64,000 nt of DNA from Alteromonadaceae bacterium Bs31 (GTDB lineage: Bacteria; Pseudomonadota; Gammaproteobacteria; Pseudomonadales; Cellvibrionaceae): contig FXAI01000002.1 in the NCBI GenBank assembly GCA_900177435.1, positions 270,386-334,385 on the forward strand. Direction: 5' to 3'. This document shows positions 1 through 64,000 of the stretch, piece by piece (position 1 is the stretch's first letter; every line of letters begins with the position of its first letter). Position numbers and translations under genes: made by a program. Below the pieces are notes generated by a model. The model was given only the letters and a program-made list of their open reading frames with translations. It searched no databases and was not told where the DNA came from.

Positions 1-514
1 AAACAGCCGAGCCTGGCCCGCGAATAACTTCGATACGCTCAATACTTTCAACGGGCATGCCGCCCCAGGATTGTCCTCGGTCGCCGTGAAATAGATTTGT
101 TATGGGTATGCCGTTTATTAATACCAGCACTTGGGGGTTATAGCTTGAATGAATGCCTCTAAATGTATAAACAGGGTTGTAGCCGATACTGGCTCGGCTA
201 ACGTGTAAACCGGGTATGGTTTCAAGTACCTGATCGAGGTCGCTGGCACCCATCGCGTGGATTTGATCTGCGGTAACAACGGAAGCAACTGCGGGTGCCT
301 TGTGGATGGGTTGCTCAATACCCGTGGCAATACTAATCATCTGATCGTCGCCATACATACTCATCAGTTGATCTTCATCATCTGTTAACAACTGTGCATT
401 GCTCGTCGCTGCCAATATCTGGCAGCCGACTAAAACCAGGAGCTTTGCGAGTACCTTTGACCTTTTTCTGGTGGCCGAGACGGGGGCAAGTGCATAAGCG
501 GAATGTTTAATCAC
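1..514 (-). CDS. TonB-dependent receptor, N-terminal part (runs off the left edge)
   Basis: The reverse strand has an open frame from the left edge to about position 576. Its translation has a hydrophobic signal-peptide-like stretch (LLVLVGCQILAATSNA) followed by a typical plug domain: APAVASVVTADQIHAMGASD, then LDQVLETIPGLHV, TFRGIHSS, QVLVLINGIPI and ESIERIEVIRGPGSAV. These are hallmark plug motifs of outer-membrane TonB-dependent receptors. No TonB box is obvious. I chose the GTG at 514 because the signal sequence follows it, but the frame stays open about 60 bases upstream and TTG starts there are possible. The C-terminal barrel lies outside the window, so the substrate cannot be judged. 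Confidence 0.85.
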   Translation of the reverse strand, partial: MIKHSAYALAPVSATRKRSKVLAKLLVLVGCQILAATSNAQLLTDDEDQLMSMYGDDQMISIATGIEQPIHKAPAVASVVTADQIHAMGASDLDQVLETIPGLHVSRASIGYNPVYTFRGIHSSYNPQVLVLINGIPITNLFHGDRGQSWGGMPVESIERIEVIRGPGSAV

Positions 515-802
515 AATCGTATTCAAACCTTGTTGTTTTTGCTTAGACGCAGCTCTATCAAGTTGTTGCAAATTAACTTATTCAGCTTGACGGTTTTGGG
601 AATGATCAGCGTACTTCAATATTGCTCGTATATTCGCGTACAAAAACCTGCTTTCATAGCTGGAAGCATTTTTGCGTGCACTATTTTGGACGTTCGCTTG
701 GTACTACGAGATCGCCACACGTTTAGGCAGAGTGGTAATAGTGGAAGAGCTTATTACTAGGTTTAGTTGTTAATCGCTGGTGGGTCAAACCGCGTGCTCT
801 TC

Positions 803-1690
803 TCAGTCATCAGCTTTTTGCCATTGGCGCGAAGAATGTCCTTTGTACTTAATCTGACTGCAGCGCATAGGGAAAAAACTTCCGGCGGGGTGTTTTAAGG
901 CATCCTCATAACAGACGATAAAACCCGGGCAAAAGCACTGAGTGAGATAGTAAACAAATTCACGTTCCTTCAATTGTTGATCAAGACCAATGGCTGCAAT
1001 TAAGCCACCCATATTGAGCTTTAAGGGATAGCCCAGCTCTTGCAAGCAGGCCTCTACTCGAAACGCCAATTGCACTGCGGCGCCGCTATCTGCACCCTCT
1101 CGTTTTAACAGCTTCATGAGTGGCCGCATACGTTCGTCGCCGGTGGAAACGGGCCGCCCATAGCCTGGCATAATATCCACTTCGCGCTTCTTGCCCTTGC
1201 CGGGTTTACCGCGTTTTTTGTCGCGGCGCTGCGCCATACGCGCTTTTACCAGTTCGCTTAATTCGCTATCTTTTTGTAAGCCGGATTGTAAGTCGCGCAG
1301 CATAGTGTAGGCGCGGTGAGTTGGCTGAAAGCCATAAATAATTGCATCAGATACCGCCGTGGCGCCACTGATACCAAGAGTGGAGCTGGACCGGGCAGAG
1401 CCCGCCAACGCCGCTATACGATTATTCCAGAGCCTGGGGTCCGGGATGCATCCGGAAAAAGTGAGCACTTTGTCCAGCAGCTGGTTGCTGTCTTCCTTGC
1501 CATGTTCACCGCGAATGGCAAAGAGGATGATGTCCATCCATTGTTTACCTTCCATGCTCTGTAAAATGTTCTCGCCATGCATGATCACCCGCTCGCCGGG
1601 AAACCACGCGCCAGCTTCAGTTTGCCAGTTGTTCTGCCACTGGGTTTTGGGGCTCGATTTAAGCATAAATTTCTCAGTTTCCCGGGTCAT
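803..1690 (-). CDS. Degenerate citrate-synthase-fold protein (long partner)
   Basis: A 295-residue protein of the citrate synthase/citryl-CoA lyase fold. The family frame is visible in IMPGYGRPVSTGDERMRPL (about 173-191, aligned by eye with the GFGHxVYKxxDPR segment), LNMGGLIAAIGLD (225-237, the NxDGxIAA segment) and FFPMRCSQIKYKG near the C-terminus. In this alignment the catalytic histidine of the first motif is Arg and the catalytic aspartate of the second is Gly, so independent citrate synthase activity is unlikely. A very basic insert (RRDKKRGKPGKGKKR, about 155-169) precedes the first motif. The start at 1690 overlaps the upstream gene by 17 bases; ATG at 1666, preceded by CTGAG, is the alternative. 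It is the last gene of a three-gene minus-strand operon with a ThDP enzyme. Specific function unknown. Confidence 0.7.
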   Translation of the reverse strand: MTRETEKFMLKSSPKTQWQNNWQTEAGAWFPGERVIMHGENILQSMEGKQWMDIILFAIRGEHGKEDSNQLLDKVLTFSGCIPDPRLWNNRIAALAGSARSSSTLGISGATAVSDAIIYGFQPTHRAYTMLRDLQSGLQKDSELSELVKARMAQRRDKKRGKPGKGKKREVDIMPGYGRPVSTGDERMRPLMKLLKREGADSGAAVQLAFRVEACLQELGYPLKLNMGGLIAAIGLDQQLKEREFVYYLTQCFCPGFIVCYEDALKHPAGSFFPMRCSQIKYKGHSSRQWQKADD

Positions 1691-2474
1691 TGAGTAAATG
1701 AAGCCCCTCGCTATGAAAAGGATAGCTGGACCAACCCTCGACATGTTGCTCAAGTGCAAACGCTGCAGCGCCTGGTAAGCGCAATAAGAGATAGAGCATC
1801 TCTGCTTGTTGTGCATCGAAGCCCAGATCGAAAAAAGCACTTGCCGCGACACCGGAAAGCGCCAGAGGCATGCTGGCTGCCGTTTCCAGCGCGGGCCTTT
1901 TATCTCTCAGCCAATTCAGATGCGGTGTTGCAGGGTGTGAGGCCAAGCGGCTGAGTGTTTGAAGTGTGGGCCTTGAGCAGGCGAGGCCATTGGGGTCAAA
2001 GCCGGCGGGGTGCTCCCTATCGGGCCAGGTGCTTGGGTCTGGCAAAGGCCAGCTCTGACTAAGATACCTTTGCCATTGCTTTGTGTCCTGGGCAAAGGAT
2101 TCCCAGCACAAAACGGCGTGGTAGACTTCCCTCGCACCGCCATGCTGACCAGCGCCAACACTGAGAGCGGCCATCAGGCAGGCTGCCATGGGTGAACCCC
2201 CAGCCGCAGCACTGGTGGCGGCCTGAGTAGCCAGGTCCCGAGGGCCCTGAGCAGCCAGGGCGACGGCTAGATCGTTGAGTAAACGTTTCTGTGGCTGGCT
2301 TGGCGGCTCTTTGCGAAACAGCAGGAAAAGGTATTCAATCCACTCCACCTGGCCCAGTAGATCACCAAAAACATCGTAGCCTGCACAGCGGCACTCGGCG
2401 GCAGTAAAGGGGTCATCGGCCTCTGCGCGCTCACTCCAGATAGCGCTGGTAAACGTTTCCTCTTGCTCGCTCAA
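1674..2474 (-). CDS. Citryl-CoA lyase/citrate synthase-like protein (short partner)
   Basis: A 266-residue protein. The N-terminus (CAGYDVFGDLLGQVEWIEYL, then LFLLFR) and the segment MAALSVGAGQHGGAREVYHA match the start and the first catalytic-His region (xHGGAxE) of citrate-synthase-fold proteins. The C-terminus (LSGVAASAFFDLGFDAQQAE, MLYLLLRLPGAAAFALEQ) matches the end of citryl-CoA lyase-like proteins. The usual GFGHPxHKxxDPR motif is not recognisable (GFDPNGLACSRP stands at that place). It lies 19 bases behind the ThDP gene and overlaps the next citrate-synthase-like gene, so the two probably form a hetero-oligomer. The chemistry is unknown; a CoA-thioester C-C bond reaction is the family expectation. 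Confidence 0.75.
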   Translation of the reverse strand: MSEQEETFTSAIWSERAEADDPFTAAECRCAGYDVFGDLLGQVEWIEYLFLLFRKEPPSQPQKRLLNDLAVALAAQGPRDLATQAATSAAAGGSPMAACLMAALSVGAGQHGGAREVYHAVLCWESFAQDTKQWQRYLSQSWPLPDPSTWPDREHPAGFDPNGLACSRPTLQTLSRLASHPATPHLNWLRDKRPALETAASMPLALSGVAASAFFDLGFDAQQAEMLYLLLRLPGAAAFALEQHVEGWSSYPFHSEGLHLLNDPGN

Positions 2475-2493
2475 ACTTGGCTCCTCGGTGGTT

Positions 2494-4284
2494 TTACTTG
2501 CTTGCGCGTTGCTGAAGTTCCGATGTTCTGGACTGAATAGGTGGCACCTGCTCCTGGTCCACTAAGACATCCAGCAACACTGGCCCCTTAGTCATCCAGT
2601 CGCGATTCTCGAAAAGCTCAAACCAATCATCCGGGCAGCGTATGTTAATCCCCCGCACGCCCAAAGATTTTGCCAAGAGTGCGAAATCAACCTGAGGTAG
2701 CTCAAAGCCAGTTTGCTCTGCACCTGTCAGGCGCTGGCCGTGTTTAACCATGCCGAGTGCGGCATCGTTGAGCACGATGAAAATAATGGGCAGGCGCTGT
2801 TGTAAGGCCACGGTGATTTCCTGTCCGCTCATGAGCCAGCTGCCATCACCAGTAATGCAAACGTGGGTCTGGCCGGGGTTGGCCAGGGCCGCGCCAATTG
2901 ACACGCCAATGGCCCAACCCATCGAGGCATACTCAATAGTGGCCTGGAATAAACCTTTTGGGCTGGCTTGTTGCCTTTCCTGGCGCCCGTGAGCTCTAGG
3001 GTGCAGATAGTGTATGGCCCAGGCCATACTATTGCCCACATCAGCCACATAGCGTGTGTTTGGGGGTAGATGCTGTGGCAGTTTGGTCATCAGCCACTGG
3101 GGTAATACGCGCCGCTGTCGCCAGCCCTCAGTCAGTTCAGGCGCAGCTCTGTTGTAGCAGGGCAAGGCGTATTTGTTGACGACCTCTACCTGCCGGGTGC
3201 GGTCCTTTCGCTGTATGCCTCGGCTCACCAATTCTGCCAGTAGTGACTCAAATACGGTTCTCACGGCAGCGTGAATCTGTAAACTTGCCATTGGCGTGTG
3301 GCACAGCTCAGTAGCTCTGGGGTGGATGTGCACCAGGCGCTGCCCTCTGTGTGTCTCTGGCTGCCAGCACCCTATTGCCCACTCACTCATGGAATTGCCG
3401 ACGGCAATCACTGTATCAACATCCGCTTGGCACAATTGCTCCCGGGCCAAAGGATGACCGGCGAAGCCGATAACACCTTTAAACAAGGGGTGGTGAGAAT
3501 GAATCAGACCCTTACCTTCGGGGGTGGAAACCAAAGCTGCTCCCACTTTAAACGCGCAATCCTCGATTAAGTCGCAGCTCTCAGCTGCCTCTGCGCCCAG
3601 AATAAAAACGCTTTTCTTGGCTGAGGCCAGAATATCGCCCAGTTCTTTGATCGCGGAAATATCCACGGCTTCCGGTGTTCTAATATGCTGACGCAAATCA
3701 CAGGGCGCTTGTTGTGGCAGCTTTTGTCTGAAAATATCGATGGGCACGCTGAGATGAACAGGCTTGCGCTCCCTAAAGGCCATTAGGATAGCGTGAGTGA
3801 GCTTGCGTTCGAATTGTTCAATGTGGGAGACGAGGGTGCTGTAAACCGTGCAAAATTGAAACAGGCCGACAAGGTCCGTACCAGTATCGGATGATTCCTG
3901 GAACGCGCCCTTGCCAAAATTGTTTAGCGAGGTTTGGGCGGTAATCACCAGCAGGGGGATGTTGTCGTTGTAGGCGGTGGCGACGCCGGTAATGATATTG
4001 GTTGCGCCCGGCCCCGTAGTGGTTGCGCAAACCCCAAGCTTATCTGCATTCTTTGAGTAACCCGCTGCCATAAATGCAGCGCCTGTTTCGTGCCGGGCAA
4101 CCACCATGCGTGGGCCTTGTTCTCTTTCACTTCTGGCAAAGGCATCGAACAGCGGTTCAATGGCACCACCAGGTATACCGAAAGCGTACTCTACACCCAA
4201 AGAAGCCAAGTAACTGACCAACAAATCACTGGCTTGCTGCAAGTCCTTCTGCTGCGTTTGCTCGCTTACTTCCTGCGCGCACAT
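2494..4284 (-). CDS. Thiamine-diphosphate-dependent enzyme (acetolactate synthase/benzoylformate decarboxylase superfamily)
   Basis: A 596-residue three-domain ThDP enzyme. The N-terminal pyrimidine-binding domain has YAFGIPGGAIEPLFD and the catalytic glutamate E66 in RHETGAAFMAAGYS. A central domain follows (HSHHPLFKGVIGFAGHPLA). The C-terminal pyrophosphate domain carries the cofactor motif GDGSWLMSGQE ending in VLND (about 479-507). Such enzymes decarboxylate or ligate 2-oxoacids; the closest general types are acetolactate synthase and sulfoacetaldehyde acetyltransferase, and I cannot choose between them. It is the first gene of the operon with the two citrate-synthase-like proteins. The ribosome site AGAGG lies 7 bases before ATG. 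It is not a housekeeping ilvB: no ilvN-type small subunit is adjacent. Confidence 0.85.
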   Translation of the reverse strand: MCAQEVSEQTQQKDLQQASDLLVSYLASLGVEYAFGIPGGAIEPLFDAFARSEREQGPRMVVARHETGAAFMAAGYSKNADKLGVCATTTGPGATNIITGVATAYNDNIPLLVITAQTSLNNFGKGAFQESSDTGTDLVGLFQFCTVYSTLVSHIEQFERKLTHAILMAFRERKPVHLSVPIDIFRQKLPQQAPCDLRQHIRTPEAVDISAIKELGDILASAKKSVFILGAEAAESCDLIEDCAFKVGAALVSTPEGKGLIHSHHPLFKGVIGFAGHPLAREQLCQADVDTVIAVGNSMSEWAIGCWQPETHRGQRLVHIHPRATELCHTPMASLQIHAAVRTVFESLLAELVSRGIQRKDRTRQVEVVNKYALPCYNRAAPELTEGWRQRRVLPQWLMTKLPQHLPPNTRYVADVGNSMAWAIHYLHPRAHGRQERQQASPKGLFQATIEYASMGWAIGVSIGAALANPGQTHVCITGDGSWLMSGQEITVALQQRLPIIFIVLNDAALGMVKHGQRLTGAEQTGFELPQVDFALLAKSLGVRGINIRCPDDWFELFENRDWMTKGPVLLDVLVDQEQVPPIQSRTSELQQRASK

Positions 4285-4725
4285 CTAGATACCTCTCAAC
4301 TGCTTACCTGCCTTATGACTTAGTATTATTCCTTACCCGACTAAGGGCACCTGCTACTTATTAAGTTTAGCTAAAAATCTTAGATTTTCACTATTTCACG
4401 TGTTATCTATACAGAGACAACACTGGCACATTCATGCTTGTAATAAAAATAGCGCCACTTAAAAAACATAGTGTAGTCGCGGTGAATTATTTAAACCTTA
4501 GGTAACAAAACTTGCGATAGCGCAAGCAAACGCCGTGTGCAGGGTGATTAGCACGCCAACTTTGCATACGCTGTGTTTTTCGAGAGAAAAGTAAACAAAA
4601 GCCTCAGTCATTGCCGTTTAGCGTTTATTCAAAGGTTTTTGAGCTCAAACGCTGGCAATCCTCAATAAATTGCCGGAAAATTCTTTGTCGTTAAATTCAT
4701 TATGGACAAGACAATAGGAAGGATT
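4285..4725. other. Divergent intergenic region
   Basis: This 441-base gap separates the leftward ThDP operon from the rightward transglutaminase-like gene and must hold promoters for both. It is A+T rich. The only clear structure is a small inverted repeat, CTTGCG-ATAG-CGCAAG, at 4511-4526, of unknown role. I could not assign -35/-10 boxes with confidence. Confidence 0.5.
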
Positions 4726-6951
4726 ATGCAGTCTATGTATCGCACTCTCGCTGGCACCCTGGCTGGCGTACTGTTGGCTTTTACCGCCTTGGCCTCTAAT
4801 GCTCAGGCAGTGAGCCTGGGGCCAGAACTAAGCACCCAGGCAAAGCAAAAAACCAGTAACGAGGGCGCAGAAACGCTCTATTCTATTGTCCACTCTTCCC
4901 TCGATGATAAGGGTGACTGGGAGCGTGTCAGTTATTACTCCATCCGCATTAACGACCAGGAAGCCGCGAGAGACTACGGCCGCTTGGTGATACCTTATAA
5001 CCACTATTACAATTCTGCAGAGCTGCAATTTGCCAATGTGTTGAGCGCAGATGGCTCAGTAAAGCCAGTGTCCAAAGATGCCGTTCAGGTTCGTACCGTA
5101 GGCGGTGGCCAGGATTTTTATGATGACCGGAGTGAAATCGTTTTTTCTCTACCGGATGTAGCACCTGGAGCCATCATCGAATTTCAGCTTCAGACCAAAA
5201 CCATTAAGCGAGCCATTACCAGTGTCGATTTCGATAGCGCCAGCCCATTCTGGTTTCAACAGCGGGTCGCCAACGATGGCTGGCGGGCAGACTCGGTAAA
5301 AAACTTTAGCTATCGAGTAGAAATGCCTGCGGGTAAAACCTTTCACACCAGGGTATACGGCCCTTATTCCTCCAAGCACAAAACAGGTAAAGCAAATAAG
5401 CGCGTTAGCTTCGAGTGGCGCTGGAAGAATGTTGAGGCAATTATTCTTGAAAATGCGATGTTGCCTGAGCATCAGGTTATGCCCTCCATTAAATTGAGTA
5501 ACACTACCGACTGGTCCTTAGTCAACCGATGGAACTGGGAAAAAGTTGAAAACAAACTTAGCGCTACCAGCAAAATAAAGGCCGTAGTTAAATCTCTTAA
5601 TTTGCCGCAATCTGCTACTCGCGACGAAAAAATCAAAGCTGTTTATCGCTACATTAACGACAACGTTCGCTATGTATTTGCCCACTTAGGGCGTGGCGGT
5701 TACGACCCGCATTTTCCCGATGAAACCCTGCAAAATGGTTATGGTGACTGCAAGGACCAAACAGTGCTTGCCCTTGCCATGCTCAAGGCACTGGGTGTGC
5801 AGGCTCATGCGGCCTTGGTAGAAACACCTCGCTCGGGCTTTTCCGATATGGAATTGGTGAGGCTGATATTCGATCATATGATCGTGTGGGTTGCTCCCGA
5901 GGGGGACAGCCCTGCGCAGTGGCTCGATACCACAGGAGATCGCACCTTGTACCCCGGTGTTTCAAACTTTCTAGTGGGGCAACCGGCATTAATTGTCGAT
6001 AACAAAAATGGCCTGGTCACCCACGTGGATGCAGAGCTGCAAGCCAATGTTACTCGCTTGAACCTTGTTTATCGGGAGGCCAATGGTCATTCGCTTGTGG
6101 AAGTTAACTACTTACCTTCAGGCATTTATGAACAGAATATGCGCTCGTGGTGGAAGCATGATACTAATCGTGAAACTTCGCTCCAGCATTTTATGGAGGC
6201 TGTTTTTGAAAACCCGAGTGAATATACCCTGCAAGCGGATGTGCTGAACGCAGAGGAGTTATTTAAGCCCTTTGAAATTAAAGCGGTATATAAATTCAAA
6301 GCTCGCAACGATGACACCCAGGCAACTGTTTACGGTGCATCTTTTCAGCAAATATACCGGCTGGCGGGTGAAATATCTTCCATGCAGATCCCTTCAAGTC
6401 GAAAAAATGTCTGGTATACCCCCATGGCTATCGAGCTGAGTTTAACGGCGCAGTTTAGCGGTGGAAAAAACACTATTCCGGCCTTGATACAAAGTGGAAA
6501 AAGCCTCAACAATGAGTATTTTTCTTTTCAGCAAAAGGGCTACAGCGAAGGGAATGATTTTATTGTAGAAATTAATTATCAGCGGCCCTCACTGGAGCTG
6601 GATGTGGAGCAATATGCTGATTTTCATGCGCAACTATTAAAACTGGGTACCATGAACGCCTGGGTGGTAAGTATGCTGAAAGATGATGTTGGCAGTGAAC
6701 AGCAGTCGGTAGAGCAGCAGCGCAACCAGCACGGTGAAAACAGCCTGGAATACCAGCTAACACTGGCGCGACATCATTTGAACCTGGGTGAATTTGAATT
6801 GGCTCTTGCGCCAGCAAAAGAAGCAGTGCGCCTGGCGCCGAAAGACGGTGAAGCCTGGTTTGTATTGGGTACCGCGCAAGGCTTCAATACCTTAATAGAC
6901 GATTCAAACACCTCTTTCGAAAACGCCAGAGCACTTGGTTACACCCCCTAA
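4726..6951 (+). CDS. Exported DUF3857/transglutaminase-like protein with a TPR tail
   Basis: A 741-residue protein with a signal peptide (GTLAGVLLAFTALASNAQA). The first half matches DUF3857 (SVKPVSKDAVQVRT, EIVFSLPDVAPGAIIEFQLQ). A transglutaminase-like core follows, with the Cys-His-Asp triad visible as NGYGDCKDQTVLALAMLK, FDHMIVWV and QWLDTTGD. The C-terminus has tetratricopeptide-like helices (LGEFELALAPAKEAVRLAPK). Proteins of this type are periplasmic; their substrate is generally unknown, with cross-linking or proteolysis as family possibilities. I chose the internal ATG at 4726 because AGGAAGG stands just upstream and the signal peptide begins there; an ATG at 4702 is in frame. The next gene, a lipoprotein, starts 9 bases after the stop, so the two are likely one operon. 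Confidence 0.85.
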   Translation: MQSMYRTLAGTLAGVLLAFTALASNAQAVSLGPELSTQAKQKTSNEGAETLYSIVHSSLDDKGDWERVSYYSIRINDQEAARDYGRLVIPYNHYYNSAELQFANVLSADGSVKPVSKDAVQVRTVGGGQDFYDDRSEIVFSLPDVAPGAIIEFQLQTKTIKRAITSVDFDSASPFWFQQRVANDGWRADSVKNFSYRVEMPAGKTFHTRVYGPYSSKHKTGKANKRVSFEWRWKNVEAIILENAMLPEHQVMPSIKLSNTTDWSLVNRWNWEKVENKLSATSKIKAVVKSLNLPQSATRDEKIKAVYRYINDNVRYVFAHLGRGGYDPHFPDETLQNGYGDCKDQTVLALAMLKALGVQAHAALVETPRSGFSDMELVRLIFDHMIVWVAPEGDSPAQWLDTTGDRTLYPGVSNFLVGQPALIVDNKNGLVTHVDAELQANVTRLNLVYREANGHSLVEVNYLPSGIYEQNMRSWWKHDTNRETSLQHFMEAVFENPSEYTLQADVLNAEELFKPFEIKAVYKFKARNDDTQATVYGASFQQIYRLAGEISSMQIPSSRKNVWYTPMAIELSLTAQFSGGKNTIPALIQSGKSLNNEYFSFQQKGYSEGNDFIVEINYQRPSLELDVEQYADFHAQLLKLGTMNAWVVSMLKDDVGSEQQSVEQQRNQHGENSLEYQLTLARHHLNLGEFELALAPAKEAVRLAPKDGEAWFVLGTAQGFNTLIDDSNTSFENARALGYTP

Positions 6952-6960
6952 GGATTCGTT

Positions 6961-8310
6961 ATGAAAACTGGATTTATCCAAATGGTGGCTGTTGTGATTG
7001 CGTGTTTATTGTTGGCGGCCTGTAATACTACCGCAACAAAACAAGCGGCGGTGGAGCCTGTGGACGACTTGCAGGCAGGCGCTCAGGCTTACGCTAAATT
7101 TCACCAAACGGGTCAGCTCGCAGAATTGCAGGCGGCGGTAGAATATCTCACGCTTGCCTACCAAAAAGAACCGGAAAGCGCTGCTGTACAGAAGTATTAT
7201 TATCTCGCCAAATATTTTCACTATATTGTCTACCGCGACGAAGATATCGATAGCCTTAAATCCTTATACCAGCAGTTAAATCCGCTGGTGCAAAAACAAT
7301 CCCCTCCCCCCTCACGCGTGAAATACGCCACTGTTTCTGACAGCGACACCAGCCGTGAGACTATCGACCCGATTGTGAAAGCAATGATTCAGGAGCAACC
7401 CTTTAACGCGGGAAGCTGGCATGCGCTTTCTGAATATTATGAACAAGTTAAGGATTACTGGATGGCCATTGCCACGGCAAAAAGAGCTGTGCAGCTGGAG
7501 CCTGCTAACGCCGAATATATGTATCAATTAGGCGACAGTATTAACGACGTTATTCAGCTAACTGAATGCCGTTACGACCAACAGCATTATGCGAAAGCGG
7601 CGGTGAGCCATATTGCCAAAGCGGCTGCTAAAAGTCCTAACCAGCTGTATCTGGATAACTCCGGGCTACAATACCTGCGGCTGGGCTTGTTTCCGCTAGC
7701 TTATAGTCAGTTGGAAAAAGCCTGGGAAATGGAAAAGAACTGGTGGACGGCTACACATTTGGCGCAGGCGGCCATTCTTACCGGTCGCTACCAAGAGGCG
7801 GCTCCGGCAGTGCAATATCTTATCAGCGAGGCAGGCGATATGAGCAGTTATCGTTTGGAAGCTCAGCGTCTGATTGGCTTGAAGCAATTTGACGCAGCCT
7901 TGGCCGTGGTCTCCACCTTAGAAACCAAGATAGAGAGTAATAAAAACGCTAAAGAAAAATTTTATGTGAGTGTTTTTGATTCCTTGCAACTTAGCTGGCT
8001 TAAATCGCTGTTGATTGAGGAGAAACTAGCTGCAAATACTTACAGTACCCGCGCTGCGGTGGATTGGTCGAAAACGGTTGCTGATTATTTTGCGTTAGAA
8101 AATTGGGAAACAGATTATTTGGTGCTGCAAAGCCTGAATAGCTGCGAACAAACAGAGGCGTGGTTTTACCAGGCTTATGCCTCGTGGCTACAAGATGATA
8201 GTGCAGCGGCAGTTGAGCAGCTAAAAAACACACGCTCTTCCGCCGCCACGCTCTTTACTGAATATTTGTGGGCGCAGGTATTACTTGATAGTGGTTTGCT
8301 TGAGCACTAG
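6961..8310 (+). CDS. TPR-repeat lipoprotein
   Basis: A 449-residue lipoprotein. The N-terminus is a lipoprotein signal with lipobox LLAAC (Cys about residue 21) followed by NTTATKQ, without an Asp at +2, so outer-membrane sorting is expected. The body is helical and contains TPR-like units such as NAGSWHALSEYYEQVKDYWM with AIATAKRAVQLEPANAEYMY after it. AAGGA lies 7 bases before the ATG, and the gene follows the transglutaminase-like gene by 9 bases, implying co-expression and perhaps a complex at the envelope. No enzymatic motif was seen. Function unknown. Confidence 0.8.
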   Translation: MKTGFIQMVAVVIACLLLAACNTTATKQAAVEPVDDLQAGAQAYAKFHQTGQLAELQAAVEYLTLAYQKEPESAAVQKYYYLAKYFHYIVYRDEDIDSLKSLYQQLNPLVQKQSPPPSRVKYATVSDSDTSRETIDPIVKAMIQEQPFNAGSWHALSEYYEQVKDYWMAIATAKRAVQLEPANAEYMYQLGDSINDVIQLTECRYDQQHYAKAAVSHIAKAAAKSPNQLYLDNSGLQYLRLGLFPLAYSQLEKAWEMEKNWWTATHLAQAAILTGRYQEAAPAVQYLISEAGDMSSYRLEAQRLIGLKQFDAALAVVSTLETKIESNKNAKEKFYVSVFDSLQLSWLKSLLIEEKLAANTYSTRAAVDWSKTVADYFALENWETDYLVLQSLNSCEQTEAWFYQAYASWLQDDSAAAVEQLKNTRSSAATLFTEYLWAQVLLDSGLLEH

Positions 8311-8683
8311 CTGCCACAAGCGTTGTATTTAATATCCAGTGCCTGATATGGACTTAATTAAAGGTTCCTTAAATCAATATTTCAGCACTTAGCGCTGTGC
8401 TTGCGTTTGCTAAAGACCTAGATTTCACTCATGCGGTTTAGAATGCTCGTCTGATCTCCAAAAGATCTTACACCAGCGGTGTGGTGCGTTATTAACAGAG
8501 CTACTAAATCATTTTTACAATTTATTACTTAGCGAGCTGTCCTGGGCCGCGAAACAGCTTGACCCTCTGGGCCCTATCCCACAGACTTCGTGGGCCTAAG
8601 CGCTCAAGCCAACAAAATAGGGCCGAGGTATACGCCGCTCAATAACAAAAACGAACTCAGTTCAAACTTAAGTTGTACCCATC
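8311..8683. other. Intergenic region without a recognised element
   Basis: A 373-base gap between two rightward genes. No coding frame or classic terminator was seen. A complementary pair around GGCCC...GTGGGCC near 8570-8595 could form an imperfect hairpin. The promoter of the following membrane-enzyme gene should lie here. Confidence 0.4.
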
Positions 8684-11350
8684 ATGCTTTTCAGATTTCC
8701 TCTGGGTAACCGCCTTGCGTGGTTGCTACTGTTGTTGGTCCTCGCCGCCGTTACGCGGGATATTATTGGTTTCCCCCGTGATCCGAATACGCTCGAATAC
8801 AGCACATTTGCCGGGCATGAATGGATCTATAACCAGTATCGCATAGCGGGTATGGCCCAGGCTCTTGCCGAGGGTATGCCGGGGCGATGGCTGGAAAGTT
8901 TTTCACACGGTTGGGGCTACCCCTTGTTTCATTACACGGGTCCACTGCCCTATACCGTGGGCGCGGGCCTGCACCTGTTTGGTTTGGAGAGCCATGCGGC
9001 GCTCAACTTCAGCTGGTGGCTGGCTTTTGCGCTTTCGGGCATCACCATGTTCTGGACCATGCGCCGTATGTTTGGTGACTGGGGGGCATTGTTGGCGTCC
9101 ACTATTTATCTGTTTGCGCCCTACCACCTGGTTGATATGTTTGTGCGAACGAACCTGGTGGAGACCACCGCCTTTGTTTTCCCGCCTCTGATTCTCTATG
9201 GCTTGTGGAAGATGGCTGAAAACCCCGTTAGAGGGATTGTGGTGGGCGCCATTGGTGTCGCTCTGCTGCCCCTCACACATATGTTGTCGGCTTATCTGAT
9301 TGGCCTTGGCTTGGCTGTGTTCTGTTTATGCTATCTGCTCTTGCTGCCCCTGCGTGAGAAGTTGGCTTTTGCTCTTCATGCCTGTGTTATGGCAGTTCTT
9401 GGGCTGGGTTTGTCGGCCTTCTTTTGGCTGCCTGCACTGGCAGATCTCAATGCTGTTAAGGGCATGGATGCAATTACCGCGGGCAATTACGACTACAAGT
9501 ACCACTTTGTTTATCTGAGCCAGCTGATTTCAGATTACTGGGGTTATGGTGCTAGTGGTAAAGGCCTTAAGAACGACTACATGAGCTTTTCTCTGGGTAA
9601 GGTTAGTGTGTCGATCGGCCTTATTGTGTTGATGCTCGCGCTTTACCTTATCGTAAAAAAATGTCGTCTGCTGGGTATTCGCGTATTGGCAGATAGTGCT
9701 GAACCCATGCGCAAGGTGCGTTTTCTATTGGCCTGTTTTGCTGCTGCCCTTTTCTGCGCCTATATGGCTAGCTATTTGAGTTCCCCGCTCTGGAAAATAA
9801 TTCCCATGGTGGAAGCTACCCAGTTTCCCTGGCGCTTCTTGTTCCCTGCGAGCTTCTTTTTGGCGGTACTTGCCGGTGGTTTGCCCAGCCTGCTCAGCGC
9901 AGCCGCAGGCGAACGCAATTATTTGCAATTTCCTGTAGCGCTGGTAGCGAGTGTGTTAGTGGTGTATTTCCATTGGAGCTTTGCCCAGGCGGGTAGCTAC
10001 GACCGAGTAGCCAATGTCGATCTAACGCGTAATGAAATGCAAAAGGTGGGTGTATGGACTACCAACCAACACGAATTCCTGCCAAAGGGGGCGCGGGTTC
10101 CCTGGGCCAGTGAGCCAGCTAAGCGCGAAGTGAAGTTCTACACAGAAACCATGGCTATAGAATCGCGCGTACTGAGCTCAGAGTGGAAAAGCGGTGAAGT
10201 ACTGCTGAATTTGTTACCGGGCTCTGCTGGAACCGTTGTAGTTGCTCAGCACTGGCATCCCGGTTGGCAGGCCAGTGTCGATGGGGTAAGTATTGCGCCT
10301 CAGCCATTTATCGGTCATCCCTATGCGCCCATTGCGCTGGAAGTGCCTGCAAATACCCACCAGGTTCTTCTTCGTTATGGCTACACGCCTGTGGGTAAAT
10401 ACGGCTTATTTATTTCTCTGTTTGTATTGCTGGCGGGTGGAACCTTTTTATTAGTCAAAGGGAAATCCTTTGAGTTGAAACGAGTCTGGCTTGCGGCCTC
10501 GGTACTGTTCGCCACTCTGGTGTTCTACTGGTTTAGCTCAAATCCCAGCACGGTCAGTTTGAATGAGCGTATTAAAGGCGTCGAAAACGAGGTAAAAGCT
10601 TCTAGCCTCGCCGAAATCAAGCAAAACCGTACGAGTTGGAATGCTCCTGGTAACGCCGTATTCCCGGAAAGTGGTTTGTTGGTCCATTTCGACAAGCGTA
10701 TTCACGACAAGCAGTTACAGTTGTCCACCGATAGCAATGACTACCACTTACTGGTGTTTCTGGACGGTGACAAAACTGTGGGTACAGAGGTGCTGCGCCC
10801 GCGTTATGTTCCCGGTGTATCCAATCACGGTCTGGATCTCCCGGCCCATATTAGTGAGCATGGCTACAACCGCCTCGCCATTTTGCCCACCTCCGGTGAT
10901 GGCTTTTACAGTCTTGCCCATATCTTCACCAGTAATGGGGCTAAGCTGAAAAACGCTCAGGTGGTTATGCACCAACAAAATTTTCGGCTGGTGGAGACTT
11001 CCTACGAGGCTTTGCCTAAGCATGTTCGCACCGGTTCCGACTGGCAGGAGCCCGGCAATGTGCGTTTCAGCGAAGGCGGTATCGATGTGCAGTTCAAAGC
11101 GCCGGTGCAGAGTTCACGAATACAGCTGAGCCTGGATCACAATGATTATCACCAAGTGCTGTTCTACCTGGGAGAAGAACTGGTGGGCCGAAAGGGTATA
11201 GTGCCGCGATCACCCTTGCGGGGCGGAGGTATGCGCAACTACCGCATGGCGGTGCCTGAGCAGGCTGTTGCAGCGGGCTTCGATAAGCTTAAGGTGGTTC
11301 CCACAATGGGCGATGGCTACTACAGCCTGGGGCACTTAAAACTCTACTAG
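8684..11350 (+). CDS. Large GT-C-type membrane protein (PTPS-related/YfhO-like) with tandem C-terminal beta domains
   Basis: An 888-residue polytopic membrane protein. The N-terminal part resembles the 6-pyruvoyl-tetrahydropterin synthase-related membrane family and YfhO-like GT-C glycosyltransferases: about eleven hydrophobic helices, an early loop SHGWGYPLFHYTGPLPY, and conserved LFAPYHLVDMFVRTNLVE, where GT-C enzymes carry catalytic acidic residues. A soluble segment with HWHPGWQASVDG follows, then two further helices. The last 250 residues are a duplicated unit (about 640-755 and 770-888): NDYHLLVFLDG with SGDGFYSLAHI in the first, NDYHQVLFYLG with MGDGYYSLGHL in the second. It probably transfers sugar from a polyprenyl donor outside the membrane; donor and acceptor unknown. 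It converges with trkH (16-base gap). Confidence 0.75.
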   Translation: MLFRFPLGNRLAWLLLLLVLAAVTRDIIGFPRDPNTLEYSTFAGHEWIYNQYRIAGMAQALAEGMPGRWLESFSHGWGYPLFHYTGPLPYTVGAGLHLFGLESHAALNFSWWLAFALSGITMFWTMRRMFGDWGALLASTIYLFAPYHLVDMFVRTNLVETTAFVFPPLILYGLWKMAENPVRGIVVGAIGVALLPLTHMLSAYLIGLGLAVFCLCYLLLLPLREKLAFALHACVMAVLGLGLSAFFWLPALADLNAVKGMDAITAGNYDYKYHFVYLSQLISDYWGYGASGKGLKNDYMSFSLGKVSVSIGLIVLMLALYLIVKKCRLLGIRVLADSAEPMRKVRFLLACFAAALFCAYMASYLSSPLWKIIPMVEATQFPWRFLFPASFFLAVLAGGLPSLLSAAAGERNYLQFPVALVASVLVVYFHWSFAQAGSYDRVANVDLTRNEMQKVGVWTTNQHEFLPKGARVPWASEPAKREVKFYTETMAIESRVLSSEWKSGEVLLNLLPGSAGTVVVAQHWHPGWQASVDGVSIAPQPFIGHPYAPIALEVPANTHQVLLRYGYTPVGKYGLFISLFVLLAGGTFLLVKGKSFELKRVWLAASVLFATLVFYWFSSNPSTVSLNERIKGVENEVKASSLAEIKQNRTSWNAPGNAVFPESGLLVHFDKRIHDKQLQLSTDSNDYHLLVFLDGDKTVGTEVLRPRYVPGVSNHGLDLPAHISEHGYNRLAILPTSGDGFYSLAHIFTSNGAKLKNAQVVMHQQNFRLVETSYEALPKHVRTGSDWQEPGNVRFSEGGIDVQFKAPVQSSRIQLSLDHNDYHQVLFYLGEELVGRKGIVPRSPLRGGGMRNYRMAVPEQAVAAGFDKLKVVPTMGDGYYSLGHLKLY

Positions 11351-11366
11351 GCGAAGCGGGTCAGCT

Positions 11367-12815
11367 TTAACGGCGCCAAAACATGGGAGTGAACAGCACC
11401 AACAGGGTGAACACTTCCAGGCGGCCCAGCAACATGGCGAAGCACAAAATCCACTTGGCTGTGGAGGAGATATCACCATAGTGCCCTGCAACCTTGCCCA
11501 GACCGGGACCAAGGTTATTGATGCAGGCTCCCACTGCGGTGAAGGCGCTCTCAAAATCGAGACCTGTGGCCAGCAAGGCCAGAAACATAAACAGGTAAGC
11601 CACCACATAGGCGGCGAAAAAGCCCCAAACGGCTTCGATCACACGGTCAGATACCGTCTTTTTACCAATTTTAATGGGTATCACCGCGTTGGGGTGAATC
11701 AGCCTGTGTATTTCTCTTAAGCCCTGTTTAATGATCAAGAGTACGCGAATCATCTTGATGCCGCCTCCGGTGGAACCGGCACAGCCCCCCATAAAGGCAA
11801 ATAGAAAGATCAGGTAGGGGAGAAAAGTAGGCCACACGGAAAAATCTGCCACGCCAAAGCCGGTGGTGGTGAGAATCGACACCAGCTCAAAAACACCCAG
11901 TATCAGGCTTTCTTCTGCACCGTAGGTAGCACTGAGGTAGAGATAGCCAACGGTGATCAGCATACCCAGAGCCAGCATGGCAATGTAGAAGCGAAATTCC
12001 GGGTCGTTGAAATAGTGCTTCAGGCCTCTGTGTTGCCAGGCAAAGAAATGCAGCGCAAAGTTAACACCGGAGAGGATCATAAAGACGGTACACACGATCA
12101 TAATGGCGTAGCTGTCATAGTAGCCAATACTCTGGTCGTGAGTAGAAAAACCGCCAATGGCAACCGTGGAAAAGGAGTGGCCAATAGCTTCAAATACCGG
12201 CATGCCTGCCAGCCAGTAAGCTAGCGCGCAGCAAACGGTCAGGCTGAGATAAATCAGGAACAGTGCTTTGGCGGTTTCGGTTATTCGCGGTGTGAGTTTG
12301 CTGTCCTTGATGGGGCCGGGTGTCTCTGCGCGGTAAAGCTGCATGCCCCCTACCCCTAACATTGGCAGCACCGCCACGGCGATAACAATAATGCCGATAC
12401 CGCCCAGCCATTGCAGTTGCTGGCGGTACATAAGGATTGAGCGAGGCAAATGGTCAAGCCCGGTAAGTACTGTTGCACCGGTAGTACTCAAGCCGGAGAG
12501 CGACTCGAAAACCGCATCAACGACGGTCATTTGCGTAGCGTCTGCCAGAATCAGCGGCAGCGAGCCAAACAGTGCCAGCACTGTCCAGAACAAGGAGGTG
12601 ATCAAAAAGCCGTCTCGTGTGCTGAGATCCTCCCGAATGTTATACACCGGCAGCCAGGCCATGAGGCCGGTGGAAAAGGTGATGCCAAAGGCGAGAATAA
12701 AGCTGCCGTAGGCACCATCCCCATACCACAGGGACACCAGGATAGGAGGCAGCAAAGTGAGGCTGAACAGCATCAGCAGAATTCCAACCACTTTGGCGAT
12801 GATGGCAAAATGCAT
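11367..12815 (-). CDS. trkH: Trk potassium uptake system membrane subunit TrkH
   Basis: A 482-residue inner-membrane K+ channel/transporter subunit. Recognisable segments include ESLSGLSTTGATVLTGLDHL (first selectivity-loop region), GHSFSTVAIGGFSTHD, ELVSILTTTGFGVADFSVWP and GGCAGSTGGGIKMIRVLLI, which are the TrkH/KtrB pore-loop and following motifs. Length matches the family (about 480). It lies 17 bases behind trkA, whose cytosolic NAD-binding product gates this channel, at the end of the def-fmt-rsmB-trkA-trkH run. Confidence 0.95.
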   Translation of the reverse strand: MHFAIIAKVVGILLMLFSLTLLPPILVSLWYGDGAYGSFILAFGITFSTGLMAWLPVYNIREDLSTRDGFLITSLFWTVLALFGSLPLILADATQMTVVDAVFESLSGLSTTGATVLTGLDHLPRSILMYRQQLQWLGGIGIIVIAVAVLPMLGVGGMQLYRAETPGPIKDSKLTPRITETAKALFLIYLSLTVCCALAYWLAGMPVFEAIGHSFSTVAIGGFSTHDQSIGYYDSYAIMIVCTVFMILSGVNFALHFFAWQHRGLKHYFNDPEFRFYIAMLALGMLITVGYLYLSATYGAEESLILGVFELVSILTTTGFGVADFSVWPTFLPYLIFLFAFMGGCAGSTGGGIKMIRVLLIIKQGLREIHRLIHPNAVIPIKIGKKTVSDRVIEAVWGFFAAYVVAYLFMFLALLATGLDFESAFTAVGACINNLGPGLGKVAGHYGDISSTAKWILCFAMLLGRLEVFTLLVLFTPMFWRR

Positions 12816-12832
12816 ATTCGGCTGAAGCCTTA

Positions 12833-14293
12833 TTAAAAGAAGGTAAACCCGACTTGAAACAGCCGCTCGATATCGCGGGTGTATCGTTTGTCGATAAGGA
12901 AAACTATCACGTGGTCGCCAGATTCTATGACTACGTCGTCGTGGGCGATTAACACTTCCTGTGTTGTCGGGCGCACATTGGCAAGATTCATCATGCGATC
13001 AGACCCGGCCACGACGGCGGATTGCTGCTCATCTTGGTCGGGGTTGTTATCGCGTACCACGGCGCCGATGGTGGCACCTTCTGGCAAGTCGATATCCTCG
13101 ATAGCCCGGCCCACAACCTTTGAGGTCTTTTCATCTCCATGAGCGATAACCTCAATGGCTTCCGCTGCGCCACGCCTTAAGGAGTGGACGTTTACAATAT
13201 CGCCGCGTCGAACGTGCGTTAAAAGCGTGCCAATTGTCGCCAATTGTGGCGAAATCGCGATATCTATCTCCCCGCCCTGTACCAGGTCTGCATAAGCCGG
13301 GTTGCTGATGAGTGTAAGTACTTTGCGTGTGCCCATGCGCTTAGCCAACATGGAAGACATAATATTGGCTTCATCGGAATTGGTTACCGCCAGAAAGACA
13401 TCGGTATCTTCAATGTTCTCTTCCGCCAGCAGCTCCTGGTCGGAGGAGTTGCCTAGCAGCACAATGGAATTGCTGAGTTGCTCGGTAAGTTCCAGGCTGC
13501 GGTCCTTGTCCGTTTCGATAACCTTGACCGAATAATTATGCTCCAGCATTTGCGCCAGCCGCAGGCCAATGTTGCCACCGCCAGCGATTATTATGCGCTT
13601 GTAGGGCCGGTCCAGGCGGCGCAGTTCGCTCATTACCGAACGGATATCATCCCGTGCGGCGATAAAAAATACTTCATCGTCGGCTTCTATCACGGTAGCA
13701 CCGCTGGGTGTAATGGCCTGGCTTCTGCGGTAGATAGCGGCAACGCGGGTATCCACATTGGGCATGTGCTTACGCAAGTAGCGCAGTTCCTGACCCACTA
13801 GCGGTCCGCCATAAAAAGCCTTTACGGCGACTAATTGCACCGCCCCTTCGGCGAAATCGAGTACCTGTAGTGCGCCTGGTTGTTCAATAAGCTTATAGAG
13901 GTAATCGGAAACAATTTTTTCCGGGCTGATAATCACATCTACTGGCAGTGCGTCATCCCGAAACAGGCCTTCGTGCGTGGCGTATTCCTGGGAGCGTATG
14001 CGGGCAATTTTGGTGGGTGTGCGAAACAGGCTGTGGGCGATTTGACAGGCTACCATGTTGATCTCGTCCACCCCGGTAACAGCAATCAGCATATCGGCGT
14101 CTTCAATGCCGGCCTGCACCAAAACATCGGGGTGAGAAGCGTGGCCGGTTACAACGCCGATATCAATGCGGTCGCGCAATTCGCGCAGATAGGTGTCGTT
14201 GCGATCAACAACGGTAATATCGTTGGCTTCGCTGGAGAGGTTGGCAGCGAGTGTGCCGCCTACACGACCAGCGCCGAGGATGATTATTTTCAT
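12833..14293 (-). CDS. trkA: Trk potassium transporter NAD-binding regulatory subunit TrkA (with an insert)
   Basis: A 486-residue cytosolic regulator with two Rossmann RCK units. The first begins [19 protein letters not shown] and the second [19 protein letters not shown] (near residue 230). Each is followed by a TrkA-C domain. The end [21 protein letters not shown] is typical. The family is usually about 458 residues. The extra length sits in the second TrkA-C domain, where about 28 polar residues ([13 protein letters not shown] to VRPTTQ, roughly 415-444) separate GAVVRD from [17 protein letters not shown]. It is followed by trkH after 17 bases and preceded by rsmB by 26 bases. Confidence 0.95.
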
Positions 14294-14319
14294 TGTTCCG
14301 TCACATCCTTACGGAGCGC

Positions 14320-15618
14320 TCAGGCTCCAGCTTTTTGCAAGCAAGCGTAATAGAAACCATCATGGCCACCTACTTGAGGGAAAAGTTGTCGGCCAAATGG
14401 CCGGGTTTCGCCCCAGTCGGCAGTAATTAACAAATGGCGAGCATCGCTATGCTGGTGTAAGAACGCCTCAATGATCAGCTCGTTCTCCGCAGGAAGAACA
14501 GAGCACGTGGCGTAAACGAGCAAGCCGCCCGGCGCCAGTGTATGCCATAGTGTTTTTAGTATATGCCCCTGTAAGACCGAAAGCTTAGCAAGATCGCCGG
14601 GTTGGCGCAGTAGTTTTATATCCGGGTGGCGACGGATAACCCCGGTGGCTGAGCAGGGAGCGTCCAGCAATATGCGCTGGAAGGGTGTGTTATCCCACCA
14701 GCTGTGCAAGTCTTCGGCGGCGGCTTGCACTATGCGGTGTGGCGCCTTCAGACCTAAGCGTTCAATATTCTCCACGATACGCGGAATTCGTGCCTTTTCT
14801 AGTTCAATGCACAATAATTCGGCGATATTCGGTTCTTTTTCCAGTATGTGGCAGCTTTTACCGCCGGGTGCTGCGCAGGCATCCAGTACCCGTTGGCCGG
14901 GTTGCAGGTCCAGTAACTGAGCTGCCAGTTGTGCCGCTTCATCCTGCACCGAAAAGTGCCCCTGAGCGAAGCCGGCAAGTGTGGGTATTTCTGCACTCTC
15001 CAGCAGCCTTAAGCCATCAGCGCTGTATTTAAGTGGCTGGCATTGTACCTGTAGGTCAGATTGCAGCTGAGTTAGATCACACAAGGTCTTATTCACGCGC
15101 AAACAAACAGGGGCTTGCTGGTTGTTGGCCTCAAGAATGGCGTCATAGTGCTCTGGCCAGGCTTCTTGCAGGCTGTCCACCAGCCACTGGGGGTGGCTGA
15201 AACGGTATTCGGCGCTATCCGCTAGCTGTTGTTCTATCTCTGCGCGCTGTCGAACGAAATTGCGTAAAGCCCCGTTAATTAAGCGGCTGGCCCAGGGTTT
15301 TTTAAGTTGGCGCGTGGCGCTCACTGTTTCAGAAATGGCGGCGTGATCAGGCGTGCGCAGGTGTATTAACTGGTACAAGCCCAGTAGCAGCAGGGCAAAT
15401 ACATCGCTGTCTTTGTTGCGCAGAGGCTTGTCGAGCAGCTTTTGGCTAATGGCCTGCAATTGATGGAATTGCCGCAGGCAGCCAAAGCAAAGTTGCTGAA
15501 AAAGGCCACGTTCCTTGTTGTCCAGCTTTGCTAGGGCCACATCAAACAAGGGTGTCAGTGACTTTCCTTCCCTGATGACCGGGGTGAGTGTTTGGGCGGC
15601 GAGAGCTCGAAGGTTCAT
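14320..15618 (-). CDS. rsmB: 16S rRNA m5C967 methyltransferase RsmB (Sun/Fmu)
   Basis: A 432-residue RNA methyltransferase that uses S-adenosylmethionine to methylate C967 of 16S rRNA. The N-terminal NusB-like helical domain (QTLTPVIREGKSLTPLF to LRNFVRQRAEIEQQL) is present. The catalytic domain has VLDACAAPGGKSCHILE for cofactor binding, DAPCSATGVIRRHPDI with the release cysteine, and YATCSVLPAENE with the nucleophile cysteine. Length agrees with E. coli RsmB (429). Its ATG overlaps the fmt stop as ATGA, implying translational coupling. Confidence 0.97.
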   Translation of the reverse strand: MNLRALAAQTLTPVIREGKSLTPLFDVALAKLDNKERGLFQQLCFGCLRQFHQLQAISQKLLDKPLRNKDSDVFALLLLGLYQLIHLRTPDHAAISETVSATRQLKKPWASRLINGALRNFVRQRAEIEQQLADSAEYRFSHPQWLVDSLQEAWPEHYDAILEANNQQAPVCLRVNKTLCDLTQLQSDLQVQCQPLKYSADGLRLLESAEIPTLAGFAQGHFSVQDEAAQLAAQLLDLQPGQRVLDACAAPGGKSCHILEKEPNIAELLCIELEKARIPRIVENIERLGLKAPHRIVQAAAEDLHSWWDNTPFQRILLDAPCSATGVIRRHPDIKLLRQPGDLAKLSVLQGHILKTLWHTLAPGGLLVYATCSVLPAENELIIEAFLHQHSDARHLLITADWGETRPFGRQLFPQVGGHDGFYYACLQKAGA

Positions 15619-16571
15619 TGTCCCAGTAGGGTTCCGGCTGGGCAGAGCTGGCTGTGGCCGTTGGCGAATTGCTCCAGGCTCATGGCCTTTTTGCCCGGCA
15701 ACTGCAACCGGCTCACCTCCAGTACACCTTCACCGCAAGCCACGTGGAATTGCTTTCGATCCGCGACCAGCACTGTACCGGGTTCGGCGCCGCTTGAGTT
15801 GGCGCTAAGCGCCGCCTCATGTATTTTGAGTCGCTCACCCTTAAGTAAGGTGTAGCTTACCGGGAAGGGATTAAAGGCATTCACTTTTCGTTGCAGCACT
15901 TCTGCTGGCTGTTGCCAGTTGATTTCCGCTTCTGCCTTGTCAATTTTACGGGCGTAATTGGCCAGTGCATCATCCTGCTTTTGTGGCTTTGCACTGGCGG
16001 ATGAAAGCAGATCCAGTGTTTCCAGCATGGCAGGTGGCCCAATAGCAGCGAGCTTGTCGTGCAGGCTTGCGCTGTTTTCGTTGGTGCTAATTGGGCAGCT
16101 GGTTTTTAACAGCATATCGCCGGTATCGAGGCCAATATCCATTTGCATGATAGTTACACCACTGTGTGTGTCTCCCGCTTCAATAGCCCGCTGGATAGGC
16201 GCTGCACCGCGCCAGCGAGGAAGAAGTGAAGCATGTACATTGATGCAGCCGAGCCTCGGTGTATCCAATACGGCCTGGGGAAGTAATAGGCCGTATGCGA
16301 CCACAACCATGATGTCGGCCTGGAATGCGGCCAGCGTGGCCTGAGTATCGAGATCTTTTAGCGTGGCAGGCTGCAGGACGGGAATTTCTGCGGCTTCGGC
16401 GAGGCTTTTTACCGGGCTGGGAGTGAGTTTTTTGCCCCGGCCTGCGGGCCGGTCTGGCTGGGTATACACCGCCATTACGGAGTGTTTGCTGTCGCGCAGC
16501 GCTTGCAGATGCTTTGCGGCAAAGTGCGGCGTTCCTGCAAAAATAATTTTCAACGGAGCTGCATCAGTCAC
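15615..16571 (-). CDS. fmt: Methionyl-tRNA formyltransferase
   Basis: A 318-residue enzyme that formylates initiator Met-tRNA with 10-formyl-tetrahydrofolate. Motifs: IIFAGTPHFAAKHLQAL at the N-terminus, the loop RPAGRGKKLTPSPVK that contacts tRNA, and the active site INVHASLLPRWRGAAPIQRA with HSGVTIMQMDIGLDTGDML (catalytic Asn, His and Asp). The C-terminal OB-like domain ends with QFANGHSQLCPAGTLLG. It overlaps rsmB by 4 bases and follows def by 37 bases, the classic def-fmt-rsmB order. Confidence 0.97.
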   Translation of the reverse strand: MTDAAPLKIIFAGTPHFAAKHLQALRDSKHSVMAVYTQPDRPAGRGKKLTPSPVKSLAEAAEIPVLQPATLKDLDTQATLAAFQADIMVVVAYGLLLPQAVLDTPRLGCINVHASLLPRWRGAAPIQRAIEAGDTHSGVTIMQMDIGLDTGDMLLKTSCPISTNENSASLHDKLAAIGPPAMLETLDLLSSASAKPQKQDDALANYARKIDKAEAEINWQQPAEVLQRKVNAFNPFPVSYTLLKGERLKIHEAALSANSSGAEPGTVLVADRKQFHVACGEGVLEVSRLQLPGKKAMSLEQFANGHSQLCPAGTLLGQ

Positions 16572-16608
16572 ACTGAAAAGCCTTATTCAAGGGGTGAGTT
16601 AAGGGGTG

Positions 16609-17115
16609 TTATGCGCGCGAGCGGTGCTGTTTTTCCAGCTTTTTACGGATGCGATCGCGTTTCATGTTGGAAATGTAGTCAACAAACAGCTTACCTTTGA
16701 GGTGGTCCAGCTCGTGCTGAATGCACACCGCCAGCAGGCCTTTCGGCTCCATCACAAACTGCTCGCCGGCGCGGTTTAGAGCGGTGACGCGAACATGGCA
16801 AGGTCGGGTAATCTCCTCATAGAAGCCGGGCACGGAAAGACAGCCTTCCTCATAATCGGACAGGGTCTCATCAATGACCTCAACTTGAGGGTTGATAAAC
16901 ACCAGCGGCTCAGTCTTGTCTTCACTGGTATCAATTACGATTATTTGTTCATGTATGTTCACCTGGGTGGCAGCAAGACCAACACCAGGCGCGGCATACA
17001 TGGTTTCGAACATATCGTCGATGATTTTTCGAACGCGATCGTCCACCACAGGTACAGTTTTGGCAACTGTACGCAGTCGAGGGTCTGGAAATTCCAATAT
17101 GGATAACAAAGCCAT
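16609..17115 (-). CDS. def: Peptide deformylase
   Basis: A 168-residue metalloenzyme that removes the N-formyl group from new proteins. All three signature motifs are intact: GVGLAATQV (motif I), [11 protein letters not shown] (motif II with the metal-binding Cys) and [15 protein letters not shown] (motif III with two metal-binding His and the catalytic Glu). Length equals E. coli Def (169). It is the first gene of the minus-strand operon; its promoter must lie in the 239-base gap to tsaP. Confidence 0.97.
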
Positions 17116-17354
17116 TACGTGACAAACTTCTAGTAACTAGCTAACTTTCGCTGCTAACATTATGATCAAACAGGAGTTATACTGTTTTTGTATAGCCAGC
17201 CGCAAGCTTAAGTGAGAAAAAACAAGCACGCAAATCTGTCGGCTGGCTGGGGTCCGTTTAGCTATTATAATGTTTAACCGACCAGTTTGCTTAGCAAAAC
17301 CGGTAACTCTATGGCCCACGGCACTTCAGCGCTGATTTGAACAGGATTCTCGAA

Positions 17355-18383
17355 ATGAAAAAGCAACTTTCCGGCCTGCTCGCCGTCTTGGCCTTAATTG
17401 CCACCCCTTGGTTATCTGCGGAAGAGCCTCAGCTGCACGACCCGGTGCCAGCCACGCATACCGTGGTTAAAGGCGATACCCTGTGGGACATATCCTCAAC
17501 CTTTCTTAGAAACCCCTGGATGTGGCCGGAGATCTGGCACGTTAATACACAGATCGAAAACCCTCACTTGATATACCCCGGCGACGTCATTCGCCTCATT
17601 TACCTGGACGGCAAGCCTCGCCTCACCGTGGAAACCTCGGGACGAGTGTACAAGCTAAGCCCGCAGGCGCGAGAAATTACTGGGGATGCGGCCATTGATA
17701 CCATTCCGCTTGACGACATCAGTGCCTTCTTGTCGCGCAGCCGAATTGTTACAGAGGAAGAGCTGGCAGCCGCCCCCTATGTGCTTTCTGGTATGGACGA
17801 ACATTTAATCGTTGGTGCAGGCGATCGCCTGTATGCCCGCGGTACTTTTCAGAGTGAATTCCGTGTTTACGGCGTGTATCGCAGAGGCGAACCCTTTATT
17901 GACCCGGTAACGGGAGAAATGCTGGGTTTGATGGCAGAAGACATCGGCACGGCAACCCTGCTCACCACGCAGGACGAAGTGGGCACCATGAAAGTGACCC
18001 GCACTACCGAAGAAATTAGAGCGGGTGATCGTTTGTTGCGCCAGGAAGAGCGTGCTATAGCCTCAACCTTTTACCCATCACCGCCCGTGGGCGACATGCA
18101 GGGTGAAATTCTGGCGGTAGAAAAAGGCTTGCATCAAGTGGGCAATATGGATGTTGTCGTGATCAATCGCGGTGAACGTGAAGGCGTGGTGGCGGGTAAC
18201 GTGATGGCCATCTACAAGCGCGGTGGTGTTATTCGCGATCGCATTACAGATGAGCGTGTTCAATTGCCGGATGAGCGTGCAGGCGTGTTGATGGTATTTC
18301 GTACCTTTGAAAAAGTTAGCCTGGGTCTCGTTCTTGAGGCTTACCGCGGTATTTCGGTTGCGGATTACGTGCGCAACCCCTAA
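17355..18383 (+). CDS. tsaP: LysM peptidoglycan-binding protein, TsaP-type (type IV pilus secretin-associated)
   Basis: A 342-residue exported protein. A signal peptide (GLLAVLALIATPWLSA) is followed by one LysM domain (HTVVKGDTLWDISSTFL to NPHLIYPGDVIRLIY, about 42-92) that should bind peptidoglycan, and then a long C-terminal domain as in Pseudomonas PA0020. PA0020 occupies the same place, between def and dprA, and belongs to the TsaP family that anchors the type IV pilus secretin PilQ. The ATG at 17355 is preferred to the in-frame TTG at 17337 because AGGA lies 8 bases upstream and the signal peptide starts there. Assignment rests on synteny and domain order. Confidence 0.8.
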   Translation: MKKQLSGLLAVLALIATPWLSAEEPQLHDPVPATHTVVKGDTLWDISSTFLRNPWMWPEIWHVNTQIENPHLIYPGDVIRLIYLDGKPRLTVETSGRVYKLSPQAREITGDAAIDTIPLDDISAFLSRSRIVTEEELAAAPYVLSGMDEHLIVGAGDRLYARGTFQSEFRVYGVYRRGEPFIDPVTGEMLGLMAEDIGTATLLTTQDEVGTMKVTRTTEEIRAGDRLLRQEERAIASTFYPSPPVGDMQGEILAVEKGLHQVGNMDVVVINRGEREGVVAGNVMAIYKRGGVIRDRITDERVQLPDERAGVLMVFRTFEKVSLGLVLEAYRGISVADYVRNP

Positions 18384-18671
18384 TATCAGTTTACCTGTTT
18401 TGTCTGGCAAGGAGCTATTTTAAGGTACCAGCTTTCATATGCAGGTGGTGCTAACGCTGAACTGCTTGCCGGATGTGACGTCTAATAAACGTCGCCTGCG
18501 ATACTGCTGTTTACAATGATGTTGTGCACGATGACAGATGTCGTATGCGGTCATACACATGCACGCACACACACAACCATCACACAACATTAAGGTGCAA
18601 CAGATAATTTAGCCCTGTAGCTATTTCAGTTATAGCAAGCGTTGATGTAACCAGGGAAGGGACGCAAACCA

Positions 18672-19841
18672 ATGATCGGCCACCTCGAACAAAAAATTCT
18701 ATTCCAGCACCTGCCTGGCGTCGGTGCCGCCACTTATTGGAAGCTGCTGGAAAGAGCCCCCAGCCTGAGCGCCGCTCTACAGGCCTCCCCTGATGATTTC
18801 TCCGATATCCTGCCAGAGGAAGCACGCCAGCAGATAAAAGAGTGGCAGCAATACGGAGATGAGCATGCGCTGGCAATACGTGCGCGCAGTGATATCGCCT
18901 GGGCTGAGCGTCACCGAGTAAGCATTCTCGATACCGACCACGAAAACTACCCCGAGTTACTCCGAGAGATAAAAAGACCGCCTCCCCTGCTCTATGTAGC
19001 GGGAGACCCGGTGCAACTATCTTTTCCGCAAGTAGCCGTTGTGGGAAGCCGCAACCCAACGCCATCCGGCAGGGGCGCTGCTTTTGAATTTAGCAAATTG
19101 TTGGCGTCTTCCGGTTTTACCATTACCAGTGGCCTCGCTCTGGGTGTTGATGCCGCCGCTCACCAGGGAGCTTTAAGCTGTCAGGGTAAAACCGTTGCGG
19201 TGCTAGGCACAGGCATAGATCAGGTTTACCCCCAGCGTAATAAACAAATAGCCGACCAGATCATAAGCGGTGGCGGCGCGCTGCTCAGTGAATTTCCCTT
19301 GGGCACCGCAGCTCAAGCGGCGAATTTCCCCCAGCGAAACCGCATAATAAGCGGTCTTAGTTACGGAACACTGGTGGTAGAAGCGGCCGTGCGCAGTGGC
19401 TCGCTAATTACCGCTCGGTATGCTTTACAGCAAAACCGCGAGCTATTTGCCATGCCTGGCTCCATTCATAACCCCCTGGCAAAAGGCTGCCATGCACTCA
19501 TTAAAGATGGCGCAAAGCTGGTAGAGAAAGCGGAAGATATTGTAGAAGAGCTTAAGGGCTTCCTCGATATGAAGTGGCAGCAGCTTAGCCTCACCAACAT
19601 ACCGGATACCCGCCAGATCGCTTCCGAGATTGTCGCCAATGAGCAGGAAGAAGTGGTCTTGGCGCAACTAGGCTACGATGTCACGCCTATCGATGTGCTG
19701 GCAGAGCGCACCAAACTGCCCATTGGCGATGTTATGGCTTGTTTGCTCACGCTCGAGCTGAAAGGCCTGGTGGCCAATATCGGCACAGGTTACATGCGTA
19801 TCAAACTGGGGGATATTACTGCCGCCGGGCTTGTCCTTTGA
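18672..19841 (+). CDS. dprA: DNA-processing protein DprA (Smf)
   Basis: A 389-residue cytosolic protein that binds incoming single-stranded DNA and loads RecA during natural transformation. It has an N-terminal helix-hairpin region (LPGVGAATYWKLLERAPSL), the Rossmann-like core with VAVVGSRNPTPSGRGAAFEF, TSGLALGVDAAAHQGAL, FPQRNRIISGLS and EAAVRSGSLITARYAL, and a C-terminal winged-helix domain (VTPIDVLAERTKLPIGDVMA). AAGGGA lies just before the start. A terminator hairpin follows at 19905-19939. Confidence 0.96.
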   Translation: MIGHLEQKILFQHLPGVGAATYWKLLERAPSLSAALQASPDDFSDILPEEARQQIKEWQQYGDEHALAIRARSDIAWAERHRVSILDTDHENYPELLREIKRPPPLLYVAGDPVQLSFPQVAVVGSRNPTPSGRGAAFEFSKLLASSGFTITSGLALGVDAAAHQGALSCQGKTVAVLGTGIDQVYPQRNKQIADQIISGGGALLSEFPLGTAAQAANFPQRNRIISGLSYGTLVVEAAVRSGSLITARYALQQNRELFAMPGSIHNPLAKGCHALIKDGAKLVEKAEDIVEELKGFLDMKWQQLSLTNIPDTRQIASEIVANEQEEVVLAQLGYDVTPIDVLAERTKLPIGDVMACLLTLELKGLVANIGTGYMRIKLGDITAAGLVL

Positions 19842-19904
19842 GTGTATTTGCAGTATTTTTCGCCGCTCTATCCTGAATTCCATCACGTTAATATACATTT
19901 TTAA

Positions 19905-19939
19905 CAGGCTGCCCACTGGTAGCCTGCTTTGCTTTTTTT
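19905..19939 (+). terminator. Rho-independent terminator after dprA
   Basis: CAGGCTGCC-CACT-GGTAGCCTG forms a 9-pair stem with one G-T pair, followed by CTTTGCTTTTTTTG. It ends just before the purE ribosome site, so it separates dprA from purE transcription or attenuates read-through. Confidence 0.75.
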
Positions 19940-19951
19940 GGAGAACTGTCT

Positions 19952-20458
19952 ATGAGCAAACCTTTTGTTGCCATTTTAATGGGGTCTGATTCCGATCTGC
20001 CTGTTATGGAAGGATCATTCGACGTACTGAGCAAGCTCGGTATCGCATATGAAGCCAAAGTGACCTCGGCCCACCGCACACCCAAGGCCACACACGACTA
20101 TGTTGTAGATGCAGACAAGCGCGGCTGTGCGGCATTTATATGCGCTGCGGGCATGGCTGCTCATCTGGCCGGTGCTGTTTCAGCGACTACCCTCAAGCCG
20201 GTCATCGGCGTGCCGATTAACGGCTCTCTAGATGGCCTGGATGCGCTCCTGTCCACCGTGCAAATGCCGGGCGGCATTCCAGTTGCCACGGTAGCTATTG
20301 GCAAAGCCGGTGCCAAGAATGCTGCGTACCTGGCGGCTCAGATTATAGGTGTTGCCGATGCCGAGATGCATCAGACTCTGATCGCAGAGCGAGCAGAGAA
20401 CGCAAAAGCGGTGCAGGCGAAAGACGCCGCTCTACAGGAAAAACTTAAAAACCGCTAA
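19952..20458 (+). CDS. purE: N5-carboxyaminoimidazole ribonucleotide mutase, class I
   Basis: A 168-residue purine biosynthesis enzyme that converts N5-CAIR to CAIR. Motifs: [11 protein letters not shown] (phosphate-binding loop), [14 protein letters not shown] with the catalytic His, [14 protein letters not shown] and [25 protein letters not shown] lies 7 bases before the ATG. In many Proteobacteria purK follows directly; here tsaC follows after 5 bases and no purK is in the window, so the ATP-dependent partner must be encoded elsewhere. Confidence 0.97.
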
Positions 20459-20463
20459 TACCC

Positions 20464-21027
20464 ATGGATGAATATTTAAAGCATCCGGCATCGGCAACCT
20501 GCGTTGAAGCGCTTAACAGGGGCGAAGTGATTGCTTACCCCACCGAAGCTGTGTGGGGTTTGGGTTGCGACCCGTTTAACTCACACGCGGTGGAAAAAAT
20601 ACTGACTCTAAAAAAGCGCAGCGCGGAAAAGGGGCTAATTTTGGTGGCCGCCACAATTAGCCAGTTTCACTTCATCTTAGATGGCATGCCCGCGAAGCAC
20701 TACGCGCAGCTCGAGCAAAGCTGGCCAGGGCCGCATACCTGGCTGGTACCTCACCATGACCGGGTCGAGCGGATTGTCAGCGGTAGCCATGATACTATTG
20801 CCTTGCGCGTAAGTGCTCACCCGGTGGTAAAGGCCCTATGTGAGCTTTACGGTGGCCCGATAGTATCCACCTCAGCAAATCCTCAGGCACTTCCTGCCGC
20901 GCGCAGCCTGCAACAAGCGCAGCGCTATTTCGGTGATGAAGTGTTTTATAGTGCAGGCAGTGTGGGCGAAAATGCGCGACCTTCACTTATTAAAGATTTG
21001 CTCACGGGCCAAATAATTAGAGCCTAA
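20464..21027 (+). CDS. tsaC: Threonylcarbamoyl-AMP synthase (YrdC/RimN type)
   Basis: A 187-residue enzyme that makes threonylcarbamoyl-AMP from threonine, bicarbonate and ATP for the t6A modification of tRNA position 37. Seen motifs: GEVIAYPTEAVWGLGCDPFN, ILTLKKRSAEKGLILVAA (KxR-type region), WPGPHTWLVP, ALRVSAHP and PIVSTSANPQ. Length matches E. coli TsaC (190), without the long SUA5 extension. It sits between purE (5-base gap) and hemF (27-base gap). Confidence 0.95.
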   Translation: MDEYLKHPASATCVEALNRGEVIAYPTEAVWGLGCDPFNSHAVEKILTLKKRSAEKGLILVAATISQFHFILDGMPAKHYAQLEQSWPGPHTWLVPHHDRVERIVSGSHDTIALRVSAHPVVKALCELYGGPIVSTSANPQALPAARSLQQAQRYFGDEVFYSAGSVGENARPSLIKDLLTGQIIRA

Positions 21028-22784
<1,757 letters not shown>

Positions 22785-22787
22785 CGT

Positions 22788-24065
22788 ATGTTAGGGAAAG
22801 TAAGGTTACTGGTAACAGTGTTGCTTGCTTTCTCCGCTGGCTGGTTAGCCCGAAGCCTTAGCTCTCCCGAGCTGCCGCCAGAGCAGAGCGTAGCCAGCCA
22901 AAACGCTGCAAGGCCAGCTCAACACACTCAGCAGCAAAATAGTGCGCAAACTGTCGAGCCGCTTATTCAGTTTGAATTTCCCGAGTACCAGGCTCCTTCC
23001 GACTCGGAACAAACAGAAACGTCAGAAGAAAACACCGCAGAACCGGACTACCTCAGCCAGTTTAAAAGCCTGCTCATCGCAGGCGAACCCACCCCCGCTA
23101 TTCATCTCTTCAGCGAACGGCAGCCTCACTTTAAAAAGCGTGAAGAACAGCAATGGCGAAGCACATTCCTGGGTTTTCTCAGCCAAAAGTTGAACGAGGG
23201 AGAAACAGAGCTTTTTCTGGAAGCTGTGGGCTACTGGTTGCAACTGCGTTACAGCGACGTGGATGTGCTGCTGATGCTGGCGCAGTACTACCGAGTAATG
23301 AACTACCACAGTGAAGCCTTACAAACCTACTTGCAGGCTGGGGCCTACGCTTCCGGTCGCTTCAACAACACACGGGTAGATGAAAAACTGCTCAACTATA
23401 TTCATACCCACGACGCAGCCCTTTCCTCAGCAGGCGAGTGGTACGACCTGCTGTTGTTTTACGAACAGCTGGATCGGCTGGATATTAGCAACCCCACGCA
23501 GAATTTTCGTTATGCCGAACTATTGTTAATGCACGACGACGAAGCCACTGCTGGCATCATACTGGAAGAGCTGGGTGAAACCCCGGGCTGGGAAAAGCGC
23601 ATTGCCGATTTGCGTAAAACCTACAGTGAACAAGGCGAGTATCACGCCTCCCAATCCACCGCGCCCGGCTATCAATCATCAGTGGCAATGAAACCAATGG
23701 GCCACCACTACTTATTGGGAGTGGTGCTTAATGGCGGGCAGCAGCAGCCCAAACTTCTGTTGGACACCGGCGCTTCAATTACCATGTTAACCGAAGAAGC
23801 CTTTGGTCGACTGGTGGCCAGCTCGGGCTGGAAAGACCTTGGCTGGCGGCTTTTTAATACAGCCAACGGCATAGCCCGTGGTCGTCTCATGCAAGTGAAA
23901 GAACTGCAATTGGGCCAGTACGCCCTGCAAGATGTAAAAATTGCCGTGCAAGGTGCAGATCTGGGTGATGGCGTGGACGGCTTGCTGGGCATGAATGTAC
24001 TGAGCCGCTTTCATTTTAAAATAGACCAGGATGAGCACAAGTTATTGCTTACCCCCCGCAAATAA
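22788..24065 (+). CDS. Membrane-anchored retropepsin-like aspartic protease
   Basis: A 425-residue protein. An N-terminal hydrophobic anchor (LLVTVLLAFSAGWLA) is followed by a Gln/Glu/Pro-rich linker, a helical TPR-like middle (about 85-280) and a C-terminal single-lobe aspartic protease domain of clan AA. The active-site motif LLLDTGASITMLTEEAFG (near residue 325) and the flap/end motif DGVDGLLGMNVLSRF are intact. Such proteases act as dimers, probably in the periplasm; the substrate is unknown. GAGGG lies 7 bases before the ATG and aroE ends 3 bases earlier, so it is co-transcribed with hemF-aroE. Confidence 0.85.
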   Translation: MLGKVRLLVTVLLAFSAGWLARSLSSPELPPEQSVASQNAARPAQHTQQQNSAQTVEPLIQFEFPEYQAPSDSEQTETSEENTAEPDYLSQFKSLLIAGEPTPAIHLFSERQPHFKKREEQQWRSTFLGFLSQKLNEGETELFLEAVGYWLQLRYSDVDVLLMLAQYYRVMNYHSEALQTYLQAGAYASGRFNNTRVDEKLLNYIHTHDAALSSAGEWYDLLLFYEQLDRLDISNPTQNFRYAELLLMHDDEATAGIILEELGETPGWEKRIADLRKTYSEQGEYHASQSTAPGYQSSVAMKPMGHHYLLGVVLNGGQQQPKLLLDTGASITMLTEEAFGRLVASSGWKDLGWRLFNTANGIARGRLMQVKELQLGQYALQDVKIAVQGADLGDGVDGLLGMNVLSRFHFKIDQDEHKLLLTPRK

Positions 24066-24139
24066 GCCCAACACTATTCGGCTGCCAACATTAAAGGCGT
24101 ACACTGGCTTTATCACTTCCCTCAAACGCGGGGCGAATT

Positions 24140-24502
24140 ATGAAAAAAGTCAAAATCAACTTTATCACCGATATCATCGCCTTTATCTGCTTTGTTTTCC
24201 TGCTATCCACCGGCGTAATAATGAAATACCAACTGCCACCACGTAGCGGTGGCTGGCTGAATATCTGGGGTTTGAACCGCCACGACTGGGGGGATATTCA
24301 TTTTTACTTGGCGATGGTGTTCCTCTCGGTAATTGCCTTTCACCTGATAATGCACTGGAAGTGGATTGTATCGCTGGTGGCGGGTAAAACTGCTTCGTAT
24401 TCTTTAGGTGAGGAAAACCGTAGGCGAGTGCTAATTGGCGTAGCAGCGCTTCTGGCATTATTAGCATTGGCGCTTGCGCCTATTGTTTCGTTTTATATTT
24501 AA
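24140..24502 (+). CDS. DUF4405-type small membrane protein
   Basis: A 120-residue protein with three predicted membrane helices (about 10-28, 52-72, 95-117). The histidines in RHDWGDIHFYLAMVFL and AFHLIMHWKWIV sit as in DUF4405 proteins, where they could bind heme b as in the cytochrome b561-like folds. It stands 74 bases behind the protease gene and converges with znuB. Function unknown. Confidence 0.7.
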   Translation: MKKVKINFITDIIAFICFVFLLSTGVIMKYQLPPRSGGWLNIWGLNRHDWGDIHFYLAMVFLSVIAFHLIMHWKWIVSLVAGKTASYSLGEENRRRVLIGVAALLALLALALAPIVSFYI

Positions 24503-24523
24503 AAGATTTTTTTGGGTGGTTTG

Positions 24524-25315
24524 TTATTTTTTTATCAGCGAAGCCATAAAAACAAAAGCAGCTGTTAATACAACTGCCGGGCCGGCGGGAATATCAAAAA
24601 GTACGGAGCTAAATATACCGCCAATTACAGAGAGCACGCCTACCATTGAGGCAACTATCGCCATGGCTTCTGGTGAATGTGTTAAGCGTCTTGCTGCTGC
24701 AGCGGGAATAATTAGCAGTGCTGTAATCAGTAAAACGCCCACTAACTTCATAGAAATGGCGACTACCGTTGCCATTAACACCATTAGCAACAGGCGCAGC
24801 TTTTCAACGCTGTAGCCCTCTACCCGGGCAAGGTCTTCATCAATTGCCGCCATTACCAGGGGCCGCCAGCAATAGGCGAGTACCGCCAGACACGCCGCCC
24901 CTGCCAAATAAATAACGGCAATATCGGCGTAGCCTACGGTGAGTAAATCGCCAAACAAATAGCCAAATAAATTAATGCGCTTTGCCGACAGCAGGCTTAC
25001 GCAAACCAAACCCAGTGCCAGCGCACTGTGGGAGAGAATGCCGAGCAAGGTATCGGAGGCAAGTGGTGAGCGGTTTTGCAGTTGCCACAGGGCGAGGCTG
25101 ATAAATACCCCGGCAAGCATCATGGAAACGGTGAGGTTCCAGTCTGCAATTACACCCAGAGCAACGCCAAGCAGTGCGGAGTGGGCCAGGGTATCGCCAA
25201 AATAGGCCATGCGTCGCCATACTACAAAAGCGCCTAGCGGGCCTGCTACCAGTGCGATGCCTATGCCGGCCAGCAGTGGAAGGAGTAACAGTTGAAGCAA
25301 GTCGAAATCAATCAT
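24524..25315 (-). CDS. znuB: Zinc ABC transporter permease ZnuB
   Basis: A 263-residue polytopic inner-membrane protein of the ABC-3 family. Typical segments: GPLGAFVVWRRMAYFGDTLA with HSALLGVALG after it, LASDTLLGILSHSALALG, LLMVLMATVVAISMKLVGVL and LLIIPAAAARRLTHSPEAM. It overlaps znuC by 8 bases and ends the zur-znuC-znuB operon. Together with ZnuC and ZnuA it imports Zn2+. Confidence 0.96.
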   Translation of the reverse strand: MIDFDLLQLLLLPLLAGIGIALVAGPLGAFVVWRRMAYFGDTLAHSALLGVALGVIADWNLTVSMMLAGVFISLALWQLQNRSPLASDTLLGILSHSALALGLVCVSLLSAKRINLFGYLFGDLLTVGYADIAVIYLAGAACLAVLAYCWRPLVMAAIDEDLARVEGYSVEKLRLLLMVLMATVVAISMKLVGVLLITALLIIPAAAARRLTHSPEAMAIVASMVGVLSVIGGIFSSVLFDIPAGPAVVLTAAFVFMASLIKK

Positions 25316-26063
25316 GACTACAAGCGCTGTGATCTGCGTTGAGAATGTTGCCGTGTAAATCGTGCTGATGGTCGTGATGATGGGTATACACTGCGAGATC
25401 TTCCGCGACGGCCCCCCCGAACAAGCGCAGATATTCCGGGTGGCGACTGACGCTCTCTGGCTCGCCGTGGCAACAGACGTGTTGATTGAGGCACAGTACG
25501 GAATCTGTTTGTGCCATCACTAAATGCAAATCGTGAGAGACCATGATAATAGCGCAGTTAAGCTGTTCGCGCAGGCTGGCGATGAGGCGGTAGAGCTTTG
25601 CTTGGCCGATTACGTCCACCCCTTGCAGGGGTTCGTCCAGTACCAGCAGTTGTGGTTTGCGCAGCACTGCTCTGGCCAGTAGTACCCGCTGTAATTCGCC
25701 CCCGCTTAAGCCATGAATCTGTTCTGTTGCAAGGTGCTTGATGTCGAATTGCTGAAATGTTGCCTGTACCTCCTGTTTACTTGCGCCGGTAAGTGCAAGA
25801 AAACGTTTCACGTTGAGGGGCATACCTCTATCGAGGTGAAGTTTTTGTGGCACGTAGCCTATGCGCAAATCCGCTTGTCGTTTTACTTGCCCGCTGTCCG
25901 GTTGGAGCAGGCCGATCATGATTTTTACCAGGGTACTTTTACCGGCGCCATTGGGCCCAATAATGGTACAGATCTCGGCCTCGCCAATGGAGAAATCGAT
26001 GGCGCTGAGTACGGTGCGCTGATTGAAGCTGAGGTTAACCTCTTGCAGGCTGAGCAGGCTCAT
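25308..26063 (-). CDS. znuC: Zinc ABC transporter ATPase ZnuC
   Basis: A 251-residue ABC ATPase that powers zinc import. Walker A is IIGPNGAGKSTLVKIM, the signature is LSGGELQRVLLARAVL and Walker B is LLVLDEPLQGVD; the switch His is in IIMVSHDLHLVM. The C-terminus has a His-rich tail (YTHHHDHQHDLHG) that may bind zinc, as in other ZnuC proteins. The ATG at 26063 overlaps the zur stop as ATGA, which argues for this start against an upstream one at 26081. Confidence 0.96.
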   Translation of the reverse strand: MSLLSLQEVNLSFNQRTVLSAIDFSIGEAEICTIIGPNGAGKSTLVKIMIGLLQPDSGQVKRQADLRIGYVPQKLHLDRGMPLNVKRFLALTGASKQEVQATFQQFDIKHLATEQIHGLSGGELQRVLLARAVLRKPQLLVLDEPLQGVDVIGQAKLYRLIASLREQLNCAIIMVSHDLHLVMAQTDSVLCLNQHVCCHGEPESVSRHPEYLRLFGGAVAEDLAVYTHHHDHQHDLHGNILNADHSACSHD

Positions 26064-26554
26064 AGGGAGGCGCCTTTGCACTTACTGCACAGGCCACAAA
26101 TTTCCAGCACTTTTTCTTTCACGGTAAAGCGGTTTTGCGAAGCGCTGAGGTTGATGGCTTGCTGAATGGAATTGCTCGGTACTTCTTCGGTAAAACCGCA
26201 GTTCAAACAAATAAAAAGCGCATCGCTGTGCTCGCGCTTTGGATGGCTGCAGCCCACAAAAGCGTTAAGCGAGTGTACTTTATGGATTAAGCCCTGCTCT
26301 AATAAGAAATCCAGCGCCCGGTAAACGGTTGGGGGGGCGACCCGCTTGCGCTCAGAATTCTGTTCCAGCAGGTCCATTAAGGCATAAGCACCTAGGGGGT
26401 TGTGTGATTGCCAAATAAGCTCAAATACCTGCCTGCGCAGCTTGGTAAGTCGCACGCCTTTGCTCTGGCACAGGCTTTCAGCCTGTCGTAAGGCAGCGTT
26501 AATGCAATCTGCGTGATTGTGCGCGCTGTCACTTATTTTTTCGGATGTATTCAC
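26060..26554 (-). CDS. zur: Zinc uptake regulator Zur (Fur family)
   Basis: A 164-residue Fur-family repressor with an N-terminal winged helix (VRLTKLRRQVFELIWQS, PPTVYRALDFLLEQGLIHKV) and a C-terminal metal/dimer domain with the two CxxC pairs of the structural zinc site (FICLNCGF and CGLCSKC) and HPKREHSD. It represses zinc uptake genes when zinc is sufficient. The frame opens at a TTG (26587) that would overlap the Zur operator; I prefer GTG 26554, which still leaves the whole winged helix. No good ribosome site precedes either. Confidence 0.93.
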   Translation of the reverse strand: MNTSEKISDSAHNHADCINAALRQAESLCQSKGVRLTKLRRQVFELIWQSHNPLGAYALMDLLEQNSERKRVAPPTVYRALDFLLEQGLIHKVHSLNAFVGCSHPKREHSDALFICLNCGFTEEVPSNSIQQAINLSASQNRFTVKEKVLEICGLCSKCKGASL

Positions 26555-26585
26555 AAGAAGGCGTCTATTTATGGGGTGCAGGGGC

Positions 26586-26610
26586 AATTATGTTATCATA
26601 TAACATAATT
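26586..26610. promoter_or_regulatory. Zur operator
   Basis: AATTATGTTAT-CAT-ATAACATAATT: two perfect 11-base arms around a 3-base centre, matching the known gammaproteobacterial Zur box core GTTATnnnATAAC. It lies in the divergent gap between zur-znuC-znuB and znuA, so one site can control both operons and make zur autoregulated. Confidence 0.9.
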
Positions 26611-26629
26611 TGATTCGTGACGGTATTCT

Positions 26630-27520
26630 ATGAAATTTGTTAAAACAGCGCTGCTTTTGGTGGTTTTCTGCACAGTAACCCCCTGCCTCTCTCAGGATCG
26701 CTTGAGTGTGCAAGATAAGCTGAGTGTGGTGAGTAGCATCAAGCCGCTGTCCTTGGTGGCGAGCGATTTAATACAGGGTGCCGGCTTGGAGAATTTCGTG
26801 AGTGTGCAGGTGCTGCTACCTGTAAACGTCTCGCCCCATCACTTTGCCCTGCGAGTATCTGATCAGGCCGCTGTAAGCAAAGCTGACCTGGTGCTTTGGA
26901 TAGGCCCGGAGCTGGAGGGATTTTTGGCGAAGGTGGCAAGCCGGGGCATCAAGCTTAGCTTGGCTGAGCAGCAAGGCATTCGCTGGCCAGCTGAAGTGAG
27001 TGATCACTCTCATCATCACGGCCGAGACCCTCACCTTTGGCTGAACCCAGAAAATGCTGTAGTACTGGCGAGCGTGCTAGCCGACTGGCTGAAAGAGCAG
27101 TTACCCGAGCATAGCGAACAGCTTGAAAAGGCCCAGGCCCGCTATCAGGAGGTGTTGTTGAGCTTGCTAGAAAATGCCAAAAGCCAGCTGCTAAACAGTA
27201 CTTCAAATCCGGGCCCTGCTGTCTATCACGATGGCTTTGGCCATCTGTTTCAGCCCTTGGGTATTAAGCAAGCCGCTGCAATAACGGAAGTCCCTGAGCA
27301 GCAATTGGGCCTACAGACTCTGATGAAGCTGAAAAAAGGGCCGAGGCCTGCTTGTTTGTTAGCCGATGCGGCTGAGCTGTCGTTGGCCCAGGGCTACGCT
27401 GAAAAGCTGGCTTGGCCTCTGCAGGCTGTGGATTTAATGGGTGCTCAAGCCACTAGCTACCCGGAATACTATCAAGGCTTGGTAGTGGCCCTTAAAGGCT
27501 GTTTGGAAAACAAAGAATAG
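26630..27520 (+). CDS. znuA: Zinc ABC transporter periplasmic binding protein ZnuA
   Basis: A 296-residue cluster A-I metal-binding protein with a signal peptide (LLLVVFCTVTPCLS). Zinc ligands are visible in NVSPHHFALRVSD, RDPHLWLNPENA and VYHDGFGHLFQPLG. The His-rich loop of ZnuA is short here (DHSHHHGRDPH). It captures Zn2+ in the periplasm for ZnuBC. The gene is divergent from zur across the Zur box. No strong ribosome site precedes the ATG. Confidence 0.94.
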   Translation: MKFVKTALLLVVFCTVTPCLSQDRLSVQDKLSVVSSIKPLSLVASDLIQGAGLENFVSVQVLLPVNVSPHHFALRVSDQAAVSKADLVLWIGPELEGFLAKVASRGIKLSLAEQQGIRWPAEVSDHSHHHGRDPHLWLNPENAVVLASVLADWLKEQLPEHSEQLEKAQARYQEVLLSLLENAKSQLLNSTSNPGPAVYHDGFGHLFQPLGIKQAAAITEVPEQQLGLQTLMKLKKGPRPACLLADAAELSLAQGYAEKLAWPLQAVDLMGAQATSYPEYYQGLVVALKGCLENKE

Positions 27521-27524
27521 AGGC

Positions 27525-27564
27525 AAAAAAAAGCCCCGCAGCAAAAGAAGGGGTGCTGCGGGGC
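27525..27564 (-). terminator. Rho-independent terminator (minus-strand polarity)
   Basis: The 11-pair stem GCCCCGCAGCA / TGCTGCGGGGC (27533-27543 and 27554-27564) has an A8 run on its left side, which reads as U8 on the minus strand. It should end the leftward transcript of the small exported protein gene and could also help to stop znuA. A second hairpin, GGGCCGC-AGA-GCGGCCC, lies at 27594-27610. Confidence 0.8.
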
Positions 27565-27676
27565 AAGTTAGCTGTTTTCAGCTAGGGGAGAATGGGCCGC
27601 AGAGCGGCCCGGGGAACATAAAGGCAGTCCAACAGTAACAACTAAGATAGGGCTCGAACCTCTGGCCCTAAAAACC

Positions 27677-27970
27677 TTAATACTGTAAAGACTGCGCAAC
27701 TCGCTGTTCGATCAATTCGTTTAACTTGGAATTGATGTCTGCGTTGATAGTGGCCATATGTTGATCCAGAATCTCTGCATCGGTTGAGTCAACAACCTCG
27801 AGAGGGACTACGCTGAATTCTGAACGCGATTCCCAGCTGCTGCTGGCGCCTATCTCCGCTAGCGCAACATCAAAACTTGATGCTGCACTGCTTGAATCAA
27901 GGGCACCAACCTCACCTGCAAATACACCATTCGAAATCAGAGCAACCAAAACAACTGCTAAGTATTTCAT
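27677..27970 (-). CDS. Small exported protein of unknown function
   Basis: A 97-residue protein with a clean signal peptide (MKYLAVVLVALISNGVFA) and a mature part of about 79 residues rich in Ser, Ala, Asp and Glu (LDSSSAASSFDVALAEIG), ending in a helical stretch (DQHMATINADINSKLNELI). AAAGGAG stands 8 bases before the ATG at 27970. An in-frame upstream start at 28060 is rejected because it would bury the signal peptide. It is divergent from the OmpA-family gene and has its own terminator. No family recognised. Confidence 0.7.
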   Translation of the reverse strand: MKYLAVVLVALISNGVFAGEVGALDSSSAASSFDVALAEIGASSSWESRSEFSVVPLEVVDSTDAEILDQHMATINADINSKLNELIEQRVAQSLQY

Positions 27971-28061
27971 CGAATAAACTCCTTTAGTGACTAGGTTGAT
28001 ACCGAATGCCGGAGGATCTCTCTCGGCTTCCGACAGGGGTTTCGTTACCCTGTGATTCACA

Positions 28062-28080
28062 GTGTAACCATGGGTAACAC
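28062..28080. promoter_or_regulatory. Candidate regulator site, copy 1
   Basis: GTGTAACC-ATG-GGTAACAC. The halves are imperfectly inverted (one mismatch) and the same halves recur 224 bases downstream, suggesting a specific DNA-binding protein. The regulator is unknown. Confidence 0.4.
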
Positions 28081-28285
28081 ATTTGGCAAATGGTATTTTT
28101 GTTACATGGCTTTGTTACACGAATATGGGAAGTATTCTTATTTGCTGGAAAGGCATATTTGGGTCTTTTTGTGTGATATGGCGCCATACCTGGTAGTTAA
28201 TCGCGTTTTTTATAACCTTTTTAGTTTTTTTATATAAAATAACGGTATAAGCACCCTTGCTTAGATCAATCTCTAATCACTCGAT

Positions 28286-28305
28286 GTGTAACCAGTCGGT
28301 AACAC
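28286..28305. promoter_or_regulatory. Candidate regulator site, copy 2
   Basis: GTGTAACC-AGTC-GGTAACAC, the same half-sites as at 28062-28080 with a 4-base instead of a 3-base centre. It lies about 150 bases before the OmpA-family start. Confidence 0.4.
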
Positions 28306-28456
28306 TATTGTGACTTGGCGCTCACTTTGTACCAGAGGGAGTCGCCATTTTTTGGCGCAAAAAACAGAGCATAGGTTTTGCTGCAGGCGCTAAAATGCCA
28401 ACGTTTGCCGTTCGGCACTCTTCTTACCATTACTAGCCTTTCAACAGGAGTGAACA

Positions 28457-29596
28457 ATGTCTGTGTTTAAAACAAAGCGGCTCGCCGTCGCTATCGCCTC
28501 TCTGGCACTTATGCAACCCGCTTTTGCTCAAAAGAAATATGAGCTTGGTGCAGGTGCGGTATATTCCATGTTTGCTGTGGAAGACAGTATTAATGTAAAG
28601 GATGGCTATGGCCTGCGAGGCCTGATTGGTACCCGGCCTTCCGATCACTGGGGTTTTGAATTGGTTTGGGACAGTATTGTTTCTGAAACCGAAAGCTCAA
28701 GTGCCCTCGATAGCGATGTAGATTTCAACCAAATCTACGCCAATGCGCTCTACCACTTCAATATCGATAGCAATTTGCAGCCATACATTTCTGTAGGCTT
28801 TGGCCAGGGTGTTATGGAGTTTGAGGAATTTGATTCCACTGAGCGCAGTAAGCAGGCCAACATGGGTGTGGGCTTAAAATGGTACGTTAATGAAAACTGG
28901 ATTGTGCGCCCAGCCATCAATTACTTTGTAAACGACAACTGGGATCCGGATCACGCTGTTGTTGGCCTTACGCTCAGCTACGCCTGGGGCGACAAGATGA
29001 GCAAAGCCGCCCCGGTTGTAGTGGCGGCGGCACTTGTGGATACCGATAAGGATGGTGTCGAAGATGGCACGGATAAATGCCCGGCGACCCCGGCGGGTAT
29101 TCCAGTGGATAGCAGTGGTTGCCCGCTCGACAGCGATGCGGATGGTGTTTATGACTATCAGGACGACTGCCCTGCAACAGAAGCGCACTTAAAAGTGGAC
29201 GAAGCGGGTTGCCCGGTTATCCTCAGCGAAACCGTTTCAAAAGACCTGCAAATCACCTTTGATTCCAACAGCGATGTTGTTAAGCAGGAGTTCTACGACG
29301 AAGTTCAGCAAGTAGCAGACTTCCTGCAGCAATATGTTGGCACTGAGGTGGTTATCGAAGGCCACACCGATAGTAGTGGCGCAGCCTCCTACAACAAAGA
29401 CCTTTCTGAGCGTCGCGCTGCTGCCGTTGCAAAAGTGCTTACCGAAGAAATGGGTGTTGATGCTGGCCGTGTGAGCTCTGTAGGTTTCGGCGAAGAGCAG
29501 CCTGTTGCCGATGAGTCTACCCGCGAAGGTCGCATGGCCAACCGCCGTGTTGTGGCGAAAGTAAGCGCCAATGTCGAAAAAATGGAACAGAAGTAG
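28457..29596 (+). CDS. OmpA-family outer-membrane protein
   Basis: A 379-residue protein in three parts after a signal peptide (AIASLALMQPAFA). An eight-stranded OmpA-like barrel comes first (YELGAGAVYSMFAVED to VVGLTLSYAWGDKM, about 28-180). Two calcium-binding thrombospondin type 3-like repeats follow (DTDKDGVEDGTDKCP and DSDADGVYDYQDDCP). The C-terminal OmpA domain binds peptidoglycan (VVIEGHTDSSGAASYNKDLS, ERRAAAVAKVL, GFGEEQPVADESTREGR). It links the outer membrane to the cell wall. AGGAG lies 7 bases before the ATG; a terminator follows. Confidence 0.93.
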   Translation: MSVFKTKRLAVAIASLALMQPAFAQKKYELGAGAVYSMFAVEDSINVKDGYGLRGLIGTRPSDHWGFELVWDSIVSETESSSALDSDVDFNQIYANALYHFNIDSNLQPYISVGFGQGVMEFEEFDSTERSKQANMGVGLKWYVNENWIVRPAINYFVNDNWDPDHAVVGLTLSYAWGDKMSKAAPVVVAAALVDTDKDGVEDGTDKCPATPAGIPVDSSGCPLDSDADGVYDYQDDCPATEAHLKVDEAGCPVILSETVSKDLQITFDSNSDVVKQEFYDEVQQVADFLQQYVGTEVVIEGHTDSSGAASYNKDLSERRAAAVAKVLTEEMGVDAGRVSSVGFGEEQPVADESTREGRMANRRVVAKVSANVEKMEQK

Positions 29597-29605
29597 TTCT
29601 AGCTA

Positions 29606-29637
29606 GGGCTTACCGGTGAAAACCGGTAAGCCCATTT
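29606..29637 (+). terminator. Rho-independent terminator after the OmpA-family gene
   Basis: A perfect 12-pair stem, GGGCTTACCGGT-GAAA-ACCGGTAAGCCC, with a stable GNRA loop, followed by ATTTCCT. The T-tract is short. Confidence 0.75.
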
Positions 29638-29699
29638 CCTCCCCGCTTCCAGTGCAATTTCGGTAGAATCCCCCTTCCATTCTTCTACTGAGCATCACT

Positions 29700-32432
29700 A
29701 TGACCGACTCCGCCAAACCTCTGCTGCTGGTTGACGGCTCCTCCTACCTGTATCGCGCCTACCACGCCATGTACAAACAGGACTTACGCAACTCCGAGGG
29801 CTTCCCTACCGGTGCAACGCGCACTGTTGTCTCCATGCTGAAAAGTTTGCAAAAGGATTACCCGGGTAGTGATATCGCTGTGGTGTTTGATGCTAAAGGT
29901 AAAACCTTCCGCGATGACATTTACCCGGAATATAAAGCCAACCGCCCGCCTATGCCGGATGAACTGCGCCAGCAGATAGAGCCTCTGCACACCATTGTTA
30001 AAGCTCTGGGTATGCCTTTGCTGGTGGTGGAGGGTGTCGAAGCGGATGATGTCATTGGCACACTCGCGCGTCAGGCCACCGAAACGCAATTTCGAGTGGT
30101 GGTCAGCACTGGCGATAAAGACCTGGCGCAACTGGTCAACGAGCATGTGACGCTGGTCGACACCATGAAAAAAGAAACATTGGATCGCGCGGGCGTGGAG
30201 GCGAAATTTGGCCTGCCGCCTGAGTTGATCATCGATTATCTGGCACTGCGTGGCGATACATCAGATAACATTCCCGGCGTACCGGGTGTGGGTGAAAAAA
30301 CCGCGTTGGCGCTGCTGCAAAACCTGGGCGGTCTGGATGAAATTTATAGCAAGCTCGATGAGGTGGCAGCACTGGGCTTCCGGGGTAGCAAGACCTTGGC
30401 TCCCAAGTTGGCGGAACACAAAGACAAGGCCTACCTCAGCTATGAGCTTGCCACCATAAAAACCGACTGTGATTTGGGCGTGCGGGTAGAAGCGCTGAAA
30501 CAGGCACCGCAGGATGCGGATACCCTGCGCGAGTTGTTTTCTAAGATGGAGTTTCGCAGCTGGTTGACCGAGTTGGACCAGCAGCCCGCCACCGAAGCAT
30601 TGCCAGAAGAGATGGATCTGGTGGAAGTGGCCTATGAAACCGTGCTGGAACCCGCCCGTTTTGACCAATGGCTGGAGCAGCTCGCCAAAGCAGAATTATT
30701 TGCCTTCGACACCGAAACCACCGACCTGGATTACATGAAGGCAAAACTGGTGGGAGTGTCCTTCTGTATTGAGCCCGGTAAAGCGGCCTATGTTCCTTTT
30801 GCCCATGACTACCTCGGCGCTCCAGAGCAGCTGTCACAGGAGCAAGTACTTACTTCGCTTAAGCCCCTTCTGGAAAACCCCGCTATAAAAAAGGTGGGCC
30901 AGAACCTTAAATATGACATGAGTGTGCTGGCCAACTATGACATTAAGCTTAAGGGGATAGCGCACGACACCATGTTGGAATCCTACGTGCTGAACAGTGT
31001 GGGCGGTCGACACGACATGGACACCCTCGCCAAAACCCACCTTGGTCACGACACCATTCACTTTGAAGATATTGCCGGCAAAGGCAGCAAGCAGCTTACC
31101 TTTAATCAAATCGAGCTGGAGCAGGCCGGGCCTTACGCGGCAGAAGACGCCGATATCACCCTGCGCTTGCATAAGCGGCTGGCCCCGCAACTGGAAAGTA
31201 AAGCGGGATTAAAAAGTGTTTACGACCAACTGGAAATACCGCTGATAGCGGTGCTGTCCAAAGTTGAGCGCCAGGGGGCGATGATCGACAGTAAAGAACT
31301 GGCCCTGCAAAGCCAGGATCACGAACGCACTATTGCCGAGCTGGAAAAACAGGCCTACGACATGGCCGGGGAAGCGTTCAACATCGGTTCACCCAAGCAG
31401 CTGGGTAAAATTCTATTTGAGAAATTGCGCCTGCCAGTGCTGAAAAAAACCAAAACCAAGCAGCCCTCCACCGCCGAAGAAGTGTTACAGGAGCTGGCCT
31501 TAGACTATCCGCTGCCTAAGGTGATTATGGAATACCGTGGTCTGAGCAAGCTCAAATCTACCTACACCGACAAACTGCCACTTATGGTGAACAGTGAAAC
31601 GGGTAGAGTGCATACCTCTTACCAGCAGGCGGTAACCGCCACCGGGCGCTTATCGTCTACGGACCCCAATCTGCAGAACATCCCCATAAAAACCGCTGAG
31701 GGAAGGCGTATTCGCCAAGCCTTTGTGGCGCCCAAGGGCTATAAAATTGTTGCTGCCGACTACTCGCAAATTGAGTTGCGCATCATGGCGCATCTATCCG
31801 GCGACCCCGGTCTCACCAAAGCGTTTAGTGCCGGCCTTGATGTGCACTCGGCAACAGCCGCAGAAGTATTCGCTACGGCAATCGATGCTGTTACCAGCGA
31901 GCAGCGGCGCAGTGCTAAAGCCATTAACTTTGGTTTGATATACGGTATGACAGAATTTGGCTTGGCTCGGCAGCTTCGCATCGGCCGCCGGGATGCGCGT
32001 CAGTATATTGAGACCTATTTCGAACGTTATCCCGGTGTTGCCCAGTACATGGACGACATTAAAGGCACTGCCACCGAACAGGGTTATGTAGAAACTCTAA
32101 TGGGGCGGCGGCTGTATCTACCGGAAATCAATTCCTCCAATGGCATGCGCAGGCAGCAGGCACAGCGGGTGGCAATTAATGCGCCCATGCAGGGTACCGC
32201 TGCTGACATCATCAAAAAAGCCATGATAGACGTGGATAAGTGGTTAACTGAATCCAAACTCGATGCAGCGATGATTATGCAGGTGCACGATGAACTGGTG
32301 CTGGAAGTGGCAGAAGACCGGGTTGACCAAGTAAAAACAGAGCTGTGTGAGATTATGGCTAATGCCCTGCCGTTGGCTGTACCCCTGCTGGTAGAAGCCG
32401 GAGTGGGTAACAACTGGGACGAGGCGCATTAA
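29700..32432 (+). CDS. polA: DNA polymerase I
   Basis: A 910-residue repair and Okazaki-fragment polymerase with all three domains. The 5'-3' exonuclease starts [17 protein letters not shown] and has [13 protein letters not shown] and [16 protein letters not shown]. The 3'-5' exonuclease keeps [13 protein letters not shown] and [11 protein letters not shown], so proofreading acids appear intact. The polymerase has [32 protein letters not shown] and the catalytic [10 protein letters not shown]. Length is close to E. coli PolA (928). It is monocistronic by its surroundings. Confidence 0.98.
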
Positions 32433-32461
32433 ATTAACAAAGCCTAAAAAAACAAAGTGGA

Positions 32462-32830
32462 ATGGACGACATAAAGCGATTAAATGGTTACTGGAAGCAT
32501 ACGTATGTGAATGATAGCCATCAGGCGTTTCCACCCGAGGACCTTGGCTTAAATACCATAACTAAATTTACTGATGGAAAATTTGTGGTAACAAAGCCCG
32601 ACGGGCAGTGTGTGCTGGCGGGTGTTTATAAAATAGATAGTACCGCCAGCCCCTCTGCTATTGATTGGACTGATACGACGGGAGAGGATGCGGGTAAAAC
32701 GTTCTTAGCGATCTATAAATTAACGCCCGATGAATTTATGTTTATTGCTGCCGACGAAGGTTTAGCCAGGCCCTCATCTTTTTTACCACAGTCGGGTCAC
32801 ACCCTTCGTAAATTTATCAGGCTGAGCTAG
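32462..32830 (+). CDS. Small TIGR03067-like (lipocalin-like) protein
   Basis: A 122-residue protein without a signal peptide. The start LNGYWKHTYVNDSHQAFP and the later ITKFTDGKFVVTKPDG and LTPDEFMFIAADEG resemble the lipocalin-like TIGR03067 family (LxGxWxxVxxxxxG). Function of that family is unknown. Its ATG is 29 bases behind the polA stop, so it might be read through from polA. AAAGTGG stands directly before the start. Confidence 0.55.
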   Translation: MDDIKRLNGYWKHTYVNDSHQAFPPEDLGLNTITKFTDGKFVVTKPDGQCVLAGVYKIDSTASPSAIDWTDTTGEDAGKTFLAIYKLTPDEFMFIAADEGLARPSSFLPQSGHTLRKFIRLS

Positions 32831-32990
32831 ACACTTGCTAAGCACTAGCTAAGTTAGCGCCGATATTTAATTTGGCGACTGCTTTCTGCGGCACACTTTT
32901 TTACAAAGCTGAACATCTACGTCACAGTATAAAAGGCATAGCCTGTTTAGCATTGCGGCTAAATAAATAAGCCTGCGTTAGGAGACCGGC

Positions 32991-35492
32991 ATGACACGAT
33001 TAGGAGCATATCTTCCACTGGTGCTTGTATTAAGCGCCTGCGGCGGTGGTAGCGGAGAAACAGACTTGGACTCCGGTCCAAATGGCCCTACCCCTCCTCC
33101 AACTGCGGTACCCACCACCGTTCCCACAACGCCACCTTACAGTGACCTTCAAGCGCCATCTGCCGATGTGGAAAAACTCACTGTCGCCAGTAGCGATGAG
33201 TTAGCCTTATTGCTTAAAAATGGTGTTCGTAGAGATACCGCTTACTTGTTCAGCCCAGAGCGCAGCGAATTGACAGCGGGCGTTGTAAACGACGGAAACG
33301 CCGCGCCCCAGGCGACACCAGCGCCAGTCTCGGCGGATTACTCGGAAACCAATGTTCAGGTTGCCGGGGTGGATGAGAGTGACTACGTAAAATACGATGG
33401 TAGCTACCTTTACATGCAAAGCACACCGGATTGGTACAGTGCCGAACAAAGCAGTATCCGCATACTTAAAACCGACCCGCAAAGCGCCACCGCCGAAGAA
33501 GTGACAGAGTTTGTTTTCGAGCAGGAAGACAGCTGGGGTAGCCAAAGTTCTCTGTATCTACTCAATGGAGAGGAACATGCTGATGCCTTGGTAAGCCTGC
33601 AATCTGATGGTGTGGTGCCATTTTGTGGCATTGGCTGGAACGTTCCTTGGCGCTATTATCAGCACATAGGCTCCGTACAGGTAAGCCTGTATGACCTGGA
33701 GGACCCCGCTGAACCCGATAAAAGCTGGCAGCTAGAAATTGAAGGCATGCTGCACCATTCGCGCAAAATAGGCGATATGCTTTATCTGGTTACCAGCTAT
33801 CTACCTCAGCTGGATATTCTTCCTGTTGCGGGTGTTAGTGAGCAAGCCGCCAGTAATACAGAGGAAAAAATAAAGGAATTGAGCGTGGATGATCTCTTGC
33901 CCGCTTATTCCATCAATGGTGGTGAATCGCTACCTTTGCATTCTGCTGACGACTGCCTGCTGCCAATCAACAATGACAGTAAGCGGGGCTATCGCAGCCT
34001 GCACAACATCGTCGCCATTGATCTTCGCCAGCAGCAGATATCCGATGTGCTGTGTATTGGTACCGAAGTGCAAGATCTCTACAGCGCCAAGGATGCCATC
34101 TACCTGAGCAAGACAAGCGAAACCAGCTGGCCCTCTACTTCCACCGTGCTGCATAAATTTAATTTGAAAGGCGATAGCCTGGAATATGCTGCAACCGGCT
34201 CTGTACCCGGAAGCCTGGGCTGGAGCGCTCCTGCTTTCCGCATGGATGAGCACGAGGGTAACTTGCGGGTACTGACCACAAACCGGCGACTCAACGAAGT
34301 AGACGATGGCGTAATCGAGCATCGTTTGTTTGTGCTGGAGGAAAACACGGAGAATCAGACCCTCGACCTGCTTGCACAGCTGCCGAACGACACCGAGACA
34401 GGAAACATCGGCAAGCCGGGTGAAGACGTTTACGCTGTGCGCTTCAATGGCGACAGTGCCTACGTTGTTACCTTCGAGCGTATCGACCCACTCTATGTTT
34501 TGGACCTGGCCGAGCCTGCCGCACCTAAAATAGCCGGCGAATTGGAACTCCCCGGTTTCTCAACCTACCTGCACCCCATGGGCGATGGTTACCTGTTTGG
34601 TTTGGGCAGCACAACCAACGGCGAATGGGGCTTTCCTGATGGCGTAAAAGCGGTGTTGTTTAATGTGCGCGACCAATCAGCGCCCAAAGTGGCGGGTGAG
34701 CTGCATCTTGGTAAAAGCGGCTGGAGCGATGCTCTCTATGACTACAAAGCGCTGTCTTTTCTGGCTACCAGTGAAGGTGAAATGCGCATAAGCTTTCCTG
34801 CAACCATGTTTGCGGATGAGCGCCTTAGCAGTGTTGGTACGGCCGATATTTATTACCCCAGCCAAAGCCGGGTGATGGTGATGCTGGAAGCCAAGGGTAT
34901 GGATGGCGACGATGGTGAGCTCCTGTTGCACGGTGCGCTGCAAACCGGTGAGGGAGAGAAAAACTGGTGGGACAGCAGCAGCTACAGCCGGGGAATTATG
35001 CATGGCGATGCCATTTTTTATGTGGACGAGCCGGATGTATGGGGCGCGTTGTGGTCGCAGCCTGAGATTTTGCTTGGGCCTTTTGATCCAAATGATTCAC
35101 TCGCCGAAACTGGCTTAGCCGGTATTAACTGGCAATTACAATCATATACTCTCAGTGAAGGCAGCCAAAAAACAATCAGTACTCCGATGTCGGGTACTCA
35201 GTACACGCTCTGGCTTTCTGATAGCTCTAACAAATTGTCCGGGGAAATGGACTGCAATTCTTTTCTGTCCACTTATTCAATTAACCAGGTGGAGGAAACC
35301 CTTCAGGTGGGCGGTATAGCAGCAACGGAAATGGCTTGCCCGATGATGGGCGAAGAAGGCTATGTAGCGCAAGAGCAATTTATACTGAACACGCTTTTAG
35401 AGGCCTTGAGTTATCGGCTTGTAGATGATGAAACATTAATTCTACGTGCCGCTAACGGCGATGAACTGCAGTACACAGCGATAAGCGATTAA
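32991..35492 (+). CDS. Beta-propeller lipoprotein with a C-terminal META/HslJ-like domain
   Basis: An 833-residue protein. The N-terminus is a lipoprotein signal with Cys at LVLSACGGGSG, then a Pro/Thr linker (TPPPTAVPTTVPTTPP). SETNVQVAGVDESDYVKYDG opens a long beta-propeller domain (PF09826 type, about 110-700) with repeated blades such as SKTSETSWPSTSTVLHKF. The last 120 residues (INWQLQSYTLSEGSQKTIST, LSGEMDCNSFLSTYSINQ, AATEMACPMMGEE) match a META domain as in HslJ. GGAGA lies 6 bases before the ATG and a strong terminator follows the stop. Likely at the cell surface or periplasm; function unknown. Confidence 0.8.
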   Translation: MTRLGAYLPLVLVLSACGGGSGETDLDSGPNGPTPPPTAVPTTVPTTPPYSDLQAPSADVEKLTVASSDELALLLKNGVRRDTAYLFSPERSELTAGVVNDGNAAPQATPAPVSADYSETNVQVAGVDESDYVKYDGSYLYMQSTPDWYSAEQSSIRILKTDPQSATAEEVTEFVFEQEDSWGSQSSLYLLNGEEHADALVSLQSDGVVPFCGIGWNVPWRYYQHIGSVQVSLYDLEDPAEPDKSWQLEIEGMLHHSRKIGDMLYLVTSYLPQLDILPVAGVSEQAASNTEEKIKELSVDDLLPAYSINGGESLPLHSADDCLLPINNDSKRGYRSLHNIVAIDLRQQQISDVLCIGTEVQDLYSAKDAIYLSKTSETSWPSTSTVLHKFNLKGDSLEYAATGSVPGSLGWSAPAFRMDEHEGNLRVLTTNRRLNEVDDGVIEHRLFVLEENTENQTLDLLAQLPNDTETGNIGKPGEDVYAVRFNGDSAYVVTFERIDPLYVLDLAEPAAPKIAGELELPGFSTYLHPMGDGYLFGLGSTTNGEWGFPDGVKAVLFNVRDQSAPKVAGELHLGKSGWSDALYDYKALSFLATSEGEMRISFPATMFADERLSSVGTADIYYPSQSRVMVMLEAKGMDGDDGELLLHGALQTGEGEKNWWDSSSYSRGIMHGDAIFYVDEPDVWGALWSQPEILLGPFDPNDSLAETGLAGINWQLQSYTLSEGSQKTISTPMSGTQYTLWLSDSSNKLSGEMDCNSFLSTYSINQVEETLQVGGIAATEMACPMMGEEGYVAQEQFILNTLLEALSYRLVDDETLILRAANGDELQYTAISD

Positions 35493-35509
35493 TCCTGTTT
35501 AAAGCAAAA

Positions 35510-35544
35510 ATTAGAGCCTGCTTTTTGGCAGGCTCTAATTTTTT
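35510..35544 (+). terminator. Rho-independent terminator
   Basis: A perfect 12-pair stem ATTAGAGCCTGC-TTTTTG-GCAGGCTCTAAT followed by TTTTTC, 18 bases after the propeller gene stop. Confidence 0.9.
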
Positions 35545-35706
35545 CTCCCTAAGCCTAAGCCTTAGTCAAGGCCCTATCTGTTTTTTATTTCCCGTGTAAT
35601 ATTGATTACCTCTTCAAGTGCTTCAATAGCCTATTTTTACACACGTAAAATAATCCTAAGGCGGCTATCGCGAGCTAAATGATTGCCTGATGAATATAAG
35701 GGCCAT

Positions 35707-35743
35707 AAAAAACCCGAATAAAAAAATGTATTCGGGTTTTTTT
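35707..35743 (-). terminator. Bidirectional-looking terminator of the choice-of-anchor A gene
   Basis: AAAAAACCCGAATA (35707-35720) pairs with TATTCGGGTTTTTT (35729-35742). The stem is flanked by A and T runs, so it can act on both strands. It lies 26 bases beyond the end of the leftward gene at 35769. Confidence 0.85.
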
Positions 35744-35768
35744 AAATCGAGTAAATCGAGTGAAAAAA

Positions 35769-36677
35769 CTAGGCTGTTTTTTTCATAACTCTTCTTCTGT
35801 ATGCACCAAAGCCTAACAACACGCTGCCAAGTAAGATCAGAGTGCCGGGAAGCGGCACAGGGCTGACAACCTGTTCGAAATTCCAGTTATGGATTTGTGC
35901 ACTGGTGGCCAGCGAGCCAGCAGCAACGGAGCCATCTACGCGGGCGTTAAGGTCGATATAGGCATTCACTGCTAACAGTGAACCGAGTATGGAACGATTA
36001 ACTGTAATATCTTCCGCCTGGTAAAAATTCCACAAAATTTTGGATGCCGCATAAGGCCCGGGATTCATATTGAATTTATCTGCGCTGATGTCCTTACCGG
36101 AGACGTTAATAATCAGGTTGTCTGCGCTAACGGCGGAAAAATCAAAATTGAAATCCTTGCCAAATAATTCGTCTGCGTTTGCGTTGTACACCGCTATTTT
36201 ATCGGTGCCAGAGTAGCTGAATTTACCATTGCTGAAGCTCGCATTACTGGCCATTCCTTGATAGTTACTGCTCGCTGCCTGCAAGTCCGCCATCACCGAC
36301 GCAATACTTAAACCGGCATCTTCTACAATCTCACTACTGTGATTTTGAATTTCCACCGTGCTAGTGGTGGAAATGTTACTTTTGTTTTTAACCACAAGAT
36401 TACCGGTTTGCACCTTAACGTGACTGGCAGTAATCTCCCCAACGACCTTAAGTGAATCCATTTCTGCATCAACGATGCGTGATGCAAACTCAGAAGCACC
36501 GCCGAGCAGGTTGCCACCGATAAAGGCTGAACCCCATACAGAGCCACCTTCGTGAGTGTAATCGCCTGCTACGATCAAGTTGTAATCTTCCAAGGGCAGA
36601 CCGATTGAGTGTGCTTGTGTAGCGAGCACCATGCCTGCTGCCAATGCCAGTTTCTTAAAGCTCGAACCTACTTTCAC
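35769..36677 (-). CDS. Choice-of-anchor A family protein with PEP-CTERM-like sorting tail
   Basis: A 302-residue exported protein. A signal peptide (LALAAGMVLATQAHSIG) is followed by the choice-of-anchor A domain (YNLIVAGDYTHEGGSVWGSA, FIGGNLLGGA) and a C-terminal sorting signal: VPLPGTLILLGSVLLGFGAY followed by RRR, that is, a P-rich motif, one helix and a basic end. This tail should be cut by an exosortase or rhombosortase-type enzyme, none of which is in the window. I chose GTG 36677 because GGAGG stands 8 bases upstream; the frame also allows an upstream ATG at 36710. Confidence 0.8.
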   Translation of the reverse strand: MKVGSSFKKLALAAGMVLATQAHSIGLPLEDYNLIVAGDYTHEGGSVWGSAFIGGNLLGGASEFASRIVDAEMDSLKVVGEITASHVKVQTGNLVVKNKSNISTTSTVEIQNHSSEIVEDAGLSIASVMADLQAASSNYQGMASNASFSNGKFSYSGTDKIAVYNANADELFGKDFNFDFSAVSADNLIINVSGKDISADKFNMNPGPYAASKILWNFYQAEDITVNRSILGSLLAVNAYIDLNARVDGSVAAGSLATSAQIHNWNFEQVVSPVPLPGTLILLGSVLLGFGAYRRRVMKKTA

Positions 36678-37135
36678 GCCTGTTACCTCCAGCTGTGTTA
36701 ACGATGTCAAAGGTGAAAAATGAATAATGAAAAAAAATAACGCCTACTGCGCTGATAACAGTAGATTCGCAAAATGTGCGCCAACTCACATAAACGCCAT
36801 TAATTTGGCGCCAAATGCCCGCTGGATGGCTCACCTGGCATGGATGTTTATTTTTTGCTCATGGGCCGGTAGAGGCGAGCTGTAAACAATGCTGACAAGA
36901 TTGATTAAAGGGTGAGCAGGCGCCAGGCGCATGTTAGCGCTAACTTTTAACACTCTAATGGCATGTACAGGTGGAAGTCGTCGTTGGTGTATTGATGAGC
37001 GGTGTCTGCCCTGTGCCGGGTTTTTACAGCGTGTGCCGGGTAAAGGTAACGCCACTTAAGGGGCTTCACCCCCGTGTAAATATGCTGGGAAGTTAGGAGT
37101 ATTTTGCTAGAGATTTAGCTGACGCCGGGCAAGAT
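36678..37135. other. Intergenic region with a LacI-type palindrome
   Basis: A 458-base gap upstream of the leftward choice-of-anchor A gene and downstream of selO. It contains the palindrome at 36933-36944 and no convincing coding frame. The promoter of the choice-of-anchor A gene should lie here. Confidence 0.5.
36933..36944. promoter_or_regulatory. Candidate LacI-family operator
   Basis: GTTAGCGCTAAC is a perfect 12-base palindrome with a central CG, the form of operators for LacI-family regulators of sugar-use genes. It lies about 256 bases upstream of the choice-of-anchor A start, which is far for a simple operator. Confidence 0.4.
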
Positions 37136-38575
37136 TTAAGTACCGCAAAAAGTCTGGTAATAGCGGTCACCGTCCTCAGGGGAGTCTTGGTAGTGGGGTG
37201 TATTGGCCATGAGCTCATAAGGTTTGCGAAGTACCGCTAAAAAAGGCTCAGCGGCCTGAGCGCTGCCACTGTCAATGCACTCTTGCAGCACTGCTTCAAC
37301 GTGGTGATTTCGAGGGATAAGTCGTGGGTTGTGTTTACGCATCTCTTCGGCGATTTCCGACAAAGGTCGTTGCTCTGCATCCAGACGTTGGCGCCATTGG
37401 GAATACCAGGGCTCAATGTGCTCATCTACCCGTTCATGGGGTTCATGTAAAAGCGAATCACTGAGCTGATCGAATGTTTGGGTGTAATCCAGATGATGTC
37501 GCCGCATGCTGGCCAGTAACACGTTCAGTAGTTTTTCGTCTTCACCGTCGGCAGCGCGCAGGCCCACTTTTTTTGCCAGCATCTGAGTATGTTGGCTGTG
37601 GTAGTGCTGGGCAAACTCGGTAAGCAGCGGCATGGCCTTTTGCTGTGCACTTTTTTCGTCGCTATCAATAAGCGGCAAAAAGCACTCCGCCAGGCGAGCC
37701 ATATTCCATTGGGCAATGCCGGCCTGGTTACCAAAGGAGTAGCGACCGTTTTGATCAATAGAGCTGTACACCGTATTCGGGTTGTAGGAATTCATCATGG
37801 CGCAGGGGCCATAATCTATGGTTTCCCCGGCGATTGAGCAGTTATCGGTATTCATAACGCCGTGAATAAAACCAACCCGCATCCACTCAACAATCAAGTT
37901 CACTTGTGCTTTGAACACGCCATCCAGAAAGGCCAAATAACGCTCTGGCCCCTCAAAAACCTTGAGCTGGGGAAAATGGCGTTCAATGGCAAAATCACAC
38001 AGTTTGTTAAGTTGTTCGAGCTTATTCTGGGCGTAAAAATATTCAAAAGAGCCGACCCGCAAATGGCTGCTGGCAACGCGCGTGACTACCGCACCGGGCA
38101 CAGGCCTATCGCGTATTACCTGTTCACCGGTAGTAACAACCGCCAGTGCGCGCGAGCTGGGAACCCCAAGGGCATGCATAGCTTCGCTCATAATAAATTC
38201 ACGAATGGCAGGGCCCAAAGCGCATCGACCATCGCCACCGCGCGAAAAGCGCGTGCGGCCAGAGCCTTTTAGTTGGAGGTCGCAGCCCTTGACCTCCCCC
38301 AGCAAATGGGCGCGACCATCCCCAAGTTGGGGATTAAAATGGCCAAACTGGTGTCCTGCATAAGCCAATGCAATAGGTGTGGAATTGGGAAAAAGCTCGT
38401 TACCGGAAAATAACTGAGCGCGCGCCACTTCATCGTCAAAAAGCGCTTCGGTTAAACCCAGCTCTGTGGCGAGCGTAGCATTCCAAAGAAAAAGTTTCGG
38501 TTTTATTGCAGGCGAGGGCTTTATTCGTTGAAAAAAGTCTTCACCTAAACAAAGATAGCTATTGGATAAGAGCAT
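37136..38575 (-). CDS. selO: Protein adenylyltransferase SelO (YdiU/UPF0061)
   Basis: A 479-residue pseudokinase-fold enzyme that transfers AMP from ATP to protein Ser/Thr/Tyr residues; in E. coli it targets redox proteins. Family motifs: ALAYAGHQFGHFNPQLGDGR, LQLKGSGRTRFSRGGDGRCA, REFIMSEAMHALGVPSSRAL, GVMNTDNCSIAGETIDYGPC and the C-terminal YQTFCGT with the conserved Cys that is selenocysteine in eukaryotes. Length matches E. coli YdiU (478). The ATG at 38575 gives the usual N-terminus; an upstream in-frame start at 38644 would run into the divergent gene. Confidence 0.95.
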   Translation of the reverse strand: MLLSNSYLCLGEDFFQRIKPSPAIKPKLFLWNATLATELGLTEALFDDEVARAQLFSGNELFPNSTPIALAYAGHQFGHFNPQLGDGRAHLLGEVKGCDLQLKGSGRTRFSRGGDGRCALGPAIREFIMSEAMHALGVPSSRALAVVTTGEQVIRDRPVPGAVVTRVASSHLRVGSFEYFYAQNKLEQLNKLCDFAIERHFPQLKVFEGPERYLAFLDGVFKAQVNLIVEWMRVGFIHGVMNTDNCSIAGETIDYGPCAMMNSYNPNTVYSSIDQNGRYSFGNQAGIAQWNMARLAECFLPLIDSDEKSAQQKAMPLLTEFAQHYHSQHTQMLAKKVGLRAADGEDEKLLNVLLASMRRHHLDYTQTFDQLSDSLLHEPHERVDEHIEPWYSQWRQRLDAEQRPLSEIAEEMRKHNPRLIPRNHHVEAVLQECIDSGSAQAAEPFLAVLRKPYELMANTPHYQDSPEDGDRYYQTFCGT

Positions 38576-38667
38576 GGCTTGATGAACTACCGCCCACTGT
38601 TCTGCGGCCCTGATTAAAAAAATAGATACTAAAACTAAAACCATCTTTGGAGATAAAGGAAATTTCT

Positions 38668-38985
38668 ATGGCTCAGTTCATAATTACTTATTTTGGTGGC
38701 AACAAGCCTATTACGCCAGAGGAAAGCAAGCAGCATTTCGCGGAGTATCAAGCATGGCTTGCTGAACTTGGAGATGCCGTCGTCAGCCCCGCCAACCCCT
38801 TCAAAGATACCCACACTATACACTCTGACGGCACCGTCGCCGCAGGCAGTAGCACTATTATGTCCGGGTATACCTTATTAGAGGCGGAAACCATTGAAGA
38901 TGCTCTGGATATGGCCAAGCAATGCCCGTTTTTGGACATTAATGGCACCCTGGAAGTGTCTGAATTAGTGAAGATGGATATTTAA
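38668..38985 (+). CDS. YCII-related domain protein
   Basis: A 105-residue ferredoxin-like-fold protein: AQFIITYFGGNKPITPEESK, then HFAEYQAWLAELGDAVVSPA and SGYTLLEAETIEDALDMAKQ with CPFLDINGTLEV, the usual pattern of YCII-related proteins (small dimeric proteins of unclear function). AAGGA lies 7 bases before the ATG. It is divergent from selO. Confidence 0.85.
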   Translation: MAQFIITYFGGNKPITPEESKQHFAEYQAWLAELGDAVVSPANPFKDTHTIHSDGTVAAGSSTIMSGYTLLEAETIEDALDMAKQCPFLDINGTLEVSELVKMDI

Positions 38986-39266
38986 AGGGCAAATCACGCC
39001 AGCCAGATGTGAGTGTTACCCAGTTCTGAGAGCTTCCCAATCTATAGTACCCAGATTAACCCGGCGATGAAGTTGTCGGGCTAGTTTGTTGTGACGCGCT
39101 TTTATTATCACCGAAGACCGCCGCACCCTGTTGAATATTGTGACATACATCGCCAAACAGTCGTTGTTACATTAAAGGCCTGTCGTTAAAATCTACCTTT
39201 CACTTTGATGTATCTGCTGACAGCGAATGCGCTCCAAGCCTGCAGCGCCAAACCCTAGCCCAAGTC

Positions 39267-39590
39267 ATGTTACCAAGTTGCTACAAAACCCTTGGCGTAG
39301 TGCCGGGAGCCTCTCGCGAGGAGATAAAGCTTGCTTACCGGCGGCTGGCGACCTTTTATCATCCCGATAAAAACCCGGGTGACCGGCATGCCGCAGAGAT
39401 GTTTCGTTTGGTGATAGACGCCTACCAGCAGCTAAAAACCCTCCCCGCACCCGAGCAGGCGAATAGCTCGCTGCCGGTGCCATTAAATACCCGTTGTCGT
39501 AGGAAGCGTCGAGGTACCCCTTCCGACAGGCGCTATTGCTGGCAGCATCCGGACGAGTACATTGGCCGCCATATTAAATGTGAGGCCTAG
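39267..39590 (+). CDS. Short J-domain (DnaJ-like) protein
   Basis: A 107-residue protein that is little more than a J domain: CYKTLGVVPGASREEIKLAY, RRLATFYHPDKNPGD with the HPD motif needed to stimulate Hsp70 ATPase, and AAEMFRLVIDAYQQLK. A basic tail follows (RCRRKRRGTPSDRR). It has no zinc-finger or C-terminal client-binding domain of DnaJ. It probably recruits DnaK for a specific client. Confidence 0.85.
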   Translation: MLPSCYKTLGVVPGASREEIKLAYRRLATFYHPDKNPGDRHAAEMFRLVIDAYQQLKTLPAPEQANSSLPVPLNTRCRRKRRGTPSDRRYCWQHPDEYIGRHIKCEA

Positions 39591-39802
39591 GCGACTAAGC
39601 GAAGGCGTGTGAGGCCTGCTCATTAATTGTGCCTGCTGCCGGTTTTCACTTATTAGTCCCTAAGCGCTGTGCACGCAGCAATACTGTCAATTTCCCAGGG
39701 CATTGCCACTTTACTTCTATACTTGATAGGTCGCTCTATCAGAAGCCTGTCGTCTCGCCGTAATGCGTTCTTACCGGCAACTAAAACCAGGAAACCTGCA
39801 AT

Positions 39803-40696
39803 ATGCAGCTCATAATATCCTCCTTAGCGCTTCGAGCACTTTTTACCCTGCTCATGCTGCAGGCACCGTTTTTGGTGGCTAAGGAAAAAATTATTGCCTT
39901 GCCACTGGTGGACGGGGGGCATTTGCGGCAGCCCTACGATATCGCTCTACTGCTTGGGGCCCTAAGCGCAACGGAAAAGGAATACGGCCCCTACCAGTTT
40001 GAGCTTCCCGGCCATACTATGGTGAGCGATCGTACTTTGCTGGAGTTGGGGACAGGGAAAAACCTATCTGTTGCTGTTTCTACCTATAAAAAAACCTGGG
40101 AAGGCAAAACATTGGTGGTGCCGTTTCCCATTCGGAGAGGGCTTGGCAGCTATCGCTTCTTTTTCGCTAATAGTAAAAATCGTCACAAGTTCGCTCAGGT
40201 GCACACACTTGAACAGCTCAAGTCTTTTACTTTTGGTCAGGGCTTAAGTTGGTCTACCACCAAAATTCTCAACGACCATGGCTTGCGGGTTGTTACCGAA
40301 AATTCCTATGGCGGCTTATTCAAAATGCTACAAGCAGGACGCTTTGATCTCTTTATGCGTGGTGCAGACGAAATCGTGCGGGAACAGAGAACAATAGCGA
40401 GCACCCACAACAAGCTGTACATTGAAGACCGGGTCGTGGTCTTCACCTATTTACCCATGTATTACAATGTGACGCCAACGCGTCCCAAACTGGCGGAGCG
40501 CATAGAGGCTGGTCTAATAGCCATGCACGAGTCCGGCAGCTTCGACAGACTCTTTTTACAGTATCACGCTGACGAAATAGCCTTAGCGCGCGGCTCAAAA
40601 AGTAATATTATCACTCTGAAAAACACCAACTTGCCCAAGCACTTGTATGAACGAGACAAGCCTTACCTCATGGACTTTTCCGAGAGCGTTCCATAG
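39803..40696 (+). CDS. Periplasmic solute-binding-like protein (SBP_bac_3 type)
   Basis: A 297-residue exported protein with a signal peptide (LRALFTLLMLQAPFLVA). The fold of type II binding proteins shows in FPIRRGLGSYRFFFANSKNR, LEQLKSFTFGQGLSWSTTKI and VTENSYGGLFKMLQAGRFDL, as in ABC amino-acid-binding-like proteins. No permease or ATPase is next to it, so it may be an orphan sensor or enzyme-like protein. AGGA lies 10 bases before the ATG. Confidence 0.7.
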   Translation: MQLIISSLALRALFTLLMLQAPFLVAKEKIIALPLVDGGHLRQPYDIALLLGALSATEKEYGPYQFELPGHTMVSDRTLLELGTGKNLSVAVSTYKKTWEGKTLVVPFPIRRGLGSYRFFFANSKNRHKFAQVHTLEQLKSFTFGQGLSWSTTKILNDHGLRVVTENSYGGLFKMLQAGRFDLFMRGADEIVREQRTIASTHNKLYIEDRVVVFTYLPMYYNVTPTRPKLAERIEAGLIAMHESGSFDRLFLQYHADEIALARGSKSNIITLKNTNLPKHLYERDKPYLMDFSESVP

Positions 40697-40908
40697 AAAT
40701 ATCTGCCATGATGACCTGCTAGTTATTCACTTTGGTCACTTTACTTCGAAAGAGATAATTCCTATTACCGTGATAGCTTTGGCGAACTGAGAATACAGTC
40801 AAGTTTGCCCCTTGAATCACCGTCTATAATCTGTTCAGTGCACTGTTTGAAAAAAGGCCCCAGAAGAGAGCACTTTTCTGTTGCCTTGTTGTTAACTAAA
40901 AGGAATAA

Positions 40909-41250
40909 GTGTTCACAATGAAAAGTACCGCATCAGCTTTGTATACCGATACCTATAAGGAAAAGCTGCATCAGTTTGAATGTTGCTTGAAAAACGCCGA
41001 AAACTTAATCAGTGACGTAGCAGACATTGGCGAAGTAGAGTTCTCCATGTCTGGCTTTGTGCGCAGTTTGCAAGCCTTCAGGCATAGTGGTGAAAAAGAT
41101 TTTAATTGGGAGTTATTCGGTGTAGATGGTTTTTACGCTGTATTTATCTTTGAAAAAGGTCAAACCTTTTCGGTAATCAGGCTTAAGGGAAAGGGCGCCC
41201 GCTTCGACGCGGCAAGGGATATTTTGGTAAAGCGCTTTCACGAAAAATAG
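40909..41250 (+). CDS. Conserved-looking hypothetical protein
   Basis: A 113-residue soluble protein with no recognised motif: HQFECCLKNAENLISDVADI, then FVRSLQAFRHSGEKDFNWEL and a C-terminal DAARDILVKRFHEK. The GTG at 40909 has AAGGA 4-5 bases upstream; ATG at 40918 is the alternative. No operon partner. Function unknown. Confidence 0.6.
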   Translation: MFTMKSTASALYTDTYKEKLHQFECCLKNAENLISDVADIGEVEFSMSGFVRSLQAFRHSGEKDFNWELFGVDGFYAVFIFEKGQTFSVIRLKGKGARFDAARDILVKRFHEK

Positions 41251-41645
41251 AAGCGCCCTGCTTCTTTCAATTTAATGTATACGTGGTTGGCCCCTGTCTG
41301 CTCTATTTGACGTGGCGTTTTTGTAGCTCGTTGTCTGGCATTCTTGAATACTGCCAATTTGGACGGACCTTTAGAGCAGGGCCAGCAGCTATCGATACAA
41401 CTGCAAATGCGTGTACAGGTGCTCTTCTAGCACTCGCCCTCTTTCCACCGGGCAATTTTTATTGCCTAGCACCATCGCTGGCTTCGCTTTTTTATTTGAT
41501 GGCTTGGTTCTAATGCGTATTTTGCTTTGGCGCCGTAAATCGGCTGTACAAAAAATTTACCCCGCGCTAAAACAAATTAGCCACGGGGTAAATAGATTGT
41601 CGCTTTAGATACCTTCGTGAACGAAGGCGCCTGAGCTTATTTTGC
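41251..41645. other. Intergenic region between convergent genes
   Basis: A 395-base gap. The only clear element is the terminator at 41550-41593. An open frame at 41283-41513 shows no domain and no good start, and I do not count it as a gene. Confidence 0.5.
41550..41593 (-). terminator. Rho-independent terminator of the GH28 gene
   Basis: ATTTACCCCG (41555-41564) pairs with CGGGGTAAAT (41584-41593), and an inner GCTAA/TTAGC pair extends the hairpin. An A6 run on the left reads as U6 on the minus strand. It lies 53 bases beyond the gene end. Confidence 0.8.
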
Positions 41646-43091
41646 TTAGCTGTTAACTAACTCATCCACATTGACAACATTGCCCTCGATGCTCACATTG
41701 TCTAATACAAAGTTATTCACATTTTTGACGATAGAAGCTTCGCCTACCTTATCAAAGTGACAATTGCGCAAGGTGATATCGCTCATGGGTGCTCGCTCAA
41801 AACCCTGCAGGTTTAGCGCTTTATGAATCACATTGTTACAGTGGAAATTCTCGATAACGATGTCTCTTACCGTGGGGTCAAATTTGCCAGCGTCGCCTTC
41901 TTCATAATAGAAGTTCACTACAAAGGCGTTTTTAACATCGCCAACATCGATATTTCTATAGCGTAAATGTTCAATTAAACCGCCGCGCACGGAGTTGGTT
42001 TTTATGCGTATTGCCCTTTCCAGTAAGGGGCTGTTCATTTCGCAATTTTCTACAAACACATTGTTAACACCGCCGGATATTTCACTGCCAATAACTACGC
42101 CGCCGTGGCCGTCCTGCATTTTACAGTTGGCAATGACAATATTCTGACTGGGAACATTAATTCTGCGGCCGTCCGCATTGCGACCGGATTTAATAGCAAT
42201 GCAGTCGTCACCGGTATTGAAATAGCAGCCTTCAATTAACACGTGGTCACAACTCTCTGGATTACAGCCGTCGGAATTGGGGCCGTGGCTGTCCATGGTG
42301 ACATCTCGCACGGTAACGGAATTACACAATACCGGGTTGATCAGCCAGAAGGGCGAATCCTTAATGGTAATGCCTTCAACCAAAACATTGTCACAGGAAT
42401 AGGGTTGGAACAGAGGCGGGCGTAAAAAAGCACCGTCGGCATAAATGCGTTGCTCAACGGGAACATTGTTTTCTGCATCCGCGATAAGCTTGTCACGCGC
42501 GGGCTGCTGATCTTCACCGTCAATCAGTATCCAGTGGCGATCTTCATGCTCGCCTTTCCATGGCCACCAGATTTCATTATCGCCGCTACCATCCAGAGTG
42601 CCCTCCCCGGTTACAGCAATATTTTTTTGTTCGTGTGCGTACACCAACGGTGAGTAGCCCATGAGTTCCAGGCCTTCCCAGCGGGTGAGTACCGGTGGCA
42701 GGTAACGATCTGGCTCAGGGATAAATTTAAGCGTTGCGCCCTTCTGTAGATGCAGATTAACGTTAGAGAGCAATACAATCGGGCCTGTGAAATAGGTACC
42801 AGCAGGTATTAGCACCCGGCCGCCGCCCTGCTGGTTACAGGCTGTGATGGTTTTGGCAATGGCGGCGGTACAGTCGTGTTCCGCACCGGCTAAGGCGCCA
42901 AAATCGAGGATGTTGAAATCCTTGGGAGGAAATACTGGCTCAACAATGTTGGCTCGAATGCTATCGGCTTGCTGCCAGTCTGAATCAAGCGCCATTCCCT
43001 TACTGGGCGGTATTTTAGCGCAGGCAGAAAACAGCGGTTGTGCTGCAACGAGTGCCGATAGCTTGATTAGAGTTCTTCGACTGAGGGGCAT
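41646..43091 (-). CDS. GH28-family polygalacturonase-like lipoprotein
   Basis: A 481-residue right-handed beta-helix enzyme of glycoside hydrolase family 28. The catalytic acids are in DSHGPNSDGCNPESC and NTGDDCIAIKSG; DGHGGVVIGSEISGG and AIRIKTNSVRGG complete the GH28 active site. The N-terminus SRRTLIKLSALVAAQPLFSA with the next Cys combines a twin-arginine motif with a lipobox, so it is probably Tat-exported and lipid-anchored. GH28 enzymes hydrolyse galacturonan in pectin; exo-activity or rhamnogalacturonan is possible. Confidence 0.93.
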   Translation of the reverse strand: MPLSRRTLIKLSALVAAQPLFSACAKIPPSKGMALDSDWQQADSIRANIVEPVFPPKDFNILDFGALAGAEHDCTAAIAKTITACNQQGGGRVLIPAGTYFTGPIVLLSNVNLHLQKGATLKFIPEPDRYLPPVLTRWEGLELMGYSPLVYAHEQKNIAVTGEGTLDGSGDNEIWWPWKGEHEDRHWILIDGEDQQPARDKLIADAENNVPVEQRIYADGAFLRPPLFQPYSCDNVLVEGITIKDSPFWLINPVLCNSVTVRDVTMDSHGPNSDGCNPESCDHVLIEGCYFNTGDDCIAIKSGRNADGRRINVPSQNIVIANCKMQDGHGGVVIGSEISGGVNNVFVENCEMNSPLLERAIRIKTNSVRGGLIEHLRYRNIDVGDVKNAFVVNFYYEEGDAGKFDPTVRDIVIENFHCNNVIHKALNLQGFERAPMSDITLRNCHFDKVGEASIVKNVNNFVLDNVSIEGNVVNVDELVNS

Positions 43092-43580
43092 GTATACTTC
43101 TCCAATACTGCGCTCAATAACTGAGCAAAAAGGCTAAGGTGAATTCTAACAGGCGCTCTATAAAGTGCCTGTGTCGCCATGGCTGTATTAGCTGTGTTAA
43201 AAGTAGACCAAAATGGGCATTTACTCGTCGTAAACGCGTCTATTGAGGGCCTTTTTACCTTGTTGCTGCAGCGATGCCTGGGCGTTCAACAGCCAGCGAG
43301 GGCGCGATTGTCGCTTGGCTTGGTGCTTTATTCAATGGCTATCCCTTGATTTTTGAGGCTTGACCAGGCTTTCCTGCTGCGGCGCCAGTGCTTTGAGAGT
43401 AATAATACAGGGAAAAGTTCAAGCATTTATTAGCATCTCTTGCCCTTAAGTGAGTATAAGGGCCTCCAGGCTTGCTGCACTTAGCCTCATAAAAATCCAA
43501 TTAAATGTTCACCAAAGCCATTTCGTCTCATGCATAAGTGGTAACATCGCCGGCCTAACCTTTTCCCAGGAACCACATAC
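43092..43580. other. Intergenic region between divergent genes
   Basis: A 489-base gap holding the promoters of the GH28 gene (leftward) and the SHOCT protein gene (rightward). I saw no palindrome like the one at 36933, no repeat and no coding frame worth naming. Confidence 0.45.
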
Positions 43581-44321
43581 ATGCAACAGCTTACCGAAGC
43601 CGGTCAGAATATCGTCAATAGTCTCGCTGCACGCTACCAACTCTCCCAGGATGCAGTGATCCATATGCTTGTTTCCGTGAATAATGGTTCTGGTTCTATG
43701 GCGCAGTTTAACTGCCCGGAGTTGGGTGGTTCAGGGCAATGGATGCGCGGTGGCATGACCATGGTGGGAGATATGTTCAATCATGGTCTTAAGGCCACCG
43801 TAGATAATTTGTGCAATGAGCTTTCCAGCGCACTGGCTAACAATCAGATGTTTCCTGTCATTCCTGCAGGACAGCCGGGCAGCAGCCATTGGTGGCCGGG
43901 AGATCTGGGAGCGCCTTTTAGCAGTGGTGCCCAGAACAATATTCGCTATGCGGTTTTCCCGCAGCGCCTGGCCATCGAAAATAATGGCCAGGTGACGGTA
44001 TACGACACCTTAGACCATCAAATTGGTGGCGTGAGTCAGCAGCAGGGTGGCGACACTTCTTTGAGTTTCAGTAGTCAGTACGGCACGATTTCCGTCAACA
44101 GTCTACCAGTGATCTCCGGGCCCGGAATGGCGCCTCCGCCCCAGACTAATTTCGCCACTCCAGCACCGCCCCCAGAGCTAGCGCCTGCACCAGCGCCGAA
44201 CTCAGCACCCAGCAATGATGTGATTCAGTTGCTTGAACAGCTGGGCCGTTTGCGCGATGCCGGTGTGTTAAGTGACCAGGAGTTTAATGCGAAAAAGCAA
44301 GAGCTAATGGCGCGAATTTAA
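43581..44321 (+). CDS. SHOCT-domain protein
   Basis: A 246-residue soluble protein. The N-terminal part (QNIVNSLAARYQLSQDAVIH, GQWMRGGMTMVGDMFNHGLK) is of unknown fold. A Pro/Ala-rich linker (ATPAPPPELAPAPAPNSA) leads to a C-terminal SHOCT module (QLLEQLGRLRDAGVLSDQEF, NAKKQELMARI), a short helical pair common in oligomerising bacterial proteins. AGGA lies 10 bases before the ATG. A strong bidirectional terminator follows. Confidence 0.8.
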   Translation: MQQLTEAGQNIVNSLAARYQLSQDAVIHMLVSVNNGSGSMAQFNCPELGGSGQWMRGGMTMVGDMFNHGLKATVDNLCNELSSALANNQMFPVIPAGQPGSSHWWPGDLGAPFSSGAQNNIRYAVFPQRLAIENNGQVTVYDTLDHQIGGVSQQQGGDTSLSFSSQYGTISVNSLPVISGPGMAPPPQTNFATPAPPPELAPAPAPNSAPSNDVIQLLEQLGRLRDAGVLSDQEFNAKKQELMARI

Positions 44322-44354
44322 AGCAGGTAAAGCTGCAACAGCCTGCGAGCTATT

Positions 44355-44387
44355 AAAAAAAGGGGGCCTGATTAAGGCCCCCTTTTT
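44355..44387. terminator. Bidirectional terminator between convergent genes
   Basis: AGGGGGCCT-GATTA-AGGCCCCCT, a 9-pair GC-rich stem with A7 on the left and T5 on the right. It can stop both the SHOCT gene and the leftward carbonic anhydrase gene. Confidence 0.9.
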
Positions 44388-44427
44388 CATTTGTATAACA
44401 CTTCAATCTGAAACTTAAACCATGACA

Positions 44428-45219
44428 TTACATGGGCGCTAGCAAACGAGGCTCTGTTACCAGTTTGCGCACGCCGTGGGCGTGGTCTTCATTAAACACA
44501 TTGCTCTCACACCATTTTGCTACAGAGTTAATATCCAGTTTGGCGCATTGAGGGCGAACACTCCAGGTAACCTGGTAGGGTGAGCACACGTGGTCCGAAT
44601 AACTGGGGCCGGTGCTTGAGCCGAGAAATTCTACTGGTGTGCCAGTATTTGTAGGCAGGTCTTTCGCTAGTTTAAGTTTGTTAAAGTTAAGCGCTTTGGG
44701 GTCGTTTACCAGCGTAAATACTTGGGTTTCTACCCGTAATTGTGGGTTGCCACAGGCTTCGGACACACAGGCGCCGAGCGTGGGGCCCGGCTCGACATCG
44801 CAGCTGGTATGCACCCAATGCACTTCTATGGTGTCGCCGGGTTGCAGGTCACCGTGTTTACCCGCACATACCTCTCCCCTGGTAGGTTTGAGTTCTGCCT
44901 TGCTTAGTTTGCTACTGATATTGCACTGGTAGCCGCTGTTATAGCCATCGTGTCCGTCACCGGCATAAACGGAAAAGAACGAAGATTTGTGTTCGGCGCC
45001 TTCATGAAAGTGAATGTTACAGATGTTCATGTTTTCGGCGGCAGGGGCTTTCTCGAAAAACACGCCGTTGGTGCCGCTTTTGCTGTCGATATCCCTCGGT
45101 GTTTGAGGGCCAAAGTGCTTACAAATCTCGCCAGTTTTGGCTTCCTGCTGGTGGTGTGCGGCATAAACGGGAGCCGCTAAGAGTAAGCTCGCGCTTAAAG
45201 CGTAAAAGTATTTGATCAT
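44428..45219 (-). CDS. Delta-class carbonic anhydrase-like protein
   Basis: A 263-residue exported protein with a signal peptide (YALSASLLLAAPVYA). The sequence matches the delta carbonic anhydrase-like family (PF10563): GEICKHFGPQTPRDID, NICNIHFHEGAEHKSSFFSV with His70, His72 and His77, EVHWVHTSCDVEPGP with His134 and His137, and SPYQVTWSVRPQCAKLDINS with AKWCESNVFNEDHAHGV. Two of the HFH/HWVH histidine groups should hold the zinc. The enzyme interconverts CO2 and bicarbonate, here in the periplasm. Several Cys pairs suggest disulfides. ATG 45219 starts the signal peptide, with AGGT about 10 bases upstream; the frame is open to 45339. Confidence 0.85.
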   Translation of the reverse strand: MIKYFYALSASLLLAAPVYAAHHQQEAKTGEICKHFGPQTPRDIDSKSGTNGVFFEKAPAAENMNICNIHFHEGAEHKSSFFSVYAGDGHDGYNSGYQCNISSKLSKAELKPTRGEVCAGKHGDLQPGDTIEVHWVHTSCDVEPGPTLGACVSEACGNPQLRVETQVFTLVNDPKALNFNKLKLAKDLPTNTGTPVEFLGSSTGPSYSDHVCSPYQVTWSVRPQCAKLDINSVAKWCESNVFNEDHAHGVRKLVTEPRLLAPM

Positions 45220-45362
45220 GCGTGATGTACCTACCTGGTTTAGAGTGTTTATGGTGTTTAAATCTGACTTACTCACTACGTTCACAGCAATAGATGAGTT
45301 CATAGTGTTGATCAGAAAATTTTGTTCAAAGTTATTCAAAGCAGAGCTGGGCGTTTTGGCAA

Positions 45363-45392
45363 AGCGAAGTGTTACACAGCGAAGTGTTACAC
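45363..45392. repeat. 15-base tandem duplication
   Basis: AGCGAAGTGTTACAC occurs twice in direct tandem, in the gap between the carbonic anhydrase gene and the end of the RND pump gene. It may be a recent slippage duplication. Confidence 0.7.
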
Positions 45393-45396
45393 AGCT

Positions 45397-48300
45397 TTAC
45401 GTATGGTTCGCTAGCGGCATTCGCTTTAATAGGTAATACGCTAGCGGCAACACCAGCAAGGTTAATAGCAGGGCGCTAAGCATGCCTCCCACCATGGGAG
45501 CAGCCAGTCGCTGCATCACCTCGGAGCCAGTTCCCGTGCCGAACATAATGGGCAGCAAGCCGGCTATGGTAGCGCCGGTGGTCATTAATACCGGCCTTAC
45601 TCGCAGTGCGGCGCCTTTCAATACCGCTTGTTTCAGCTCTTCACTGCTAATGAGCCGCCCTTTATTCTGCTCCAACAGCTGCTGGTATGCTTGATTTAAA
45701 TACACCAGCATTATCACCCCTATCTCTACAGCCACACCCGCCAGAGCAATTAGCCCTACCCCAACCGCCACGGAGAAATCAAAGTTCAGCCAGTGCATAA
45801 ACCACAGGCTGCCAATAAGCGCCAAAGGCAGTGTGCCCATAATTAACGCCACCTCGCTAAAGCGGCGAAAATTTAAATAGAGCAGCACAATAATAATGGC
45901 GAGCGTTAACGGCACCACGTATTGCAGTTTGGCTTTTGCCCGCTCCATATATTCATACTGGCCGGACCAGCTAATGGAGTACCCGGGAGGTATCTCCAGC
46001 TCTTGGTGCACTGCTGCCTGCGCTTGTTGTACATAGGTGCCCACATCGGTATTTTCAATATCCACTAACACCCAACCGTTGAGGCGGGCGTTCTCACTTT
46101 TTATGCCGGGAGGGCCATCGGTGATGCTTATGTCGGCAACATCCGCTAAGGCAATTCGTTGCCCTTTTGGTGTAACGATGGGCAGTAACTCCAGCTGCTC
46201 TGGCGTGTTCCTATAGGACTGGGGATAACGGATATTCACCGGGTAGCGTTCAAGCCCCTCCACCGTTTGCGTGAGGTTCACGCCACCCACTGCGGTGGAG
46301 ATGACCTGTTGCACATCAGCAATGGATAAACCGTAGCGTGCCGCCTTTGCCCGATCGATGTTGATGTCCAGGTAGCGCCCACCGGCAACACGCTCAGAAT
46401 ATACCGACGCAGTGCCGTCGATTTGCGTCAGTATTTTTTCCAGTTGTTTGCCAATGGCTTCTATGCTTGTTAAATCTGGGCCTGCCACTTTTATACCCAC
46501 CGGTGTTTTAATCCCTGTGGCGAGCATATCGATACGAGTTTTTATGGGCATTACCCAGGCGTTGCTTACACCGGGGAATTTAACCAGCGCATCCATTTCG
46601 TTTTTTAGTTTTTCTGTTGTCATACCCTTTCGCCACTCATCGCGAGGCTTTAATTGAATAAAGGTTTCTATCATGGTGAGTGGTGCCGGGTCGGTTGCGG
46701 TTTCGGCGCGGCCAATTTTACCGAAAACACTTTTAACTTCCGGTACGGTGGCAATTAGCTTATCTGTTTGTTGCAGTAACTCACGCGCCTTGCCAATGGA
46801 AATACCCGGATAGGTGGTGGGCATATACATTAAATCCCCTTCATCCAGCGGCGGCATAAACTCACTGCCAATATGTTTTAGCGGCCAGTAGATACTGGCT
46901 AATAGTAACAGTGCCAACAGTAGTGTAATTTTTGGAAAGGATAAAATCGTGTTTAACACTGGAGAATAAAGCGCCACTAAAAAGCGGTTTAAGGGGTTTT
47001 TATTTTCGGCCACTATGCGGCCGCGGATAAAATAACCCATCAACACCGGCACCAGCGTAATGGCCAGTATGGCAGAGGCGGCCATGGCGTAGCTCTTGGT
47101 ATAGGCCAGCGGGCTGAACATGCGGCCCTCTTGCGCCTCCAGGGTAAACACCGGTAAAAAACTTACCGTAATTATTAACAAGCTAAAGAATAAGGCAGGC
47201 CCGACTTCAGTAGCGGATTTGGCGACGATTTGCCAGCGATCAATATTTTTATTGGTGTCACGCTCCAGATGCTTGTGCATATTTTCTATCATTACAATGG
47301 CGCCATCGATCATGGCGCCTATGGCAATGGCAATGCCGCCAAGGGACATAATGTTGGCGTTAATACCTTGTGCGTACATCACAGTAAAAGCAGCGAGAAT
47401 GCCAAGGGGCAAGCTGATAATGGCCACCAGCGCAGAGCGCACATGAAACAAAAAAACCATGCATACCAGCGCTACTACAAAAAGTTCTTCAGCCAGTTTT
47501 TGCCAAAGGTTTTTTATGGCGCTTTGAATTAAATGAGAGCGGTCGTAAACCGTGACAATTTCTACCCCCTCTGGCAGGCCTTTTTTGAGCGCTTCAAGTT
47601 TGTTCTTTACCGCATTGATGGTGGTTTGAGCGTTTTCGCCAGAGCGCATCACCACGATCCCGCCCACCGTTTCACCTTCTCCGTTTAGCTCGGCGATACC
47701 TCGACGCATTTGCGGGCCAATGCCAATATCGGCAACATCTTTTAATAACAGCGCGGTGCCATTTTCATTTACGCCGAGGGGGATATTGGCAATATCCTCC
47801 TGGTTTTCCAGGTAGCCTGAGGCTCGCACCATGTATTCGGCTTCGGCCATCTCGATAACTGAGGCACCCACTTCCTGATTGGCCTGTTTTACTGCGCTTT
47901 GAATATGGGCGAGGGGAATGCCAAAGGCACGCAATTTTTCTGGGTTAACGGTTATTTGATACTGCTTTACCATGCCCCCGACAGCGGCCACTTCGGACAC
48001 CCCCGGCACGGCCTGTAGTTCAAACTTTAAAAACCAATCCTGCAGGCTGCGCAATTGGCTGATGTCGTGCTTACCTGTGCGATCTATGAGCGAATAGATA
48101 TAGACCCAGCCCACGCCGGTAGCATCTGGCCCCAGCTGCGGCTTGGCAGAGGCTGGTAGTGTGGGTGCCACCTGGCTCAGGTATTCCAGCACCCGGCTGC
48201 GGGCCCAGTACAAATCGGTTTTTTCATTGAAAATAATGTACACATAGGAGTCGCCGAAAAAGGAGAATCCGCGAACAGTCTCCGCGCCGGGTACCGAGAG

Positions 48301-48519
48301 CATGGCGGTGGTAAGGGGATAGGTGACCTGATCCTGCACCACCTGCGGCGCCTGGCCGGGGTAGCTGGTTTTAATAATAACCTGCACATCGGAGAGGTCG
48401 GGTATGGCATCCACCGGGGTGCGCTGAAGTGAGTACACACCCACGCCAATGAGTAGAGCAGTAGCGAGCAGTACCAGAAAACGGTTATTGATGGACCAGC
48501 GTATAATGGCTTCAATCAT
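45397..48519 (-). CDS. cusA: CusA-type heavy-metal (Cu/Ag) RND efflux pump
   Basis: A 1040-residue inner-membrane RND transporter of the HME class. It starts MIEAIIRWSINNRFLVLLAT and shows the RND repeats. The fourth helix GAMIDGAIVMIENMHKHLE carries the proton-relay acids of HME pumps, and EGDLMYMPTTYPGISIGKAR is the signature of the monovalent-metal (Cu+/Ag+) branch. It pumps metal ions out through a tripartite complex. The ATG at 48519 has GGAG 9 bases upstream and overlaps the adaptor gene by 8 bases. No outer-membrane CusC follows in the window. Confidence 0.92.
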   Translation of the reverse strand: MIEAIIRWSINNRFLVLLATALLIGVGVYSLQRTPVDAIPDLSDVQVIIKTSYPGQAPQVVQDQVTYPLTTAMLSVPGAETVRGFSFFGDSYVYIIFNEKTDLYWARSRVLEYLSQVAPTLPASAKPQLGPDATGVGWVYIYSLIDRTGKHDISQLRSLQDWFLKFELQAVPGVSEVAAVGGMVKQYQITVNPEKLRAFGIPLAHIQSAVKQANQEVGASVIEMAEAEYMVRASGYLENQEDIANIPLGVNENGTALLLKDVADIGIGPQMRRGIAELNGEGETVGGIVVMRSGENAQTTINAVKNKLEALKKGLPEGVEIVTVYDRSHLIQSAIKNLWQKLAEELFVVALVCMVFLFHVRSALVAIISLPLGILAAFTVMYAQGINANIMSLGGIAIAIGAMIDGAIVMIENMHKHLERDTNKNIDRWQIVAKSATEVGPALFFSLLIITVSFLPVFTLEAQEGRMFSPLAYTKSYAMAASAILAITLVPVLMGYFIRGRIVAENKNPLNRFLVALYSPVLNTILSFPKITLLLALLLLASIYWPLKHIGSEFMPPLDEGDLMYMPTTYPGISIGKARELLQQTDKLIATVPEVKSVFGKIGRAETATDPAPLTMIETFIQLKPRDEWRKGMTTEKLKNEMDALVKFPGVSNAWVMPIKTRIDMLATGIKTPVGIKVAGPDLTSIEAIGKQLEKILTQIDGTASVYSERVAGGRYLDINIDRAKAARYGLSIADVQQVISTAVGGVNLTQTVEGLERYPVNIRYPQSYRNTPEQLELLPIVTPKGQRIALADVADISITDGPPGIKSENARLNGWVLVDIENTDVGTYVQQAQAAVHQELEIPPGYSISWSGQYEYMERAKAKLQYVVPLTLAIIIVLLYLNFRRFSEVALIMGTLPLALIGSLWFMHWLNFDFSVAVGVGLIALAGVAVEIGVIMLVYLNQAYQQLLEQNKGRLISSEELKQAVLKGAALRVRPVLMTTGATIAGLLPIMFGTGTGSEVMQRLAAPMVGGMLSALLLTLLVLPLAYYLLKRMPLANHT

Positions 48520-49999
48520 GGCGCATTTCTCCACCGGTATCGCTGTGCTCCATGATGTGGGTGCCGATGATCTGGTAGTTGCCGTCGTCGCCTTTGCTGA
48601 TCTCCATATGCAGCAAAGTGCCGGGTTTCAGGGCTTCAATATCAACATTCTCTGCCACGGTAAAATCCATCAACATCTCTGGCCAGTTCCACTGGGGGAT
48701 GGGTTCGTGACTCGCATGAACTTTTCGCTGCTGTGGATAGCGCTGCAGAATTTCCCCCAGTACTGTCACACTTAGGGGCTGTTCGTTACTTGTTACAACA
48801 GTGCTCATACGCATAAAGTCAGAGTTTTTACTGGATTCCGAATCCAGCAAAAACTGGGCGGAGAGCACGATTTCGTCGCCCTCCTCCAGCCCCTCTGTAA
48901 TTTCCGCCAATTGCTGATCGCCGCGGCCTACTTGCACAGCAATGGACTTAAAGCGACCTTCACCTTGGGCCAGCACCACTCTATCCTGACGGCCAGTGCG
49001 TATCAGCGCTTCACGCGGGATTACCAGCAATCGTTCTGCGCTGTCGGCATGAATCACCACCTGGGCGAACATATTGGGCTTGAGTGCGCCAACGGGGTTG
49101 TCAAAGCTTAAGCGCAAGCGCGCCGTGCGGGTGCTGCTGTTGAGGGTAGGGTAGATATAGTCCACCTGGCCCTGCCAGACTTGGCCGGGCAGATAATCCA
49201 GCGTCATAGTTACCGGGTTGTTCACTTTTACCAGTGAAGCCTGCCGTTCAAACACTTCTGCTTCCACCCACACCTTGTCCAGTGCGCCGATGCTAAACAG
49301 GGTGGTGCCGGGTTCAACATAATAGCCTTCGCGTATTTGCAGGTGATCAACAACCCCGGTTTGCGGTGCGAAGAAGGTGACCGTTTGCTGCACTTCGCGA
49401 CTGTTCCTTAAATTTCGAATCAAAGTTTTATCAAACTGTAGTGCCTTCAAGCGCGCTTCCGTAGCGCGAATCATCTCGGGGTTGCCGCGTTTAAGCGCCA
49501 GTACCAGCTCCTCTTGAGCGTTAACCAATTCGGGGGAATAAAGCGAGTACATGGGCGCGCCCTGTTTAACGGGGTCGCCGGAGGCTTTCACATAAAGCTT
49601 TTCCACCCAACCGGAAATGCGGGGGTGAATGTGAATAAGCTTGTTCTCGTCGTACTGCACATAGCCGACCGTGGTGATCTCTGTATGCAGGCTTTTCCGC
49701 TCAACCAGGCCGGTTCGTACCCCCAAATTGTTGACTACCGTTGGTGAGATACGCACGGTACCGGGGGCGTCACCTGTGTTGGCCTCCTCATAGACCGGAA
49801 CCAGGTCCATACCCATGGGCGATTTTCCCGGTTTGTCGCGCCGGTAATTGGCGTCCATGGGTGCTACCCAATAGAGCGGCTGACGTTCAGCGCTTTCGCT
49901 GGTTGGGCTTTCGGCTTGAATGAGAAAATAAGTACCAAGGGCGCCACCAAGGGTACCAACTAAGCCCGCCAAAACGACGGGTAAAAATGAGCTTTTCAT
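48512..49999 (-). CDS. cusB: CusB-type RND periplasmic adaptor with a C-terminal CusF-like domain
   Basis: A 495-residue membrane-fusion protein. After the N-terminal anchor (PVVLAGLVGTLGGALGTYF) comes a heavy-metal-binding domain (YWVAPMDANYRRDKPGKSPM, GMDLVPVYEE), the lipoyl/hairpin adaptor core (HIHPRISGWVEKLYVKASGD, YSPELVNAQEELVLAL) and beta domains. The last 75 residues look like the copper chaperone CusF: HASHEPIPQWNWPEMLMDFT keeps the His, Trp and two Met that bind Cu(I)/Ag(I). In E. coli CusF is a separate protein. The gene overlaps cusA by 8 bases. Confidence 0.9.
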   Translation of the reverse strand: MKSSFLPVVLAGLVGTLGGALGTYFLIQAESPTSESAERQPLYWVAPMDANYRRDKPGKSPMGMDLVPVYEEANTGDAPGTVRISPTVVNNLGVRTGLVERKSLHTEITTVGYVQYDENKLIHIHPRISGWVEKLYVKASGDPVKQGAPMYSLYSPELVNAQEELVLALKRGNPEMIRATEARLKALQFDKTLIRNLRNSREVQQTVTFFAPQTGVVDHLQIREGYYVEPGTTLFSIGALDKVWVEAEVFERQASLVKVNNPVTMTLDYLPGQVWQGQVDYIYPTLNSSTRTARLRLSFDNPVGALKPNMFAQVVIHADSAERLLVIPREALIRTGRQDRVVLAQGEGRFKSIAVQVGRGDQQLAEITEGLEEGDEIVLSAQFLLDSESSKNSDFMRMSTVVTSNEQPLSVTVLGEILQRYPQQRKVHASHEPIPQWNWPEMLMDFTVAENVDIEALKPGTLLHMEISKGDDGNYQIIGTHIMEHSDTGGEMRHD

Positions 50000-50092
50000 A
50001 AGCGTTGTCCAGCATGTGTATCCGTTTATAGGCCCCGTAAAAAGGGGCAGATAACAAAGGAAGCGCCAATATCGAGACGCAACTAAGCCGTG

Positions 50093-50455
50093 TTAAGCCG
50101 CTATGGGTGGGCGATAAAGGGCGCTGGTGTAGTGTGAGGTGAGAGAAGGGGAAGGCTGAACAATTAACACCGTGTGAGCGTTAAAAGGCAACAAGGGAAG
50201 CGAGCTGGGTATGGCGCCGGGCACATGGCAAAGCATTGCAGAACAGTTGCCGTCGCAGCAACTTTCGGCAGTGTTTTGTTTGGAATCGCCAACATCGCTG
50301 TGTTCAGACATTGCTGCGCTGTGGCACGCGGGTTTTTCCGGCTGCGTTTCTGCCGGTGCTCCACTAAAGCCCATTGCCGCAACGCTGAGCAACTGGCCGA
50401 CAAATGCCAGTATTGCCAGCAAGGCGAAAAAGCGATTTTGCGTGGTGTTTTTCAA
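50093..50455 (-). CDS. Small exported Cys/His-rich protein ahead of the Cus genes
   Basis: A 120-residue protein with a signal peptide (FFALLAILAFVGQLLSVAA) and a short mature part with CHSAAMSEHSD and ESCCDGNCSAMLCHVPG, five Cys close together with His and Met. It resembles the small DUF2946-type proteins often found beside copper-resistance genes. It lies 93 bases before cusB, so a role in periplasmic metal binding is plausible. The frame starts with TTG at 50455 without a strong ribosome site; the start is uncertain. Confidence 0.65.
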   Translation of the reverse strand: MKNTTQNRFFALLAILAFVGQLLSVAAMGFSGAPAETQPEKPACHSAAMSEHSDVGDSKQNTAESCCDGNCSAMLCHVPGAIPSSLPLLPFNAHTVLIVQPSPSLTSHYTSALYRPPIAA

Positions 50456-50882
50456 TGGCGTTGCCCAAGTACAGTTAGGGCTAAGATAGCATTTGTGGTG
50501 GATAGTTCAAGCGGCGCCGGGCACGTAGCCACAACAGAGCGGCTAAGATGTATTTTTGCCGCAAAGCGTACTTTTGTCCTTTTATAATCGTTTCCTGGCG
50601 GTAAACTTACCTGCTGATGGCAGATTTTAAGCAAATAGCCACAGCTGAGCCTGGTATTCGCTGAGGTAAAGCCCCGTTCCGACCTGCTTCAATGGCTGAG
50701 TAGCGGAGCGATTCTGTTCGGCAAACCGAGGATAAACTTGTCTGTCAGCCAAAATGTATCAAGCAGCGGTGCTTAACATGCCTTACATGCTCGCTTAAAA
50801 TGGACGGGCCATAGAGGCTGCGCTGCGAAGCGTTCCAGGACTAACAAAGGCTCTGAAGCCAAGACAAAGGAAGAAAAAAAGC
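50456..50882. other. Intergenic region at the left end of the conflict-type cluster
   Basis: A 427-base divergent gap between the Cus genes and the 709-residue protein. No repeats, attachment site, tRNA or integrase trace was seen. The promoters of both flanking operons should lie here. Confidence 0.45.
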
Positions 50883-53012
50883 TTGTTTAACACAATTGTC
50901 TACGATCACTTTGGTGGCGCTTATGTTTTTACACAGAGCTCGGCGCCCAACAGTCAAACCCTGAGCTTTTCTGATATCACCTACGCCCGGCAATTTCTGC
51001 GCAAGCTGGATATCGCTTCTGCGGAGCTGGAAGCCATGTTTCCCAGCCTGCTTGATGCACCCTATTCCGGGCCTGAAACTTTTTTGGATAAACTCGCACA
51101 CCTGCTCTGCCAAGGCCGACTAAAGGTGGCGGAGTATGCTGCCATAGAACGCCTGAAAAAAGCAGGGAGCGTAACCTTCAGGCGGGGTACCGGTTCACCC
51201 ATCTCGATATTGCCTGCAGCAGCAGTTGCAAGCGACGGTACAGCGGCTGCGGCCAAGCCCACCGTGAGTTATCAAAAAGCAAAAGCCATTATTGAAGAGC
51301 TGGAAATGAGCGACGAGCAAGCGCAAGCGCTGGTATCCGAACTCAAAATTCCAGCAGCAGCGGGACAGCAAGCGAGCGTAGTGGCAGCACCACCAAACGC
51401 AGCGCCAGCAAGTGTAGCGCCAGCTAAAGAGCAACTTGCCCAGGCTGTTGCAGATGGACAAGTGGTGATCGAAGAGCAGCCCCGTCGACCCAAGGCCTCT
51501 GAAAAATCCAGCGCAGAGCCTGCCAATACGGCAGGCACCCGGCGGGCAGATAAAGTAGCGCCGGAGCCTGCAGCGGCTGCGGTGCAACAACAAGCGAAAG
51601 AAGAGGAAGAGCCGGAATGTAAGCTCACCAAACTAACGGTGATGTGTAACCACGACGGCCGCAAACAGGAGGTTACCGCAGCAACCGGAACCACGCTGGA
51701 ACTGGATGTTGTAGCTAGCGAAACAAACAAACGGGGTTTTGAAAAAATTAAGGCCACAGTAGATACATCAGCACCTTGTGGCAGCCATACACAAAGTAGT
51801 TCAAGTATTTTCCCTGCACCGGAAAAAACTGAAAAAGGCTCACTGGAGAATACTTATCATCTAGCCTGTAAGCCAATACGCAACCCCTTTAAAGTACTGT
51901 GGCTGCATTCCATTGACCCAAGCCGGTACAATATTAAAGCCAGCTCCTGTGATAGCTTTCGTCCCGCAGCGGTTAACGTGAATGTATTCCCGAAGGTATC
52001 TTGGAGTGCGAGTGTTTCGTATGGTTTAGGCAGTGCAGAGTCCGCCAGTGGAAACCCTGCCAAGCCGTATTCTTTTGAGAACAAGCCTGCCGCCTTTAAA
52101 GGCAAAGTTGAATATAACTACGACGAAAAGAAAGAAGATTTAGCGCTCACCTACAAGCGTGAAATTAATCAGGTTCTCAAAAAGTTTGATTGGGTTAAAA
52201 ATAAGCTCGACTACTTTTTGCGTAAGATCAGCGATGGCAAAACGCCTGTGCAGCTCGAGATTGCCTGGCCGAGCTTTTCCCTAACCTACAAGGCTGCGCT
52301 CGAAGAAGATAAAGCCAAACCGGTGGTAAAGAGCACCCATGAGCTAGCATTTGCAGCCGCTCCGCTGCTCGGATTAAAAGGCACCGTTGACCTTTTTCCT
52401 ATAATTCTTAAAGCCTCAAAAGCAAACCCGGCGGCAGCCCCCATAGTCGCTATTTTGGAGGCTGCTATGGAGGGCGTGGGGAACGACAAAAGCGTTGCCA
52501 GCCTGCAAGCGGATATCAGCCTGAAATTCTCTATTGGTACTGCAGTTAATATTAATTTCAGTGCAAAAGGCGCGAATGGAGAAGATGATAAGGACGTTAA
52601 ATCTGAGCAATCGCTAAATCTCGAATTCCAGCTGGAGGGAACCGTTGGTGCCAAGGGGCATATATGGGTTATTAAATTTGAGAAAAGTTATAAAGCGGGT
52701 ATGAAAACCGGTTTTGTGGGCAAGGTGGTCATCACGCGAGATGAAGTAGGTTACTATTGGTATTCGCGTTTCTTGTTTAATGGCTTGATTGTTTATTTTA
52801 CAAAATATGAAAAGCTCGAAAAGTCAGTTGGTGAAAACGAAGATGCAGCTGATTTGTTCGATGATGTTCCCGATGATATTGAAAACTCCTCTACAACTGA
52901 GTGGACATGGATTGAGCCTGACCCAGATGAGGAAGCAACGGATGATACTGTTACCGACCCCGGAACGCCTCAAGCGCAGGAAAACAACCGGCACTATCTA
53001 GTAAGGTTTTAA
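50883..53012 (+). CDS. Large multidomain protein of unknown function, possibly a secreted effector
   Basis: A 709-residue protein without a signal peptide. The N-terminal 105 residues form one domain (VYDHFGGAYVFTQSSAPNSQ, SDITYARQFLRKLDIASAEL). An Ala/Glu-rich linker runs to about 240. A segment with paired Cys follows (ECKLTKLTVMCNHDGRKQEV, TSAPCGSHTQSS, YHLACKPIRN, IKASSCDSF). The rest is beta-rich, with KFSIGTAVNINFSAKGANGE and an acidic tail. I recall similar Cys/His-patterned segments in proteins linked to type VI secretion, but I cannot verify this. TTG start with AAAGGAAG upstream; no in-frame ATG nearby. It is followed after 1 base by the exported 301-residue protein. Confidence 0.65.
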   Translation: MFNTIVYDHFGGAYVFTQSSAPNSQTLSFSDITYARQFLRKLDIASAELEAMFPSLLDAPYSGPETFLDKLAHLLCQGRLKVAEYAAIERLKKAGSVTFRRGTGSPISILPAAAVASDGTAAAAKPTVSYQKAKAIIEELEMSDEQAQALVSELKIPAAAGQQASVVAAPPNAAPASVAPAKEQLAQAVADGQVVIEEQPRRPKASEKSSAEPANTAGTRRADKVAPEPAAAAVQQQAKEEEEPECKLTKLTVMCNHDGRKQEVTAATGTTLELDVVASETNKRGFEKIKATVDTSAPCGSHTQSSSSIFPAPEKTEKGSLENTYHLACKPIRNPFKVLWLHSIDPSRYNIKASSCDSFRPAAVNVNVFPKVSWSASVSYGLGSAESASGNPAKPYSFENKPAAFKGKVEYNYDEKKEDLALTYKREINQVLKKFDWVKNKLDYFLRKISDGKTPVQLEIAWPSFSLTYKAALEEDKAKPVVKSTHELAFAAAPLLGLKGTVDLFPIILKASKANPAAAPIVAILEAAMEGVGNDKSVASLQADISLKFSIGTAVNINFSAKGANGEDDKDVKSEQSLNLEFQLEGTVGAKGHIWVIKFEKSYKAGMKTGFVGKVVITRDEVGYYWYSRFLFNGLIVYFTKYEKLEKSVGENEDAADLFDDVPDDIENSSTTEWTWIEPDPDEEATDDTVTDPGTPQAQENNRHYLVRF

Positions 53013-53013
53013 A

Positions 53014-53919
53014 ATGACCCTTGTAAACTTTAAACAAACAATATTTACAATAGGAATATTAATTATGGCGGGCTACGCACAGGCGAATACATTTTTTGGT
53101 GTGGATCTAGATTTGCTGAATGTAGGTGTTGAGGTGCGGGTTAACGATATTCCTATTTATGAGGACAAGAAATCGGGTCAGCTCACCGTTGAGCTGCCCT
53201 GTCCAGATTCGATTATCAACGACATTAATTCGCTATCTGTAATTGCAATATTGCCCAAAATTGGAAAGACCTATGCGGAAGATTATGTACCAGGGGCGTA
53301 TGTCAGCGCTAAACTTTTTCGCCAGGAAAATGATGGTAAAAAGGAATATCTAACAAAGTTTGTCTTGAAGCTGGATGCTGATGGAGTACTTTCGCCTGTA
53401 GATACAGAGGTAGAGAGCATACAGAAGCCAATGCTTGAACGTATAGAAAACAAAGCGGCGAAATTTACGGTGTATGCAAAAATAGAATCACCTTTTCCCG
53501 TGTGGGCATGGCAATCCGGTCTAGATATAGAGGCAAATAGTGAAAACTTTGATGGGCTTTACCTTGTGTATAAAGAGATTCACGGCGCTTTAGCTAGTAA
53601 CGATCAATCGTCACTCAAAAAATTATACTCACAGCGCGCAAAAGAAATTGCTACTGCCTATAACCTGAATGATGAGGCAGCCGGACATGAAAAAATTAGT
53701 ACTGGAAAAGATGCTGTTAATGTTGATCTACAGTTATTAAATCTCGTTAGCCAGAGCAAGCTGGAGCTACAAGTTTTTGCGGGTGGAAAGTTAGCAAGAG
53801 TCGCCAGCTCAACGAACGTGCAGCCGATAGGGTTTATTCAAAAAGGAACTCGAATATTCCACCTCCACAAATACATGTTCTACAAAAACGAAAAAAACCA
53901 ATGGGTAATGATTCGTTAA
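53014..53919 (+). CDS. Exported protein of unknown function
   Basis: A 301-residue protein with a signal peptide (TIFTIGILIMAGYAQA, cut near residue 24). The mature part begins NTFFGVDLDLLNVGVEVRVN and is beta-rich, with no known motif, ending in GTRIFHLHKYMFYKNEKN. AAGG lies 7 bases before the ATG and the gap to the 709-residue protein is 1 base, so the two are translated together. A periplasmic immunity or partner protein for the upstream gene product would fit this arrangement but is only an inference. Base composition is clearly more A+T rich than in the housekeeping genes. Confidence 0.65.
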   Translation: MTLVNFKQTIFTIGILIMAGYAQANTFFGVDLDLLNVGVEVRVNDIPIYEDKKSGQLTVELPCPDSIINDINSLSVIAILPKIGKTYAEDYVPGAYVSAKLFRQENDGKKEYLTKFVLKLDADGVLSPVDTEVESIQKPMLERIENKAAKFTVYAKIESPFPVWAWQSGLDIEANSENFDGLYLVYKEIHGALASNDQSSLKKLYSQRAKEIATAYNLNDEAAGHEKISTGKDAVNVDLQLLNLVSQSKLELQVFAGGKLARVASSTNVQPIGFIQKGTRIFHLHKYMFYKNEKNQWVMIR

Positions 53920-53937
53920 GCCGGGTGTAAGGGAAAA

Positions 53938-54948
53938 ATGCTTAAGTTATTGGCATACGCAAAAGATATTGTCATAGTTTTTGGTTTTATCTATGGCATG
54001 TCTGCTTATTTAAAAAGCGCTTTTCAGCTCAATCTATTTCAGGTTGTTGCCTGGTGGATAAAAAATTTTTCATCCACGGACTATGCTTTTCCTTTGCTAT
54101 TTGGTTTGTTTTTCAGTTTATTTGGTGGTTACACAGCGTGGAGTTCGGCCATTCACGGTACCTATGTCAGCTTTTTGGGAGATTCCGTCACCAAACTGTA
54201 TGTAGGAAATATTGCCAAAAAGGCCTATTTCGTCGAACCGGAGAATTTAACAGCGAAACCGTTTGAATCAGTATTTGTGGTTATGCCCAATTTCACCTTC
54301 GAGCATATTTATACTAAAACGCCCTTTGTTAAAGAGAAGGGTACCGATCGCGTCGGTTCGGCAAAACAGAGTCAAACGCTTCGCAACTTAATTGCGCCTG
54401 TTAGCTTCGGTTTAGTGCTGGGGCTTATTCTTTGGGTGATGCTGCATATTATGGGGTATCAAGCCTATGTGGCGAAAAATTTCGAGTATGAGAGCCAGGC
54501 GCCTACTATGCGTGCTGCATTCACTGAGCAAGCACAGAGCATTGGTCTAACACCCAAGCACCTTACCTTTGTTGGAATGGCGCTTTGCATCATTGGGCTT
54601 GTTGGTTATTTAAGAACGCCGCCCTATACCTATGGTAAGCAGGCCATCGATATTGGAGGAGCAATCTATCCGGGTGCAAAAGTTCAGGGCAGGGCGCTGA
54701 AAGTAAAAAAAATCTATCGTAATGACCGCCAGCAGGATATTGGGGCGCCCGTGGATACAGGGCGAAGAATTGCATCATTTGAATTTCAGCAGGGCTTGCC
54801 TACACCAGTGTACGTTAACTACTTTTTTGAAGAAGAGCCAGATAAACCCGGTTTGTTTGATGACATTAATAGCCTGATTGAAAATAACGCAGAGATGAGT
54901 TTTATTGTTACCCCAGAGCTTGCACTGAGCCTGCCTGCAGTTAAGTAA
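53938..54948 (+). CDS. Four-helix membrane protein of unknown function
   Basis: A 336-residue protein. Predicted helices: about 8-28 and 50-72 at the N-terminus, 155-175 (FGLVLGLILWVMLHIMGYQA) and 208-225 (FVGMALCIIGLVGYL). A large loop between helices 2 and 3 and a soluble C-terminal domain of 100 residues (IYPGAKVQGRALKVKKIYRN) complete it. No family recognised. It follows the exported protein by 18 bases and is A+T rich like it; the three genes appear to be one unit. Confidence 0.65.
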   Translation: MLKLLAYAKDIVIVFGFIYGMSAYLKSAFQLNLFQVVAWWIKNFSSTDYAFPLLFGLFFSLFGGYTAWSSAIHGTYVSFLGDSVTKLYVGNIAKKAYFVEPENLTAKPFESVFVVMPNFTFEHIYTKTPFVKEKGTDRVGSAKQSQTLRNLIAPVSFGLVLGLILWVMLHIMGYQAYVAKNFEYESQAPTMRAAFTEQAQSIGLTPKHLTFVGMALCIIGLVGYLRTPPYTYGKQAIDIGGAIYPGAKVQGRALKVKKIYRNDRQQDIGAPVDTGRRIASFEFQQGLPTPVYVNYFFEEEPDKPGLFDDINSLIENNAEMSFIVTPELALSLPAVK

Positions 54949-55290
54949 GTGCAGCAAGTTAGCCTGGTTAGTAAGGCCGGTAAGTAAGGTCGGTAAAAAA
55001 GCCCAGTAAATAAATGGAACACCTCGTTCGATTCATCGCTAAAAAACAAAAGCTTTACGGCCAGCATTCAAACACTTGTTTGCATTTAACCTGTTCTATT
55101 CTGTTACTCAAAAAGTTTTTATTAGCTTTTATGCTAGGGACAGGAATCCATTCCTTCAGATATACGTAATCTTGTGCTATTTGCCGCTAATTGGCGCGTA
55201 AATCTGTAACTTATTCACAATAGCCTAGACATCCTCCACCCATCATTTTAACCTCGCTGCGCAAATACCCATAATAAAATGGAGAAGGAT
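54949..55290. other. Intergenic region before the TIR-PASTA gene
   Basis: A 342-base gap with a short direct repeat (TAAGGCCGGTAAG / TAAGGTCGGTAA near 54973-54997). No coding frame. The size suggests that the TIR-PASTA gene has its own promoter. Confidence 0.45.
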
Positions 55291-56610
55291 ATGCCTGACG
55301 TATTCATTAGCTACTCACGGCAAGACGCAGATGCCGTAGACCGAATAAAAAAATCCCTTCGCCGACGCGGCATTGATATCTGGATCGATAAAGACGATAT
55401 CGGTACTGGCTCGCGCTGGGACATGCAGATAGAAGAGGGGATACAGGCCTGCGATAAAGTACTGGTAATGCTTTCCAAGCCCTCAGCAGAATCCAAAAAC
55501 GTTGCCGATGAGTGGGCCTTTGCGCTGGAGAAAGGCAAGCACATTATTCCCATTTTGCTGGAAGACTGTGATGTGCCCATGCGTATTGCCAGCCTGCAGC
55601 GCATTGAATTTGTTGAAGATTACGATAGCGCCATCGAAAAACTCACCGCAGAATTGCGCTCACCCTCTAGGAATAAAGCAGAAAATTCCGCACATAAGCA
55701 GCAGCGCAAATTCAAAGCGCCCACGCCTGTGCTAAACGTAATGAAAATGGCCGTTCCCGCCTTGCTACTTATTGGCGGTGTTTTGCTGGCTTATAATTTT
55801 TACACCATTACTGTGCCGAAAATTCATGGCGTAGAGCCGGAGGTAGCTAAGACTGTGCTGGAATCTAGCCATCTTACCCTTGGCGAGGTGTTTGAGGAAT
55901 ACAGCGATAACGAGGAACACAAAGCGGGCACCGTGTATAAAGTAGAACCCGCCCAAGCACGTTTATTTGGCAAGGTGGATGTCTACGTTGCCAAAGCAAA
56001 AATTGAGGTACCCGATCTAATGGGTATGAGAGAAGCACAGGCACTTGAGTTGCTCGCAAGCAAAGGCTTAAGTGTGGGTAAAGAGGTGATCGAAGAGGCC
56101 GAAGGTGAAGAGCACACCGTATTCAAACAATTACCAGAAGCCTCACAGTGGGTGCGCCAGGACGAACCGGTAACTTTGTACTATGTGAAGCAAAAAATAA
56201 GTCTGCCAAACGTTGTGGGCATGGAGCGTAGTGAAGCGGTAAACACCCTGGAAGAACTTGGCCTCTCCGTTATTTTGGTGCACTCGGTTACGCGCTGGAA
56301 TACCGACTATGGCAAAATTTTTGAGATGGAGCCCAGCGCTGGCGAAAAGGTTAAATCGAACCACAAGGTACAAATAACCTTGGCTCAGAAAGGCGGCTGG
56401 ATTTATTCCAAGCAGGGAGAAAAGGGCGATATCGTAAGAACAGCGCGGGACTACAACCTGCGTAAAGATACGGTTGCCACAGCCAGTACCAAAATAGGCA
56501 CCTTGCCCTTGGGTTCTCGGGTAAAAGTGCTGCATGCTAAGGCGAACGGCTGGCGATTGGTGAGGGTTTATCAGCCGGAGGAAGAGGAAGACACCATCGG
56601 CCAGTTATAG
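55291..56610 (+). CDS. TIR-transmembrane-PASTAx3-SH3b protein
   Basis: A 439-residue type II-like membrane protein. Residues 1-122 are a TIR domain: MPDVFISYSRQDADAVDRIK, IWIDKDDIGTGSRWDMQIEE and VADEWAFALEKGKHIIPILL, with the conserved catalytic Glu at 74 (DEW), so NAD+ cleavage is possible. A linker leads to one membrane helix (about 151-172). Outside follow three PASTA domains (174-235, 237-302, 303-366; VPDLMGMREAQALELLASKG and LPNVVGMERSEAVNTLEELG) and an SH3b-like end (ARDYNLRKDTVATAS, NGWRLVRVYQ). PASTA and SH3b domains bind peptidoglycan. ATG 55291 is chosen because GGAGAAGGAT stands directly upstream. Likely an envelope sensor with a cytoplasmic effector. Confidence 0.85.
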   Translation: MPDVFISYSRQDADAVDRIKKSLRRRGIDIWIDKDDIGTGSRWDMQIEEGIQACDKVLVMLSKPSAESKNVADEWAFALEKGKHIIPILLEDCDVPMRIASLQRIEFVEDYDSAIEKLTAELRSPSRNKAENSAHKQQRKFKAPTPVLNVMKMAVPALLLIGGVLLAYNFYTITVPKIHGVEPEVAKTVLESSHLTLGEVFEEYSDNEEHKAGTVYKVEPAQARLFGKVDVYVAKAKIEVPDLMGMREAQALELLASKGLSVGKEVIEEAEGEEHTVFKQLPEASQWVRQDEPVTLYYVKQKISLPNVVGMERSEAVNTLEELGLSVILVHSVTRWNTDYGKIFEMEPSAGEKVKSNHKVQITLAQKGGWIYSKQGEKGDIVRTARDYNLRKDTVATASTKIGTLPLGSRVKVLHAKANGWRLVRVYQPEEEEDTIGQL

Positions 56611-56715
56611 CCAGGCGGCATGCCTTGGCTTAGGGTCAATTGAAAGTACTTTTGGTATGTGTAATAAGCGGGCATTTACCAGTAAAAAGCAAAAAAAATA
56701 GCGAGATAAATAAGA

Positions 56716-57741
56716 ATGGTAAACACCAGAAAAGACCAGGACGCTATTAAAAGTGCCGAAAATGCCGTAGGTGATCACACCAATGACGATTGGCAAGTTA
56801 CCCCCCACCAATACCCGGCGCAATTAACCGAAACAGCACCCCACCTGGCGGAATTTTTATCGGATTCCCTGTTTATCGAAAAAGCCAAGCGTTTTGAAAC
56901 GGCGGACACCTTGGCTGTGGACTACCAAGGACGCTTTAAGCGGCGCGCCCGGCATGCCTCTATTTCCATTTTTGTTGCTGCTGCAGCTACCGCCTTTCTT
57001 TCCAGTGTTCCCATGCTAGAGCCCTTTATTGGAAAAGTGATGCCGCACTTTAGCCTGGCAGGCGGAATAGTAGTTTTCGTTGCCAGTGGTATGGCGCTGT
57101 TTAATACCCAGATGATCGGCCAGCTAAAGCTCTACGAACAGTGGATGCGCAATAGAGCCAAGGCCGAACAGGCGCGTTTGTCTTATTTTGGTGAAGCGGC
57201 GCAACGCTTAGTGAAGGGGGAAGTGGGTGAACTGCCTCCTCAATGCCTGCTGGAGTTCTGCGCCTTTTTTCACCGCTACCAGTTGCAGATGCAGCAGAAC
57301 TACTTCGAAGGTCGCAGCCTGCAACACGCAGACAGCCTGCGCAAAACCGCGAGAATAGGTGCCATTGCCGCCGTGGTGGTGGCTGCCTTCTCCGGCTCTG
57401 CGGGTTTGGCGGGTTATTTCGATACCCATCTTATGGATTTTGCATCCCTGGGCACCATCGGTGTGGCCTTAAGCGCACTTTCCAGTCGCCTGGAATCGAT
57501 AAATCAGGATGAGCGCAATGCCTCCCGTTATAGCGCCACTGCCGAAATACTCAGCCAGATTGCCGAAAAATATTCCAGCGTACAGCGCAGTCTCGTCCGT
57601 GGCGGTAAGCCGGAAATTCTATTAAACTTTGTTAAAGCGGTTAATGAGCAGCTTGCCAGTGAGCACCGAGAGTGGACAGAAGATACCACTGAAATTAGCA
57701 AGGCCTACAACGAACTACTCAAAGCTGAAGAGCCTGCTTAA
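56716..57741 (+). CDS. SLATT-like four-helix membrane protein
   Basis: A 341-residue protein built of two 2-TM units. The first has KAKRFETADTLAVDYQGRFK with helices about 82-100 and 113-131. The second has LQHADSLRKTARIGAIAAVV with helices 213-232 and 241-256, and then LESINQDERNASRYSATAEI. The charged helix before each TM pair and the long coiled region after it are typical of SLATT-type proteins, predicted pore-forming effectors in nucleotide-signalling immune systems. It follows the TIR-PASTA gene by 105 bases on the same strand. Family name by eye; a search would settle it. Confidence 0.65.
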   Translation: MVNTRKDQDAIKSAENAVGDHTNDDWQVTPHQYPAQLTETAPHLAEFLSDSLFIEKAKRFETADTLAVDYQGRFKRRARHASISIFVAAAATAFLSSVPMLEPFIGKVMPHFSLAGGIVVFVASGMALFNTQMIGQLKLYEQWMRNRAKAEQARLSYFGEAAQRLVKGEVGELPPQCLLEFCAFFHRYQLQMQQNYFEGRSLQHADSLRKTARIGAIAAVVVAAFSGSAGLAGYFDTHLMDFASLGTIGVALSALSSRLESINQDERNASRYSATAEILSQIAEKYSSVQRSLVRGGKPEILLNFVKAVNEQLASEHREWTEDTTEISKAYNELLKAEEPA

Positions 57742-57791
57742 GAACTTAGCTTAGCTAAGAGCGTACACAAGAATTTGCACCGAGAAAAACC

Positions 57792-58190
57792 TTGCCGCAG
57801 AGAAACGCCTACCAGCGCAAAGTCAATTCCGTAAGCGCCGTACAATTGAAGCTAGACTTGATTGAGTTTCGTTTCCGCAAGTGGGGGGCAGAACAACGTT
57901 GTAAAAAAAATGACTGGCTGGTGGACAATGAGGGCGATGTTTACCCTGTTGATAAGGATTATTTTGATAAGTACTACCGGCAGATTGGCCCCGGCGAATA
58001 TACAAAAGTAGGCACGGTATGGGCCGAGCAGGCAGCACATACGGGCTTTACACCTACACTCGAAGGTCAATCAGAGTTTAGGGTGGGCGACTATATTGTT
58101 TATGATCAGCCCGAGGGCGGTGATGCCCACGTTGTGGAAAAATCCAAATTCGAAGTGATGTACGCTCTCGTAGCCGACGATAAAAACTAA
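57792..58190 (+). CDS. PGDYG-like domain protein (two units)
   Basis: A 132-residue soluble protein with two similar units: KNDWLVDNEGDVYPVDKDYF and VGDYIVYDQPEGGDAHVVEK, each a GDY/DW-LV-x-N-x-x-G motif followed by a Phe/Tyr-ending helix (FEVMY). The same domain forms the N-terminal half of the gene at 58484, so they are paralogs: one copy free, one fused to SLATT. TTG start at 57792, uncertain. Distance to the SLATT gene is 50 bases. Confidence 0.65.
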   Translation: MPQRNAYQRKVNSVSAVQLKLDLIEFRFRKWGAEQRCKKNDWLVDNEGDVYPVDKDYFDKYYRQIGPGEYTKVGTVWAEQAAHTGFTPTLEGQSEFRVGDYIVYDQPEGGDAHVVEKSKFEVMYALVADDKN

Positions 58191-58211
58191 GCCCCTCACT
58201 GATTAACCCGG

Positions 58212-58245
58212 CAATCAAATAAGTGATTCATCTCCTATTTGATTG
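58212..58245. repeat. Inverted repeat in the PGDYG intergenic gap
   Basis: CAATCAAATA and TATTTGATTG form a perfect 10-base inverted repeat with a 14-base spacer just after the 132-residue protein. It could be a regulator site for the next gene or a weak terminator without a U tract. Confidence 0.5.
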
Positions 58246-58300
58246 TGGTCCTTAAAATACTGGCGCAAGTGCGTGGGGTTACTGGCATTTCAAGGGCTCG

Positions 58301-58338
58301 CGCCGGCCTGTAACCGGCGGCACATACTTGTGCCGCAT
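58301..58338 (+). other. Two consecutive small hairpins
   Basis: CGCCGG-CCTGTAA-CCGGCG (58301-58319) and GGCACA-TACT-TGTGCC (58319-58334) followed by GCATTTT. It may end transcription of the upstream PGDYG gene; it lies 146 bases before the PGDYG-SLATT start. Confidence 0.4.
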
Positions 58339-58483
58339 TTTAACCCTACAACACAGTGTGTTGCCGGGTTAATAAACAGGCCAGACAAGCCTGCAATGTC
58401 ATAGTTGTGGCGCACGCCAAAGTTCCCTTCGCAAAAATTGCCTAAGATATGCGTCCTTCGTTAAGGTATTCAGGATCGTTCTC

Positions 58484-59353
58484 ATGGCCGACCGTAAACA
58501 GTATAAAAAGCGCCCAAACTTCCACATGACTGCCGTACAGATTGATATAGAAGGCCCAGGCATTTTCTATAACAAGTGGGGAGCCGAGCAGCACGGTAAA
58601 CCCGGCGACTGGCTGGTGAATAACGGTGGCGATATCTACACCGTGGAAAATACTTACTTTAAGGAAAATTACCAGGAAGTTAGCCCCGGTCAATTCGAGA
58701 AAATCGGTTCAGTGTGGGCGGAAGTAACGACAAAAGACGGGTCTGTGCCTACGCTGGAAGGTCCCTCTACCTATATTACTGGCGACTACCTGGTTTATGA
58801 CCGGCAAAACGGCGGTGCGGCTTACGCAGTAAAAAAACAGCATTTTGAGCGTATGTATGAATTAATGCATGAGCCAATAAATTTATCTGAACATCAGACG
58901 GATTACATCGATGGTCGCCTGGCCAGGCAAATTAAATGGTATGACAGGAAAGCAGGCCTAAATCGTATTAACTACTACCTCTGGCAAACGCTCACCATTG
59001 TTGCTGCGGCTTTGGTGCCCATTGTGGCAACCATGAGCAGTGGTGAGCTTGAGCTTGGTAACGCCTTTGTTGGTGTAAATTCGCTGGTTGCTATCCTTGG
59101 TGGTGCATCGGCAATTTGTGCCGCTATTCTCACCTTATATAACTTTCAGGAAAACTGGGTGAAATACCGTACCACCTGTGAAGATCTCCGTTCACACTTA
59201 GCGCAATACACTATCGGTGTAGGTATATATCAGGATAAAACCTCAGCCTTTCCGCTGTTCGCGGAAACCTGTGAAAATATTATTAATGCAGAGCGCGGCC
59301 AGTGGGCCCAGCGCAATGTTACCGCCGCCCCTAATCAAGCGCCAGAAGGCTGA
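58484..59353 (+). CDS. PGDYG-like plus DUF4231/SLATT membrane protein
   Basis: A 289-residue protein. The N-terminal half has two PGDYG-like units (GDWLVNNGGDIYTVENTYF at 41-59; GDYLVYDRQNGGAAYAVKK at 100-118). The C-terminal half is a DUF4231/SLATT module: YIDGRLARQIKWYDRKAGLN (141-160), helices about 165-183 and 195-219, then ENWVKYRTTCEDLRSHLAQY. DUF4231 proteins are SLATT-family two-helix effectors, proposed to open pores in the inner membrane on a signal. It is a paralog-fusion of the preceding gene. Its end overlaps the convergent pentapeptide gene by 19 bases. Confidence 0.75.
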   Translation: MADRKQYKKRPNFHMTAVQIDIEGPGIFYNKWGAEQHGKPGDWLVNNGGDIYTVENTYFKENYQEVSPGQFEKIGSVWAEVTTKDGSVPTLEGPSTYITGDYLVYDRQNGGAAYAVKKQHFERMYELMHEPINLSEHQTDYIDGRLARQIKWYDRKAGLNRINYYLWQTLTIVAAALVPIVATMSSGELELGNAFVGVNSLVAILGGASAICAAILTLYNFQENWVKYRTTCEDLRSHLAQYTIGVGIYQDKTSAFPLFAETCENIINAERGQWAQRNVTAAPNQAPEG

Positions 59354-60402
59354 AATTTATCACGCTCTATTAATACTTCTATTCTTTTTTTATAAAGCTG
59401 CTCCATGGTGGGCAGTTTTGTTTCTAACTCCTGCAGCAGGTTTTCCGGCAGCCCCTCAATATGCACCACTGTTGTTTGATCCATTAAATTGGGGAATAAG
59501 GCGTAGGGGTGTTTGCCAAAGGCTAATAAGGGCCTTTTAATGCTGGAAAATATTTCGGTGAGTTCGGCGGGCACACTGGGCCCGGCCAGGTCGGCTAACA
59601 CAAATTTCGAAAGCCCGGCCATGGTAACAATGGTTTCATTGGTGCTTAAAGAATCGGGCCGGGTAAAATCGAAAATCATCGGCATATAGCCGCGCGCTTG
59701 CAACCACTCGCGCAGGGCATACAATCGCTCCAAACCGCCATCGCGAAACTGCCCTAACAACAGTACACCTCTATTATTAAGAATATTGAGCGTATCGCGC
59801 ATTTTTTTATGATTACTCAGGTAGTAAACAAACTGCGCCAGTTCAATATCATCCACCATTAATGGAAGTTCGCCCCGAGCAATAAAGTCCGAATAAAACT
59901 CGTAACTTTTTTCGATAATAAGCTTGGACTGTTTACTTTCTTCACTTAGCTGAAGATCCCAGGCGGAGATACCATAAACAACGGTTTCACAAATTTCTTT
60001 AACGTCGAAGCGAGCTTCTGTGAGGTTTACCCGGTTAAGGTTACAGTTAACAAAAGAGGCGCCACTAAAGCTGGCCTGAGTAAAAATGGTTTTATTAAAG
60101 CGGGTATTTTTAAACGTGCAGTGAGAGAAATCGGCGCGGGAGAAGTCACCTTCTTCGATTTGGGCATCGATAAAAGTACTGCCGGATAAATTTAGGCCCT
60201 CGGCGAAAGCAGAATGAATGCGCGTGCCATAAAAATGCATGCCACTCATGTCGAGCTTGTTACGGCCCTTTATTTGTTGTCCGTCGGGCAGTTTGCTGTC
60301 AAACCACTGAGGGCGAACAAAATCAGCCACTTTTCCTGCCGTGGTTTTGTTCCATATTTTACTGCCTTGTAGTACCAGTTTGTTGGGGTCAAAATCTTCC
60401 AT
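59335..60402 (-). CDS. Pentapeptide-repeat protein with a TIR-like C-terminal domain
   Basis: A 355-residue soluble protein. Residues about 50-130 are pentapeptide repeats (LNLSGSTFIDAQIEEGDFSR, FSGASFVNCNLNRVNLTEAR), a right-handed square helix. The C-terminal half carries a Rossmann-like domain (RGVLLLGQFRDGGLERLYAL, then GYMPMIFDFTRPDSLSTNET and SKFVLADLAGPSVPAELTEI), about 211-300, with Glu280 where TIR NADases keep their catalytic Glu. It is TIR-like or a related nucleotide-processing fold; I hold the class open. AGGA lies 6 bases before the ATG. It converges on the SLATT gene. Confidence 0.7.
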   Translation of the reverse strand: MEDFDPNKLVLQGSKIWNKTTAGKVADFVRPQWFDSKLPDGQQIKGRNKLDMSGMHFYGTRIHSAFAEGLNLSGSTFIDAQIEEGDFSRADFSHCTFKNTRFNKTIFTQASFSGASFVNCNLNRVNLTEARFDVKEICETVVYGISAWDLQLSEESKQSKLIIEKSYEFYSDFIARGELPLMVDDIELAQFVYYLSNHKKMRDTLNILNNRGVLLLGQFRDGGLERLYALREWLQARGYMPMIFDFTRPDSLSTNETIVTMAGLSKFVLADLAGPSVPAELTEIFSSIKRPLLAFGKHPYALFPNLMDQTTVVHIEGLPENLLQELETKLPTMEQLYKKRIEVLIERDKFQPSGA

Positions 60403-60611
60403 GGGGCGTCCTGCGATTATGGGCTTTGGCCAATTCTAACGCTAATTAGAAGATAATAAAAAGCCCGGGCACTCTTATTTTTTTAGCGTTTACTGAAGCG
60501 CGGCGGACGTATTGCGTGCGAACTGGCCACTGCGTAAAACCATATATTCACCGCCACACAATGACGTGCGGCGAGCTAAGGGGTGTATCTGCGTTTTTTT
60601 ACTTTGGCGTG

Positions 60612-61463
60612 TTACTTCACTCCCATTGCCGAGTAAATACTATCTTCTATGCGCTCCAGTTCGGCGTTGTAAGCATTGATAGGCTCGCCCATGCCGATAA
60701 AATCCACCGTGGTGCGGAAAGGTCGTTGCCCTTTTTGCGCCTCAATTACAGAAACAATCGCCTCAGCTACAGCTTGAGGGTCCTGCTGGGGGTTGGCCTT
60801 CAGGGCTGCTTCAAAACTCTGCATGGCGGCCGCGGGGGCATTGGCAAACTCCCCGTAACTGCTAATACGCTGATGGTCGCTGGGGCGAATAAGTGCATCC
60901 ATAAAGGTGGTTGGAAAGCCGCCGGGTTCTATTAGGGCTACATCGACACCATACTGGGCCAGCTCGAGGCGATAGTTTTCACTCATGGCTTCCAGCGCCC
61001 ATTTGGTGGCGTTATAGGGGCCGTAAAAGGGGATGGTGATGCGACCCAGTAAGCTGGATACATTCACCATTAAACCCGCATTCTGTTCACGAAAGACTGG
61101 CAATACCGCTCGGCTCATACGGTGTACCCCAAATACATTGATGTCGAAAACCTTTTGCATATCCGCTGTGGTAAAGGTTTCTTGTATACCGATAACACCT
61201 ACCCCGGCATTGTTGACCAACACATCCAGACCGTTCAGGCTCTCTAGCGCAGCTTTAGTGCCCTTAATGACGCTTGCTTCATCACTTACATCAATTTCCA
61301 CAATATGCGCCCCGGCAGCTTTGAGCTGTTCGGCGGACTCCGCGTTGCGGCCATGGGGTTCGCGCATAGAAGCTGCTATTTCATGGCCTTGTGCCAGCAG
61401 TGCATGGGCGGTTAATAAACCAAATCCTTTGCTGGCGCCGGTAATCAGTATTTTCTTGCTCAT
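60612..61463 (-). CDS. Short-chain dehydrogenase/reductase
   Basis: A 283-residue classical SDR. NAD(P)-binding ILITGASKGFGLLTAHALLA, structural VLVNNAGVGVIG, catalytic Ser in NVSSLLGRITIPFYG and the YNATK form of the YxxxK motif are intact; IEPGGFPTTF is the usual post-catalytic loop. Substrate unknown; reduction of a ketone or aldehyde is expected. AAGGAG lies 8 bases before the ATG. It is divergent from a LysR regulator that probably controls it. Confidence 0.93.
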   Translation of the reverse strand: MSKKILITGASKGFGLLTAHALLAQGHEIAASMREPHGRNAESAEQLKAAGAHIVEIDVSDEASVIKGTKAALESLNGLDVLVNNAGVGVIGIQETFTTADMQKVFDINVFGVHRMSRAVLPVFREQNAGLMVNVSSLLGRITIPFYGPYNATKWALEAMSENYRLELAQYGVDVALIEPGGFPTTFMDALIRPSDHQRISSYGEFANAPAAAMQSFEAALKANPQQDPQAVAEAIVSVIEAQKGQRPFRTTVDFIGMGEPINAYNAELERIEDSIYSAMGVK

Positions 61464-61498
61464 TTCTAGTCTCCTTAAGAGTGGTGTACTTGCGCTGT

Positions 61499-61518
61499 AA
61501 GGGTAAGATTATTTACCC
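61499..61518. promoter_or_regulatory. Candidate LysR operator between SDR and LysR genes
   Basis: AAGGGTAA-GATTAT-TTACCC: 6-base inverted arms GGGTAA/TTACCC with a 6-base centre, in the 91-base divergent gap. Position and form fit a LysR-type recognition site. Confidence 0.5.
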
Positions 61519-61554
61519 TAGGTCAATCAAGAACAATGCTGCAAGAAGGAAACC

Positions 61555-62472
61555 ATGGTTCACAAATTAAGAACAATGACAGTGCTTGAGCTCACAGCCT
61601 TTCTCGAGGTGGTGAAGTGCGGCGGCATCACGCCAGCAGCAGAGAAGCTTAATCTTGCCAAGTCTGGGGTGAGTGGACTGTTAAAACGTTTTGAACAGCG
61701 TTTGAATGTGAAACTGCTGGAGCGCTCCTCACGGCGAATGTCGCTGACAAAAGAGGGAGAGCATTTGGTGCCGAAGGTGGAGTCTCTATTGGCCGAGTGC
61801 GAGCAGTTATTGCAACAAGCAGAACGGCAAAGGGCGGAGCCACACGGCATCGTGCAGATTGCCGCAACACCGGAGTTTGGTGGCTTGGCGGTGAGTGTAC
61901 TTGCGCCCCTGTTACGGGCGCGCTACCCCGAGATTAAGTTACTGGTAAAACCGGCATATGCCATGGAGGATATGCAAGACCCCGCGTTTGATTTTGCCAT
62001 TCGTATTGGCCAGGTGGCGGATGAAAACCTGGTGGCCAGAGCATTGGGTACCAGCCATCGGCTATTGGTGTGCAGCCCGGAATTTTTCACGCAAAATACC
62101 ATTAACACCTTAAGTGATCTGGAGCAGCTGGCCTGTTTGTTGTTCTCCAGCAGAAGCTATGAATCTGTATGGTCATTGCTAAATTTACAGAGTAACGAAC
62201 GCGAGCGCGTTAAGGTACATTCGCAGGTTTCCATACAGAGCCTGTCGACAGTGTTGGAATTGTGCAGGCAGGGCCAGGGCGTGGCGATGCTACCGGAGTT
62301 TCTGGTGCGCGAAGAGCTGGCCAAAGGGGCTTTGATAAATTGCCTGCCCAACTATCGGTCCGATTTTAATACGGTTTATCTGGTGTATCGCAGGGGCATA
62401 GACAAGATTATGCGTGTAAAAGCGGTAATGGATATTGCACGGGAAAGCCTGCCAGCCTTGCTCTCGAACTGA
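61555..62472 (+). CDS. LysR-family transcriptional regulator
   Basis: A 305-residue regulator. The N-terminal winged helix (LELTAFLEVVKCGGITPAAE, KLNLAKSGVSGLLKRFEQRL, LLERSSRRMSLTKEGEHLVP) is standard; the effector domain (EFGGLAVSVLAPLLRARYPE, FDFAIRIGQVADENLVARAL) is complete. LysR proteins usually control the divergent gene, here the SDR, in response to a metabolite. AAGGA lies 5-6 bases before the ATG. Confidence 0.93.
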   Translation: MVHKLRTMTVLELTAFLEVVKCGGITPAAEKLNLAKSGVSGLLKRFEQRLNVKLLERSSRRMSLTKEGEHLVPKVESLLAECEQLLQQAERQRAEPHGIVQIAATPEFGGLAVSVLAPLLRARYPEIKLLVKPAYAMEDMQDPAFDFAIRIGQVADENLVARALGTSHRLLVCSPEFFTQNTINTLSDLEQLACLLFSSRSYESVWSLLNLQSNERERVKVHSQVSIQSLSTVLELCRQGQGVAMLPEFLVREELAKGALINCLPNYRSDFNTVYLVYRRGIDKIMRVKAVMDIARESLPALLSN

Positions 62473-62500
62473 TATTTTTTGCGTGTGCTTGGTGCAGAAG

Positions 62501-62734
62501 CTACTCCTTATTCACAGATGTATCCTTATCAAAGACCTCATTCTGAGGGGCCGTATCTAGAGATGCGCCGTCGTTAACTGTGCCAGCGGTGGATGCATTC
62601 GCTGCCTGTTCTTTCTCATCCAGACGTTTGCGAATGGCTTCGAGGCGAAGTTGTTGCCGTCGTGTAAGCGAATTGTGTTGGTAGAGGTAGAAAACAAGAG
62701 GCAGCGCAAAGGCGGCGATAGCAATCCAGAACAT
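62501..62734 (-). CDS. Small single-helix membrane protein
   Basis: A 77-residue protein with one N-terminal helix (FWIAIAAFALPLVFYLY), a basic coiled stretch (RRQQLRLEAIRKRLDEKEQA) and an acidic tail. GGGAG lies 6 bases before the ATG, which supports expression. Its stop is 28 bases from the end of the LysR gene (convergent). Function unknown. Confidence 0.65.
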   Translation of the reverse strand: MFWIAIAAFALPLVFYLYQHNSLTRRQQLRLEAIRKRLDEKEQAANASTAGTVNDGASLDTAPQNEVFDKDTSVNKE

Positions 62735-62881
62735 GGTAACTCCCGTTAAATTGGTAGTGGTCTATTCTAAAGCAAGTAACTGCAGGGCAATATGAAAACT
62801 TAGACGCCATCGATTGCGCGCCAATACCGCCGCGTATATGCTTTGCGCCGATAATTACAGGGCCAAAGGAGCGAATAACAG

Positions 62882-64000
62882 GTGAAGTACAGAATTGTCT
62901 TCAAGGGAGATTTAAAGCCGGGTGTCAGTAAAGCACAGACCGTTGCGGTACTCAGTAAATTTTCCGGCTTTGATGAAGAAAAAACCGAAAAGGTATTTTT
63001 TTCCGGTAAGCCTGTTCAGCTAAAAGTTGTAGAGGGTGAGGATAAAGCTAAAGCCTTCCTCAAAAAACTGGCTGCTTTGGGAATTGTCGCCAAAGGGCTA
63101 CAGGCAAAATCGCCCGAACCTGCGCAACAAACTGCTTCAGCACACACAAGCGCAGAGCAAGCCAGCTCAGAAGAAGCCGCCTCAGGGCAATCCACCGCAG
63201 CGGAAACTCCCAAGCCCAGCCAAAATCCAGAGAGGGCGAAAAGCGTTAAGGTTAAACGCGCCGAAGCTCAAGGAGATACGCACACCAAAGCGACGGCCCC
63301 TGAACAGAGCGATCCGGAGGTTTCTCAGCAGCAAAACGCTAATCCAGAAAGCACTCCCAGCCAAGGTGAGCAGGCAGCCTCCCCCGAACAAGCCCAGGAG
63401 TCTTCCGCAGAGGTCGTACAGCAAGACGGGGCTGATGAACAAGAGCTGCCAGAGCAAGAGCAAGCAGAAAGAGAAGAGCAGTTATCCAGCAGCGAGGCAG
63501 ACGAAAAAAATACACAGACCAGGCCCTTTAAAGCGAATAAATGGCTGCTACCTGCACTGGCATCACTAGCCGGTTTGGTTGTTGTTGTAGTGGGCGCGTA
63601 TATCTTTTTTGTTTCCAGCTTAATCAGTACCGCAGTGCCCGTTGAGGTAAACAAGGCCGAAAACGCACTGCTGGAAATGAATGTTGCATTGCTGGGGCAT
63701 ATTAATGCTCGAAAAATATTTGAGCTGGAAGAATTGTTGGCCGAAGACGAAGAGCTGGATTTGCTCGAGGGTATGGCGTTTGTAGAGCAGCTTCAGGCCC
63801 AAGGTATAAATGTACGAACAGACCTTTCGCAAATAGTATTGGGGCTGCACTTTGACGAAGAGCTGGGTAGCTACCTCACCCAGGTATTTATCACCGGGGC
63901 GCCAAAAGGGTTTATCACAAAGTTTCTGGAACAACACTACGTGCTTGAAACCACAGCACAGGAGGGGCTGGAGGTACTTACTTTCAGTCAGCAGGACAAA
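62882..64000 (+). CDS. Membrane protein with low-complexity linker, N-terminal part (runs off the right edge)
   Basis: An open frame of 373 codons from GTG 62882 to the window end, no stop. AAAGGAG lies 10 bases upstream. Residues 1-75 form a small domain (KYRIVFKGDLKPGVSKAQTV, VFFSGKPVQLKVVEGEDKAK) of a type often found at the N-terminus of bacterial membrane proteins. Residues about 78-218 are very rich in Gln, Glu, Ala and Ser. One helix (LPALASLAGLVVVVVGAYIF) follows, then a periplasmic part beginning SSLISTAVPVEVNKAENALL. Function unknown. Confidence 0.75.
   Translation, partial: MKYRIVFKGDLKPGVSKAQTVAVLSKFSGFDEEKTEKVFFSGKPVQLKVVEGEDKAKAFLKKLAALGIVAKGLQAKSPEPAQQTASAHTSAEQASSEEAASGQSTAAETPKPSQNPERAKSVKVKRAEAQGDTHTKATAPEQSDPEVSQQQNANPESTPSQGEQAASPEQAQESSAEVVQQDGADEQELPEQEQAEREEQLSSSEADEKNTQTRPFKANKWLLPALASLAGLVVVVVGAYIFFVSSLISTAVPVEVNKAENALLEMNVALLGHINARKIFELEELLAEDEELDLLEGMAFVEQLQAQGINVRTDLSQIVLGLHFDEELGSYLTQVFITGAPKGFITKFLEQHYVLETTAQEGLEVLTFSQQDK

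Follow-up and report, generated by a model that had tools for sequence, protein, structure and literature searches.

A conserved operon joining a ThDP-dependent enzyme and two citryl-CoA-lyase-fold proteins without the catalytic triad to receptor and sensor genes: a possible system for making and sensing a small molecule

Several described systems resemble parts of the locus reported here. LuxP-LuxQ senses AI-2 through a periplasmic binding protein (PBP) and a hybrid kinase. XclA is the ThDP acyloin synthase of the xenocyloin pathway, which to our knowledge has neither a pair of citrate-synthase-fold (CS-fold) proteins nor a receptor-sensor half. The condensing-type enzymes XclB and XclC of the xenocyloin pathway of Xenorhabdus bovienii form esters (PMC4425429), and CqsA and LqsA, which are related to PLP-dependent aminotransferases, make alpha-hydroxyketone autoinducers (PMC3376566). 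A precedent for a combined operon is ScrABC of Vibrio parahaemolyticus, with an enzyme, a PBP and GGDEF/EAL encoded together (PMC11315295, PMC9303241).

We analysed a stretch of 64,000 nucleotides, the window, to which coordinates refer unless another locus (L number) is named. On its minus strand a ThDP gene is followed, after 19 bases, by the genes of a short and a long CS-fold protein:

1..571, minus strand, 5' part of a TonB-dependent receptor (TBDR) gene (Pfam Plug), part of the conserved set
803..1690, minus strand, long citryl-CoA-lyase-fold gene, 295 aa counted from 1690
1674..2474, minus strand, short citryl-CoA-lyase-fold gene, 266 aa, TTG start
2494..4284, minus strand, ThDP-dependent enzyme gene, 596 aa, acetolactate-synthase superfamily, predicted carboligase
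4285..4701, no strand, divergent intergenic region, presumed operon promoter

The first-pass annotation had described the ThDP gene and the two CS-fold genes as one row with a 19-base spacing and a 17-base overlap. This is what the sequence contains, provided that the long gene starts at 1690. When 41 long proteins are aligned, their consensus starts with the Met encoded at 1666, so the start common to relatives is probably 1666 and the short/long junction may be a 7-base gap. Left of the window the operon runs on with the remainder of the TBDR gene (complete protein 740 aa from TTG; L081, 13735-15957), a PBP gene and a hybrid histidine kinase (HK) gene. The unit is larger than the three enzyme genes first noticed, and includes a receptor/sensor half.

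Relatives' loci were the best 80 of 265 found by a window-like alignment search; a scan with the single long protein had returned no relative. Of the loci among these best 80 whose contig reaches far enough for a test, 68 of 69 have a ThDP gene at most 3 kb to the 5' side, 67 of them in the same orientation. For a TBDR gene at most 3.5 kb from the long gene the figures are 61 of 63, with 56 in the same orientation. Without correction for contig ends, all six gene types occur within the fetched stretch at 50 of the 80 loci; singly, ThDP is present in 76, short in 75, long in 78, TBDR in 69, PBP in 53 and HK in 60. The median overlap is 4 bases at both the ThDP-short (65) and the short-long (72) junctions, taken from the first possible starts, which favours overlap. 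Across 293 genomes of the order, with E values up to 2e-10, the short protein was found in 37, the long one in 36 and both in 35. PBP and long CS-fold protein occur together in 31 genomes against 4.6 expected (41 and 36 carriers of 321). The edge-corrected counts and this co-occurrence rule out a chance neighbourhood. The proposed coupling of the CS pair to the ThDP gene, and its travelling together, were thereby supported; homologs mostly without the ThDP gene had been named as a possible refutation, and among the 80 best relatives this gene adjoins in all testable loci but one. Spread by plasmids was rejected too, with one weak match (28% identity) among 72,556 plasmid records. The papers searched gave no description of the system, in agreement with the initial remark that no described pathway has this set.

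The ThDP protein contains all three ThDP domains (Pfam TPP_enzyme_N, TPP_enzyme_M and TPP_enzyme_C), and its cofactor motifs, Glu66 and GDG...N, are unchanged in all 100 rows compared, of which 97 are distinct (one row with X left out). Domains and motifs are common to acetolactate synthase and the ScyA-related ThDP enzymes. Unlike acetolactate synthase, the window protein falls under the NCBIfam cut-offs (best model acolac_lg, 275.6 bits, cut-off 538) and its gene usually lies beside the CS pair and sensor genes. The family was matched at E < 1e-200 in seven of the 15 genomes searched, all other ThDP matches being 5e-99 or weaker. Its closest solved relatives in the PDB are BbmA and CsmA.

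Citrate synthase requires His-His-Asp, and both small proteins had been claimed to combine the CS fold with degenerate triads. Foldseek and residue tallies bear this out. The AF2 models (pLDDT 87.4 for the short and 86.4 for the long chain; built with 41 of the 71 usable relatives of the short chain and 40 of the 66 of the long one) both gave citryl-CoA lyase of Hydrogenobacter thermophilus (PDB 6hxp) as top match, at E 4.8e-07 and 1.5e-08, respectively. In sequence, citryl-CoA lyase is also the best PDB match of the short chain, and the PDB search with the long chain gave no meaningful match. Both chains resemble 6hxp and the CCL module of ATP-citrate lyase in fold and length, but they lack the His-His-Asp set, occur as two paralogs together and score far under the cut-offs of NCBIfam PRK06224 (short 62.4 bits against 245, long 28.4 bits against 193).

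Duplicates were set aside for the residue tallies, which left 109 distinct sequences from 112 short rows and 104 from 106 long rows (three named loci duplicate unnamed ones). Also left out were rows beyond the length limits, short rows with X, and L077 and L080, which were regarded as ordinary members of the CS family (L080 was retained as reference row). The window long protein reads GYGRPV...DER, with Arg for His, and LNMGG, with Gly for Asp. These substitutions had been seen by eye; the Arg recurs at the second-His place in all 104 distinct long proteins, whose tallied residues include neither the first His nor the Asp. For the short protein the earlier description was right in part. The HGG motif with the first His is present in the window (GQHGG) and does not hold as a family feature, being lineage-specific and found in nine of the 109 distinct sequences, the window's included. 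Its second His was said to be lost; indeed the window protein has no His at the aligned place, and the tallied residues of the 109 distinct sequences show neither a His in that column nor an Asp in the column of the catalytic Asp. This loss is nevertheless alignment-dependent, because the same loop holds another His in an HxPGF motif (Pro, Ala or Ser) in 88 of 109 sequences, His155 in the window. His155 is near-invariant among window-like short proteins, in which many further residues are invariant. A complete triad in either chain, which had been named as a possible refutation, is ruled out by the tallies, with the second His of the short chain depending on the alignment. Since the chains are full-length paralogs with tightly coupled genes and complementary losses, it is plausible that they form a heteromer, and the best reading is that the pair would either handle acyl-CoA as such a heteromer or serve as a non-catalytic partner.

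The CS pair can be exchanged. At L164, from a genome of the same genus as L043, a gene for KAS III, an acyl-CoA/ACP enzyme, stands at the syntenic place; this KAS III keeps Cys-His-Asn, and the sensor genes are retained. Identity between L164 and L043 is 70% for ThDP, 56% for TBDR, 61% for HK and 26% for PBP. A quick tree groups the ThDP proteins of L164 and its congener as sisters (SH-aLRT 96); its outgroup and some of its rows (L186 included) are long-branched and unsure in place. Divergence of the PBP with the KAS III swap was considered and failed its control: the outlier is L043, and eight of 78 comparable pairs are equally low. KAS III again replaces the pair at L186 and a methyltransferase does so at L185, both with sensor genes kept. 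At L165 the TBDR-PBP-HK trio follows alpha-oxoamine-synthase-like genes (82 bits, autoinducer-synthase cut-off 428), and some lineages add a short-chain dehydrogenase. Because the pair is exchangeable and a receptor/sensor half adjoins, biosynthesis of a sensed small molecule is favoured over the shared citrate-type active site originally suggested.

We therefore propose tentatively, with little short of even confidence, that this compact operon makes and senses a small molecule of acyloin type, used like an autoinducer. The ThDP enzyme would decarboxylate a 2-oxo acid and couple the aldehyde thus activated with another carbonyl group, so that either an acyloin (alpha-hydroxyketone) or a 2-hydroxy-3-oxo acid would form; the enzyme's family and intact cofactor motifs suggest such a carboligation. 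The CS-fold chains, probably as one heteromer, would modify this product or feed its synthesis via acyl-CoA, in a reaction that differs from the enolisation which citrate synthase carries out with His-His-Asp. Their fold, their missing triad and the in-place replacement by KAS III point to such a step. From the gene set we infer that the product would exit the cell, return over the outer membrane through the TBDR and bind the PF04392-type periplasmic protein, the complex being read by the hybrid HK. Output would be c-di-GMP, through the GGDEF carried in most tested relatives (motif in 37 of the 49 kinases adjoining PBP). A chemoreceptor gene next to the operon's version in two same-genus genomes, as seen by clustering and, in L060, by a PF00015 scan, speaks for this reading too.

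Several observations count against such a circuit. The window HK (779 aa) has no GGDEF/EAL, no exporter was recognised, and the PBP is absent from the same-genus versions L060 and L062. L190 and L191 have the order TBDR-long-short with no adjoining ThDP gene, L192 and L193 have ThDP-short-long with no TBDR, and at L199 (genome G494, with no long CS-fold protein at 1e-8) the ThDP gene is followed by 2-oxoglutarate-dehydrogenase-type genes. Among the more distant carriers, L190, L191, L194 and L196 have CS-fold genes while ThDP is absent from the stretch fetched and is encoded elsewhere in those genomes. Six drafts have the PBP without a family-level ThDP, five from the class set (G522, G503, G523, G343, G575) and one from the order set (G142); any of eavesdropping, another ligand or missing sequence could account for them. 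The molybdate ABC transporter beside some distant versions, described below, counts against the circuit as well.

Compared with LuxP-LuxQ, the pairing of PBP and hybrid kinase is alike, but the PBP family differs, the match of the window HK to LuxQ (294.5 bits, cut-off 1200; residues 250-623) is the common kinase core, and the BarA and TorS models outscore LuxQ. A ThDP enzyme with a KAS III-like partner, as in the xenocyloin pathway, is found in the L164 and L186 variants. With CqsA/CqsS and LqsA/LqsS (PMC3376566), the locus shares the predicted product class and the hybrid kinase, and the L165 trio adjoins genes resembling alpha-oxoamine synthases. The synthase here is, however, a ThDP and not a PLP enzyme, no PLP alpha-oxoamine synthase being seen among the window operon genes, and TBDR and PBP precede the kinase. 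ScrABC has a signal-making enzyme, a PBP and GGDEF/EAL in one operon. The locus here has enzymes and a PBP, with GGDEF in the kinases of most tested relatives but not in the window HK; ScrABC differs in its PLP-type enzyme and, in the operon as described there, in having no TBDR and no kinase relay (PMC11315295, PMC9303241).

The CS pair might instead be a purely regulatory or scaffolding subunit of the ThDP enzyme, comparable to the small subunits by which acetolactate synthase is regulated. That neither chain has the triad, that the genes are so closely coupled to ThDP and that the long-chain Arg is conserved throughout, as expected of binding over catalysis, would all fit. In-place exchange for a KAS III with Cys-His-Asn suggests a chemical step, however, and the many invariant residues, with the near-invariant His155 of window-like short proteins, also count against it. 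We regard a wholly non-catalytic role as rather unlikely; it would be compatible with an operon that makes and senses its product.

Handling of a metal or metal oxyanion is unlikely on balance. In this case the enzymes' product would be a chelator, either an alpha-hydroxy acid or a hydroxyketone; its metal complex would enter through the TBDR, and PBP and HK would regulate. A TBDR near the long gene in nearly all testable loci of the best 80 agrees with this, as do the 25 NCBIfam matches listed for the window TBDR, all of them under cut-off and most of them to receptors for haem, siderophores and B12. A metal-linked role is also suited by some distant versions, because a molybdate ABC transporter adjoins them: a molybdate permease cluster is found at four of 40 loci of the order (L061, L071, L073, L074), with modA, modB and modC of L061 all above NCBIfam cut-offs. 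Against it, the window-like operon has no inner-membrane importer, and the PBP is PF04392/TrpX-like, outside the named siderophore-binding families. Iron control was rejected, as no Fur-like site above chance, judged by a generic consensus, lies upstream of the ThDP genes: the best site in 4285..4701 (12/19) was reached by 168 of 300 shuffles, and 65 relatives gave a mean best of 11.2/19 against 11.3 when shuffled.

Scavenging is, in our judgement, quite improbable. Here the TBDR would import an environmental compound, PBP and HK would sense it, and the ThDP and CS-fold proteins would cleave it by lyase reactions. A TBDR with a sensor is often seen in nutrient uptake, lyase reactions are also known of ThDP enzymes and citryl-CoA lyases, and 2-oxoglutarate-dehydrogenase genes lie beside ThDP at L199 and, read by eye, at Cycloclasticus-type loci. 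Yet the window-like operon has no cytoplasmic-membrane transporter, the citryl-CoA lyase triad is missing, KAS III or a methyltransferase can replace the CS pair, and the sensor trio also adjoins alpha-oxoamine-synthase-like genes, which are usually anabolic. Ordinary primary metabolism, with a paralog of acetolactate synthase beside what is left of a citrate synthase, would fit the ThDP superfamily and is most improbable, given a ThDP family apart from ordinary acetolactate synthase, the adjoining sensor genes, and a CS pair conserved over many families with no decay.

If the operon does make and sense its own product, parts whose scores against the models of acetolactate synthase, citryl-CoA lyase and TonB receptors stay under the cut-offs would form one unit, and many environmental Proteobacteria would have a new signal (or chelator) open to testing. 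The CS fold, as two paralogs without the catalytic residues, would then be strongly conserved for another job, and the set may be chemical signalling of an undescribed form. More doubtful is the wider claim of a new class of circuit in Gamma- and Betaproteobacteria, in which a ThDP acyloin synthase with exchangeable tailoring partners would produce a whole family of signals, TBDR-PBP-HK units would relay these to c-di-GMP, and a triad-less CS heteromer would act as a new acyl-CoA-dependent catalyst, neither citrate synthase nor lyase.

Concerning the gene order, the ThDP-dependent enzyme and the two citrate synthase (CS)-fold proteins are encoded on the minus strand, which goes on left of the window (G000:C45, in the window's own genome) with a TonB-dependent receptor (TBDR), then a periplasmic binding protein (PBP), then a hybrid histidine kinase (HK):

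4284-2494, minus strand: ThDP-dependent enzyme gene
2474-1674, minus strand: short CS-fold gene, TTG start
start 1690 or 1666, 3' end 803, minus strand: long CS-fold gene
left of window (G000:C45), same strand: TBDR, 740 aa
left of window (G000:C45), same strand: PBP of PF04392 type, 334 aa
left of window (G000:C45), same strand: hybrid HK, 779 aa (HAMP, HisKA, HATPase, two receivers)

The ThDP and short CS-fold genes are 19 bases apart. The 17-base overlap of the short and long genes described in the first-pass annotation applies with start 1690, but the aligned long-protein consensus starts at the Met encoded at 1666; with this start the two genes may instead be separated by a few bases. The median overlap, taken from first possible starts with a slight bias, is 4 bases at both ThDP-short (65) and short-long (72) junctions. 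The PBP left of the window scores 23.2 bits against PF04392, slightly below the 25.9 cut-off, and the PBPs of loci L047 and L165 (L, fetched stretch; G, genome) score above it. A divergent neighbour with DUF3857 and transglutaminase domains (window 4702-6951) lies outside the conserved operon.

Within the order (293 genomes, E up to 2e-10) the short protein is found in 37, the long protein in 36 and both in 35 genomes. In 321 genomes of the class (E <1e-35) the long protein occurs in 36 and the PBP in 41, and they occur together in 31 as compared to 4.6 expected; in the phylum (E up to 1e-20) the long protein is found in 10 of 299 genomes, own genome counted. Protein clusters of 40 order stretches contain the ThDP enzyme in 33, the TBDR in 32, an HK-type protein in 28 and the PBP in 23. 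A scan of named genomes gave 265 relatives, of which the best 80 were used for locus counts; as labelled, these are mostly Gamma- and some Betaproteobacteria, and single Geobacter and Flavobacteriales records among them may be binning errors. Among these best 80 of 265, 69 loci have enough contig to look for ThDP within 3 kb on the 5' side, and 68 of them have it (67 same strand); of the 63 loci testable for a TBDR no more than 3.5 kb from the long gene, 61 have one (56 same strand). All six gene types are present somewhere in the stretch in 50/80. Pairwise distances of five operon proteins correlate (r 0.67-0.81, 41 loci), for which common descent alone could suffice. Among the five, conservation is lowest in the PBP (mean identity 0.33 vs 0.48-0.60).

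Every one of the 100 ThDP rows (97 distinct) has the catalytic Glu and the GDG...N motif. Judged by sequence scores, the ThDP enzyme is a family of its own, because 7 of 15 genomes searched have a member at E <1e-200 and all other matches are 5e-99 or weaker. Its closest solved relatives are BbmA and CsmA, for which no paper was found in the literature searched. In NCBIfam both CS-fold proteins are related weakly to short citryl-CoA lyases (PRK06224), with scores far under the cut-offs. Citryl-CoA lyase 6hxp is the first structural match of both AlphaFold2 models (short: pLDDT 87.4, E 4.8e-07; long: pLDDT 86.4, E 1.5e-08). Residues were tallied on distinct sequences (104 long, 109 short), with citrate synthase from this genome and a stretch of 6hxp as alignment references. 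In all 104 long sequences Arg stands where the second catalytic His would be, and the DPR motif, changed to DER, still has its Arg. Neither the first His nor the Asp is kept. The first-pass reading of the catalytic residues is correct for this genome, but the first His, described as retained in the short protein, is present in few lineages only (9/109). The Asp position is Ser or Thr in 97/109 and the RxPG-motif Arg is kept in 89/109 short sequences; an HxPGF motif brings a His into the second-His loop in 88/109 (window His155), out of register as aligned, and the short protein's loss of the second His holds only for this alignment. These complementary losses in the two chains would suit a heteromer, as first proposed. 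For the pair, the simplest role would be either to carry out a step that uses an acyl-CoA or to support the ThDP enzyme structurally as its partner.

Several loci have exchanged parts. L164 (G181) reads ThDP, KAS III, TBDR, PBP, HK, with no CS pair at that place, and in the congener G107 (L043) the CS pair occupies the syntenic place. The two loci share 70% identity in ThDP, 56% in TBDR, 61% in HK and 26% in PBP (flanking genes 48-81%), and a quick tree pairs their ThDP proteins as sisters (SH-aLRT 96). Special PBP divergence at the KAS III swap was proposed and failed its test. L186 (G324) reads ThDP, 131-aa protein, KAS III, TBDR, PBP, HK; the 131-aa protein (L186:5665-6060, no Pfam match) overlaps both the ThDP and KAS III genes and is possibly a further part of this variant. 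In an alignment with FabH of L201, a reference above the fabH cut-off, the KAS III proteins of L164 and L186 both retain Cys-His-Asn. L185 (G423) has a methyltransferase between ThDP and TBDR-PBP-HK. In L165 (G142), TBDR-PBP-HK lies downstream of two alpha-oxoamine-synthase-like genes (L165:232-6838; 830 and 846 aa) with a methyltransferase gene in between; the first protein, the one scanned, has a weak FemAB-like C-terminal part. Short-chain dehydrogenases occur in several loci (by eye; one confirmed by scan).

By gene content, the constant parts are the predicted ThDP carboligase and the sensing set, and the variable parts are putative tailoring enzymes. A constant synthase and sensor with variable tailoring genes is the pattern expected of a make-and-sense circuit with diversified ligands: the carboligase and exchangeable tailoring enzymes would make a ligand, which the operon's own sensing set would detect. 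ScrABC and CqsA/LqsA are precedents. Xenocyloin biosynthesis combines a ThDP enzyme, XclA, with a KAS III-like partner, comparable to the KAS III variants L164 and L186. XclB/XclC are the ester-forming enzymes of this pathway (PMC4425429). No description of the six-gene set was found in the open-access journal papers searched. The PBP-adjoining kinase carries a GGDEF motif in 37/49 loci, 43/49 frames being cut at the stretch end, and that of L047 combines HisKA, receivers, Hpt, GGDEF and EAL. A domain scan found neither GGDEF nor EAL in the window's own HK, which counts against the make-and-sense reading. Also against it, six draft genomes have the PBP and no ThDP of the operon family, L190, L191, L194 and L196 have CS-fold genes with no ThDP gene within the fetched stretch, L192 and L193 have no TBDR therein, and in L199 (G494) ThDP precedes a 2-oxoglutarate dehydrogenase E1 gene, with no CS pair nearby.

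That the operon serves a metallophore is unlikely. This reading is strengthened by a molybdate-type ABC transporter adjoining distant operon versions of one family (L061, L071, L073, L074); in L061, modA, modB and modC score above NCBIfam cut-offs and lie with a 456-aa protein that matches nothing in Pfam or NCBIfam (L061:1175-5240), whose family occurs in 8/40 order loci. It is weakened by the finding of no Fur-like sites (by consensus matching) upstream of the ThDP genes of the window and 65 relatives. A catabolic role of the operon is rather unlikely. The sensing set of the window-like operon contains no inner-membrane transporter.

A distant version without PBP (TBDR-ThDP-short-long) lies beside a divergent 547-aa chemoreceptor gene in L060 and L062 of the window's genus. 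The window version is closer to versions in other families, which suggests that the two were acquired separately. A sulfotransferase gene (PF13469 in L063) lies between the TBDR and short CS-fold genes in L063 and L065. Three co-clustering genes, one acyl-CoA-dehydrogenase-like by eye, lie upstream of ThDP in L057 and L058. L105, L106, L114, L115 and L118 carry genes for 2-oxoglutarate dehydrogenase E1, E2 and E3 upstream of the operon and in its orientation; in L107-type loci, genes resembling those of branched-chain oxo-acid dehydrogenase precede the operon. Both identifications were made by eye.
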